A stretch of 64,000 nucleotides of DNA from Parelaphostrongylus tenuis (taxonomy: Eukaryota > Nematoda > Chromadorea > Rhabditida > Metastrongylidae). Position numbers and translations under genes: made by a program. How positions within the stretch are numbered: position 1 is the stretch's first letter; each line of letters begins with the position of its first letter. The DNA lies in assembly GCA_019055375.1 (NCBI GenBank), contig JAHQIW010007163.1, positions 1 to 64,000 on the forward strand. Direction: 5' to 3'. Below are positions 1-64,000 of the stretch, piece by piece. The notes under the pieces are model-generated. The model was not told the DNA's origin, did no database searches, and worked only from the letters and a program-made list of their open reading frames with translations.

Positions 1-3000
1 AACATCCGTTCGACATTTCCCATGACCCATACGTTTTGCCCCTCATTCTTTCTCATCTACTCACCCCAATTGGGAAGCGTTGGACAGTCAAAAGCCATAG
101 TATCCCAATGCAGAATGGATTGCGGCATCTGTATGGTTTTATGCTGATAAATTTTATTTATTTTTTGCTAAGTACTTATTGGTGAATGAACAGCTGTGGT
201 TAGGTGTCGAAATTTTGCCAAAAAAAAAAGCATAGACTTGTAATGCAGGTTTCAAGAAACTAAAGAGATATATTTGCTTTTTAAAGGACGATACATCAGT
301 GCTAGCAAAACTAAAAAGATTAAATGTTCGGGACACTAATCAAAAATGATACAAGGTGTGAAGAGTAAAGATGAACTAGAGGAACGTACAAATGTCAAAG
401 TAGGTAATTGTAAAGTGATGAGAATATTATATTGGAGAGTTTTACAGAACATTTTGCAAAGTTTTTCACATTTCAAATTTCACGTTCACATTCGCATTCA
501 AGTTCGAACTTTTAAAAAATATTTTATTTCTCTTATTTGTTTTACAAAGATTTTGTCGGAAGACTATAGATAGCATCATTTCATTGATTACCGAATGATT
601 GAAATGTACGAACGTCTTGAATGAGTCCTCCGCAGAGTAATGCTAACATGATGGGATATGAAGATCGTCATATGTTTCAATAAGGTTCCACTCCAAGAAC
701 TTCAACCATCAGGTTGATGGCCTACCTCTAGTGCACTTAACATCGTGTGGATGTCTTGCTGCTAACAATTTATATACTATAGAGTAGTTGTCGTTGGGGC
801 ACTTTCTATCGTTTTCCATCAGATGACCTTGTTTTTTCGTTTATCTTGGTGAATATGGAAATCTTGATACCTGGTCTTTGGGCCACAAAGAGGATCTAAA
901 ACGGACTTCCATAGCTCCTTTCTCAGATATGTGATACCATAAATTCCTAGCATCATAATGATGCCCACTCTCTCCTCATTTACGTAACGTCAAGCTTTCG
1001 TAGATGAGAATTAAAGCACAGGCAGTCGTGGAACAGAGAAATAGGCGCTCAGCCAAAAGTTCTTTTCAATTCTATGCTGAAATTTTGAATTTTCGCCAAG
1101 AAGTATTCCACTCACAGCCATCTCAAATTGTTCAGTGAACCTATGAGATTGCACGACAGCGAATTCAAAACCAAGCTGATTGAAAAACTCGCACTGCTTC
1201 ACCATCACCTTCGTATTACAAGCTCGTATTCACAAATTCGTGTCTAATCGACATGAACGCACAAAAGCTCCAATTAAATCCCATGAACGTCGACAAACGA
1301 GCGATCCTCTTCCACGATATTTCAATATTCTCGAATCAAAAAGGATAAACACTATCAATGTCGTTGTTTGGGAGAGGTGATAGCGAGTTATCTACCAGAT
1401 GAGAGAGTTCGGATTATATCATGTTGCGAAGAATGCTTCATATAAACATATGCATGTCGTAGGTCTCACTTACACAGAAGTGAAGCGAGTAGAACATTCC
1501 TTTGGCGCAATCCGCAACTATGAGCTTTACTTATGGTCAACGTCGTTTCCACTATGCCAGTTGTACTTAGCGGTTTTATAGCCATAAACCTGCCGCTGAC
1601 TCATATATGCCTTTCTTCTTGCGCTTAAGAGCTCCTAAAAAACCACTTCTCCTAACGAAAAAATAAATCGAATAGAGGAATTTGAAAAGCTTTCAATACA
1701 GCAAGCCTGCCAATTACAGGTGTATAACCTACTGTAATCGTCTACTAAGCTCGATTCTTAATCATTGAAAAAAAAAGGTTTACACAGAAGCTATGTATAT
1801 CTTGCCCTGTTTTCATGGGTTCAATGAAAAACATATTGACAACAGTCAAATCCATATGGAAACTACAAGTGATGGAAATCATGGATAGTAACTATCAATC
1901 ACAAAATGAACCGATAGGAAAAAATCACGGATCAAACGGAAACAAGAAGAACAACAACAATTCAAGGCGCTCCGTATGTTGATGTTAATACATTTTTTCA
2001 AACCGTCAGTTGAACAGCGCAATAAGAGCGTTGGCACGTGTATCGGTTTCAGTCTAGATTTTCTGTGGGACCCAAAAAGGTGGTGTTTAATGGGTCTCGT
2101 GAGATTATAGTTCTATCATTCAAATCTTAGAAAGTAAAGAAAGAGAAAAGAGATTTTGGACCAGAAGAGGTGTCAATTAGCTGGCACATTCAAAAAACTG
2201 TTCAATTTCCTATAGAAGCTATAGTATCCAAACCGACCAGAATGCGTTAATGAAGATTAAAGCTCTCTAGAACTGTATACCTTTACTTCAAGACGAGAGG
2301 CGCTTTAAAATAAGTAGGTTCTAGAGCTCTTGAAAGCACTTAACATGGATGCTTTGTTCTTGGAATTTTTCTGGATATTTTCCATACAATACATTGAAGG
2401 CTCTCCAATAATGAAAGTTATCGGAAATTATTGGTTTTCGATTATATAATATGATATCGGTGTGCGCATGCAGTTTGTCATAGTCATAAAGCTAAGCAAA
2501 AGAACAGTGTAATGACGTGCAGAAGACACTATTGCCTGGGTCTTTTCCATCATTCGTCTCCTATTCGACAAGCAGCGGCATCCTCAAAGACAGTGTAAGA
2601 CAAATGTCACCTGGACCACCGATTTGGTCACATGTGAGAGACTTCGTGCACGGGGATCAAACCCACCCATCCCTCATATTTCTGACAGTAAATGGCACTG
2701 AGGAGTTTTTAACTAAACCTGAAGTGTTTCTTTTTCGTTCATTTCATATCATCTTTCTTATTACACTATTGAACTGCTGTTACAACTTCCTGGAATTGAT
2801 CACAAAAGGAAAAGCGATCGTTAGAGAGAGACGTTGCACCTAAGATCTAAGATTTAGAAAAGGTATCGCCATGTCAACTAAACACGAAAGATTTGGCTTT
2901 CTAGCTTCATCTAGACGCCAGAACTCTTAGTTCTATCGCAATTACCTAGCTTTGTGATTAAGCATAGCAAATTTAACTAACAGTTCTGTTCACTTGCGAT

Positions 3001-3849
3001 GTTAGTAATTGAATTTAAGCATAAACTCAATGTTGAGAAAATTACAGGTGTCCTTTACACTTACGAAAACACAAACTTAGAAAAAGAAAAGACCACACTC
3101 AATGTTTTTCGGTGGGACAAGGGCATTTTATGAGCAGTTCAGAGTGAGTTATGATCGTCGTTGACATTTTTCGATGATTTTTTCCTATCGTTTTTCTCGA
3201 GAACAGTTGCTGAGGTCAGAATAATCGCACGAGGATGGTTTACTCTATGAGAAGAAGATTATACAGAAACGAGGGATCTAGATTTATTCCTTTTGAAGCC
3301 TTGTGAAGTAACTTTCTGATTTCTTTTCATTCTAGGCGGTTATCTATAGAAAATTGATAGGGTTTTCCAGATTGCTGGTGAGACTGCGTTTTACAGATCG
3401 TAATTCTCAATAATATTACCCTTACATACTATTTTTATTTTAATAAAAATCAGGCATAGTAGAAACGATGCTAAGAACTCGCAAAGCAGTGACTAGTTCA
3501 GAAAAAATAATTCATTTGGGACAACATACATGATTAATTTGATGATATCTTTATCATCTTGAAAATCCTTTCATCAACTAAAACCTGATTCCGGTAACTA
3601 AATCACCATGGAATCAAAGATTAAGAATATTCTGTTTCGGCTCCATATGTACTGAACAATTTGCACTATGCCTTTCGACTCGACCACTTCATAACATTGG
3701 TGTGAAAACCCAGTGCACTCGGAAAAATTTCACCTCAAAAGACGTTATAAGACAACAGCTTTTTCGTAGTAAAATAAACATGCACAACAAAACATTAGCT
3801 TGTCTGATGGATTTCGATTCTAACTCTACCCTCCTCTACAGGAACGCAT

Positions 3850-4112
3850 GTATAGCAGAGGTTAAAGGCGGTGTAAGTCGCACGCAAGGTCGATGTTTCA
3901 AACTCGCACTCGTGACTCACCAAACCATCCTACCTCCGAGATCGGTAGAGTTTTGCAGGACTTGTGTGCAAGGATAAACCGTACCGACTCGATACGACGT
4001 TGCCACCGCGAGTCATTGTATAGACCAGACATGCATTCACTAAACTCATATGAAGCTAAAGATTGAAGACGAATGCATGGCGCATCCCTCATCAGGAATT
4101 GATGAACGCCGA
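3850..4112 (+). repeat. SINE-1 copy (tRNA-derived)
   Basis: Shares with the other copies the block GCCACCGCGAGTCATTGTAT, the TGCATTCA word and the 3' end ATGGCGCATCCCTCA...TTGATGAACGCC. The tRNA-like head is decayed. Confidence 0.7.
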
Positions 4113-4559
4113 ATGTTTTATATTTTAACTTTGTTCTCTCTCTATAAATTCAAGGCGGTTTAGAAGATCTAAACGAGCGATTGGCTTAAATCGGTTACGA
4201 TATCGTAAAGCACTTACAAGCAGCATTTATATCATCTTCACCTAACATATCTAACTTATCAATTGATAAACCCGAAACAACTATCATGCACCCATTATTG
4301 AAGAAACAAATCTATCAATCATTGAGATCTAGCCACTGATAAAGAAACATAGAACAGTTTAGTACTCAACAATGAAGTCATTTCTAAGGTATTAGTGAGC
4401 CTAGGATGGCCGCTCTTACTGAGGTACTCTTTTCCTCTGTTGGCTTTGTACATCGGTTTTCCTCTTTCTCGATTCCTACTCAGTCTGACAACATCTTGCA
4501 CAAAGCCTTTAATTTCATCAAGTATCGTATATATGACTGAGTTCATATCTCACCTAGGT

Positions 4560-4732
4560 AATGACTTGCAGGGGATGTTGAGTCGGTGTTTTAACCTTCT
4601 CAGACAATCCTGTCACGACTTGGCAGACCTAGAAACAGATGGCCCAGTGAGCTGGGAAGCGGGATCGAACCAGTCATCGACTGATTGTACTGCAAAGCAC
4701 CTCTGATTACTGCGCTAGACGCGTCGCGACAG
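4560..4732 (-). repeat. SINE-1 fragment with tRNA-like head
   Basis: On the minus strand, GTAATCAGAGGTGC and GGTTCGATCCCGC stand in A-box/B-box positions of the SINE-1 head. The 3' half is missing. Confidence 0.6.
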
Positions 4733-5497
4733 ACCGAGTAAATTATTCCATTGCCGTAACCAGATACACAGACAAGATTTATGTTCGCAGCTGCGAAATA
4801 GGAGTGCAGGTTCCGATGATATGGCATTCCTCTCCTCCACAAACAAGGAACTAAGCTGTAGATTTATTAAGTCAGAAAATGAGATTATATTCAAGCGTCG
4901 CAATGTAACTGCTGGACATCTCAAGAAGATTGTTGAACAGAATGTAATCCTTATTCTTCTCTTAGAAGTGATAGAGAGCTCGATTCCTTCTAACCGAAGT
5001 AATTGATATAAACAGGTGTTGGTTTGGATCTATGATCTCGTTCATTGCTTCCATCACTCGTCCATTGAAAAGATAAGAGACTTTAGGAGAGCTGTTATTG
5101 TTTACTAATGTCCAACAAAGGGTGTGGCCCGATTGGGTGATAATGTTCGGCGTGGCTCAACGTATGACTGATCTCTCCAACACTTTTCCCGCAATCAACA
5201 ACGAACGCGCTACGGAGCGCTCCAACCTGGCTATCTTTGAGATTTCTAATATGTACTCAATCACTAGTCTAGGACGTTCGAGAAGAAGACATATTCTCAA
5301 TCTAACGATAAACGCGAAAAGCCGAATTTAATGCTAATAGAACTGAGATTTTCTTAGTATAAAGAAAACTGTGATACGGGTCAAATAAAGTGTTAAAGAT
5401 ACCGTCCCAACAACGGTAAATTCCATTATGTAGATTACTTTGCATTAACCTGCTTTTCAAATAAGATAAAAGCAGTAGAAATTCAGACACTTTTCAG

Positions 5498-8400
5498 GAG
5501 AGCACATTAGACCTACTTGAAGCTCAGAGAAAAATTCAAGCGCTGAACACGGAGCTTGCCATGCACGGCGATGTTCAAGCACAGGTAAAACTCAAATTTC
5601 TATTCTTGAAAAAACACGTAATAAACAATAATAAAAATTCTGCCAGATTGTAAGCGTGATAATCGACTTCAAAGATCACAAAATCAAAGAAAAGCATTTT
5701 GAACTTCTAACTTTATTACTGTGAAGCATCACAGTTTGATGTGGATTCACAACGGGATTCCACAGTTCAGTTCATACCTAGCCTTTATCATTCAGCTTAT
5801 CATTACATAGAAAAACCATGGGGTGATAGGCCATATGGAATCCTTTTCTAATCGAAGGAGAATATACATATTACGAAGAGGAAAAACTTCTTGCTCTTAG
5901 TTGCAGATGGTGGCATTGAGCAAGAAGATCAACTCCATGAAGGAACGTGCAAGTGGTCTAATGAACATGGTAGTTTCTTACTGTTTTTTGAGATTTTCTG
6001 TTCCTCGCGAATGCAGTTACGGTGTCCGTCCTATGCCGTCACATCTTTCTAAAACTTAGACGATCGGCGAGTACCTTATGAAAGAGAAAAGAGAAAAATG
6101 TAAGCAATATTAAAGAGAAAATACCGACAAAAACCCAGAAAAAAAGAAAGAAAAAAAATAGTCGACATATCAAGCACTAATGGTGATAACAGCAATTCTT
6201 CGTAATAGTGAAAATGTAGTTTTAATATGAAATACAAATGGATAGTCCCGTGGCTATATACTGTTACCTAAATTACTACAAAGAGTGTGCAATAATCCAC
6301 TATTAAATCTATCTGATATCAGTGCTCTACTAGATAACAGATAGAACATGATGTTTCCAAAAAGTTCAATTCAATCCCTGAGACAAAACTCGTAAGATTA
6401 CGCATGGGTATTTTGATCCGATCACTAACTCCAGTGAACACTCGTTTCTGTAGGTCTAGGCGGTCAACTGAAGGTTATCTTTGATACCAAGACATTCTTT
6501 TTACTGATTGGAATTGATAAGAATATGTTGCGAAAAAATTAGACAAGCGTCAAAAGTACCTCAGTATACCGTAGATGTTTTTAAATGTATTCAAATGAAT
6601 ACAAATTATGAATCTTTTCATTTGAGCACTTTTAGTGGTAGCATCATTTTTTTATATATATACCTAATGATGCCGAGTGATGTGTAAAACTTCTGCGTCA
6701 GCGGGACACAAACCCGTCTTCTACCCAATTCGTGGGCGCATGCTCGAACCCCATTGCGCTACTGACGCCCATTTTGCCACAGCTCTTTCTATGCTACAAC
6801 GCATCTATCCGTCAGCAACCAACCGTCAGCGGTTTCTGGCCTGAGTAGTCGATATCGACATTGAACCCAGTCACCCTACCAGATATTGGGTATCGAATGA
6901 TTAGATTTTTTTTTATTTGACTAAATCTAAGGGTTCCAGCGGGTGAGAGCACGCGACTCTTGATAGGATGAATTCGGGTTTGAGTCCCTTTAACGCAAAA
7001 GTTTTACACTTTTATTCTTCAAATCCGCAATTACTCAACATCACTGAGTGAACAAAAAACAGTCCGAACTGAGTTGGCCCAAAAATTAGGAGTATATTTA
7101 ACTTAAGAGAAAACGGTTAGATTTTGTGTGGTGGTTATAAGTGATTCGACCTAGCCGTTACGATGCGGTAGAACTATGGAAGTAATTTTTGTTCATGAAT
7201 GTGAAGAAGATACTCTAATCAGCCTGACATTTTTAGATTGATAACCGCATCGCTTACCTCAGCGAGATGTGGAAACAGACTACGAGAAAAAAGGACGACG
7301 ATGAGAACATCAAAATGGCCAAGGTTGCTGTCAGTGACCCGATAAGGTTCAATACACCATACCTTTCTCCAACATCAATTTGCTGACTGAATTTTTCATT
7401 CTTATAGGATCGGAATAAACAATGAAACAGACGAATCGTTTTATGAAAAAGTGGATATATTGAAAGACAAGGTGGGATTTGTTTTGAAGGGTTTACTCGC
7501 TCGAGAAAAATTTGATAGTGCTTGAATTTGATGATCATTTCCACCTCTAATAGATCGCTGAACTGATTCTTCTTAACGGACAAGCTGCTCAGACGCACAA
7601 GAGAGCAGTCGAAGACAGAAGGATTCTGAATGTAGCGGCGGAGCGAGTAGCAATTTCATTCAGCATTTGAATTTTTCTATATAGGTTGGCGAAACTCACT
7701 ATTTAGCTGAACCAGGTGGAAAACCGTCAGCGAAGAATGTTAGCAAACATTGACAATGGCTTCTGTAAAGGGATAGATGTAAGACGTTTTCCTAAATAAT
7801 GTGATCCATGAATTCTGAACAACAACTGTCAAGCTAGAATTTGTCTCATTTTCCATATATAGACATCATTCCTCTTCATGAATATGAGTGATTGCTGTTT
7901 CTGTCCGACTTGCTCTATTCGATGAGAGTCAATTGCAAACGTAGATTATGTTATATCACGTTTAGATAACTCCTTCTCTTTAGCACGCAATTAGTGCCAT
8001 AAATGCGAGACTGTCTTCGGATGATGTCGCCGCAGAGGAGAAAATAGACCTGGAGAAGCTCGTCACAGATCTACGGGCTTTCCTGACAACACTTGGAAAT
8101 TGCGTAAGTTCTGTAAAATTACTGGAAAGGAGCGAGATAAACACAAAACACCCGAAGCCTAATTTTTGAAGTTCTTTGTTGATCTAAATTTTAACTGACT
8201 CAAATAAACTGACTTATTCATAGCAAAACTCCCTGATACATCCTATCGATGCAAAAGACAAATGATCACCCCAAAACGTCCGAGTACTTACACTGTTTGT
8301 GATACTCTCACCATCTTTGTATCCTGTTCGCCAAGAACAGTCTATGCAACGCGATGAACAATCTCGTATGATAAGGCCAATCGGGATAGCGCTCTCGACA

Positions 8401-11400
8401 TCGATCAATCCCTAAGGGATTGTCAAGCATTCAACTTCATCAAGCATTCGTTAAAGGTGAGTGGATGCATATCTGGCTTCAAAGTGACTTGCAGTGGCCT
8501 AGCGATGCATCACGTCAGTGCTACTATCCTCTCAGACAAGTCTGACAAGACCTTCGCTGCGGGTTCGAACTATCGCTGCGTCTGCATCGCAGGGCACCTC
8601 TAACCACTGCACCACATACGCTCTACAAAATTTCGTATGATAGAGCAGTTTAATAAAATGTAAAGTGCAAAAATCAGCGCAAATGCGATCGTTTTTTTCA
8701 TTTGTCGCCTCATAACGGACAAGTATCAAAGACATCAAGAAAATTCTGTTCTGCAGAATAAATGATCCGATTAGAAGAGAATCTTATATGATTCATGGTG
8801 GTCAGTCTGCTCCTACCCTACCACTATACATTGGTGCTAATTTCATAATAACCCACCTAGCATAGCAATTCATGCCCTGTTGTCTCCCAAACCATAGATT
8901 TTCCATTTCTCGAAAGATAGGATTGAAATCTTGAAGAGACACTAAAACTTGAAAACTTTAGAGCGCTTCTATCACGATAGTCTGAATTTCAGTTATCCGA
9001 CGCAAAGTAATTAGTGATACAACCTATTAAAAAGACGGTATTGAGAGAAACACTGTTTTGATCTCGTGCCCAAGCCTTTTCTCCTCATCCAACGAGCACT
9101 TTAGCTCGATCAGCTTTGAGGCTGCAAAAACTTGTCTCGACTGCATTCTATGACGTTTATATAAAGGATAAAATCCTCGAGTAGCAGGCGATTTACGTTA
9201 GACACGTTACATACTCTAAGATTTGTGGAGAATGAATGTGAGGAAATGAGTTGGATGCAAAAAGTACTGAGACCCGGCACAGTACATGATAGATCGTGTA
9301 AAATAAGATAGATCCAAAAAATTACCCGATAACTGAAGTAAATAAACCCTCATTTTTTGAGGCTTTTAATTTTTCGATAGTTCTAAAAACATGGTGCAAA
9401 AAATGCACAGGGTACAAAATCTGAGATTATCATTTTGGAATCAGCATACACCGAAAACACGGGACTGCAACTGGTTCTTTCCAAGCTGCAACGATCACAT
9501 CGGCTTAGAGCAATAAACTTCAAAATTCCGAGCCACGAAGCAAAAATAGTACTTCAATACTTCCCCTTTTTGTAGAATAACCTTCATGCGAGTATCGCCA
9601 AGTGGACGTGCAACATTGTGGATATCGAAAGATGCTGGGTGATATGCAAAACAGTTAAACATCCGACCCCAAACGGGAATCGGAACCACGTTTCACTCAT
9701 ACCGGGGCGCTTCAACCACTATACCACTGAGGCCATCACTCTGCCTACCACTCCTTTTTTCCATATAAATGCATTGAAGCTGTCAGCAACCAACCTTTGA
9801 AGAGTTCTTTGTATATTGTGGATACAATTTGCTTCCATAGACTAGAAGAACAATCCCATCTGTGAAGTGATAATCCTGTTGTTATGGTATAGAATTGAAT
9901 TGATTATGACCAAATACGATAGCACAGTAACTGCAGCAAGAACACTTCCCATCGTAAATTTTTTATCGGTTCACTTGAGAAGAAAACAAGAAAAAATCGA
10001 ACACAAAACAAAATGAAGCGATTTACTACATTTAAGAGATCACATTTGTACATCCCGAGCAGCTCTACCGACCTTACAACGGAGCCTCGAAAGAATTCCA
10101 GTGCCATTGGCAGAAGGGGAATTGTAGCGAAATCAGTGGAACAACAGTGCCCACGAACAAGGTAATTCTCAGTTCTTTCTGATTATGAGGAACTGATAAA
10201 AGCCTATCTCATTCGCTGGAGAAGAAGTTTTCACAGTAGTGTTAGTAATCATTGGAAGCCTAGATTTCTGGCTACAGCCCTATGTCGCCGGTTTTCGAAA
10301 ATACCTTTTTATAACGTTGTAAAATCCACACAAAACTATGTCTCAGACGCGCATATTTCTCGCCGTACAGAGCTCTTTCTATGTACTACTGATAATCATT
10401 CGACTGCGTAATCGTTTGATTCCAACGCTGTGCTTATATTTAAATAAGATCGTTTCTATGAAACGCAACAGGTAAAATTATTTCAATTTCCATCTGCGAA
10501 CAGGGAGGTCTTTGGCCAGTTCACGTGCGGCCGGCTGAGGCAGCCACGTGCGCTGGTGCGTTGGTCGATAGACCTTGCACCGAGCATATAACATCGCGCC
10601 AGAGGAGGTAGCTGATTCATCCAGCCGCACGTGAATTGGCCCAAGACCCTCACGATCGCAAGTGAGACTTCAACTTTTTTTTTATTCGCTGCGCTTCAGA
10701 GAAACGGTCTTTTCGGGATATAAGCACAACATTGGAATCAGAAACGATTACGCTATCGAATGATCATTAACCAGTTCAGATAGAGTTATGCCCGGCGATA
10801 ATTATGCACGTCTGCAACGCAAGAAAATTGCTTCTATAGCAAGGTCAAAAAAGCTTTTCAGAATACCGGAGACGTGGGGATGTAGCATAAAATCTCAGCT
10901 TTCGAATGTTTACTAATACTCCTATGAAAATTTCTTCTGCAACGAATGAAGTCGGCTTTTCAATTGTCCCCTCATAATCACAAATAATCTAATTTTCTAA
11001 TCATTTTTCAAAAAATAGGTTATCATAGTAAAAATTACCCATTTTTGTATATCATGTAATTCTACTCACCGGAACACGTCTAACGCGTTTTCATAATGTG
11101 AACGAAAATCTAACGCTAATAGGTTCTCCTCTAACAGTCGTTTCCTGTCTTCTCACATTACATGCTGAGAACGAGAAGAGTGCTAGCACACAACGTTACT
11201 TAATAAACTGATAAAAAACGACTCGGAGGACTTCAGAGTGAAAATGTCAGTTGCCAGGAAGCGGCTTCGCCTGCTCGCTCAATAAGTCACAAACTTGATG
11301 AGACTCAGAGGTCTATCAACGAAACAAAGTGTATCAAAGAGATTTGACTTGATAGTTCAGATATGAATAGTTATGACCCAAAATGATATAATGCACGGTG

Positions 11401-12348
11401 TTTCACAAAGAAAGAGAGAGAGAATCCTATGCATCGAAATAGTGGGACACACAAACCCAAAGTGCAATGACGATAGAATATTTTATTCACTCAAATTCTT
11501 TTCGCAGCGTGATTTGATATAAGATCTCTCTGCTCTTCTTATCGCTCACTTACACAATTATAAAGACATGACTATGAGTTATGTTCACTTCATGCCAGAA
11601 CACACACTCTTCCCTTTAAATTCAATGCCAAGACGAACACAGTAGCGATGCCATTCTTTGCAAGCGACTTTCTGGTTCAGTCGCCTCACCTGTACCATCA
11701 GACCTCTCGTCTTCTCATAGTCAGGAAATTGGACCAGACTTGTCTGAGGTCAACTCTCTCCGCTCTAATCCACCTGCGAACGGCTGTCCGGGGATTCAAA
11801 GAAGAATCGACTCCCATAGCATTTAACGACACTTATAAAAAAGAACTAGAATATACCAATATTAATGTAAAAAAAAGAGTAATAGTAGCTAAAGAGTTTC
11901 GGTAGTGCAGAGGTAAAACACGCACCCTCGGAAAGGGTGAAACGCGGGTTCAACTCCCATCCCAAAGGCATTCAACGTTCAACGTCATATCAATCAAAAT
12001 TATTGAAATTAGCAGCTGTGAGTGCGTTCCTAGAAAAAGGTTTTTATTTGAAATTACCAGTATTGTTATCTGATAAACTGCAATTTCATCCAGTTTTGAT
12101 CTGGAACATAGTGATCTTTCAATAAAGCTTATTAATAAGCAGAGTTCGACAACCACTTCCACTAATTCATCATTTTCTCCAACTTCAAGCTGTGCTCCGC
12201 TGGATGCTTTGTCGAACTCCAAATCGAAGGAGGTATTTCAAAGAATTAGCTGGTTTTTCAACAACGTAAAGAATCTTTCATTTTTCAGAGCAACAGAAAA
12301 TCAAGATGTGAGAGAGTCAACATCGACGATGACCATCTGAAGTTTTGA
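5498..12348 (+). CDS. Coiled-coil protein of unknown function, 5' end not found
   Basis: Seven small exons keep one frame through canonical splice sites: 5498-5584, 5907-5969, 7237-7346, 7408-7471, 7554-7646, 7716-7778 and 7984-8103, which together give exactly 200 codons. They encode a charged, Leu/Ile-spaced helix-rich chain (KKINSMKERASGLMNM, IDLEKLVTDLRAFLTTL) typical of a cytoplasmic coiled coil. Three further exons fit by phase with less certainty: 10039-10161 (contains FQCHWQKGNC, a Cys-x-Trp-x4-Cys-like patch; its acceptor is weak), 12143-12232 (Ser/Thr-rich) and 12289-12348, ending in DDDHLKF and a TGA stop. I could not find the first exon; it should lie left of 5498 or outside the window. 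The gene converges on FIG4, with about 570 bp between the two stop codons. I do not recognise the family. Alternatives: the last three exons may belong to a separate gene, and exon six could start at the acceptor near 7684. The coding nature of the first seven exons is fairly secure; the joining is inferred. Confidence 0.65.
6688..6900 (-). repeat. SINE-2 copy with the CAGCAACCAACCGT tail module
   Basis: A tRNA-like block read on the minus strand (head near 6775, B-box GGTTTGTGTCCCGC) is joined to a module containing GTCAGCAACCAACCGTCAGC and AACCCAGT. The same module recurs at about 17456-17500, 45345-45430 and 47400-47495. Confidence 0.6.
6930..7015 (+). repeat. SINE-2 tRNA-like copy
   Basis: CCAGCGGGTGAGAGCACGCG followed by GGGTTTGAGTCCC about 35 bases later mimics tRNA A and B boxes. 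It is one of about 18 diverged copies in the window. Confidence 0.5.
8392..8625 (-). repeat. SINE-1 copy
   Basis: Carries GATCAATCCCTAAGGGATT at the 3' end and the tRNA-like head (GGTGCAGTGGTTAGAGGTGC on the minus strand) at the right edge. It lies in an intron of the coiled-coil gene. Confidence 0.75.
9612..9745 (-). repeat. SINE-2 copy
   Basis: GGTGATATGCAAAACA followed by a minus-strand tRNA-like block with B-box GGTTCCGATTCCC. It lies in an intron of the coiled-coil gene. Confidence 0.65.
10179..10980. mobile_element. Foldback element FB-A, ~800 bp palindrome
   Basis: The ends TGATTATGAGG and CCTCATAATCA are inverted, and inverted similarity continues inward (CTCATTCGCTGGAGAAG versus the complement of the right end) through most of the element. 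Internal hallmarks are GCCGGTTTTCGAAAA, ATCATTCGACTGCG and a GC-rich centre with GCAGCCACGTGCGC. No open frame is evident, so it is a non-autonomous foldback/MITE. It sits right after a candidate exon of the coiled-coil gene. Confidence 0.8.
11893..11975 (+). repeat. SINE-2 tRNA-like copy
   Basis: GGTAGTGCAGAGGTAAAACA, then CGCGGGTTCAACTCCC about 35 bases on, match A- and B-box spacing. No clean acceptor stem is seen, so it is a repeat rather than a functional tRNA. Confidence 0.6.
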
Positions 12349-12919
12349 TACATTTAATTTCTTCTTCATTCTTGCGTTGTTCTGTTGCAATCAACCTACA
12401 TAAAAAGTAGTATTTTTACAGACAAAGAAAGTAATACCGTGATACTCAAGGTTGCAGTAACACATGAAATTTTTTACAGTATTTTGTACTGTATAGTACC
12501 TGAACCTGATTTTCAAATTTACAACATTTTCAATCAAACTACTCTTAAAAAGAGCGTTACAAAAAGACACTGCTTACCAAAATACAGCCCACTGCAACGA
12601 TTCTTGATAGAGAATTTTTACGAATAATCAACAACGGAAGACTTTTCAGAGAAGGTGTGTAATTTCTATTTTTTGAAGTAATGGGGGTCTTTGGTTAACT
12701 GGTTTGCGGACGACCTGATCTTCCCCGGCCCTGAAGAAGGCGAAATCGCCGAAAGGTCAGCTGCCCGAATGAGCTACGTTATAACAACCTCGCGTTTGGC
12801 TTACTAAGGAAAATCATTGCGGAATTATGCAAAAAGAGAGTTCAGAAGTGAAAAATACGTAGCAAGACGTAATATCACATCTAATTTTACAATTAAAAAC
12901 CATATTAGTCAAAGGCTGG

Positions 12920-15900
12920 CTAAAATACTGAAGGATAAGCAGAGAATGCTGCAGTGTCTGCTTTGGCAAAGTAATCGTCGATGGTGATAAAGCTTTTCTC
13001 GTAGAATTTCAATGACGATTTCGATACTTCGGGCATAGTAGTCTGTAAATTCTCTTATGATTTCGGCATAAATGATTTTCAAGATCCTCAAAGAGTCAAC
13101 TTAATTTCACCTTAAAAACATCATCTGTAGTGAATATTGTCGGGCGGAATTGTATCGACGGTATATTCAAATCTGTCAAGAGAGTCGGTTTGTGTTCAAT
13201 CCAATCCTGGTAGAAATAATTCTGGACATCCATTTTTATCCATTATATTTCAATTATGCATTCTTACCTCTGTATTGAATTTATAACCGCCAAATTTCAC
13301 ATAGCTCTCATAGAAAGAAAGTGCGTTGTCAGATGGATTTAGACTCCTTATACCATATGCTTCCTTCGCAGAAAGTAATCCCGATGCGAGACCTGGATGC
13401 TCTGGAAATTCTTCAAGATTAGTAGTCAATTTAAGAGATGATAGATTCCAATGCTTACCATTCAATTCTCTTCTCGAACGGGTATTCATTTGTTGACATG
13501 GTCTATCGGAAATATTTCCGTTGACTAAACGAATCCAGGCTGGTTCGTACTGAACAACCTCATCCTCGATTTGTTCCTCCTCCAAAGTGTCATCGTCCTC
13601 ATCATCAGATTCACCGCCTCGTCCAGTCTTCTTTGTTTTCTCTTTCGATTCCTGATTTCAGGGAAGAAAAGTAAGGGGCATCGAGACTGAAAACAAGTTT
13701 TCAAATAGAGTAGTTGCCGGATACATTTTTCCACAGCTTTTCCATAGATCTGATAAATTGGCCACTGGCTAGTCCTTCTTGATTGATACCATGGAGATTA
13801 AGTCCCTGAGAGTCGACGATGATCTAAAACAAAGTAAGTGATATCTTCATATATCCATTGGATATGATGTTGAATGATATGCAAGACTTTGAAACTCGGG
13901 CGTGAGTCGATCCAGCGTCTCACCTTACCCAAAAGCGAATGCTAACAACTGCACTACCGGAGTTCCGTTTTGTCGTGGCTTTACCACTCCTACTTGATAA
14001 ACATAGAAACGCAGAACAAACTGTTATATTGACCTGCGTTTTCACCCGATACTCAAGAGTCGTCATTTCAAAAACTCGATAGAAATCATGAAAGTCATCG
14101 AGTGACGATAGTTGAAGAGGAACTCGATGTAAAAGAGCGTTGTTCCCTTCTAGAAATATTTATGAAAAGTTAAATTAAGTCTTATAAACGTTTTCAACAG
14201 AAGCCAATTATCTTACGGATTTTTTCTTCATTAGGTTGCTCTTCTTGTGCTTCATCCTGACCAAATTCTTTTGAGATCATTTTCTTAATATCCTCTTCCT
14301 CGTACATCCACGCACAATAGTCGGTGTTAACCTTCATGGTCCACATTATAGACAATGTATTACAAACCAATATCACCAGTTATTCCATGGAAACTAGCTG
14401 AAACCTTACCCGACTATGCGTTGGAAAGTGCAGGTAGTAGTCAGTGGTCAGATCCCACAAAGCCTGATTACTGCTGATTTGAGGTCTAAATCATAACAAC
14501 CCTTTTGATCAGCCTTTACGAATATAACTCAATTACTTCATTCATACTTAAATTACTTTTTCGAACTAGAATAAACTTTAGCCGTAAAAAATACATCGTT
14601 TAGAGAAACCGGATAGAGGCAAGAGTTGGTACTTTTCCGCTACCTCGACCTGCTTTAGCCTCTTGAGGAAAACGTGTTTTTTACTTTTTCAAAAGTTAAG
14701 CAGTCAATCGATTTCTCAAATCTCGAGGATGTTAATGGTGTATTTTATTTTTGGGGAGTCTTCTGACTGCGCTGTGACAGAAAATAAAATTATGTGGCAC
14801 GCCCGGGTCTTCTTCGCTGGATAAAGCCTTTCTGTTATACTTTCAGCAATCATTCGGTAGTTTAAATCTGGGCGATTTCAATGGTGTACTTTATTTCGAA
14901 AAAGAATTTCTTGGTGCGCAGTAGCAGCCAAAAGAAAATAAGTTCCAGACTGGATGCGAATTCATCGCGCATCGTGATTTACATTTGATGCGAGATTTCG
15001 GTTACTAAATTTAGATTCTTTTCCCGCTCTGAAAAACTCTGGATGAAACATACTACTCTACTACTCTAAATCTCCCCTACACGTTCATACGTTTTTCGTG
15101 CATAGATAAGCTGCTTAGGTTTAGGCTTATTAGCAGTTTTATTTAGCAATGTACAAAAAAAATGAAAAGTTTGAGCCCACATTACAAAAGAACAAAGTTA
15201 AAAGAACGCCCAATTAGCTTCAAAATCATCAAAATTTATGCTATCAAATAAGCACTGTTACAAGTTCGCAATGGCTTGGTGTTAATGTTGCAAAATCCCC
15301 TCTACAAATCTGAGCAAAGAATGCGCACCGAGTGCGAAACCCAATTTCTTTTGAGTGCTACACCATATTACGAAGCTCTGCTCAAAAAACCAGATATACC
15401 ACGAAAATCGTCGAAATTTAAGCTATCGAATGATCACTAAAGATCTAAGAGAAAAGCCCCATTTAGCGGAATATAGCTGTATGTGAAATATCTTTTTATT
15501 TTTACTGTCACAGCGCAGTATGAAGACCATTTCAAAAACGATGTACATCATTGAAATTTTCAAGATTCAAACTTTTGAGTGACTACCGAAGTTTTGGAAA
15601 AGGGCAAAAAAAGCATTTTCAAGAAAAGCTGAAACGAGGTGTGGATAACGGAGAAGTGCCCAGAAACTAATGCGATATAAAAACTAATATGAACAAATTG
15701 TAAAAGAAGCAATAAAGCAGCTTGGTACCCAACCATCACTAAAAAGTAACTGCACAAAAAAACTAAGTGATCATTAGGGCCTACTTGAAAACCCCCAAAA
15801 ATAGGTTGATTGCTGCTTGTTTGTCATAATCACCGAAAGTGTTGCTGTAATAACGAGATAAAGTCTGAATAACGTCTCTACTGCGCTCCTGAAATATAAA

Positions 15901-18900
15901 AAATATCCAGGGTATATATTTAAGGATGTTCAGTGATATGCAAAACTCTGAACCTTAGACGGAAGATAAACTCGCCTTATACTTACACCCGATAGTGCAT
16001 GCTACCTACACACCACTGAGGCCGCCGCACTATTATTATACTCAAAAACATAAAAATAAAAGGATAAAGCTCGTGGTGTTGATCAGTCCCTGAGATACGA
16101 ACCATCCATTCCTTCATCAAACATCGTTAGAGGTAATTTGATGGATATCTGGCCTTTACAATGGCGCGCTGTGGCTTATCGATGTACCAAGTCACTGCTA
16201 CTATCCTCTCACACAAACAAGTCTGGTACTTCTCGCCGACCGCAGAGGGATGGGAGGCTTGGTGAATCTTAAGCGCAAGATCAAACCATTGACCACGACT
16301 GTGCAGTAGAGAATCTTCAAAGATTGCGCCGCACGTGCCTTTCGAAAAGGGAAAAAAGAAACCTTAGCAGCACACCTGGAATGCAGAAATCTTTTTATAG
16401 GTCTTTATTGAATGTACAAGCTGACTGCCAGCATATTGCCACGCCAGTGTATCACCATGATGATCAAACTTGTCTTCAAAGGCACGACAGAGCTGAAAAG
16501 CACATAGCTGGAAAAAGCCACATGGATAACAAGCTTGGTCTTGTTTCAGTAAAACTACTAACTTTTGGAAGTTAACCTGAATTCAGTCCTTCTCAATCGA
16601 AAGTCGATTAATGATGAAAAGTAACCAAAACAAAGAGAACGTGACAAAAGTAGCGCACTCACTTCGCTTTGCAGCGACAAACATGGGCTGTCAAGAACAC
16701 CCATGGCATATAACTGACAAGCCAAAGCTACTCGACCTGAAACTGGCTATTCTAGAGAGTAGGAAAAGAACTGATCAAATGGATAAAGAAACTAGCCTAT
16801 GCCAAACTGGGCGACATTTGTTCGATCCAGACAATCCACGCAATTCGTTCGACTTACTCCATGCTGAAGAAGAAAACGCTTGTCTCCCGACAAAAGCGGC
16901 TTGAAATCAGGCAAAGTTGAGCGATAATCAATCGATCGAGTGTATGGCATCGGAAAAGACTGGAAAAAATTGTGATCAGAGTACACTTTTTCACTTTGGC
17001 AAAGGCATAACTTAAGAAATTCAAAGGAAAATTAGACGAACTACATATATGAACATCCTATTTCCGTTATTAACGGGAAAAAGCCCAAACAAGCTAGGCG
17101 GCAAGTAATAAAACAGAAATATCTCAACCTGAAACCAGCCATGGGCTTGAACAGCTTTGAAGCCGATCTCTTCCATTTTCGTCAGGACATTTGACGAAAC
17201 GTTTGACATTTTGTTGCATCGAGCAACATCAAAGCTTAGGTAACATATATGTTCTGATAGCGGAAGAAACTGATTCAGGTAGTTCACAGCCTTAAAAATC
17301 GAGCTTTTCATAAAGTTTGAAAATGACGATGTATAAAATTTTAATCCTCGGCTGGGAGCTGAAGAGCTGAATCAATGTGTCACTCTATCACGAGGGAGCG
17401 TGCCAACCACTGCGTCACTGGGGCTCCCGCTCTTCTATGACTTTTCTCCTACATAAGTTATCGGTTCTGTCAACAACCAACTATCAACGGTTTGAGAGAA
17501 TGAATGCTAGCAGAACAGGAGACCCGGTAGTACAGTGGTTGGAACGCACCTCTTGAAGAATGAAACGCAGATTAAACTTCTACCCGAAGGTTAATGACTT
17601 GCATAGCACTAAACATTATTGGATATATAGTTACAACAACATACTTTTGGATTTGTTCTGCTAATAGCACAAGATCGATAAAAGGAGGTTGTTCGGCTAA
17701 CGTTTCGACGTCGTCGTCTTTTTCAGAGCCGATAATTGTGAACGATTGTAGATTCGAATCATCGGCTCTGAAGGAGACGAAGATGTCACACGGTTAGCTG
17801 AATAGACTCTAATCACCAATCTCGTTGTATCAGCTAAATTATAGAAAAAAAAAAACTAATACGGTTAGAGGAAAGTCGATTTTCAAGATATTAGAGATAC
17901 ATATTCGGAAGGAAGAAACACCTTCAAAAACTGATCATGCAGCACGTTCTCTTGTCCTCGTTTTTCCCTTCGCTTCACGAGATTCATAACAATTATCGGA
18001 TTACCATATTTCGCTCTTAGCTCGCTGAAAAGAGAACATGATATGTGAGGGAAAAAAAGACCTGAAACTAAAATAGTCACGATCAAACGTCAAGAACAAA
18101 CCGAAAATGCGCCGCTGCCGTTTGAGCATGTGGTTCGTGAATGTCGATGAGAATCAGAGGTTTTCCAACAACTCCCCTTGTTGCCGGATCTTGGGACCAT
18201 CTAATAAGGTAGACATGAAAAGTCCGTCTGATGGTCCAACAAGAAAATTTCATTTAGGGTTCTATTTATCAGTGTTATGATGTTACAACCGCATATCTAG
18301 CGATGTTGAGTGATATGCAAAATTCTAAACCCTCGGCGGAATTCGAAACCGCGTCTCATTCTTCCCGAGGGCGCGTGCTATGCACTGTACTATCGCAACT
18401 CCTACTCTGCGATAAATGCAGCTCAATCTGAAGAGAATGTTGACTGATATGTAAAAAGCAGATCGAGTGATAGCAGAGCGATGACCTGGATAATGTAGTG
18501 GTAGCACGAGCTTCCGTAATGGGAGAGACACAGGTGCGATTCCTGCCCGGCCTTCAAAGTTCTGCATACCACTCAGCCTTAGTTGCTGTTTAAGGGATAT
18601 CAGGTAGGGGATTGCTCGTCAACTCACCTTAGAGGAACGGAACCTCTCCGTTGAACGAACGCCGAAAATCTACCGAAGTTGAAATTTGGCGATGAAGACA
18701 CATCCCACAGTACTTGCTCGGTTTCAACATCATTTGCAACACTTCCTAAGAATACTAAGCAGTAAGGGCAGTTACAGAAGAAACTCTGTGTTTTCACAGT
18801 ACCATCTTCATTAGCTCCTCTCTTTAGATATCTTGTACCAGCGTATTTCGCCGATCGTCGACCAATCAGTGTTAGAGAAAGCTTCGCAACTGGCAGATCA

Positions 18901-21900
18901 ATCACTTGTTGACCTCAACAGACGAACTTCTATAAGGAAATAAAAGCGAAAAAACATCAAATTTAACCTGAGCCGGCACAAACCTATGGAACCATGGACA
19001 ATTTCCAAGAGCCAGTGTTCACTAACCAAATTGCTCCGAAGTGGCTCCAGAAGGAAGCTATTCCAAACAAATCTCTGATCGGAATTCAACTGACGGCTAC
19101 CATCGCGATCCCAATCGGTGGATATTACGTTCTCTTGTAAGGATCGACTTAGATCATATGTGTATGAGAAGTAGAAATCTGTTGAGAGATCAACCGACTG
19201 CAAAAAAAAACTTTATCAGATCTTTCTAAAGGAAAAAACGAACAAAAGAGTGAGCTAATATTACAAGGTCGATATATCGATTAGGAGCGAGGCGCCGTAG
19301 CCAAGTGGTTGTGATGCTCGTTGCGATGCGCGTGGAGTCGAGCTCCACTCGCCCTTTCCCCCCTCCCCTCCACCTTACTAACCCTCTCCGACAGCCAATA
19401 ACAACGCCCTACGAAACGTCATAGCCAGGCTATCCTTGAGATTGCAAGGAGACTCGCTTAACCAGTATTCCGCGACGTTCAAGAAGAAAACGAAAAAAAA
19501 ATTGAATGCTGGAAATACTGGGAACAGCGCAGTGAAAAACACTGTGATGACGGATCAAATAAAGGGCCATATGTATTATATATATATATATATACATATA
19601 TACATGTATATACATGTATGTGCATATATATACATATATATGTATATATATACATATATTTATCCGCGTAACAATTCGACGTCTCCGTCTTTTGCATAGC
19701 CAATGAATCGGGTCAATCCTCCATAGTCGTACGAAGTTACGTGGCAAAATTCTCGTGTCAACCTCATGGTAAATCATCTGAAAATCCAATCACTTTGTCA
19801 CTTTACTTGACCCATATCACAGTTCCTTCTCTTTTTTCTCACTGTGCGGATCTGACATCTACAGTTCGCATCGATGTCCTCTTCATAATCGTAGTGGAAT
19901 GCTGATTGAGCCCATCACCCCCCCCCCCCCGGCAATCTCGAGGATAGCCAGGCTAAAGCGTTTTTATTACCGCAGTGTTGGGGGCGATAGGGAACGATCT
20001 CGAGTCGAAAAGCGCCAAGCATGATTAGCCACTCAGCAATCGATTTCCAAAGAAACCATTACTGGTTGGTAATATTGAGGTCAAAAAAGTGTTTAAAAGA
20101 CTAACCAAACCTGGAAAAGTTTCACATATCGTTGCTCCTCGCTTGATGTCGATAATCCATCCACAGCCAGCGAAATCACTGCCACCTCAGCAATCTTGTA
20201 AATGTAATGATAGCCAAGAGTTGCCACAATGTTTGCCTTTGTCACAATCTTCAAGAAATTTTGCTATATTGAAATATTACAATTTTTTTCTCTGAAAAAC
20301 CAAAGACGAGCTTGTTATGTTGAGATTATTTGAACAGAACCTTATACTCCGGCACATTTCTTTCCAAGAGCCGCTTTCTTGGCGTCGTGAAAGACTTGGA
20401 AGAATGAGGCTTCGAAGAAGAGGAAATTCCTCGAAATTTTAGCTGCCTTCAGATTAACTTATTATAACAACCTCGTTCCTTGGCTCTACGAGGAGAAAGA
20501 ACGTTTGTGGCAATTTCAGTCCTTGACGAACTAAGAGAATCTTCTATTTCAAAGATACTCTTTCTTTTGTCAATCGAAGATATCTTGCAGGTACATCCTG
20601 GAATGATAACGAAGACCCACTATATTCCAACCTCGAAACTGTTCAATAATCTACAGTTTTTCCTTAGGTAAGCCAAGAACTACGTACTTCTGATATAATT
20701 TAATCTCGAAAATCTTGATATAAAATCAATTGCATGTAACAAGCTCGCATTTGGCTTCCCAAGGAAGAAAAAGTGAGTTACTGAACAATGCCAAGGTTGA
20801 ATCTTCGCGACCGTGGCCCCACGGTCTCTGTATCTCTAAGCGGCAACTGTATACGGTCTGCCCCACCTCCTCTGCATCTTCAACCGCCACGTGCCATTGC
20901 TAGACGCAGCACGCTGCCAGTTAGAGTTGCAGAGAAGGTGGGGAAGACCTCCCAGAGTTGCCAGTCAGAGATGCAGAGACCTTGGGTCTACGGTCCCGAA
21001 AGAGTTAACAGATTATCGGTATTGGGAACTGCCATACACATTTTTGTTGACAATTAAGTGATCAAAGCAAAGAATTAAGGAAAAAATGTCGATGATCGAT
21101 GATCAGTTTGTCATAGAAAGTAAGATTATGCAGATCTATTAGTAGTCTCAAAGCCACTTACAATTATGTAGTAACCCTCTAGAAACCGCACAACACCGAG
21201 CACACCGAAGGCGTTGCTGACCCTCTCGATAATAGTCTGGGGGGAACCTTTACTACTGGATGATCGGCCAGTTGCTTTAATTTCGGAGGACTGGGAGATA
21301 ACTGAAAGAAAACGACATATTGAACAACTCTTCAGAAAGCCTCGCTCATCACTGTCTTCTCAACCACCGAAATTGTATATCCAAGAATATTTTTCGTTCC
21401 GAGTGTTTTCTCAAGACCGCAGCTCAAACTTCAATATGCCTGATAATCATTATTTGAGCCACGCATGTCAGTGGTCTATCAATGAGGGCTGACTTACAGA
21501 GATCTTATTGTGGGGACGGGAGCACTCACAGAGATTAGCAAAGGACAAGAAAGGGTAACTGCCCGACTGATGAGATCGCAAGATCGAAACACGTGTATCG
21601 GGCTCTATAAGTCAGCCCTCATTGACAGACCACTGACATGCGTGGCTTAAATAATGATTATCAGGCATATCCAAGAATACTGAGCGGTAAGCAAAACCCT
21701 GAACTCAGGAGAGAGTCAAACCTGCGTCTCACACTTTCCAGAGGGGCGCGCTAACCGATGGACCAACACCCGTCTCAGGTCGAATGCTTTACATATCGCT
21801 CGATAACGGATAAAAGGATCAAGCTCTCGGCGTTGATCAATCCCTGAGGGATGCGGCATGTACTCATCTTCAGTCTCTGACTTCGTTTGCGGTGATTAAG

Positions 21901-22429
21901 TGCATATCTCACCTTTTACAAAAGCTCGCGGTAAGCCTCCCGCTGTATTGAGTCAGCGCTGCTTAACCTCGCAGACAAGTCTGGGGCCAATTTCGGCCCC
22001 GAAGGGATGAATGCCTCGATGAGCCATAAGCACAGGACTAAACCATCGACCTCGTGTGCAACGCACAACACCTCTAACCACTGCGCCACATGCGTTCTAT
22101 GGCCCGATATTCTTGGAGATATATATATGTATATATATATATATATTTATATATATATGGAGCTTTAAGAGCATGAAACTTCTCTAAAAGCGGTAATATA
22201 GAAAATTATCGTAGATTAACTTACCAAAATTACTTTCAGTAACCGTTGCGAGCAGTTCGAGTATTTCCTCTTTCGTATAGTCACATTCGGGTTCACCGGT
22301 CAGCAGCGTCTTCGTGTCAATTCTGTCGATCTTGAGCAGTCGGAATCGCGTGCCGGACACATCGCACCCGACCAGATAGAACCTCTCCGGGGTCTCGTAG
22401 ACGGTCACACGCCGTAGACGACCACGCAT
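12920..22429 (-). CDS. FIG4: FIG4/Sac3 polyphosphoinositide phosphatase, complete 21-exon model
   Basis: Family knowledge: FIG4 removes the 5-phosphate from PI(3,5)P2 and works on endolysosomal membranes in a complex with the kinase PIKfyve and the scaffold VAC14. Exons from 5' to 3' on the minus strand: 22429-22225, 21301-21162, 20248-20111, 19197-18984, 18913-18803, 18745-18628, 18200-18102, 18024-17922, 17290-17129, 16959-16797, 16736-16663, 16492-16376, 15888-15785, 14485-14410, 14331-14217, 14149-14034, 13823-13725, 13651-13459, 13410-13268, 13221-13111, 13042-12920. They sum to 2724 bp, 907 residues plus TAG, about the length of the human protein. Visible landmarks: [12 protein letters not shown] near the N terminus; [18 protein letters not shown]; the Sac catalytic CX5R motif CVDCLDRTN at residues 470-478; QTLSRYYSN; an acidic linker around 732-749; and the C-terminal KEAYGI and YESYVKFG blocks of the family. 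The start is the first ATG after a TTTCAG acceptor. One intron appears to use a GC donor. Confidence 0.93.
13865..13985 (-). repeat. SINE-2 copy in a FIG4 intron
   Basis: TTGAATGATATGCAAGACTT plus a minus-strand tRNA-like block whose B-box reads GGATCGACTCACGC, in the FIG4 intron 13824-14033. Confidence 0.65.
14705..15560. mobile_element. Foldback element FB-B in a FIG4 intron
   Basis: The left arm with GACTGCGCTGTGACAG and the right arm with CTGTCACAGCGCAGTATGAAG are inverted, and flanking blocks (GATGTTAATGGTGTA versus TACATCATTGAAATT) also pair imperfectly. It is an AT-rich, non-coding palindrome of about 850 bp between FIG4 exons 14485 and 15785. Confidence 0.65.
15925..16030 (-). repeat. 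SINE-2 copy in a FIG4 intron
   Basis: GTTCAGTGATATGCAAAACT is followed by a decayed minus-strand tRNA-like block ending ACCACTGAGGCC. Confidence 0.55.
16060..16312 (-). repeat. SINE-1 copy in a FIG4 intron
   Basis: Begins with AAAGGATAAAGCTC and GTTGATCAGTCCCTGAG, passes through ATGGCGCGCTGTGGC, and ends with the tRNA-like head. It is oriented like the FIG4 transcript. Confidence 0.75.
16737..16796 (-). other. FIG4 intron 10 with a GC donor
   Basis: The exon carrying the CX5R motif ends ATAG followed by GCTAGT, and the next exon begins after TTTCAG. Only this GC-AG intron of 60 bp keeps the family sequence [13 protein letters not shown] in frame. The nearest GT, eight bases into the intron, would create a stop codon at the junction. 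Confidence 0.7.
17350..17430 (-). repeat. SINE-2 tRNA-like copy in a FIG4 intron
   Basis: The minus strand reads GGGAGCCCCAGTGACGCAGT at the head, with the A-box pattern of the family. Followed at 17456-17500 by the CAACCAACTATCAACGG module. Confidence 0.55.
17518..17600 (+). repeat. SINE-2 tRNA-like copy in a FIG4 intron
   Basis: CCGGTAGTACAGTGGTTGG and AACGCAGATTAAACTTC stand at A-box and B-box spacing; the B box is decayed. Confidence 0.5.
18303..18405 (-). repeat. SINE-2 copy in a FIG4 intron
   Basis: GTTGAGTGATATGCAAAATT joined to a minus-strand tRNA-like block with B-box GGTTTCGAATTCC. It forms an inverted pair with the copy at 18478-18580 in the same intron. Confidence 0.65.
18478..18580 (+). 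repeat. SINE-2 copy in a FIG4 intron, inverted to its neighbour
   Basis: ATAATGTAGTGGTAGCACG and AGGTGCGATTCCTGCCC form the tRNA-like block, followed by the family tail GCATACCACTCAGC. This is one of the better preserved heads. Confidence 0.7.
19290..19566 (+). repeat. SINE-3 copy in a FIG4 intron
   Basis: The head GGCGCCGTAGCCAAGTGG resembles a Ser/Leu-type tRNA. The body contains TAACAACGCCCTACG and GATTGCAAGGAGACTCGC, and the element ends GACGGATCAAATAAAG. Full-length copies of the same design lie at 36170-36420 (+) and 45540-45775 (-). Confidence 0.75.
19573..19663. repeat. TA/TATG-rich microsatellite
   Basis: About 90 bases of alternating TATATA, TACATA and TGTATG units directly after the SINE-3 copy. 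It explains the long open frames read through on both strands. Confidence 0.9.
19918..20045 (-). repeat. SINE-3 fragment preceded by a 13-base C run
   Basis: GGCAATCTCGAGGATAGCC and the tRNA-like head region up to about 20040 match SINE-3 in reverse. With the copy at 19290-19566 it forms an inverted pair around the microsatellite. The C run is at 19918-19930. Confidence 0.65.
21395..21680. mobile_element. Small hairpin element with 62 bp near-perfect inverted arms
   Basis: Arm 21432-21493 (CAATATGCCTGATAATCATT ... GAGGGCTGAC) is repeated inverted at 21611-21670. The spacer carries GAAACACGTGTATCGGGCTC. A near copy is nested in another element at 33480-33645, and the core is shared with 49092-49167 and 49414-49487. 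It is in FIG4 intron 1. Confidence 0.8.
21668..21775 (-). repeat. SINE-2 copy in FIG4 intron 1
   Basis: ACTGAGCGGTAAGCAAAACC is followed by a minus-strand tRNA-like block with B-box GGTTTGACTCTC. Confidence 0.6.
21815..22105 (-). repeat. Full-length SINE-1 copy in FIG4 intron 1
   Basis: Best preserved SINE-1. On the minus strand the head GCATGTGGCGCAGTGGTTAG lies near 22095, then the body with CAGACTTGTCTGCG, and the 3' end with CATCCCTCAGGGATTG near 21840. Length is about 290 bp. Confidence 0.85.
22118..22160. repeat. TA microsatellite
   Basis: ATATATATATGTATATATAT-type tract between the SINE-1 copy and FIG4 exon 1. Confidence 0.9.
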
Positions 22430-22440
22430 GTACTGAAATC
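22427..22440 (-). promoter_or_regulatory. Probable spliced-leader trans-splice acceptor of FIG4
   Basis: On the minus strand the sequence GATTTCAG ends three bases before the FIG4 start codon. A strong acceptor this close to an ATG, with no donor-bearing upstream exon seen, is what nematode SL1-type trans-splicing produces. An upstream non-coding exon cannot be excluded. Confidence 0.55.
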
Positions 22441-22445
22441 AAGTC

Positions 22446-22995
22446 ATGTCGTCACTGCTGGGAACAAATCAAGGGCGAAATGACTCGTTCAAGACCACCA
22501 AATCGCAAACAGCAACAAACAAAAGTCAGTCCGAGACTGAGGACGAAGTGGACGAGTTGTCCGCAGGTTTCGGGAGATCCAGCAAAAAAGGACGAGTTGT
22601 CCGCAAGCATCAGATCTGCTGTAGGTCGTACAAGGTGAGATGGTTATTAGTGGAATAAAGCAAGTACGTACTAACTATTTAGGATCGCGGAATCAGTAAA
22701 TAACAATAAACAACTCAATATTAGAGCATGGGAAAGGAAATGGACGAGTTGTCGGTAAGTCTGGAAAGACTCAGCAAAAACGTACGAGTTGTCCGGAATT
22801 CTTGGATACTCGTCGTGGATCGATCATGAAGCTGGTAAATGGTAACTACAAGTACAACAAAAAGTACGCAGTGGCGCGCTCACGTCACGTCCACGAAATA
22901 GCTAACAACAGTAAACAAAAATCGGTTATAGACCAAGGAAAACAACATGGACGAGTAGTCCGCGGATTTTGAACCGAAAAAGGACGAGTTCGTGT
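22446..22995 (+). repeat. Three degenerate tandem copies of a ~200 bp coding-like module
   Basis: GACGAGTTGTCCG-like words occur in pairs about 40 bp apart at 22551/22591, 22743/22783 and 22949/22982, so the unit is about 200 bp and has three copies. Flanking text also repeats (CAACAAACAAAA / AACAATAAACAA / CAACAGTAAACAAAA). Copy one lies in an open frame starting with ATG at 22446 and ending at a GTGAGA donor near 22636; it contains DEVDELSAGF and SKKGRVVRK. Copy two reads EMDELSVSL and SKNVRVVRN. Copy three has a stop. The first copy could be a first exon of a divergent gene, as its ATG is 17 bp from the FIG4 start codon on the other strand. No known family was recognised. Confidence 0.55.
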
Positions 22996-23077
22996 AAACT
23001 TCGCGATGCTTTGCGTGAGTTGACGGAAACACATGTGCATTCAATCACCTCAAAAGAAATTGAAGAAATTGGAGGCG

Positions 23078-23125
23078 AAACATCCCGTAGGGATTGATCA
23101 ACGCAGAGAGCTTAGAAAGCTTAAT
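23078..23125 (+). repeat. SINE-1 3' fragment
   Basis: CATCCCGTAGGGATTGATCA followed by ACGCAGAGAGCTTA, the 3' end of the family only. Confidence 0.6.
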
Positions 23126-23446
23126 CTCACAAGCCATGTGGAATCCCACTACTTGAAATGAAGGATACTGAATCCAGGATATTTGGCATTTTGACAGAAG
23201 CTTCTTTGTTTGGTCTGGTCATGCTTTTTATTTGTGTAATGCGAACGCGCTTTGCCCCAGAAAAGATAGCCGCGGTTCGACTCCACTGCACGTAATTACG
23301 TTCCTAAGTTTGCTCTTATTTCAGCATTTTTGTGGCTATATTTCAAATCACGCGTTCCCGTTGCAAATGAAACATGTAGTAAATAGGTTAATATATGATT
23401 GAAATACATCTAATATTTCTGCCGGTTATGCTTCAGTGTTAGGGCG

Positions 23447-23745
23447 GGTGTGGCACAGCGGTTAGAGGAGCTCTGCGATGCGACTTATCCATGGTCAATA
23501 GTTGGATCCCGCGATCAAGCCTACCAAGCCTTCCATCCCTGTGCAATCAGTGAATGGGTACCTGGCCGGTGTAGAACGATATCAGCACTGACTTAATTCA
23601 TCGGTAGGCCACCGCAAATTACTGCTATGGTCAGATACATATCTATGCATATTCAGTCACTTTCAACGATGCTTAATAATGTCTAGTGCATGGCGCATCC
23701 CTTATGGATTTATCAACGTTGAGAGCTTTATCCTGATCATTATTC
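23447..23745 (+). repeat. Full-length SINE-1 copy
   Basis: Head GGTGTGGCACAGCGGTTAGA, body with GGTAGGCCACCGCAAATTAC, 3' end CATGGCGCATCCCTTA and GAGAGCTTTATCCT. Confidence 0.8.
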
Positions 23746-23850
23746 TTTACCAAGAAACTATCATAATCCCAACGTAATTCTCCTGCAGATGCATGGAGCC
23801 TCTGCTTTTAGAATGCATTGGTCATTTCATTGGGATTGAGGTATCTTTCT

Positions 23851-24676
23851 GTCAGACAGCGACAAATAGATATCCGACCTCATTCGCTGGACAGAAACTT
23901 TTCATAGGAGTGTTAATAATCATTCGAAAGCTTAGATCTGAGGCTAGAGCGTACGCAGCCGGCTTTTGAAATACCCTTACATAATGCTCGAAAATCCGAA
24001 ATAAAATCATGTTTCATACGATCACGCGTTTTTTTTTCTTATCTCACTTATATTTCTCTGTAAGAGACTCCTCCCTCAGACTGCTAGTACTCCTTTGATA
24101 GCCTAAGTCTCGAAATACATGAAAATTTGTTTGTTTTTTGAAGAGGTCTTTTGGTAACGCTACACGAGAAAGAAATAAATTGTGTTTCAAATCTCGACGA
24201 ATGGAGATCTTTTCTTAGTAATCATTCGATAGCGCAAGTTTCAGTGATTCCAACGGTGGTGCTTATTTTCTGGGAAAGACCATCTCACTGCAGTGCAGCA
24301 GGAAAATAAAATGAGTTTCACATATTCGGCGAGCTTGTTTACTGGTTGATCTGCGAGGTAGGGTGCGGGGCGGTCGATCGATGGCTTGCCGCGCTAGATA
24401 TGTGAGAAGCAACTTGTTATTCAATTGGGAATTTCTCATCCGCTTCGGAAGAAATTCCAAATAGAGCGATGATTCACATACTAGAGATTTTCGGTTTTTT
24501 GTGCTTCCAGCGCATCATACGCGTGATAAAAATGAAAGCGCGCGACAGATGCAAAACAATTTTATTTTGGATTTTCTCTAACCAGAGATTTAAGCTTCCG
24601 AATGACCATTAACACCCTGATGGAAAATTCCTGTCCATCAAATGAGGTCGAATATCCATTTGTCACCGTCTAACAA
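23851..24676. mobile_element. Foldback element FB-A
   Basis: Left end GTCAGACAGCGACAAATAG and right end CATTTGTCACCGTCTAAC are inverted. Inside, TTTTCATAGGAGTGTTAATA and GCTTCCGAATGACCATTAAC are the family arms. The centre carries GGTCGATCGATGG. Confidence 0.75.
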
Positions 24677-25204
24677 AAAAGAAGCGGGATTGGTATCATA
24701 CCCAACAATCTGTCTCATACCCAACAATCTCTGTTAATCATACCCACAGTCTTGAGGATGCACATTTGTGTATTTGTTATACTAGAAGCTTCCTTTCTCG
24801 TCTCCACCGAAGTGCGATTTTGTGGTGTAGGTTAGATAAAATTCGAAATAATTTTCCTGTTAAAGGAGCTCATAAGGAAAGTCATTTATCGATTTTCTCT
24901 TAATCGTTGTAGTGGAAGACTTTCAATTTCTCAAATGTCAGTGTGGTTAGAACTTTGTTTTCCTGGCGAAATTTTTAGGTATGCTTTTAAGGCTCACTCA
25001 AATAATACATGCTGTCTATCCCAATCATGAACCTCGTCGATTACAAACAATTCACTCCTGTGTTCTTTCGTTCTACCATATCTTCATTTTGTTTATCGAA
25101 AATTAGAAAGCCGTTTTATCACGGATACCATAAAATCTCGCTGAGCTATAGGTCGCTCTAACTTTGCTTTTTGTCATCGACTATTTTAGGACCCGCTTAG
25201 AACA

Positions 25205-25590
25205 ATACAGTCTGACAGTGTGTTTTTAGCCTCTCATGAAGTTTGTTATAGGTACTTACACAGTGCAATGCACGTGTTTCGCCTAACAACTTCGCCAGTT
25301 TACGGTGCCTTTTCATTCAATCAGTTCCTCGGGAATCTACTCTTATATAAGCCATGCAATCGACAATCAATCATCTGAAAGAATATAATGGTGATTGTAT
25401 CATCGTGCGTCGGCTATAGAAAGTTCGTCGTCGATTCATCCATGTAAAGGGTAGATCCCGAGGAACTGATTAGACAAAAAAAAGGCAGTGACAATTGACG
25501 ATTTGTAAAGCCGAAACACGTGTCTTGCACTATATTAACTGCCCTTAATAGACTCATGAAAGGCTCAAAATACATTGTCAGACTTTCAAA
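25205..25590. mobile_element. Degenerate hairpin element
   Basis: AGTCTGACAGTGTG with CAATGCACGTGTTTCG and CAGTTCCTCGGGAATCTAC at 25209-25345 recurs inverted at about 25430-25585 (GTAGATCCCGAGGAACTG, CGAAACACGTGTCTTGC, CATTGTCAGACT). The arms are diverged. Confidence 0.6.
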
Positions 25591-25993
25591 ATATTTAGAG
25601 TTAACGTTCTCACGTGGAAAACCCAATGGGAAATGTGCTGAATCACGCACACATTTCAAGACGATCATCGACGTATACAAGTATAGATTCTTCACCAAAC
25701 ATGTCCTTTTCCTTCTTCTTTCTCGATAGGCTTTTAGTAATGTCTTCAATAACAAAAAATCCGCTCTATTTGATAAAATTACGAACTACTAAAGTACAGT
25801 TTGTAAGGACTGAATGGTGTTTGATTGTCTGCATAGATTTTTCATAAAAATTTTCAGCCACATTAACAAAATACTTCTAAGAACAAATTATGCGTCCATC
25901 GAAAATGTTTACAAAGTTCAGTTACTATATATATATTGTAAATGTATGCAGAAAATCGAATCCAAATCTGTGAAGATAGGATAGAGAAAAAAT

Positions 25994-28900
25994 TTATTTT
26001 TTCTTTGGAATTCCCGATTCACTCTTAGGTGATGGTTTCTCAATCGCAGTTTTCATTTCTGCATTTTGAGGAGGTTCAGCCGCTTTCTAAAATAGGAGAC
26101 ACTCAATTGTTATTCAAAAATAGTCAGTGCCAGAAAGCACATCTACACGTGACTAGAATAAGAGACTAAGTAGGAGAATTGAACACAAAAAACTGAAAGT
26201 AACAGAAGACTAGAAATCTAACTTCATCTCCGAAAAATCGTTATTACTGAACAATTAGTCCATAGCATAAGATTTCCTTTTTCATCGCAGTTGACTAAAA
26301 TCTGTTTGAACACGATGCTGACATCCCATTTCACGGTGTTTGTTTATAACATGTGCAAAGATTTGAACAAAACTTCAAACAAAGTTCCCCACTGAATTTT
26401 TATTTGTCAGCGTAATCTAAACGAATTATCCCCGAATTCTGTGTTTCATACGCACACTACCTCGTGACAAGTCCATCTCATTACTGCTAATCAGGTAGAT
26501 GTTTTGTAATGAAGTCTCACAGACTTTTTTGGATTCCGTATTAGTTGAGATAAAAAGAGCATTACCGGCTGCTTAGCAGTAGATACAGGTGTTACAGTGG
26601 CTGAAGGTGGAGTAGTCGATTTAGCCATATTGAGAACCTCTAGTGTGCTTCCCGTTTTCATGCTGCTTGTAGTACCAGTGGGCACGTTCATGGAATTCTG
26701 AAGAGCAGGATATGCTGGTGTCTTTGACGAATGAAATTGTCCAAAACTAGATATCTGTGTCTAGGATTTGGACGATGAGAGTTTCAGAAAAATCCATTAC
26801 GATGCTTACAAAATGAAACAAATCGACAATATACAAAGAAATCTCTCTTGTATAGTCCCCAAAACGTTTCGCAATAACACAGTCTTCAACGTACACCAAC
26901 GAGCCATCTGTATAATACCACTCCAAGCGTGTTACACTAGGTCTTCCTTGAAATATTCAGTTCGTATCGCTCTGAGGATTCAAAGAATATGACAGTTTTC
27001 CGAAAATTTTTCATAATGAAGATCATCGAGTAGGTGATCCTTCCGCCGGGACATTCACTTGACGTTGGACGAGTCGCTAACGACTCATGTCAACCTGTTG
27101 TTTTTGAGGCACATCATGTGTCACATGCGTCATGTGCCTTCCCGACTTGATCTCGACATTTTTAATACGTATAGCTTTTGCGTTTCAATTTCAACTTCCG
27201 ATCCATTTTTTTCCCATTGAGAGGTGGAACTAAATTACTTCTCTCACCTATATCCTACCAGATCCTCATATCTTTACATAACTGAGAATGTCTAGTGGTA
27301 AAATCCAGTGATACGACTCTTTTCGGATCCTTGTGCCATCTCATGGTTGCTCTTTATTCGGCGTATGGATGATTCAAGTAAAAACCTTTCTAATAACATA
27401 GCTGTTCATGTCTTCTAAGTTCAATTCTGCAACAACAGGCGGAGTGCGCTTTCAAGCTGAAAAATTACCATATCAAACACGTATTAAGAAGCTATAGGGC
27501 GTGATTTCCCTCATCTGAGGATGCAGGTTGGTTGGACTGTCGAATACATCACAATACAAATAGAGAAGTTTTTTTTTTAAACCGCTTCCTTGGTATGACT
27601 TAATTTGAACGAGAAGAAGCGAGCTCAGATGGTTAGTGACCAATGTGCTCTTCGCAGATTCATGTTGTAAGTGTCATTTCGAACGGCTCTGGAAGCAGAT
27701 TCCTCTTGGTGACTTTCAAACTCCGAACTTGTCAAGCATTATTGTGAGTTGATAGTCCAGCCGGTCCTTCACCTCAACGGGGCTATTAACCGATATCGTT
27801 GCAAAATACACTGGAAGAGATAACGTATATCAGTATGGCGCATCAGAGACTGAAACTCCACTCCCAAATCAATTCACTCCCATGAGAATCAAACAAAGAT
27901 GGCATTTTTTTTGGAGTTCTCAAACCACATTGGGGACGCTACACGACTTGGAAGCGAGGGGTTCTTCAGTGAGCAAAATCTTGGAAATAAACGACTAGTC
28001 GAAGTACACGGTTATGAAACAAGATTAGCGAAAATTCCTTCACGTAAACCATGACTAACTTACCGTAGAGGAAGCGTTTGTAACGGTAGTGTTTGCTGGT
28101 GCGGCTGGTGATGTGTGGTTCTCCGCCGAAGAGGAGCTCTCTTTCGAACCAGACATCTCGTTACCATTCAACTTGCTTTGATCCTATGAATATTTCCTAA
28201 CTTTTTAATGGAATAATATCGTTAATTTGTTGCACGTATATTCTGTCTCATTTAATATACTGTTTATGCTAGAATTATGATGATATAATCACCAAAGTAA
28301 CAATGAAAGAGCAGCGTAGCAAGGGGTGACCTAGTCCGAAGTTACTATGGAGGCATGGAAAACTATCATTTATCGAGGCTAGAAGTTTCAGCCGAGTCTC
28401 ATTGCGGAACTTCGTGAAGAAGCTCAAATAACTGACAACGTCTGTACGGTCTTATAACTTTGTGATAGACCTTGAAAAAGCACTGAATTAATAGCAATCC
28501 GATGCCATTGATACAAACATGCGGAAGACCAAATCATTTTATGATATTTTTTTTGTATAGATAACGACGGGGAACGTCGTAATTGTTTTTACGATTATTT
28601 CGCCAGGATTGCTAATACTTACTGATAATACAAGCTAATAAAAATGCTGACTCCGGGCTACATCTGAACTGGCTCCATTTTTTTGCTTTCCATTACAAAC
28701 ATAATAATGTGGTAATCCAAGTTCCTTCATTGTCTGTTCCTCGCTAATCGTCAAGAGAGGTATCCAAATTTTGTGTGTGCGTACGGCTCTGCTTGAAAGT
28801 TTTTGGTCTTTCTGAACAAATGACCTTCAGATGCTCCTGCAATGGATTAAACCCAGAATCTTCTGGCAAATGTATTACGACATTGCCACTGTGCTATTTG

Positions 28901-31900
28901 TGCAGCATTTGTTTCATTATCACCAACAATCATATCACTGCTTTATTAAAGCTTTCAGAGAGACAGTTAGTCCCAGGTCGACCTTTACTCACACACAGAC
29001 ACGGACAAATCAAGCCTCCCTTCTCTAAGGATGCGACAAGGTGTCACCAGATTTGTCTGCAAAGACTCATTCGATCCATAAAAGTCGGCGACCATCCACG
29101 TGTTAAAGACCTCGGAGCGCTTTAGCAGAGTAATCACAATACTTCAAGTATTTGGTCGACCATAATTTGAGGACATTCATCAAGAAGACGACATACTCAA
29201 GGAGCAAACGAATTCTACTTGCACGCCTCGAATAGTTGATCACCATTAAAAGGACTTTGAAACTTCACCTCACAGGACTCTGAAGTGTTGTCAAGAAAAG
29301 GCGAAGCTCTTGTGCAAGACGAGCAGCTTCGTTTTTTCGAACTTCCCAACTGCATTTTCAAAAGCGAGATGTTCTCCAGAGCTGTTATTGCACGCGTAAG
29401 CACAGCCTCAACATGTGTTAAATATAGTCCAAAAATGCTCATTTTCTAAATCCCACTTTTTTTAAATAGCTGAAAAAATGGCTTTTCTCTCAATGAGTAT
29501 TAATATTATTTTCCTAATGAATGTTCTGCTTTTCCTCTTAAGCAACAACGACAAGTTCATTCAATTCTGCTATTTCCATTCAGAAATGTAAATGAAGAAC
29601 ACTTAAAGTGTCTTGTTTATGTGATTCACCGAAATAATGATGTCTAAAAGGAGCATTACGTCAAATAACATACATTATAATTGCTGCAGCTGGAATCAGA
29701 CATTTTCGTTGCTTCTGTGGACCTGAGAATGTGGAATACCATGTTATCTTTTCGAGTTACTCGTTTAGATGCTTGATTATTGATTGGACAGTCTTAATTC
29801 GATCACAGTAAAATGTTCGGCAGGGTCGATCTTGTTTGGATAGATATTCTTTTGCGACGTTCCAATAGTACACATGAAGCGTTCCATGACATCTGACATA
29901 TGGCCTACCATCGTGTTCAACGCAAAGCGATCTTTTAAAATCCGTCGTAAATGCTCAGATCATATTCCCAGGTATGACTGGTTGCACCCACATTAACATT
30001 CTCTACAGAATCGTGATCCGTTGGTTTATGTGAAACTCGATGAGCATTTTATCCTTCGCTCTTGAGCAAAGGGAGCGTCTGGCGGAGTGGTTGAAGGTGC
30101 CTTGCGACACACCGTTGATGTATGGTTCGATCGCGCGCTCATGGCTTATCAGGCGTTTCTTTCAACCATCCGAAGTCGACACAGTTGTACCACACTTGTC
30201 TAAGAGGATAGTAGCGCGATTGATACATTGGTAGGCCACCGCGAGTCATTATAATAGCCATAACCCGTTCACTCCAAGCAATATTCACTAATCGATTTCA
30301 TGGCACATCTGTCAGCAACTGGTTAAAGTCGAGAGCGTTGTCTTTCTACCTCTAGCTCTTAAGCTATCTCGAATTATGTCTTCATCACCATATTTTCCCT
30401 ACCTAACTTTTATAGATATTTAGTATGATATGAAGAGTAAACTTACTTTGATGGAGTTCGGGACATTTCCCTTGTTGATAAATCGTTCTGTGATGGCTCT
30501 TTCCGCAGTGCTCTCAGAGTAGCGATTCTTTTGTTACACTAAAAATTGTCTTGCAGTAATAGTGCTCTTCAGAAGTTGAGACTGTCCATTTTTCGTACTG
30601 AGAAAACGAAACATTTGTTTTGGTAACGTCTTAAAGGATAACCGCTCCTAACCATGTCAACAATTTCTTGTGCTCGTTCTTGACTGGCAAATACCTTCCT
30701 TCTCAACGATGCGATCTGTAATAACATCGTTAAGGAAGTTTCTGGTTCATATGGTATCCCATCATTCAAAGAAAAACTTTCAAAAAATACTGCACACAAG
30801 ATGAATAGCAATTTACTCGACATCAATTGCAGAGATTTCGACTGTCCAATGCGCCAAAGTAATTCCACGACTGTGAAGAAAACTCATCGAAGAACAGCGA
30901 GTGCACAGGAGGTTGTTTTCTAACCACCTTCATTGACTCAGAAAAGCTTTTGAATCAAGTGAGTGAGAATCAGCCATGCATGCCCTGGACTAGCCACAAT
31001 ATCTTTAGTCGATATGTAGAGGCCGAGGGCAGGACTACATAACTTCTTTGCTACAAGAACATAGCCATTCTCCACATCGCACTTTTATTTTTCACCATAA
31101 TCGAGAACGTTTCACAACAACGGAAACGGGCTGCCATGGGAGGTGTAAGTTAACAGTCAGCCTCCAACACTTTCTCTTTGTAGATGGCATCTTGCATCAC
31201 CAAATACTCGATCAGATAGAACAAATGCTACCGGTTTCGACAGTGCTTGTTAAGAAGGTGGTCTTCGGATGAACTCCATTAGAACAATAACGCAAGAAAG
31301 GCACTCCATTGATCTTCGACGTTTTCAACGAAAAATTTTTGTAAAACGATTGACGGCAATTCCATACTGCGGAAGCCCAAAACTACTTCTCAAGACTCCT
31401 ACAAGAGCATCGAGGATGCACTGAGGATAACGGTTCTCGGACTATTTTTTCGATTTATTACTCACCCTACTCTAATGTGCATTCTGGGACATCTACAATA
31501 AATAAACGGGATCAGTTTACTCAGTATTATCGATTCCATGGTATAGGTGATGCTACGAATACCCTGCATCACGTATGAAGCAGGAAATCCGAAGTTCTAA
31601 TTAATGTCAATAATCAAATACTGAAGAAGTCGCATATACGCTAATGTCGAATTAGGACGGACTAAACACGTAGTTGTTGCGAAGCTATTTCTCGTCGGCA
31701 TAAGTCGTTAGCGACTAGATTTCACACTGAATGTCACGAGCACAAAAACAAGAGATCTCTCCGATAGTTGGAAATTTACAAAGAACTTAGGAAGTAATAT
31801 GATAATGATGATGTTTTTCGCTTCGCTAATGCCAGCAGTACCCTAGGTTGCTTTCACGTGTGAAGAGAATTAATTGAATCTTTGGAATCCTCTGAACGTC

Positions 31901-32467
31901 GGATGATTAACGAGAATGTTGAACTTGGTAATTCCCATATAATACTCCAGCTAACCACACTGTTGCAAAAATTTTCACCTTCAAAACCTAACAGTGTACG
32001 TACTGTTTCCTACTAGTGCAAATTAATGAATTCATTTATCTACAAGTATTTGTTTAGCTTCAGATTAAGCGAGAGAGAAAGAAATGACCGAAAACTTACT
32101 CGCATCAGTGCATCATCCTGCATTAACAGTTTACGAGTGAGAAAGCGAATCCTTGCTTGAGCTATGCATAACTGGCTTTCTTCCTCCTCAAACGATTCGT
32201 GTTATTGTGACATAGCTTCCACGCAACGACTCCCGAACATCCAAATTTTTTCGTTAAGTATACCTGAGACATGGTGATGTGCGACCGCTCCAAATAACGC
32301 AAAGAAATCAAACACCTATACGTCTTACTTACTATTAGCTGGATCTTATCAGTATCTATTTCTTCTAGAACAGATACCGGAAACAAATTCATTATCAGAT
32401 ATGGTGATGATTGATCTGATGTGAATTGAGTAGCAAGGAATTCCACCAACGTGAAAAGCAAATTCAA
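25994..32467 (-). CDS. Unrecognised coiled-coil protein with Ser/Thr/Pro-rich tail, 5' partial
   Basis: Eight exons on the minus strand keep frame: 32467-32329, 32161-32100, 30715-30653, 30538-30447, 29349-29274, 28183-28064, 26697-26566, 26086-25994. They sum to 777 bp, 258 residues plus TAA. The first exons are hydrophobic-helical (LFTLVEFLATQF), then basic coiled-coil-like segments follow (ARIRFLTRKLL, RIATLRALRKE, ARLAQELRLFLTTL). The last three exons encode a low-complexity Ser/Thr/Ala/Pro/Asn tail ending in GIPKKK. The first exon found begins in phase 0 with no ATG, so the N terminus is missing. In the first exon two overlapping donors are possible; only the one after 32329 keeps phase with the next exon. 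For the exon at 30538 the acceptor TTTTTAG and this frame were preferred over an AT-rich alternative because they give the right phase for the next exon. I do not recognise the family. An AATAAA overlaps the stop codon. Confidence 0.65.
30072..30345 (+). repeat. SINE-1 copy in an intron of the minus-strand coiled-coil gene
   Basis: Head GGAGCGTCTGGCGGAGTGG, body GGTAGGCCACCGCGAGTCAT, decayed 3' end GTCGAGAGCGTTG. Confidence 0.75.
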
Positions 32468-33216
32468 CTGAGGAAACCGAAAAGGCAAGCATTACAGTGC
32501 TATAAGATCATGTGGAAAGATTATGTTTTTATATGTATGTTTATAGATATCGACAAATAGATATACACCAACTAGTAGTCCATAATATTTGCCGTGTTCA
32601 TGCTGAGTAGTCTTCAGAAAAAGTGACTTTGTATAACGCATCCGAGTTAACCCATTCGCCTCGCACACGGATTCCGTGGACCCATATGCGCCAATTAATC
32701 ACTAAAAATGCTGCGGTGATCTATTGACCAATTTTTCTAGCCCAGAAATTCTGCGTTTTCTTCTTCTTCGCTTTCTGGAAGCTGAACAAAGAGGCGATAA
32801 TTGCTAGAAACATGGTGAGCATCACCCTTTTTTCGAGTCCTACAGGAACAGGCGGGTACAACGACTATCGCGCTCCAATCGAACACTCCCCTTAGACGCT
32901 CAGGACGTCGCAGGGACGGTGATCAGTCTTCGACTGCTGTTGTCACCACCAGTTGTCGCAGTGTTGATTGCGTCGTGGTTAGTGATCAGCTTGTTTCCCC
33001 GTATGCATTGTATACAATGCACATGGACCGACAGCACTGACCATTTTCAACCCTGAATTAACCCGCTTCTCATTTATCGCTGAATTTTACTTGTCTACAA
33101 CGTCCTAAGGATGGTGAAATTCCTCCTAGCAATCGATGAGTACCACAGCCTATTGGCCACTGTTGGCTCGGAGTCTATTCCATCTTCATCCAATAAAAGC
33201 TCAAAAGGATAAAGGG

Positions 33217-34162
33217 TTCTTTTCGTTTATAAGGGAACAAGTTGAAGAAACGACCTCATTCGCTGTAGAGGAACTTTTCATAGGAGTGTTAGTAATCATT
33301 TGGAAGCTTGAATCTCTGACTCCAGCCCCACGTGGCCGGTTTCTGGAAAAAGCCGTTTTTGACGATGTTAGAGAAAGAAATCCTTTTTGTTTCACTTAGG
33401 CATTTTTCTCGCAAGACAGAGCTCTTTCTTTGGATTATTAACAGTCATATCTTTCGTTTCGAGTGTTTTATTGAGACCACAGTCTAATTTCAATATGCCT
33501 AGCAATCATTTTTTGAGCCACGCATGTCAGTAGTCCGACTGGCGAGATCGCAAGATCGAAACACGTGTATCGGGCTCTATAAGTCAGCCCTCTTCAATAG
33601 ACCACTGACATGCGTGGCTCAAAAAATGATTACCAGGCATATTAGCAATCATTCGATAGCGTAATCGTTGCTGATTCCAACGCTGCGCTTGTCTTCTAAA
33701 AAGATCGCTTCTCTGCAGTGTAACAGGGAAAATAAGATTGATTCACGTACGCGAAAAGATGTTTTTTGGCTATTCCATGCAGTAGTGGAAGTGCTGCGAG
33801 GGCGAATGGGGCCGTTTTCACACGATCATCGTGCTATTCGCGCTTCTGGCGGATGGTATATCTCCCTGCTGCGCTGCAGAGAAACGGTCTTAAAAAAAAT
33901 AAGCACAGCGTTGGAATCAGCAAACTTTGCGCTATCGAATGTCTACTGATATCTAAAGAAAGATCTCTATACGGCGAGGCACATGCTCGTGTGAAAAATA
34001 GTTTTATTTTAAACTTTACAGCGTTATAAAGAGATGTTTCCGAAGAACGACCACGTGGCGCTATGGCCTAAAGAATCGGCTTTCGAATGATTACTAACAC
34101 TCCTATGAAAAGCTCCTCTCCAGTAAATGAGGTCGTTTCTTCATCTCGTTCTCTCATAACCG
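33217..34162. mobile_element. Foldback element FB-A interrupted by a second hairpin
   Basis: Left arm AACGACCTCATTCGCTG and right arm AAATGAGGTCGTTTCTTCAT are inverted, with TTTCATAGGAGTGTTAGTAA in the left arm and ACTAACACTCCTATGAAAAG in the right. The left arm is split at about 33450-33645 by an unrelated hairpin. Confidence 0.8.
33450..33645. mobile_element. Nested small hairpin element
   Basis: ATATGCCTAGCAATCATTTT with GAGCCACGCATGTCAGTAGT is inverted at the right as CACTGACATGCGTGGCTCAA and GATTACCAGGCATAT. It is the same family as 21395-21680, so this copy inserted after the FB-A copy around it. Confidence 0.75.
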
Positions 34163-34164
34163 AA

Positions 34165-34455
34165 AAGAACCGTATAAAGATCTCGGTGTTGATTAATCCC
34201 TGTTGGACACGCTGTGCGGTCATCTTCAATTTTTAGCTTCGTTTGGGATGATTGAAAGCATATCTGGCCTCTGCGATGACTCAGGGTGGTCTCCCGTTGT
34301 GCTAAATTAGTGCTGCTAATCCTCCCAGACAAGTCTGGTGCCAATTCACCGACTCTGGAAAGATGGATGGCTTGGTAGCCATAAGCGGAAGATCGAGGCA
34401 TCGACCTTGTCGTCGAAGAAGAGCACCTCTAACCACTGCGCTGCATGCGCGCGTA
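34165..34455 (-). repeat. SINE-1 copy
   Basis: 3' end TCTCGGTGTTGATTAATCCC at left, body with CAGACAAGTCTGGTGCCAAT, tRNA-like head ACCTCTAACCACTGCGCTGC at right (minus). Confidence 0.8.
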
Positions 34456-34664
34456 ATAGAAGCTTACTTTGACAAAGAAATTGGGCGTAATTCATTCATG
34501 CCTGCTATCTGACGTCATTGCATACTCGTGCATTCTCAGAGTAGTTCATCTTCTTAGAAAATTCTCATAATTACTTATTGAGAACAGTTTGTAGCATGTA
34601 ATCTATGAGAGTTCTTTGTTTTATTGCCTTTCAGCAGTGTTATGATGTCTCAATTATGCATTGA

Positions 34665-34765
34665 ATGACATGCAAAACATACGGCACTGGCCGGAAGTTG
34701 AACCTGGTTCCGTCCATACCGAAGGCGCACGTTACCCCTACACCACCGACACCACGGCTTTGCTA
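34665..34765 (-). repeat. SINE-2 copy
   Basis: ATTGAATGACATGCAAAACA followed by a minus-strand tRNA-like block with B-box GGTTCAACTTCCGG. Confidence 0.6.
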
Positions 34766-34896
34766 GTACTCTTCGATAGTTTCTTGTTTGTAGTAGTTTA
34801 ATCATCTTTATCCAATCTGAAATTTTGCACTTTTAGTCTTTACAGCGCTTTACAGTTTTTTATAAAATTTTAGTAGTTTATAGTTTGACTGTTCTT

Positions 34897-35647
34897 TTCC
34901 GTTAGCCGGGGTCAAACGAAAAAGCGGCACCTTTCGCTCAACATGTACATTTCATAAGAGTATCACTAATCATTCGAAATCTCAAATCTCTGGCTGCTGC
35001 GCTATATGGCTGTTTTTTGAAAAAGCCTTTTTGTAATACCGTAGGAGCACGGAAACATTTGTAATTCACACATGCATATTTCTCGCAGGACAGAACTCTT
35101 ATCTCAAATCAAGAGCAACCATTCGATAGCGTAAGTTTCAGTGATTTCAGCGCTGTGCTTATTCTCTGGGAAAACCGTTTCACTGCAGTGTAGTGGGAAA
35201 ATAACATCGACTTACACATTTGCGGGCATTTGTTTTCAGGCTAGTGTGCGGGCTGTGTGTGTGCTGGCCGTGGATTCGATGCGGCGATCGATCGATCACG
35301 TTGGCGCGACTCACACATGGAGTGCAATTCTTGTTCTTTGATTTCAAATTTTTTTCTCCGCTTTGAAAGAAACTGTAAATAAGATGTATGACTCTGATAT
35401 ACGAGATTTCCTCTACACGATCATATGCTTTTTGGCTTCCAGTGAAGTAGTAGTGTAAACACGCGGCAGGTGTGAAACATAACTTCATCTAACGTTTTGC
35501 AGCGGTATATTGGGGTCTTTCTAAAATAGAAGCACGTAGCGCAGTACTCAGAGATTTAAGCTTTCGAATGATTACGAGCATTCTTATGAAAATTTCTTGC
35601 CCAGCGAGAGAGGTCGTTCCTTCATTTGTCCTCGGATAGCGGAAAAG
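34897..35647. mobile_element. Foldback element FB-A
   Basis: Left end CCGTTAGCCGGGGTC and right end TCCTCGGATAGCGGA are diverged inverted ends. Arms carry ATAAGAGTATCACTAATC and GATTACGAGCATTCTTAT, the centre GCGATCGATCGATCACG. It ends about 200 bp before the mitochondrial protein gene. Confidence 0.75.
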
Positions 35648-35817
35648 TTCCGTTTTTAGTTTGGTTTCATCTTACCGATTCATGTTATTAATTCAATCAA
35701 ACGTAGAAAAAGAAAACAGTTAATTGTTCGTACTCAATAAATCGATGAAATTGTGGTTTTTGTCATGCGGCCATCTTTGGAAGTACTGGAGTAATCAGAA
35801 TGTTGATTGAACTTTTT

Positions 35818-35842
35818 TATTTTAGAGATAGTATACTTTCAA
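35818..35842 (+). promoter_or_regulatory. Probable trans-splice acceptor of the mitochondrial protein gene
   Basis: TATTTTAG ends at 35825, 17 bases before the start codon at 35843. There is no upstream exon in evidence, so this is the likely spliced-leader addition site. Confidence 0.5.
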
Positions 35843-38787
35843 ATGTTGTCCACTTTGACACCTCGACTCGTCTTCCACCAATACCTCACGAGAATAGTCG
35901 CCACAAGAAGTGCATCTGGGAAACTCAAACTCGAGGTTCGCAGTCATTTTAAATAAGAGATGCCTCTGTAAGAGAAATGTCTTAGTGCTCTTATGGAATT
36001 GAGACGAAGGTCTTACAATTACTAAAGGTTTTTTTGATTCTACCGACCAAGGGCAATTTACCTTCCAGTCGACTATGTTGAGATCTCGTTCAAAAGTTTA
36101 GTATAGCCTGATAGAATGTTTTAAACCTTTCAGAGGTCTGGTAGGAATTTATAGTGATATATGTGCGCTTCGTGGGAGCGCCGTGGCCGAGTGGTTGTGA
36201 TGCTCGTCGCTGAGCGTGAAGCCGACCTTCACTTTCCAGCTCTCTCCGTTAGTCAACAACAACGCCTTACGGAATACCACAGCCAGGCTGTCCTCGAGAT
36301 TGCAAGGAGATTTGCTCGAACAGTATTGTTCAAGAAGAAATGAAAAAAGATTGGAATGCTAGAAGTGCTGAGATCCGTACAGTGAAACATAAGCGCTGTG
36401 AAGACCGATCAAATAAAGTGTCTAGAAACGTACGTTTCGTTTTGTACGTTTCGGCGTTCTAGCATGCCTTGTCAGTACCACATGCCTTTCGGTTCACCTC
36501 CACAGCTTTTGCTAGCGGCACCGAAGACGAATCACCCCACGTCAAATATTCTATCAGGCTCCATTAATTTTCAAGCGAGGTCTCAACATAGTCGATTAGA
36601 AGGTGTTCCTATATGCCGTGTTATCACCCGTGGAACATCGACTGAATGTCATTCCAAACCGCAACATCAAGTGATCTCTTTACTCAACTCGGAGTGATAC
36701 ATCTTCAGCGCCGTTACCATTAGTTGTAGGAGTGAACTGAAAGGCATGTGGTACTGGTGAGGGGATGCGAGAACGCCGAGACTTACGTCTACCAGTAGAA
36801 ATGCCATATCAGATCTCTGATAGGCCCAAGGTATTCTATCAGACTATAAGGGAAATTTAGTTGTCAAATGAGTTATATAAACGTCCTTGAAAAGCTCAAT
36901 TTTAATTGACTCAATTATCTACCCCAGTGACGGCCAAGTGACCATAAATGAGGTCATGGGGTCTCTTTAATTCAGTGGTTACCAGTGTTTTTTTTTTCTG
37001 TTACGCCTCTTTCAGTGTTCTAAGATCAGTTTTCCAACGGTGGGCACAGTATCATGGGCACTTAGTTGTTCAAAGATTTTTGACCTTGTTTCTTTTTTTT
37101 TTTGGTCTTTATGAAACAGCAGTAGTCGTCAGTGTGTAAGGATATCATTCAAATGGTTGCTGTTTTGTCAGTATAGTGTGGAATATTTTAGTAGCTTTGG
37201 AAAACAGTTGGGAATAATACCGGTTATTTTAGGGGAAACAGACACTCACGGCCAATCCTGATGAGGGTTTCCTAAAATATGAGCGTGATATTTCCCGTGA
37301 CAAGCGCTATGCTAATCCTCCGAAACCTGGTGATACTCCAGTCCGGTAAGTGGTTGCTCTATCCTGTCATTTATTCTGAAGTTTATCCGTATCATCTCCT
37401 GAAACCTCTTCTCAAGCCGCAGGACTTACGAAAAGCTTCAGGTCAAACTGAGTACACTTTTTTATATTTCATTTAAGCGAGCGCATGTGGTGCAGTGGTT
37501 AGAAGTGGTCAGAGACACATGCGCGATCGATCTATGGATGGTCGATGGTTCGATTCCGCGTTCGAAACTTTCCAGGCCTTTCATCCCTCTAGGATCAGGG
37601 AAATGGTACCTGACTTGTCTAGAAAGATGGCAGTACTGACTTGAAACATTGGTAAATCACCGCGAGTCATTGTAAAGGCAAGTAGTTCTTGCATTCGATT
37701 CGTCTCTTCGCTTTCCTGGATCCTCCACGAAGGTCTTCAAAGTTTCTGTCCCTTCTGTTGCTGCTTGAGGGTTCCGTTTTTCATAAATGTCGTAGATGCT
37801 GATCAAGACGACTCTTCACACTCGTGGAAGTAGTCGAGCTAGGGCGTTCCTAGACATCGTGGTTGATTTATTGCAAGAATGTTGGGTGAGGGGACCAACG
37901 CATCGCATCGCATTGTCCATGTCTATTAGTGTAAATACTTACACTACAGCTATGGAATTTACATCATTACTGGCAAACCAACCATTTTTCTATGCAAAAC
38001 ATTTGAAATAGCTATACTGTGTATGAAATAACGCTGATCGATATACTAAACTCCGGACCTCAGCCGGGCATTGAACCCGCGTCTCATTTTTTCCGAGGCA
38101 CGAGCTTGCTGCTGCTACCTTGCTCTGCCTGGGTTCCTGTATGTTCCTGTTCTGCTATCGATATTTCGTTCAAGTTTTAAGAATTGTATTACTCAGTACA
38201 CAAAGATCATGAATATTAAATAAACCTTCTTACAGCTGTAGACTCAATGGCAGTTGCGTCGCCTTACATAAGTTGTTGTTGTTGCTTTCAGTTTCTTGGT
38301 TCGTAAGCTCCATCATGCATATGAAATATATCCAATCATTCTACTAAGTGGTGTATGGTTTGTCATGTTCTGCTACATCGTCTACCATTCTTTCAGTAAA
38401 GTGGAAATATGGATTGATCGTAGTAAGTTTGCTTTGGATTGTTTTCGCATCTAAACTCTCGGAAGTTGAATTCTTCCACCAAGAATCATTCAAGATTTTA
38501 GAAATCCTATTACACAGTACACAGAGATCATGAATATTTGGCGGATAACAAATGTCCACTTCAGGCAAAAGTGTAGGACCTTTGGATTGGGAGAGGCTCC
38601 GTAATGACTACTGGAAAAAGCCAACACTTCTGTGAGTCAAATACACCAATGTATCTCACTCTTTATCAATTAATCTCGTATTCCTAATAGGTTTGACAAA
38701 GAAGGAGTTTCACACACCCGCTTGGAGATGATGGAGGTGCTACAAGATGAAATGCTAGCAGCTGCCAAGGCTCGTGGAACTCGTTGA
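35843..38787 (+). CDS. Mitochondrial single-pass membrane protein, possibly NDUFA4/NMES1-like
   Basis: Five exons, 35843-35935, 37233-37345, 38292-38422, 38565-38631 and 38691-38787, give 501 bp (166 residues plus TGA) with every junction in phase. The N terminus, rich in Arg, Ser and Thr and lacking acidic residues for about 30 residues, looks like a mitochondrial presequence. A charged matrix-side stretch follows, then HHAYEIYPIILLSGVWF, a single membrane helix at about residues 84-105. After that come WIDRS and a tail with DWERLRNDYWKKPTL, and the protein ends in a charged helix (EMMEVLQDEMLAAAKARG). The single helix followed by a Trp-containing charged tail resembles small respiratory-chain subunits of the NDUFA4/NMES1/B12D group, but the protein is about twice as long and the match is only by eye. 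The start ATG lies 17 bases after a TTTTAG acceptor. Intron 1 holds a SINE and other repeats. Confidence 0.78.
36170..36420 (+). repeat. SINE-3 copy in intron 1 of the mitochondrial protein gene
   Basis: Head GGAGCGCCGTGGCCGAGTGG, body TTGCAAGGAGATTTGCTCG, end GACCGATCAAATAAAGTG. Confidence 0.8.
37480..37690 (+). repeat. SINE-1 copy, 3' truncated
   Basis: Head GCGCATGTGGTGCAGTGG, B-box-like GGTTCGATTCCGCG, body ATCACCGCGAGTCATTGT. The 3' ending with GATCAATCCCTGAG is absent. Confidence 0.75.
38055..38145 (-). repeat. SINE-2 copy
   Basis: Minus-strand tRNA-like block with B-box GGGTTCAATGCCCGG, within the intron 37346-38291. Confidence 0.6.
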
Positions 38788-38820
38788 ATCTTTTCTCGTG
38801 GAACTCGTTAGATTTGTACG

Positions 38821-38826
38821 AATAAA
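38821..38826 (+). terminator. Polyadenylation signal AATAAA
   Basis: A perfect AATAAA lies 33 bases after the TGA of the mitochondrial protein gene, on the coding strand, which is a usual 3' UTR length for nematodes. Confidence 0.65.
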
Positions 38827-40571
38827 GTAGTGTTGTTTAGATTATTCATTACGAATGAAGTAGTGTTAATTAGATTAATCATCCGACTGATGAGCAGGTT
38901 ATAGGGAATTTTGTTTGCAGCTGAGCTGATCTGCTTCTATCACTTATATACGATTCAAACTTTTAATTGAAAGTTCTTCTAAATAATTCTAGGTAAATGG
39001 CAAATAAAAAGAGGTTTGGAGTGGATTTAAGGGAATTGATTTTGCGATCAGAGCGAGATCAGTTTCGATCTCGGTGCAAAGGCTTAGTTAGTTTCCAACT
39101 TTGAATGCAATTCGTAAAAAAAAAAAAACTTGCACCTGGAGCTGTGGGATGAATATTTATTCAGAAAAACTTCAAAAAAAAAAACGTTTACGTGAAGTTG
39201 TATGATGAAGTTATTGGAGATGTCAGAATCGTGTGTATCTAGGAGATTGTCATGTGAGACCGATTATTACCCACAGTGCACTTACTTTCTCTGTTATTCG
39301 TTTGTGAACATTTTTATCTTCGTTCACCGTAAATCTGTCGATTTATTGAGTTCATTGAGCAGATACATGGAAGACTGGCAGTGCCAATAGAGCATCAGAG
39401 TTGTTTAGAGTTCTGCGCTCACACCAAACAGAAGCCATCATACCTTTACCATGAAATCTTTTGTTCTCACTGTTTTCACGGACAGTTCTCAAGAGGCTTG
39501 TTGGTGCCTGGTCCAGCACTTAGGCCTACCTATAGCTATACCTTCAGGGGAGGATACGGGATCGCTACTCAATTTCTATAACTCGGAACATCAACCATAA
39601 ATGGAATGAAAATTTTCATCAGAACCTCACATCCTCCAGAATAGGTAAAGAACTGAGGAATATTCAAAGATTAACGTTTTTTTCTCAAAATCTATGATAA
39701 TTCGGTGATCCAAATAGCGACGCCGAAATGGTGCAATGGAATTCAAGTTTTCGCTGCTAAGAGTAATCCATGTGACGCGTAGTTATTTTGTTAGATTGTG
39801 TTCGATGAAAACTGTTCTAGATTGTCTGAAAAACAGTTGCAATCGTAGGTTCCCGGGATTTTGCTAGCCTGATTTTTTCAAAATTCAACACAGATTGATA
39901 GAAGGTAAATATTTCAACACAGAACTCTAGTGCGAACTACCCAACAGAAGTAGAATCAACTTTGAAAAGCAACGAAGAAAAATTCGCTATAGCTACAAAA
40001 TATTCGAATCCTTATATGAGGGGACTGCTCACCAATGCATTTCTTTACTCGTGTGGCATACATTTAGGCTCAAAAAGTTCATAGTGAACAAGCTTACTCA
40101 AAAATTCAAAACATGACAGTTGCCCAGGACAAACCGCTCTATCGCTTCAGTTTTCTTTCAAATATTTCCTAGTTTTCGAAAACTTCAGAGTAAAACTAGA
40201 TTTTTTCGAATTCATAACGCTAAGTAGTTACAGATGTGATATGTTGAGAAGTATTTCCATGCCCTACTATGTGAGATGTATTTGTCTATTTTACTTGTGC
40301 TCAAAAATAAGTTTTAATACAAAATCTGAGAAAAATCCATAATTTCTGGCCTACGAGAAAACTTGCTCTCCACAAGTGTTGAGTTGGTAATGTGATCTGT
40401 GGATTTTAATAATCCCTTTCCAGTTAATAACGTGCATTTTAAGATGAGTTATTGCTATTCAACGAAGGAAACGACAAGTAGCAAGGATCACATCATTTGA
40501 ATGAATGCTGTTAAAACACGAAAGCGTCACACTTTGATATCTAACTTTTATAAAACTACTGAAATCTAGAT

Positions 40572-40640
40572 GAGGAGCTCCGGGCCGAGTGGTTGTGATG
40601 CTCGTCACGACGCGAGTGGAGCCGAGCTCCACCCCTCTTT
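40572..40640 (+). repeat. SINE-3 head fragment
   Basis: GGGCCGAGTGGTTGTGATGC and GGAGCCGAGCTCCACCCC match the tRNA-like head of SINE-3; the body is missing. Confidence 0.65.
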
Positions 40641-41279
40641 AGAACGTTGCCCTCAGATAAGGCATCTATTGTACCAGTGTTAAAGTATTCAAACTATTCG
40701 ATTGGCATTGTGTCACTGTTCAATGCATGGGTCCTTAATTCAATTTCGTCCCAGCCCAACCAAATTTCCCATCCATTCAAATTTGATAGACCACTCTCAC
40801 ACTGTCCGAAATAAGCTTCTGCCGATTCACAAAGGCGGTAACCGCCACTGCTACGGAGCCTGCGAATGCCCTAGCAGAGCAATCCCAGCATTTCACAAAA
40901 AAATTTGTTAAGGCAGGATTCAAGTGTAGTCATTACGATAGTCAAGGTTGAGTTCGCCCAATATTCAATGTCAACTATGCGAAACGATTCAAAAGGTGAA
41001 CGAGTCAACTCCAGTGGAACATTTCTGAATCTTCGCCACAAACGTTTAATGTAGGCACAGAAACCAATCTATTGTTATGCACACTCTATGTGGTAAATTT
41101 CTATCACCTCTTCTAAGTATGATTTACCAAATTATAAGTATCCACTCTATATTCTGTATTGAAGAAATTAAGATAAAGCACATGTAAAAACTAGTTCAAC
41201 TAAAAGACAGATTTATGCTGAACCCAACTAAAACACACTCACAACAGAGCCAAAAACTTATCAAATAACAACAACAATT

Positions 41280-44444
<3,165 letters not shown>

Positions 44445-44481
44445 GATTGAACTTGATAGACTACTTTACTTGATAGATTAC

Positions 44482-44492
44482 CTGAAAAATTA
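44482..44492 (-). promoter_or_regulatory. Probable trans-splice acceptor of rps-15
   Basis: Minus-strand ATTTTTCAG lies 37 bases before the rps-15 start codon. Ribosomal protein genes in nematodes are normally spliced-leader trans-spliced, and no upstream coding exon is needed. Confidence 0.5.
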
Positions 44493-44964
44493 GCGCCACA
44501 ATATTCGGAAAAGTAGCTGACTTACTAGTTGCGGTCAATAAGAAACGAGAGTGAAAACAGAAATTTCAAAGGACGGAAACCACTGCTAAGAATTATAGAA
44601 CAAACACTGCTCACAGCTAAAGACTTAATCAATATTAAGGCAACTTTTATTCCGAACATATATCAACGAGGACTTGAGTTCACGATTTGATTTGAGATGA
44701 GATTAAGTCACAGCACTTTCGCACCAGGAGAGTCCTCAATACACATTCTAGTTTAATTTCGTTAGAAAAGAACTTAAAGAAATTCACGACTACATGATAA
44801 TTCGGGGAACATTCTCAGAATAATGTAAAAAGCATCAAAAATGAAATCGTAGGCCCGACCTCTGAGCAAAAGCCTGTCTGTTTGATATTTTTGTTTACAA
44901 GAGTAATCAAAACAACATAAAAAACAAGAACAACATCGATAACAGTATGAACATAAAAGCATAA

Positions 44965-45175
44965 AAGATGAAGCTCTCGTCCTTGATCTATCCTCAAGGG
45001 TTATGCCATGTATTCGTCTTCAATCTTTACCTTCGTTTGAGGTGGTTGAATGCATATCTGGCCTTTACAATAACTCGCGGTGGCGATGGATGGCTTGGTG
45101 ACCCATGAGCGTGAGACCGAAATATCGACCTTGTCTGCGGCGCAGAGCACCTCTAACTACTGCGCCATATGCGCT
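44965..45175 (-). repeat. SINE-1 copy with internal deletion
   Basis: 3' end TTGATCTATCCTCAAGGGTT, then TTTACAATAACTCGCGGTGG runs directly into GATGGCTTGGTGACC, skipping the middle of the element; head ACCTCTAACTACTGCGCC at right. Confidence 0.75.
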
Positions 45176-45207
45176 CTAACAGTAAGAATGTAGTGGTAAT
45201 ATATCCG

Positions 45208-45430
45208 ATGATGTTGTTGATATGCAATACTTTGAACTTCGGGCGGGAATCGAACCCGTATTTCACTCTTTCTGGAGACGCGTACTAACCAACTGGACTA
45301 CCAAAGCTCCTGTTCTGCTATCACTCTTTCTGTGATAAAAGATATCGGTCAGTGACCATCGGTCAACGGTTTGGTCTGGTGAGCACGCATCTGCACTGAA
45401 CCCAGTTAAGCGACAGGTACTAGATATATA
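45208..45430 (-). repeat. SINE-2 copy with tail module
   Basis: GTTGATATGCAATACTTTG, B-box GGGTTCGATTCCCGCC on the minus strand, then at 45345-45430 the module with GGTCAACGGTTTGGTC and AACCCAGTTAAGC. Confidence 0.7.
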
Positions 45431-45539
45431 CGCATTCAAGTATTCTTTATTTAACCACATCTAAACCAGCGCTAAAAGGCGGTTAGATAAAGAATACCTA
45501 TTGATTACATAAGTAGTGACAACACTGCTTTTTATTTCA

Positions 45540-45775
45540 ATTCATCCGTCCCGCCTTCACAGTTCCCTGTGAAAATCCCAGTACTTCTAGCAATCGCTTT
45601 GTCTCCGCGCATTCGTCGCTTGTTCGAAGATTTGGTCTTCCTCGCCGAGCACGTCTCCTGACAAACACGAAGATAGTGACTGAGAGTATTTTAAAAAAGG
45701 TGGGGCGGGGAGGGGGGTGCACAAGCCGCACCGAGCATCACTAAACACTCGGCCACAGTTCCCCTAATGATGGGT
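45540..45775 (-). repeat. SINE-3 copy
   Basis: Read on the minus strand: head AACTGTGGCCGAGTG near 45765, then a C/G-rich stretch, and the 3' block GCTAGAAGTACTGGGATTTT near 45570. Confidence 0.65.
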
Positions 45776-46032
45776 ATTTCAAAAAAATAGTTAGAATAAC
45801 AATGATAATAATAATAAGAATAAGAACAATAGTGAGATAAACTAACAATGATACCAATAATATGGACGACAAAATTATAAAGGTTGTGTAAAAAAAATCG
45901 TGCCGTTTTGGATTTTTAACATAATTTTTGCAATCGAAGTGCACATGATTTCGATATTGCTAAACTGTGCACTTTCTAGCGAACATTTTCGTTTACACAT
46001 TGAATAAACTTGCTCCAAGATAGATAGTTTCC

Positions 46033-46225
46033 GTGGGAACGAACTCGTCTGCTACTCATGCTCGAATGGAGCCTAGGGGGAAAGTGGCTAGTGAAGCGGC
46101 GCTCAAGACTATTCGCGTTTGGGGCACTGATATGGTTGCAGAAAGGACGATTAGGATGTCGTTGGCGAAGTTCAAAGCTGGAGAGAATAGTCTGGAGGAT
46201 CAGTCACGCTCAGACCGTCCAGTCC
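46033..46225 (+). pseudogene. Mariner transposase N-terminal fragment
   Basis: The frame from 46033 contains AERTIRMSLAKFKAGENSLE followed by QSRSDRP, the helix-turn-helix and linker of mariner transposases, preceded by GTNSSATHARMEPRGK. No catalytic DDD region follows; the copy runs into an inverted fragment. Hookworms are known to carry a mariner element (bandit), which fits but is not proof. Confidence 0.75.
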
Positions 46226-46330
46226 ACTGTCTCATAGGAAGCTTCATCAATCTTGCACACCGCTTCACTAGCGCATTCTCTCCTACGAGCGCCATTCGTG
46301 CATGAGTAGCAAGCGAATTTGTTCCAGGAA
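46205..46330 (-). pseudogene. Second mariner transposase fragment, inverted
   Basis: The minus strand reads GTNSLATHARMAL and, in another frame, ECASEAVCKIDEA, the same N-terminal region as the plus-strand fragment. Frameshifts separate the two parts. It abuts the plus-strand copy tail to tail. Confidence 0.6.
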
Positions 46331-46611
46331 AGCTCCATCTTGATACAGGTACAGGTATTGTATACCAAAATGTTCGCAAGAAAATGCGCAGTTGAACGAT
46401 ACCAAAACCATGCAATTTCAAATTCTTCTGGTTTATAAAATTGGATATTTATTGCTCCAGTGCCAAAACTTATGGAGCAGTGTAATATTCCGTGACGCTT
46501 TGTTCCGAACAAAAGCAAAACTGAACGAAACCAAGAACTAAAATATTTTCCATCAATCTCGATAATTTTCTACCACTTTTCGGGCCAGAGACTGATGCTT
46601 GGAATGTAGAA

Positions 46612-46870
46612 TTGAAGTCACTGAGGGGCTCCGTTCGACCATGCCAAGGTCAGCTTGACGATCAACTCTTCCACGTGGACGGCCCGAGCGCGACTTAGCC
46701 TCCTCCAGGCTGCTCTCTCCAGCTTTGAACTTCGCGAACCACTTCCTAGCCGTCCTTTTTGTATCACCACTATCACTTCAAGCTCCACTGATCTTGCGAG
46801 TCGCTTTACGGCATTCTCCTATAGCGCCATTCGGTGCGTTAGTGGCAAGCGAAATTGTTCCCAAAACAGC
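46612..46870 (-). pseudogene. Third mariner transposase fragment
   Basis: On the minus strand RTARKWFAKFKAGESSLEE is followed by SRSGRPRGRVDRQ, again the mariner HTH-linker block, preceded by a decayed start region. Stops and shifts make it non-functional. Confidence 0.75.
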
Positions 46871-47529
46871 TCTATTTGAAAGCAATTATAGGCAAGTTAT
46901 ATACCAAAATGCTCGCAAGAAAATGCGCAATTCAACGACACCAAAGTCATGCAATTTCATGGCAGAAATCACATTAAAAAACCAAAAAACGCCTCTCCGC
47001 ACAACTCAAGTGATATCTTAAGAGCACGACCAGCTATACGAATATTTGCTTTACTATTTGACAGCGGATCAACAGAAGAAAAAACGAAACAAGAAGAGGA
47101 CAGAAAAAAATCGATACAAAGCGGCGACGCAGACAACCTTCATGGCCTAAATTCTGCAAGGCATACCTCCTGCCAACCAACAACGTCAAGCCGAAAATAA
47201 AGTGCTCCAGTTGGCACAGTGGCTGCGTATCGACAACGCTAAAGAGTCGACGTGCACGCATAAGGCGAACACTGTATTCGTGACTTTGTGTTATTAACGA
47301 CGAGATATTGCGGATTTGCGGATGGCGTCGGGGGTGGACTGGTGGGCACTACAATAACGAGCAAGTTCACTCTCATGCTATCACTCTTTCTGCAATACAA
47401 GGTATCGATCTGTCAGCAACCAACCGTTAACGGGTTTGTGATCTGGTAAGCACATGTTGTCCATTTAAACCCAGTTAAGCTGGCAGCTATTCGAAATGCG
47501 TAACCTATCCGAATTCATCATTTCGCCCC

Positions 47530-47590
47530 CGATATCGGTGAAATGCGGGTTCGACTCCTACCCGGGGTCAGGTTTTTGCATACCATCCAA
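47530..47590 (+). repeat. SINE-2 fragment
   Basis: GTGAAATGCGGGTTCGACTC and CCGGGGTCAGG with GCATACCATCC form the 3' half of the tRNA-like block and the family tail. Confidence 0.65.
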
Positions 47591-47714
47591 AACTCCTGAA
47601 TTTATATTCATAACATCATAGTACTACTAAGGAGCAATAAACAATAAAGGATTTATTGAACTTCCTTGAAGACATCCTTACAATCGACTGTTTTTCAAAC
47701 CTCGCAGTAAACAT

Positions 47715-48420
47715 TCAATATAGGCTATAAGAATGTTTCAAGCCTTTTTGAGGTTGGTACGACAGGGGCTTACGCACGTTTCGGCGGTATCGTGCGCTTC
47801 ATCAGTGGCCCACGCCCCACACTCAACCCTATCTTATAGCAGGAATAGGGAGTTCAGTCGATTGGAAGAATGTGCACTGCCAGCCGGTTGACTTCCGTGG
47901 ACCCGGGGGCGTGTCCAACGACCCCACCCTGTCTGGCGAAATTGGGCGCCGACTTATCGTTGCAGTACCCTCAGCTAAGTTTTGAAATGGTTTTTGTGCG
48001 ATCTGCGCCGGTGTACTGACTGCTTTTTCTTGTTATTGACACCGCACTTGCACGCATAATATCAAGAAACAGCAGTCAACACGCCGGCGCAGACCGCGCA
48101 CGAATCTTTCTAAAACTTAGCTGCGGGACCTGCAAAGTAGCGGTAGTCGGTGCTCCATCGGAGCAGAGGTGGTGCAGTTGTTGGACACGCCCCCGGGTCC
48201 ACGGAAGTCATCCGATTAATCCGTCGACTAAAAGAATGGTGTTAACACAATGTCACTGCTATCACCATAAATAATGTCTCCACATCCCTGCTACAAACTA
48301 GGCTTAAGTGTGGGATATGGGCCACTAATGAAGCGGGTGCCACCGCCGAAACGTGCGTATGGCCCTGACTCGTACCAACCTTGAAAAGGCTTTGAACATT
48401 CTCGCAAACTTCACTGTGAT
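47715..48420. mobile_element. ~700 bp near-continuous palindrome (giant hairpin)
   Basis: Outer arms 47731-47823 and about 48303-48402 (GCACGTTTCGGCGGTATC versus GGTGCCACCGCCGAAACG), middle arms with GGACCCGGGGGCGTGTCC and GGACACGCCCCCGGGTCC, and inner arms around 48000-48105 (TGCGCCGGTGTACTGACTGC versus GCAGTCAACACGCCGGCGCA) all pair. The loop at about 48040-48065 is all that stays unpaired at the centre. No coding sequence. Confidence 0.85.
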
Positions 48421-49044
48421 TATTCTGTTGTAAATGATGTTGCCATAACTTTATTTGCGTTATGCTCTTAGTTCAATCAGTGATAGGCGACCATAAGTTG
48501 TCGATTAAGTATTATTATTATGAAAAGCTACGAGGTCGTTGAATTAGTATTCATTAAATACCGCTCAGCGCGATAAAATAATGGCCTTGAAGTTTCGGCG
48601 ATCGCGCCTTTCTCGCAAGCATTTTTGCTGTTTTTAAGCCTTGCAATTGATCACTGGCGCCAAGCCGTAAAGAGAGATGTCATTCCCGTTCAACGCGCTG
48701 AGCTGTACGGCTTGTCTCCCATGAACGATTGACGTACTTGAGAACAACAAAACGTCTCTCAAGAAGGCGAAACTCGCCCACCCACCACCCATCGTTTTGT
48801 TGAATTGACTGGTAACCAATACATTCTACTATTAGCGACCTCGCGTTTTCTCATAGAGAAAAAATTGAATTATTCTTTCTATGTCGACGAGTCGAACCTG
48901 AGGCGAGTCTTCGATTTCTGCTACTTCTAGGCATTCCATCTCCACCCCAAAAACTCCATAGATAAGATCGGTCCATGCTGAAAACTTCTACTTAGTAGTG
49001 AACTTAGTAATTTTCAATAGTTATTTTGTCATATAATACCTTTC

Positions 49045-49500
49045 TTTCGGATGTTTTCTTAAGACCACGCAAAAATTCCTATTGAAATCCTGTCATCGTT
49101 ATTTGAGCCAACTTGTCATGTGGTCTGGTGAGGGCTCTTGTACAGCCCGATACACGTGTTTCGTCCTTACAGACTCGTCAGCCGGGCAGAACCCGTCGTC
49201 TGTCGATCTTTTCATAGTCAGTTCTCTCGGGAGCCTTACACTCCTTATAGATAGTCATCGACGACGTACGCTTTACACTCTATGTCAAGTGAAACCTTCA
49301 CGTAACACAGAGTGTTGTGCACTCGATTGCTCATTGGCTGGTACTTTTATCATAATTATACCTTTATTTCGAGTGCTTTGTTTAGACCACGCTCAAATTT
49401 CTATATATCCTTTCATTGTTATTTGAGCCAACTTGTCATGTGGTCTGGTAAGGGCTCTTGTACAGCCCGAGACACGTGTTTCGTCCTCACAGATAAATGA
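49045..49500. repeat. Two direct copies of a hairpin-derived module
   Basis: About 75 bp at 49092-49167 and 49414-49487 are nearly identical (TTTGAGCCAACTTGTCATGT, TTGTACAGCCCG, CACGTGTTTCGTCCT), 322 bp apart in the same orientation. The core resembles the hairpin elements at 21395 and 33450. Confidence 0.75.
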
Positions 49501-50886
49501 TTTTGTCACTTAAGTAATTTATTGTGATAAGGATATTACATGTTTTGAGCCGATAGGTCTAGTGCTATATAGGCGCCTATTTCGTCCTATTGGGACTCAT
49601 CAGTAGCACCCTCCCTCGGTTCCGTCGATCCCTTGAGGTGAAATAATCCTCTAAAGGAATCGGCGCCGAGTAAAAACTAAGCACCCAAAGTAGGATGATG
49701 GTATTACCTGACTTTGTGGTAACCGGCAGTCGAGCTTGCGGCTTTTAGAATGAACCATACCTCTGCTATCGACCGCTCTTTTACAGACCCGTAATTTATA
49801 ATTACCCTCGTAATTTATTGTTATTTTTATTCATGTTTATTATTAATATGGAAGGAAACAACTTTAGAAAGTATTTCATTGTTTGTTCATCCTTTTTTGC
49901 AAATTTGACACCGCTCCTATCTATGAAATGAGGTATTTGCACTTGCAACATTTTTTTGACATGAAACTAATTATTATAATCTGGTATCGCTCTTCTATGC
50001 GTCGCATTTTTCCTTTTTCGTTTTCATCGAGGTTCGTTCATATGTCAAGCACTAAGCGATTGAGAGAATGCCAACTTGTCTACGTTGCAATTATCGAAGA
50101 TTTGCATCCCATTTTCGTTTATTGGGTAATTTATTTTAAATTTAATTAGACTAATAAAAATGTTATAGAAATCACTGGTGTGAATGATTATGTAGGCAAT
50201 TTGAATAAGGAAAAAACCAGTAGGCAGTAAAGCAGTAAATAGATAGGTAGTGAATAGATATCTAATATGTAATTGTATACATTTGTACATGAAAATGATA
50301 GCAATGCAGAAAGATCACATATAAGTTCGACTTGGTCGAACAAGGTTTTTTTATTTTTATTTTTTTAGAGCTCTCCTTTCTCTATTCTAACTTCTTCTCT
50401 TCTTTCACCTCCTTTTCATTTTTCTTCTTTTCTCTTTTTCTTCCTTCTTTTCCTGCTTACAAGGAGGTCTGTTACGGCACTTAAATACTACAATGAAGTT
50501 CTTGGAATTAGAGATGTTTGAGACTCGTATACTATAGTGGGGTCGAAGTTGTTGTTCTCTTTTGTTGTGAAACAACTGGCTTGTGGCCAGAGATAAATTG
50601 GGTGTGAATAAATGATGGGAGAGTGAGACAACAATAGGACAAAGCTAGTACGACAAAACTGGCTGTGTTTACTTGCCTTTTTCCTACGTCAGCTCGTCTC
50701 AAAACATATATCACATTATCTACATTAGTTATGGTCTTCGAAAGGCTCTTCTTTACCGTTAACGATTAGCAAAAACTTATCATACGAGTCATTTTTCTGT
50801 TAAGAGACTATTACGAGCACGGTTGTGTTAATTCAGTCCATTTTCCAACCCTTGGAGGACAAGGCTTTTTTCGCGGTAGACATTGA

Positions 50887-51482
50887 CTAGTCGTTTGATG
50901 GCTTCAATCGTAATGATTTCAATATTGAGCTTGTATCTTGGGAAAAAACATTCTCAATGCGCTGTAACAGCGAAAATAAAATTGAGTTCCTTACTTGGAG
51001 TGAATTATAGGACGTATTTACATTATCCTCTCCTCCGTTCCGCACAAATTTTTAGCTTGACCGTATTATAATTGTACAAAATACTTTATTCTATCGTTCT
51101 ATTAGTCTAGGCTTCTATCTTTGTTTCATATTGCCAAATATACACGCTTCTAAGCTTAAGTCAGCTTAGGAGCGCGAAACGTAATCTTCTTGTCGATTTT
51201 CGACGCTCTATGAAGACCTAGCGAAAAGCTGAAATTATTTTAGAATCATCTAATTCCATGATATCAAATATCTATTGGAAGTCTATTAGAAGACCGTCCA
51301 CAAGCTCTAGCTGCCTCTGTTGCGTTTCTTTAGGATGTTGCGAAAGCCCATCACATGGCCATTACACCCCTTAGCCTAGTAAAAACTGCGCGCTGAGTGT
51401 TAAACTCAATTATGTCTTCACTGCTACAACGCACTAAAAAAGCCTGCCGATTTGCCAAGATTTGAGCTATCGAATGACTACT
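50887..51482. mobile_element. Degenerate FB-B-like palindrome
   Basis: TAGTCGTTTGATGGCTTCAA at left is inverted to TTGAGCTATCGAATGACTAC at right, and GCGCTGTAACAGCG plus AAATTGAGTT at left to ACTCAATTATG and GCTACAACGC at right. Confidence 0.55.
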
Positions 51483-51866
51483 AAAAGTGTGAGAGAGGAG
51501 GGAAATCCTTGTCCCCAAGGGACTGGGAAATGGATTGAGATAACAGAATTGTGGCTATCGCGTTCAGTGAGTGTACGCAGCGTAGACACTATTGTGGGTG
51601 AGAAGGCGCTTCTCCACTGGAACACTGAATTCCAACACATGGAGTAAGATTTTCGTTTTGATAAGGTGTTGAATCTTTGGGTAAATCTCTCCAAAATAAA
51701 TAAAATATTTGGATATTCATGAAATATGCGCATGTTGATGTGTTATTACAACTCATATTTATGTTCTCTTAACACGATATTTTCTATTTAGACGGACGGA
51801 ATGAAGGCTGTACTGTTTCCTCCTTTTTACGAGTGCATTTTGTGGTTTTGAATATTCAGTTTATGC

Positions 51867-52705
51867 TTGCCAGGCGCGACTTATGAGGATATCAATGTCT
51901 GGCGGTGGACGTGGCACGACGTGCGTTCGCATATCTCTGTGTGCAACTTCCTAGACTATGTACTACGGATCTTTACTCTCCTGTATGGTACAGCTGCGTG
52001 TGCTAGCGTGTTTGAGTTACTGGAGAAACGGTACACCATCACAGCTCTTGAGTCTCCCTCTCCCTAGATTCCGTTAAAAACGAGGCTGTGCCCTCCACCT
52101 CATGCAGGGTGATAGGTAGAAACCCGACTTTTTTGCCTAGACCATTCAGAATGTCAGACAAAGTGTGACCGTGTTAGCTGACCCAGATATTCTTGCAGCA
52201 GCTGACGCTTATTTTAAGAAGCGGAAAGCTATCAGGAGCACAATGGCTAGGCAACATTCGCGACACTCCTGACGACATCTTTCCTGAGGGCTTTTTTGAT
52301 GGGGAAACCTTCTCGCCATCAGTCGTAGAACATGATTCTTCCAGGTTATCAGGTTGGTTAACCGCTGAAACGTAAGCAATCATTTCACATTATATCGTAT
52401 TCAGTTGATTCCCCTGTGAACAACCTCGTGCCTATCTATCAAGAAAACACGGAATTTTGGTCAACGTTGAGGTTGATAAGTTGTCGACCCTGGGAATTTA
52501 CAATTCGTTAATCCATAGGGTAAGAAAAAATGTGGTTAGAGTCTTCTCACAACCCGCTGTTTTTGATAGGCGCGGCGATAAGAGTGCTCTTGTAAGTCTA
52601 GATCACATGCCCAGCGATATGCGCAAATTTCATACCAAAGCAACAAACGGTGTAGGATGCTGTTTTGTTACTACTCCTGGATCCCTACAGCATATCTATC
52701 TGTAG
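51867..52705 (+). other. Unassigned coding-like stretch
   Basis: Three plus-strand frames in a row (51867-52067, 52193-52375, 52457-52705) read more like protein than the surroundings, for example SVCNFLDYVLRIFTLLYG, DDIFPEGFFDGETFSPS and VVRVFSQPAVFDRRGD. They are not in one frame, no splice scheme joins them cleanly, and I recognise no family. A decayed mobile-element gene is possible. Confidence 0.3.
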
Positions 52706-53639
52706 TTCGTATCTGTTCGTCCCAACTATTATCAGGACCCAAATGTCAGCCATAGGAAAGAACTGCATAAAAACGTGCTATTATGTACAACGAAGCATTC
52801 TGGTTGCAGTATAGCCAACTGAAATTATCGGAAATAAGAATCACATATGTGATACAATTAAATTTAATCTTCAACCAGTACTTCACTGATTCCTCATCAG
52901 TCGCTGCGATGAATCATGATTATCTGTGGATTAGCAAGGCATAAGGATTATTACCGATGCAGAACTCCAAAAAGTCTAAGACCGCTTCGTGATAAACTTT
53001 GCCTGTGATTTTTGTGAAGATTGATATGAAGACTGCTCAATCTCTAAGAGTTTAAGAATACATTTCATCACGCCATGTGTTAATCATATCTCGCCGGCTA
53101 GACGCCCAAGTAGCACGCTTCAGTTTTAGAGTTGATATTTTGTTTAAGATATACTCCATACCTCATGGATAATACTCTCACGTTTTACCACGTTTTTATG
53201 CGCTACTGAAATTGGTGGGCAAACCGATCATTCCAGGCTCTAGAGAAGGCGAAACCATCGAATTGCCAGCTGTAAGAATAAGCTGTGTAGTAAAAATCTC
53301 ATGTTTGGCTCACAAAGAAGAAACTGGGCAGTCCTCAATAGTATTTCTTGAAATAATGAGTCAGCACGAGGTTGTCATAGAAATTTGTTCAAATAACCTT
53401 TCGGCGACCTGATCTTCTCTAGAGCCGTGTTAATCGGATTCGATTGTTCACAGACGTAGCAACTCCCAGGATAGAGCTTCCTGCTAATCTCATTTTTGCT
53501 CAACTAGACAATATGTTTTCCTTGAAGCTGAAACAATTCTACACGTAAATTTCATTCACGTCGTAAAATTTTTCAAACACTCTTTGGTTCTTTTTAAGTT
53601 ATCCACTTATTCACTGGAGACTACCTATACAGAACCCCA

Positions 53640-53812
53640 CTTATAACACTTTATTTGATCTGTGATCAAATTTTTCCGGTGTGCGGTAGCCAGAACTTCT
53701 AGCATTCTATTTGTTTTTCGTCTTCTTGAACGGCGTAGAATAGTGGTTAAGCGAGTCTCCTTGCAATCTCGATGATAGCTTGGGTGTGGTGTTCCATACA
53801 CAGAGTCCTGCA
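53640..53812 (-). repeat. SINE-3 3' half
   Basis: CACTTTATTTGATCTGTG at left is the inverted 3' end; TTGCAATCTCGATGATAGC at right belongs to the body. The head is missing. Confidence 0.7.
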
Positions 53813-54964
53813 TGGGCCAGAAATAGATTGTCTTGACTCAATAAATCAGTCTGAGGTATGAAGCGAGGTCACGAGTGATCACTCGTGCTCAAAAAAACCC
53901 TTTTCTCTGCGGTTCCCAAACAATTGTTTCGGCGATGTGGCTGTTCGTTATTGCATAGAGCTAAGCACGATGAAGTGAAGCACCGCTCGAATTAAGAGAC
54001 CTTACCCGGCAGTTATGTTATATGTAAGGTGAATGCTGATTCATTTCCATCAGTCTCGATTTGTTTTCGTGACTAGAATGTATCCTGCAGCAGGCGCTAC
54101 ATAATTCATTACCCGTCACATAGCGTGTTCGTGTCTAAAAACTAACTTTCATTAAACATTAACAAAATGATTTTTTTTGAAGAAGCTGGAACGAATTGGT
54201 TATAAAAAGGTTTAATGAGGGATGATAAAGAGGCCAATTGAAAGTAGGTTTTTATGGAATTGCTACTAATGAAATATCGACTGCTGCGGGTCAGGATGGT
54301 CCGAGGAAGATGAAAATGCCGAATTGTTAAGCGAATAATGTTTTCTAAAAAACATGTATTAACTCTATAATCTAAGAAAATATTGATCATTCTGCCAGCA
54401 TTTAGTGAAGTTTGATTTCTAGGTTATTGTAATAGTTACACATTAATTGTCGTAGGCCGTTTGTTAGTTGATGTAAAGCACTTCATCTGCAACCAATGCT
54501 CAGCTATTCATTGGATATATCAGGATTACTTGCTTGAATTACTTGGACTTGGGTTACTATATCTGGATAAGATGTTATGATGAGTTTGTGACGGTTGTCG
54601 ATCAATCCAAACAATGTAATGTCCACTTCATTTGCTTATACACCGTTTTGAAGCTCTTCCTATAAGTTCCCAGTTTTTTCCTTTTGAGCAGAACACGAGA
54701 TTTTCAACGATTCATTCTGACAGCTGACGTCTTTCCTTTGCTCACATAATTTTATGACCAAGACTCAATTACTGAGCTCTCCATGCACGAAAGAACTATC
54801 ACGACGCTTTTCTTTCTGCGCAAAATATATCATAAGGAATAATAAAAGCCGCTGCTTTATCGTTATTACACCTTTTTTTTCGCATTTATCTTTTCTGTTT
54901 TTTTAAGGGTTTCACTGTTTAATCTCTTCTATGTACATGTTGATTTCTTTTTTTTCATTTCTTG

Positions 54965-55220
54965 TCACCTGTCGTCCCGTTGATCGTCGAGTGACTCGAG
55001 CGGGTACCAGCAACTCTTCCATTTTTCCCTATCGCGTGCAAGGGTAGCGCAGTGGGTCCTCCTCGCTCTAGGGCTTCGCTGAGCTTAATATCTTTCTTCT
55101 ATAGCTTTCGTGAAGAAATCGGACAAACGGGTCGATGGTCTTCCTTTAGAGCGCTTGATATTCCGAAAAAATCCAGTCGGTAACGTCTTTCGTCCATCCA
55201 GTTGAATTTTCACTAGAGTT
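54965..55220 (-). pseudogene. C-terminal end of an RTE-type retrotransposon reverse transcriptase
   Basis: The minus strand encodes GRPSTRLSDFFTKAIEERY, a stop codon, then RTHCATLARDREKWKSCW, LDDQRDD and TGA. This is the characteristic tail of RTE-clade non-LTR element polyproteins. One in-frame stop and the missing upstream part show that it is a dead, 5'-truncated copy. Confidence 0.75.
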
Positions 55221-55254
55221 TCGTTTCCGATCCATGCATTAGTATCATAAATGA

Positions 55255-55505
55255 TAAAAAGGAGAAAGCTCTCGCCGTTAATCAATACCGAGGGATGCGC
55301 CACGCATTCGCCTTCAATTTTTGGCTTTGTTTAACGTGATCAAAAATATGCAGGAACGATTCGGTCATATGATCTGGTCTTTACAATGAGTCCTGTGTCT
55401 CACCAATGCACCTAGTCGGCGCTGTTACACTCCCAAACAGATCTGCTACCAGTTCAGCGACCCCGAGAATTCCAGCTAACCACTGCGCCACATGTGCTTT
55501 TTTAT
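55255..55505 (-). repeat. SINE-1 copy next to the RTE tail
   Basis: 3' end CGTTAATCAATACCGAGGG at left, body TGGTCTTTACAATGAG, head CTAACCACTGCGCCACATG at right. Confidence 0.75.
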
Positions 55506-55913
55506 CCATTCTACACCTTTTACACAGGCGTTTAATTGCCCAAGTTTGAGCTTGCAAACTTCGGTACCCGCTGAAGCTTTGCATGATAGACCAAAAAGAA
55601 GCGAAACGTACTACCTCATGAATACAAAGAAGCAGGCTGTAGTAAGGTTTTAGTGAATAGTTTTCATTCACATCATGCAAGCACTAGAACAATACATCAA
55701 AGTCTCTTCTTTGCCTATGTCATGCTTTAAATTCTTTGGATCTTCGGGTTCATAAAAATTATGGTCTCTGCGAACTAACAAATCTCGTAATGTAGGATCT
55801 TAACTCTCTCGGAACTCTAGGCAATATTTTTGATTTCACGCGTTATTTTAGACGTTGTTGCTTGAGCGCTTGAGTTTCTTATTCATGTGAAGAAATGTGA
55901 AAAGAATCATTTT

Positions 55914-55923
55914 GGTTTTTCAG
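55914..55923 (+). promoter_or_regulatory. Possible trans-splice acceptor of the lipase-like gene
   Basis: GGTTTTTCAG ends at 55923, 40 bases before the start codon at 55964. A spliced leader could join here; a non-coding first exon further upstream is the alternative. Confidence 0.4.
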
Positions 55924-55963
55924 TAATTGGCTTCAGTGAATGTGCTTTTGCTGAGTGAATGAG

Positions 55964-58900
55964 ATGTTTCACGTGATTTTCATATATGTGGTGGCGAGGT
56001 TTCTGGCATTATCGGCTTTTGTTCATCAAGCGACTCTAGACGATGCCGTTCTCGAACATCCAAATCTTTCGGATTTTCTCTCCAGAGGTTTGTTCGTCTT
56101 GCCTTGACTCTTACCCTCATGCTTATTGTTTCGTATCATTATAGTGATAAAACTTTGTTAATGACGTCACCAATCGCTATTGTTGCACCAAAATCCCCTC
56201 ATTCTCCTCCTCCCACCCTCACCCAAAAAATGTGCTCTTTTCTGACCGGTTAACTTCAGCAGGCGTATTCGCTGGCGTGGGAACGACTCCAGCTCCTCTG
56301 CCCGCTTAGTCGCCGACTGCAGAATTGCTTTTTCTTGCAAGACCGTCCGCGAATTAGTCCAAACTTAACTGTGGGTCTTGCAACGAAAAGTGATACTGTA
56401 GCGGGCGATTTATGGGGGCAGAGGGGAAACACGCTGGTGGGCGCGCCCAGCGTGGGTCCGCGGAAGTCAGCCGGCTAAGTAGTACTTTGAACTCTTTATT
56501 TTTCTCACTTTATGCTTCATTCCAAAAGACATAGATTATTTCACTTGCCTTCATCTTCAACAAATGCTGATGATGAATGGAAAAACCGGCTCTAACTAAA
56601 TCACGGCTTGTAAATTGAGAAATAATGTCAATTTACTCACAAAGTGCGCGCACGAAATTGATATATCTTTTTCAAAACGATGGCTAAAGTTTCGGGGACT
56701 TCTTCTTCTTAAGAGCCGCTTATCAGGTTCAATATTGTTGTAGTAAGTCTTGAGACTCACACTCTACTAAGCCCGTCAAAACAGTTTTGAAGAAGGCGAA
56801 GTCATCGAAACATCACTAATCCATATTAACCCATGAAGGACGATATACACCAGTTGAGGCACACGATTGTTTGAAAGCCTTCCTCTCTGGACAAAATTCT
56901 TCTCTTAGACATTTAGTAATTATTCGAAAACACAGATACCTGCAATTTCAACGATACGTTTGATTTTTGAAAGTCTTTTTTAATTACGTTGTAGCAGAGA
57001 AAATAGAACCATTTTTCCTTTCAGTTTGCTTCATTTCCTCGCTTATATATAATGCTTTTCGCCGAACTTCATTGATTATTCGATAGACCAAATCTCGAGA
57101 CTTTCGATGCTGTAATTGATTTTCTAAAAGGTAATTACAGAGCGCTTTAAGAATGAAAACAAGATTACGTTTCACACTCAAAGTTTTTATCGTACAGAAG
57201 AGTTATATATGCACGAAAGACATATGACCATGTAGAGGAAATCATGTAGCATCAGAGTAACATAAAAATCCAGGGTTTCCTTCCCAAATGGAGAAGAAAA
57301 CCCTAATTGAACGAAAATCGCACGCCTTTTGCGAGTTCCGCTGTGCGTTCGATCAACTGCCGTCCCTAAAGTGCTGATAAAGATATACTGGTTTTTTTTT
57401 CTTACTTTCTGGCATTCTTCCAACTTTTGCACGCTCGCCAGTGAGGTGAGGTTGGACCCATGATTTCTAGTGATACTAATGAGTGAATATATGAACAGTA
57501 TTTGAAAAAGTTTAGTTCGCACTCAGCGATTTTTCCTTGATCCTTTCGCTACGGCGATAGTTTTCGGCCAACAGGGTTCGGACGGCACAACGAGCATATA
57601 GGCGTTTTTTTCATTGAAAAAAGACTTTTAAACAAGTCTCTCCAATGATATTCCATCATCTAGTAATGAAAATATCACCTTAAAAGCTTAATTTAGCAAT
57701 TAGGTACCACAATTTTTTTGAGGGTCGTCACAATCGTCGTAAGCCGTCCGAACAGCGCAGGCACGCTCGTATTGGTTTCGTGACACACCGTTAAATTTTT
57801 CATAATCTTTGTTACATAGGAGCTGCCAATTGGTAACAAAATTTCTTACAGGTAGTTATCTTGGTGAGCAGAACGTTGATTATGAGTACGATGAGCTGAA
57901 GAATCGTACTCGGCAGTCTCATCATGATAATGAAGACCGAGACGATGGAGAAGTAGATCAAGGCGACAGTGAAGTCAGTGAGGAAAGGTTGGTGGTCATC
58001 AAAGGTCATTCAGCCCTTCGTGTATCGTCTTTTTTTTCACTATCCGCTGATTTTGAAGTCCCTGCATGAGCTACATTTGTTTTCCTTTATGCTTTTGAAG
58101 GAGAAAATTTGATCCCTTTCTGTTAGACGGCAACAAATGAATACTCGACTCATTTGCTGGACAAGGATTTTTCATAGGAGTGTTAGTGATCATTCGAAAG
58201 CTTGAATCTCTGGCTAAAGCCGTACATGGCCGGTTTCTCGAAACATCTTTTTATAACACTCTAAAACGAAAATAAAATCATGTTTCACGCGAACATATTT
58301 TTTGAAGTATGGAGCTTTTTCTTTAGACTATCAGGATTCGTTTGATAGCCTGAAATTTACCGATTCCAACGCTGTGCTTTTGTCCCGAGGAAACCGTTTT
58401 TCTGCATCACATCAGGGAAAATAAGATTGATTCACATGCGCGAGCGAGTGTTCCTTGGCCAATTCACGGGCTATGTGATGGGGGCGGGAGGCGGGTCGAG
58501 GAGATCATCGATCGATGGCGCCTAAGTGAAGTGTTTCTTATTAGGAATTGTTTTTACGTTTCCGAAGAAATTCTGAATTAAACGTCTGACTGTGATGCTA
58601 GAAGATTCTCTCTACACGTTCAAGTCCTCTTCTTACTGCCAGGGAAGTAATGCTTGAATTGCACGGCCAGTGTGTTATATATTTTTATTTTTAAATTTAA
58701 CTTCCATAAAAGGTACGATCTGTACACTATGCTGAAGAAGTCCGAAGCGAAGGAATGTTATTGTGATCAGTATTTAGAAGGCAATCTTTGGAGGAGAACA
58801 GTTGGCTCTGAAGAAGGCGAACTGCGAAACGTCAGCTGTGAAATAAAGCCTAATGTAACACCTCGTGTTTTGCTTAAAGGAGAAAATCAGGAATTATATT

Positions 58901-61900
58901 GAAGCATGCCGAGGGTAATAGACATTCGGTCTTGGGAATTGTCATAAAAGGGTTTTTCATAAAGCGTACATGTAGAGCACTAGCTTGAGATTTGAGCTTT
59001 CGAATGATTACTAACACTGTTTATGAAAACTTCTTGTCCAGCATTGGCGATAGGCTTGAAAATCTGCGACTACGAAACGGAAAATAACCCCGTTTTCCTT
59101 CATGTTTTGAAGGCCGAAATTTTTTGCAGATTTGTAACTTTGGAGAGCAGTAGCAGTAATTTGGATGAAAATAATAGGTATCGAGTTGTTCTTTTGCGTC
59201 TAACTCTGACTGACCTACCTTTGTTTCTACTGTTTAACACCCTTTCCTGAAGAGCTCACCCAATTAGTCTTCTCTTCTGTTTAGACCGAAATTGTGAACA
59301 GTTTCAGAAATGAAGATCGTGGTGAGTTTATTGGTGATAGCCGAGATGGCTTCAACGAAGTGAAGCCGAATCAGCAACGAGTGGCCCCTGTTGTCGTCAT
59401 TAACAGTGCTTTCAACAACAGGTATGCCATCTCCATTCTCTATTCTTTTAGTAAAACACTTGCGAGCTGTTTCTGCTCATATTTTTTTTTTTCAATTTTA
59501 GGTTTGTAGTCTTTGTTTGTTGCAATCTTGAGTACTTTTCCGTTATCTTCACCCTCTTTGACTCCTTTGGTAAAAACGTATTTTTTGATTTTATTTGAAG
59601 TGTAAATACTCACTCAATAGCTGAAATTAGACAAAAATGAACAGTCTTTTTTATCTTTCAAAAAGCTTCTTTTTTGCGCTGTTACAGTCGAAATAAAATT
59701 CTGTTTCACATCAACGGATTTCTCGCCAGATAAGTTTTTTCCCATAAATAATCGATAACTGTTTGATAGCACATATATCAAAATTTTTGAAATATAGTTG
59801 GTTTTTGGAATGGATCACTTAGAGCGGTGTAACATTCAAAAGAAGATGGGGTTTTGCACACTGCAAAGGGTGAAATTTCGAAACATTGGCCCGGGCCCCC
59901 GCGCTATTTGCAAAGTAACGGTTATGTGCAAAACGTTATCTTCTTTTGGCTGCTACGGCGCTTTAAGTAGTCCATTCTCAAAACAATTGCATTTTATAAC
60001 TTATTGAGATTTACGCAATCGAATGATTGTTGAAATTCTAGAAAATAAGATTTCTCCAGCGAGAAATGCTTGAGTGTCAAAGCTAGTTTTATTTTCACCG
60101 TTAGAGCACATCAAGGATATCATTCTGACAACAAAGTATGCCTCCGAAATTGCCGTGATTTCAACTGTCGAACTGATATCGAAACTCTGGAAATCAAAAA
60201 CAGCGTTTTTTCAAGAGATGAAAACAAGGTGCGGAAATCGAAAGTGGTCGATATTTACGAAGCCTAATTTTCTTTTGACTGTTACAGCGTTCTAAAGAGT
60301 CCCTCCTGGAAACCTAGTACACCGTTGAAATTTCTGAGATTCGCGTCAACTAGTGATTAATGATTGTTTATGAAAAAATCTTTATCCAGCGATAAATACT
60401 TAAATGTGGAGCAAAATTTTATTTCGGCTATTACACCAAAAAGCAGGCATTCGGGAAATAAAATACATAGTTCAAATTCACTTGTTCTGAGGTATAGAAT
60501 GTCTACCAGAACGTTTTACAACAGCAAAAAGCAGGTTTTTAGCAAAGGACTCAATCAGGGTGGAGATAACGAAAAGTACCCAGTTTTGTCTCTTTTTGTA
60601 CTTTTAATGCGCTCCATGCACCATTTTTGACTTTCTGGAACTAAACTCACTGTTTCGGACGTAGCTTTATATACTTCGCAGATCTACATCTTTTTTTTTA
60701 CACCTTTCTCATGTCTCATTTGTTGTGTTATGGAAAATCGTTTTGAGCATTTCAATCTAACTATTTTTTTTACTTTTACAGCGTATTATAAATGAGATAG
60801 TTTCCAGGAAGTCTTTCGCATGTCCAAAAATTAAAACCGATTTGATGACGGGCACTTCAATTGGTGATCTTAGCCCTGAAGATATCAGAATCATCGCTTC
60901 GATGGGCGACGCATTGGCGGTATGAGTTTTTTTTTCAATTTTCACCGTAGAGTAGAGAAGAGCAAAATTGCTTTATATTTTTATTGGGAAAAAATCTGAA
61001 TTTTTCGGTCGTAAGGAACCCATGACTCGGTTCAGCGGGAGGCCACCGCGAGTCATTGTATAGGCCAGATGTGCATTCAATCACATGCATGGCGCTTCCC
61101 TCAGGGATCGATCAACGCCGAGAGCTTTATCCTTTACCCTTTAGGGAACCCATACAACAGGTCTTCCGAGTAAATCTGAAGAGAGAAAAGTCGGATAGAT
61201 CTTTAGAAATGGAGAATGCTAGGATGTAATGAAAATTTTGAGCGGGGATATATCTACGTCTGACTGATTTCCTCATGCGTTCGCGTATACCACTAATCTA
61301 ACTTGAGGATCTTCGCCACTATGAGTTTTTAGTTTAACCCCTTCTTACAGTTTGTTCGCGTTCTGCTTCCCTGATGAGGTTAATAGAAAGTTTACTGAAG
61401 AATTTCGCGTGGACATACAGTGATTCTATGCTGAAATAACTGTTCTTTCAAAGAATAAACCGATATGTCTTAGCTCGTTGTGGGCGTTACTAGTAGAAAT
61501 AGAAACCGCAAAAATCTACAGATACTTTCCATCCAACGCCAAATCTTCCATTTTGTCTTTCTGCTGTCATGGATGGTAATATATTGTTTGTCGAGAACTT
61601 GAAACATGATTTTTTTTTACTTCTCTGTTGTTGAGACTCGTGAATCGAGCATAAAAGTCTGTGGGGAACAAACGAGAGTTCCTTCAGCTGGGTATTGTTT
61701 CGTTTTGCAGCTGCCGCGTCTGTGAAACTAAAAAGTTGGGTTCATTTTCCACTTTTGAGAGATTTTGGTCAAGACACCATGACAGAACCATCACTTCGCC
61801 CCTTCATCTGGAGTGCTGCCACCCGCTCTGCCTCGCATGCAAGAGCGGCCCAATGGATTCTCCTGGCTCGTAGGGATTCGTTGAGCGCCATATCTTTCCC

Positions 61901-63145
61901 CCGGCTTTTCATAAAGAAACTGGACCATTGGGTCAGGTGGTTTTCCTGTGATGCATCTTTCGAGATATTCAGTTGGTTACGGCTCTCGTTCATCGGTTGT
62001 CGTTGGAAACCCACTACATGTCCGGCTCATCTTATCATCGAAAGCCTGGCGTGTAGAACGGCATCCTTGACTTTTTGTTTGTTGGCGCTAGAATTGCTCT
62101 CCTTCAAAATTTTCATAAAGAAAGCTGAGGGTTCTTTTACGTCGTTGAGTTCCATTTCAACTGTTTTCACTACATGGTGGTCAAGTTATTTAGACTGGTT
62201 TGGGACTATGGCCAAGGACAAATATTGAATTTCGTGGAGCTGCTTTTCCTAGCGGTGGGGACGCTACTATTGATGGCCTTGTCACCATACCAAGTAAGAC
62301 TTTCGTAATTGACTTCAGGTATAGCATAACAATATAAAGATTGTAAGTGTAGGAGAAGCTTTTCAGTTGCTGTGACAACAAAGCCAAACAATCAATATAG
62401 TCAATTTTGAGATATACTTCGTGAGTTCAATAATCACTTAATTGGTGTCTCTCATGGAATGGGTACACGAGATCAACTTCCCGAAACTCAACTCAGTGTT
62501 GCTGAGAGTGGAGCAACGACCGATATGATGCCGGAACAGGTAGTCATTATTTTTCTCTACTCTTGAGCCTTTTGACAACGAAGTATTCACTTTGTTTTAT
62601 AAAATGCACAAATTTTCTCATTATTTCGGTGCCTTAGTATCGGTAAAAGAGGTGGCAAAGCGGTGGCCTAGGCGGTGTAGCGGTAGTATGCACTCATGGC
62701 ATAGGTCTAACACGGGTTCACTTCCCGCCCGGAGTGGAGATTCTTGCATATAACTTAGACTCTTAGAATATGTGATCATAGCATTGCTTTCAGAGCGCTA
62801 TAAATGAATTGTAATAGAGGATATCTCTTATTATGACCCTATTTAGGCACGAGAACTCGTTCGACGTCTGAAAAATCTGGTAGAAGTGGATTATAGAGAG
62901 CACTGGATAATGGTCATTGTGACGATTGGTACAGAAGAGGTACACAAGGCCATGAAAACATTTCAATTGAGGGTTTTCTTTTTGACTTGTTTGCTTCAGG
63001 TCTGCTCCAGATGTACATCACCAAACTTCACTGCTCTTGTTGAAGCAGTCGACATTTTACAAAAGAACCTTCCACGAGCGTTTGTGGTACTTCTGGGGCC
63101 AATTCATGTCTCGTTTCCGCAGAAACTCAAGGGTAACTTATTGAA
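55964..63145 (+). CDS. Secreted phospholipase-B1-like (GDSL/SGNH) protein, catalytic residues lost, 3' partial
   Basis: Eight exons in phase: 55964-56087, 57852-57987, 59308-59421, 60808-60919, 62194-62293, 62412-62539, 62847-62939, 63000-63145 (953 bp); the gene continues beyond the last donor. The start encodes a signal peptide (VIFIYVVARFLALSAFV). A very acidic linker follows at about residues 42-115. Then comes the phospholipase B1 fold: SPEDIRIIASMGD, GLWPRTNIEFRG, the block II SGGD at 182-185, VTIPNILREFN and KNLPRAFVVLLGP. Active family members have GDSL, whose Ser is the nucleophile, and GGND. Here the first reads GDAL (Ala160) and the second GTEE (266-269). The C-terminal catalytic Asp-x-x-His block should lie to the right of the window. 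The gene is probably a pseudoenzyme or a decaying paralogue; frame and splice sites are intact. Introns contain palindromes, SINEs and an RTE relic. The acceptors of exons 3 and 4 were chosen by phase among alternatives. Confidence 0.87.
56240..56480. mobile_element. Short palindromic element in intron 1 of the lipase-like gene
   Basis: CCGGTTAACTTC at left and GGAAGTCAGCCGGCTAAG at right are inverted, as are CTCTGCCCGC and GGGGGCAGAGG. It is GC-richer than its surroundings and resembles the middle arms of the hairpin at 47715-48420. Confidence 0.55.
58121..59060. mobile_element. Foldback element FB-A in intron 2 of the lipase-like gene
   Basis: Left arm TTCATAGGAGTGTTAGTGAT with GCCGGTTTCTCGAAA; right arm GCTTTCGAATGATTACTAAC. 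The right half is expanded by an insert at about 58640-58920 that carries the GAAGAAGGCGAA module. Confidence 0.7.
59640..60360. mobile_element. FB-B-like element in intron 3 of the lipase-like gene
   Basis: GCGCTGTTACAGTCGAAAT at left pairs with TTGACTGTTACAGCG at right, and internal CAGCG-rich blocks recur. It is degenerate, with no open frame of note. Confidence 0.5.
61040..61145 (+). repeat. SINE-1 3' half in an intron of the lipase-like gene
   Basis: AGGCCACCGCGAGTCATTGT to CTCAGGGATCGATCAACGCC and GAGAGCTTTATCCT; the tRNA-like head is missing. Confidence 0.8.
61765..62030 (-). pseudogene. Decayed RTE retrotransposon tail
   Basis: The minus strand contains LTQWSSFFMKS and ESLRARRIHWAALA, matching the WSDFFxK and RxxRxHWATLA tail motifs of RTE elements, with several substitutions. 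It lies just before exon 5 of the lipase-like gene. The 177-codon frame on the plus strand here is an antisense shadow. Confidence 0.6.
62663..62750 (+). repeat. SINE-2 tRNA-like copy in an intron of the lipase-like gene
   Basis: CTAGGCGGTGTAGCGGTAG and CACGGGTTCACTTCCCGCCC have good A/B-box spacing, and a GCATATAACTTAG tail follows. Confidence 0.7.
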
Positions 63146-63299
63146 GTGAGTTTTTTTAATAGAAAGAATTTCTTCTTTTAGGAGGAACTCGCTTTTGATT
63201 GGGCTAGGTATCGCCCTTAACACTTGTTATCTGTCTGTCTGCGAATGGACTTTCAGAGAAAGTTTTATGATTGCTAAAAGTCGAGAGTGAAAGCAGAGC

Positions 63300-63405
63300 A
63301 GTGGCCTCTGTGGTGTAGCGGTAGCAGGCGTCCCCGGTGGCGATTAAACGCGGGTTCAACTTCCTTTTGGAGTCAAAAGTTATATATATATATCACCCAG
63401 CATTC
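63300..63405 (+). repeat. SINE-2 tRNA-like copy
   Basis: CTCTGTGGTGTAGCGGTAGC and AAACGCGGGTTCAACTTCC form the block; a short TATATA tract and CACCCAGCATTC follow. Confidence 0.7.
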
Positions 63406-63671
63406 TCGTGTATATAGTTGGGACGTTATAACACTTCGAAGAGCGATGAAATAAAAAGATTTTGTGAAGTTATCTTCGATTTCTAAACGGTGCCTAGTTT
63501 CCAAGGAAAGTAGACGTACAACAAAAGAGGCCTCATATCCAGGAGCTGATATAGATTGTTGTTGTTAACCGTCCTCCTTATCTTCTTGATGTCCTTGTAT
63601 TTTCCATTTACCTTGACAGATTTCTTTCTCAGTGAAGAGAGAGTGAGTCGGTTAAAAAAAGGCTACTATTC

Positions 63672-64000
63672 GGTTATGAGGGGACAAATGAAGAAGCGAT
63701 CTCATTTGCTGGAAAGGGATTTTTCATGGGAGTGTTATCAATCATTCGAAAACTGAGACTTCAGGCTACATCCCACATTGCCAGTTTTCGATGAAGCCTT
63801 TTTTGACGTTGCTACTGGAGGAGATTTCTTGCGTTGAAAACGCGCATATTTCTCGCCGGACGGAGCTCTTTCTTTGGACTATATCTAATCATTCGATAGC
63901 CTAATGATAGATCATTCTAAAGTTATGCTTATATCTTGAAAAGACCGTTTCTCTGCAACGCAGCAGATAAAATAAGTTGAGTTGGCATGTGTGAGCACAG
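63672..64000. mobile_element. Foldback element FB-A, left part, cut by the window end
   Basis: GTTATGAGGGGACAAATGAA, CTCATTTGCTGGAAAGGG, TTTTCATGGGAGTGTTATCA and TTTCTCGCCGGACGGAGC are the family left arm. The right arm lies outside. Confidence 0.75.

What the first reader, a model, noticed from the sequence alone, without database searches (positions are those of the whole stretch)
60808..62939. Secreted phospholipase-B1-like protein without its catalytic serine or GxND motif
Seen: the fold's landmarks are conserved in frame (block II GGD, VTIPNIL, LPRAFV), but GDSL has become GDAL through a TCA-to-GCA type change (Ala160), and GGND has become GTEE (266-269). Known: the Ser is the nucleophile and the Asn/Gly of blocks II-III form the oxyanion hole in SGNH hydrolases. 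Inference: this is a secreted pseudoenzyme, perhaps a lipid-binding or decoy protein, kept in frame with intact splice sites. Loss of two separate catalytic blocks with the frame preserved argues against random decay.
Basis: partly seen in the sequence, partly recalled or inferred. Interest (0 to 1): 0.75.

Follow-up and report, generated by a model that had tools for sequence, protein, structure and literature searches.

The report
Nematode-wide inactive lipase-like membrane protein
A worm gene that looks like a fat-digesting enzyme has lost the enzyme's working parts, and its sampled relatives across the roundworms show the same losses, so it is probably an old, well-kept membrane protein that binds something rather than cuts it.

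The parts
55964..56087 (+). exon 1: start ATG and hydrophobic N-terminus (probable signal peptide, residues 1-22)
   Evidence: splices to P0039 residues 1-41; helix 2-22 in the model; no signal-peptide program was run
57852..57987 (+). exon 2: acidic N-terminal segment (residues 42-86)
   Evidence: ten-residue blocks 41-90 have mean pLDDT 35-50
59308..59421 (+). exon 3: residues 87-124
60808..60919 (+). exon 4: CPK...LSPEDI...MGDALA, block I
60911..60913 (+). GCA codon, Ala160 at the SGNH nucleophile position (Ser in 92 of 102 canonical PLB1 rows)
62194..62293 (+). exon 5: TGLGLWP..FRGAAFPSGGDATIDGLVTIP(N), block II (Gly183, Gly184 kept)
62412..62539 (+). exon 6: (N)ILREFNN..GVSHGMG..MPEQ
62847..62939 (+). 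exon 7: ARELVRR..VTIGTEE, block III
62928..62939 (+). GTEE (residues 266-269) in place of GGND
   Evidence: 0 of 113 nematode rows have Asn268; 94 of 102 canonical rows do
63000..63145 (+). exon 8: VCSRC..NLPRAFVVLLGPIHVSF..NLL (residues 270-317); the gene goes on beyond this exon; P0039 found no further exon in the window

Best explanation
The gene encodes a probable single-pass membrane protein whose extracellular part is an SGNH (phospholipase-B1-like) fold that has lost the oxyanion Asn, the catalytic Asp and His, and here also the nucleophilic Ser. It belongs to a nematode pseudoenzyme branch of the PLB1 family spread over clades III, IV and V, with at least two gene types. Shown: the sequence facts, homology, residue losses, order of loss by parsimony on one tree, and fold by prediction. 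Inferred: no ester hydrolysis; outward-facing ectodomain with a cytoplasmic tail. Inferred with less certainty: the former lipid pocket is kept as a binding site, so that the protein works as a lipid- or ligand-binding surface receptor, scaffold or carrier. My own odds: catalytically dead by the SGNH mechanism 0.9; membrane-anchored 0.85; binding role at the old cleft 0.4.
For: Joint alignment of 113 nematode rows and 102 canonical PLB1 rows: nucleophile A51 S51 N5 G3 F1 gap 2 against S92; Asn268 0 of 113 against N94; His385 0 of 113 against H101; Asp382 12 of 113 against D100. In the thinned set of 91 nematode rows: S45 A36 N5 G3 F1 gap 1, Asn268 0, His385 0. 83 core columns are at least 95% conserved in the family, so the fold is kept while Asn, His and mostly Asp are gone. 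Profile-profile alignment independently pairs APDCFH with IPNKPL. Every ten-residue block from 131 to 400 of the model has mean pLDDT 92 or more; best solved neighbours are AOAH and bacterial and fungal SGNH esterases. Hydrophobic segment near the C-terminus in 95 of 98 rows testable. A glycosylation sequon at Asn409 in 109 of 113 family rows and 0 of 102 canonical rows fits an extracellular position. A canonical nematode PLB1 with GDSL, GGND and DCFH also exists (Diploscapter P0211), so the family looks like a separate duplicate. For binding without catalysis: most of the closest PDB entries are Ser-to-Ala AOAH mutants, several with LPS, lipid A or phosphatidylcholine by their titles.
Against: Ser is kept in 51 of 113 rows, which leaves room for residual or altered chemistry there. 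GTEE, LLNR(R/K)GH and GVSHGMG are so well conserved that a new active site cannot be excluded. Block II Gly184 is kept. A test whether catalytic columns were lost more often than other canonical-conserved columns is weak: 4 of 4 against 21 of 58, p 0.023, if Gly184 is left out, but 4 of 5 against 21 of 57, p 0.15, if it is counted. Some canonical rows also lack Ser (4 other letters and 6 gaps of 102). Foldseek's own TM-scores are low (0.24-0.27 by query length for its five best). No ligand, expression or biochemical data exist here. Rows are not independent (isoforms, sister species). The C-terminal half is taken from the database protein, not from the window.
Confidence: 0.6

Rival explanations
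1. Neo-enzyme: the fold has changed chemistry, with the conserved Asp185, His210, Glu268/Glu269, Arg388 and His391 forming a new catalytic or metal site in the old cleft.
For: These positions are strongly conserved in the family; Glu268 and Glu269 prevail where canonical PLB1 has Asn and Asp (0.87 and 0.95 of family rows).
Confidence: 0.12
2. Residual SGNH hydrolase: members with Ser still hydrolyse, and only the Ala members are dead.
For: Ser is kept in 51 of 113 rows, including filariae, ascarids and root-knot and cyst nematodes.
Against: No row at all, Ser rows included, has Asn268 or His385; Ser has been replaced repeatedly by Ala, Asn, Gly or Phe while the rest stayed.
Confidence: 0.1
3. 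Parasite-specific secreted decoy or host-lipid scavenger.
For: Hydrophobic N-terminus; present in many parasites.
Against: TM-like segment near the C-terminus; present in free-living nematodes.
Confidence: 0.04
4. Artefact: decaying pseudogene or assembly error.
For: The assembly rests on long reads with a mean Phred score of 8 (PMC10940269).
Against: Intact frame and splice sites; same residues in other species; seven strongylid orthologues 76-89% identical.
Confidence: 0.01

Closest known systems
Phospholipase B1, membrane-associated (PLB1; Pfam PF00657 Lipase_GDSL)
   Same: Same domain over 314 columns (E 6.7e-53), shared cysteines (130, 271, 274, 321, 323, 422), block II glycines, C-terminal CP..PY..N segment; membrane anchoring is recalled as a PLB1 feature.
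   Different: Asn and His replaced in all sampled family rows that have a letter, Asp in most, Ser in about half; GTEE and LLNR(R/K)GH prevail instead; gained sequon at Asn409; acidic N-terminal extension in P0039.
Acyloxyacyl hydrolase (AOAH), PDB 5w78, 5w7a-5w7f
   Different: Only 15-16% identity; AOAH is an active enzyme (recalled) and an entry title mentions a saposin domain; no counterpart was looked for separately here.
Canonical nematode PLB1 (Diploscapter P0211)
   Same: Same phylum, same fold family.
   Different: Has GDSLS, GGND and DCFH; groups with the other canonical rows on the tree, though it is a long branch for which the tree program gave a warning.
Inactive repeats of mammalian PLB1 (recalled, no paper read)
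   Same: Catalytically impaired copies of an SGNH domain retained in evolution.
   Different: Those are repeats within one active protein; this is a stand-alone gene family spread over nematodes.

Membership tests
SGNH/GDSL hydrolase fold (PF00657) | sequence profile and alpha/beta/alpha SGNH fold | tested here: met
SGNH/GDSL hydrolase, catalytically active | block I Ser nucleophile | tested here: not met
   Ala160, codon GCA
SGNH/GDSL hydrolase, catalytically active | block II oxyanion Gly | tested here: met
   Gly183 and Gly184 in 112 and 111 of 113 rows
SGNH/GDSL hydrolase, catalytically active | block III Asn (GxND) | tested here: not met
   GTEE in the window; 0 of 113 rows with Asn
SGNH/GDSL hydrolase, catalytically active | block V Asp and His (DxxH) | tested here: not met
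   NKPL at 382-385 of P0039, outside the window; His in 0 of 113 rows, Asp in 12
Phospholipase B1 family | homology over the PLB1 catalytic domain with its cysteines | tested here: met
   hhalign E 6.7e-53 over 314 columns; Cys columns shared
Phospholipase B1 family | phospholipase/lipase activity | not testable with these tools
   no assay; residues argue against it
Pseudoenzyme | catalytic residues lost, fold and gene retained across species | tested here: met
Pseudoenzyme | no catalytic activity | not testable with these tools
   needs protein
Acyloxyacyl hydrolase | saposin domain plus SGNH domain | tested here: inconclusive
   SGNH part matches; no saposin-like part was looked for separately; Pfam scan of P0039 gave PF00657 alone

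The most novel reading that the evidence does not exclude
A nematode-wide set of membrane-anchored PLB1-derived receptors (or carriers) that turned a phospholipase cleft into a ligand-sensing pocket before clades III, IV and V split, losing the oxyanion Asn and catalytic His first and then shedding the nucleophile repeatedly and independently. If so, they would be an undescribed class of surface lipid receptors common to free-living and parasitic worms.
Probability: 0.3. Interest if true: 0.75.

Novelty: new variant of a known kind. Interest (0 to 1): 0.5.

Why it matters
Database names such as Triacylglycerol lipase, GDSL-like Lipase/Acylhydrolase or Phospholipase B1 attached to these proteins would lead people to expect an enzyme in filariae, hookworms and root-knot nematodes. 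The family is also a natural series of how an enzyme dies: base and oxyanion Asn go once, at the root, while the nucleophile drifts afterwards. Because several free-living Caenorhabditis species carry both gene types, the function should be testable in a laboratory worm.

Tried and rejected
Pseudogene or assembly error: rejected (shared residues in many species). An alternative exon restoring GGND: none seen; exon 7 ends exactly at GTEE and exon 8 starts with VCSRC, as in the relatives. First exon model with acceptor at 60782: rejected on phase; the acceptor is at 60808. PDB by sequence: no relevant match, single sequence or profile; fold comparison was needed. NCBIfam: no match for three proteins. 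Papers: of eight searches, seven were on the topic (others returned zero papers) and one on the species; I saw listings only, capped at 6-15 rows, except PMC10940269, of which I read part 1 of 3. The longest stop-free frame in the window (61644-62225, mostly intron 4) has no Pfam match; a blastn of that intron against plasmids gave nothing. The Fisher test on lost columns is not relied on, as its result hangs on whether Gly184 is counted.

Limits of the counts: one search listed 120 of 154 hits and one search listed 120 of 1214. The 113 nematode rows are those of at least 380 aa out of 140 proteins, P0039 included; the 102 canonical rows are those of 340-520 aa out of 120 listed. Shorter rows were dropped; mis-spliced models that lack an exon remain as gaps or odd letters (for example P0008, P0118). 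The tree used 101 hand-chosen rows (91 nematode, 10 canonical), quick method; 29 of 98 inner branches are weak, 33 are starred, and several rows, P0139 and the canonical ones above all, have long branches. Rows of the beta type do not form one supported group on it.

Full report
Check of the observation. The spliced reading frame at 55964-63145 is eight exons with AG/GT splice signals and equals residues 1-317 of the deposited Parelaphostrongylus tenuis protein KIN20_034804, here P0039, 554 aa. Its genome paper is PMC10940269 (part 1 of 3 read). Ala160 (GCA, 60911-60913) stands in GDAL; GTEE (62928-62939) stands where canonical PLB1 has GGND.

What it belongs to. A search with the spliced protein gave 36 proteins at E 1e-5 or better among 622 candidates; the 32 with a species name are nematode proteins, 4 are unnamed. 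A profile search gave 154, of which the 120 listed are again nematode wherever a species is named. A search seeded with a recalled mammalian PLB1 repeat gave 1214 relatives, 120 listed, from vertebrates, molluscs, echinoderms, rotifers, flatworms and others, with one nematode among the named rows, Diploscapter. Profile-profile comparison of 35 family rows with 17 canonical rows gives E 6.7e-53 over 314 columns. So this is a PLB1 relative, but in a branch of its own: on the 101-row tree the 91 nematode rows and the 10 canonical rows are parted by a branch with SH-aLRT 100.

Gene types. The window's gene falls in a 55-row group (SH-aLRT 99, my name alpha; full-length members about 530-580 aa) with filariae, ascarids, tylenchs, Steinernema, Caenorhabditis and strongylids. 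The other 36 nematode rows (beta type, about 460 aa, one of them named Protein T19D7.7) form several groups whose joint origin the tree does not settle. Ascarids, Steinernema, Caenorhabditis and strongylids have both types. Clade numbers are recalled.

What is lost and when. In 113 nematode rows of 380 aa or more: nucleophile Ala 51, Ser 51, Asn 5, Gly 3, Phe 1, gap 2; block III Asn 0; block V His 0; block V Asp 12. In 102 canonical rows: Ser 92, Asn 94, His 101, Asp 100. The thinned 91 rows tell the same: Ser 45, Ala 36, Asn 5, Gly 3, Phe 1, gap 1, no Asn268, no His385. Block III reads G-T/S-E/D/Q-E in nearly all family rows; the row that branches first, Thelazia P0139 (a long branch, place unsure), has GTDQ. 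By parsimony the oxyanion Asn and the base went once, on the stem; the Ser survived in several branches (ascarids, filariae, root-knot and cyst nematodes, beta-type members of Caenorhabditis and Pristionchus) and was replaced later several times. At least 11 changes of letter are needed, which may include returns; the label Ala needs 8, of which starred branches force 6. Congeners differ: Ditylenchus destructor Ser and D. dipsaci Ala, Aphelenchoides fujianensis Ser and A. besseyi Ala (beta type), A. besseyi Ser and A. bicaudatus Ala (alpha). Column 160 is more variable than 55.6% of the core columns, while its neighbours Gly158 and Asp159 rank at 13.1% and 19.2%. In the alpha members of clade V on the tree position 160 is Ala, or Gly in three Pristionchus, so the window's Ala160 is an inherited state, not a new mutation.

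Topology. P0039 has a hydrophobic N-terminus and a second hydrophobic helix at 468-499 followed by 55 residues; 95 of the 98 family rows with enough sequence show a matching segment. With the sequon and the shared cysteines this fits a single-pass protein with the SGNH domain outside.

Mechanism. Shown: predicted fold, losses, conservation, and order of losses on one tree. Inferred from the known SGNH mechanism (recalled): without Asn, Asp and His there is poor oxyanion stabilisation and no general base, so even the Ser-keeping members should be dead or nearly so. Inferred with less certainty: the domain binds a lipid or other ligand in its old cleft at the cell surface. AOAH Ser-to-Ala mutants crystallised with LPS, lipid A and phosphatidylcholine (titles) show that a nucleophile-less SGNH domain can hold lipids; those keep their Asn and His (recalled), so the parallel is partial. 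The main rival, a rebuilt active site using the conserved acids and histidines, is not excluded.

Against a parasite decoy: the family is present in Caenorhabditis, Pristionchus, Panagrellus and Auanema, which are free-living (recalled). No paper holding the name T19D7.7 was found.

Novelty. No paper on this family turned up in the listings, all in one open-access library; subscription papers, WormBase notes and theses were not searched. PLB1-like and GDSL annotation is already in the databases; what seems new is that the whole sampled branch is catalytically disarmed, probably membrane-anchored, and has lost its nucleophile repeatedly.

Score. The single gene is ordinary within its family; the family is of moderate interest.

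Noticed in passing
62655-62750, 63293-63390, 44158-44260 (+) and about 34760-34670 (-): Repeats with a tRNA-like look (GGTGTAGCGGTAG, then about 30 bases on GGTTCAACTTCC or similar) sit in introns of this gene and elsewhere in the window; two copies share a 37-base stretch at 81%. They look like tRNA-derived SINEs and may help explain the 9,623 tRNA genes reported for this genome (PMC10940269).
   Followed up: partly
11896-11969 (+) and 45234-45307 (-): ARAGORN calls tRNA-Ser(GGA) and tRNA-Trp(CCA); Rfam scores are only just above the cut-off (34.5 and 30.1 against 29), so these may also be tRNA-derived repeats.
   Followed up: partly
46024-46302 (+): Fragment resembling the HTH domain of a Mos1 transposase (E 9e-4, 19.8 bits, below Pfam's cut-off of 24.1).
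   Followed up: no
61644-62225 (+), with minus-strand frames at 61769-62185: Longest stop-free frame of the window (194 codons) lies mostly in intron 4 of this gene, in another frame than exon 5; no Pfam match. The minus-strand frames there look protein-like to the eye; perhaps remains of a mobile element.
   Followed up: partly
13253-13657 (-): 135-codon open frame with an acidic start, coding-like to the eye, no Pfam match; possibly an exon of another gene.
   Followed up: no
P0034, P0020, P0026, P0211 (database proteins): Database names for relatives are inconsistent or misleading: Secreted phosphoprotein 24 (Nippostrongylus P0034), and Triacylglycerol lipase for pseudoenzyme members (P0020, P0026) and the canonical Diploscapter protein (P0211) alike.
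   Followed up: no
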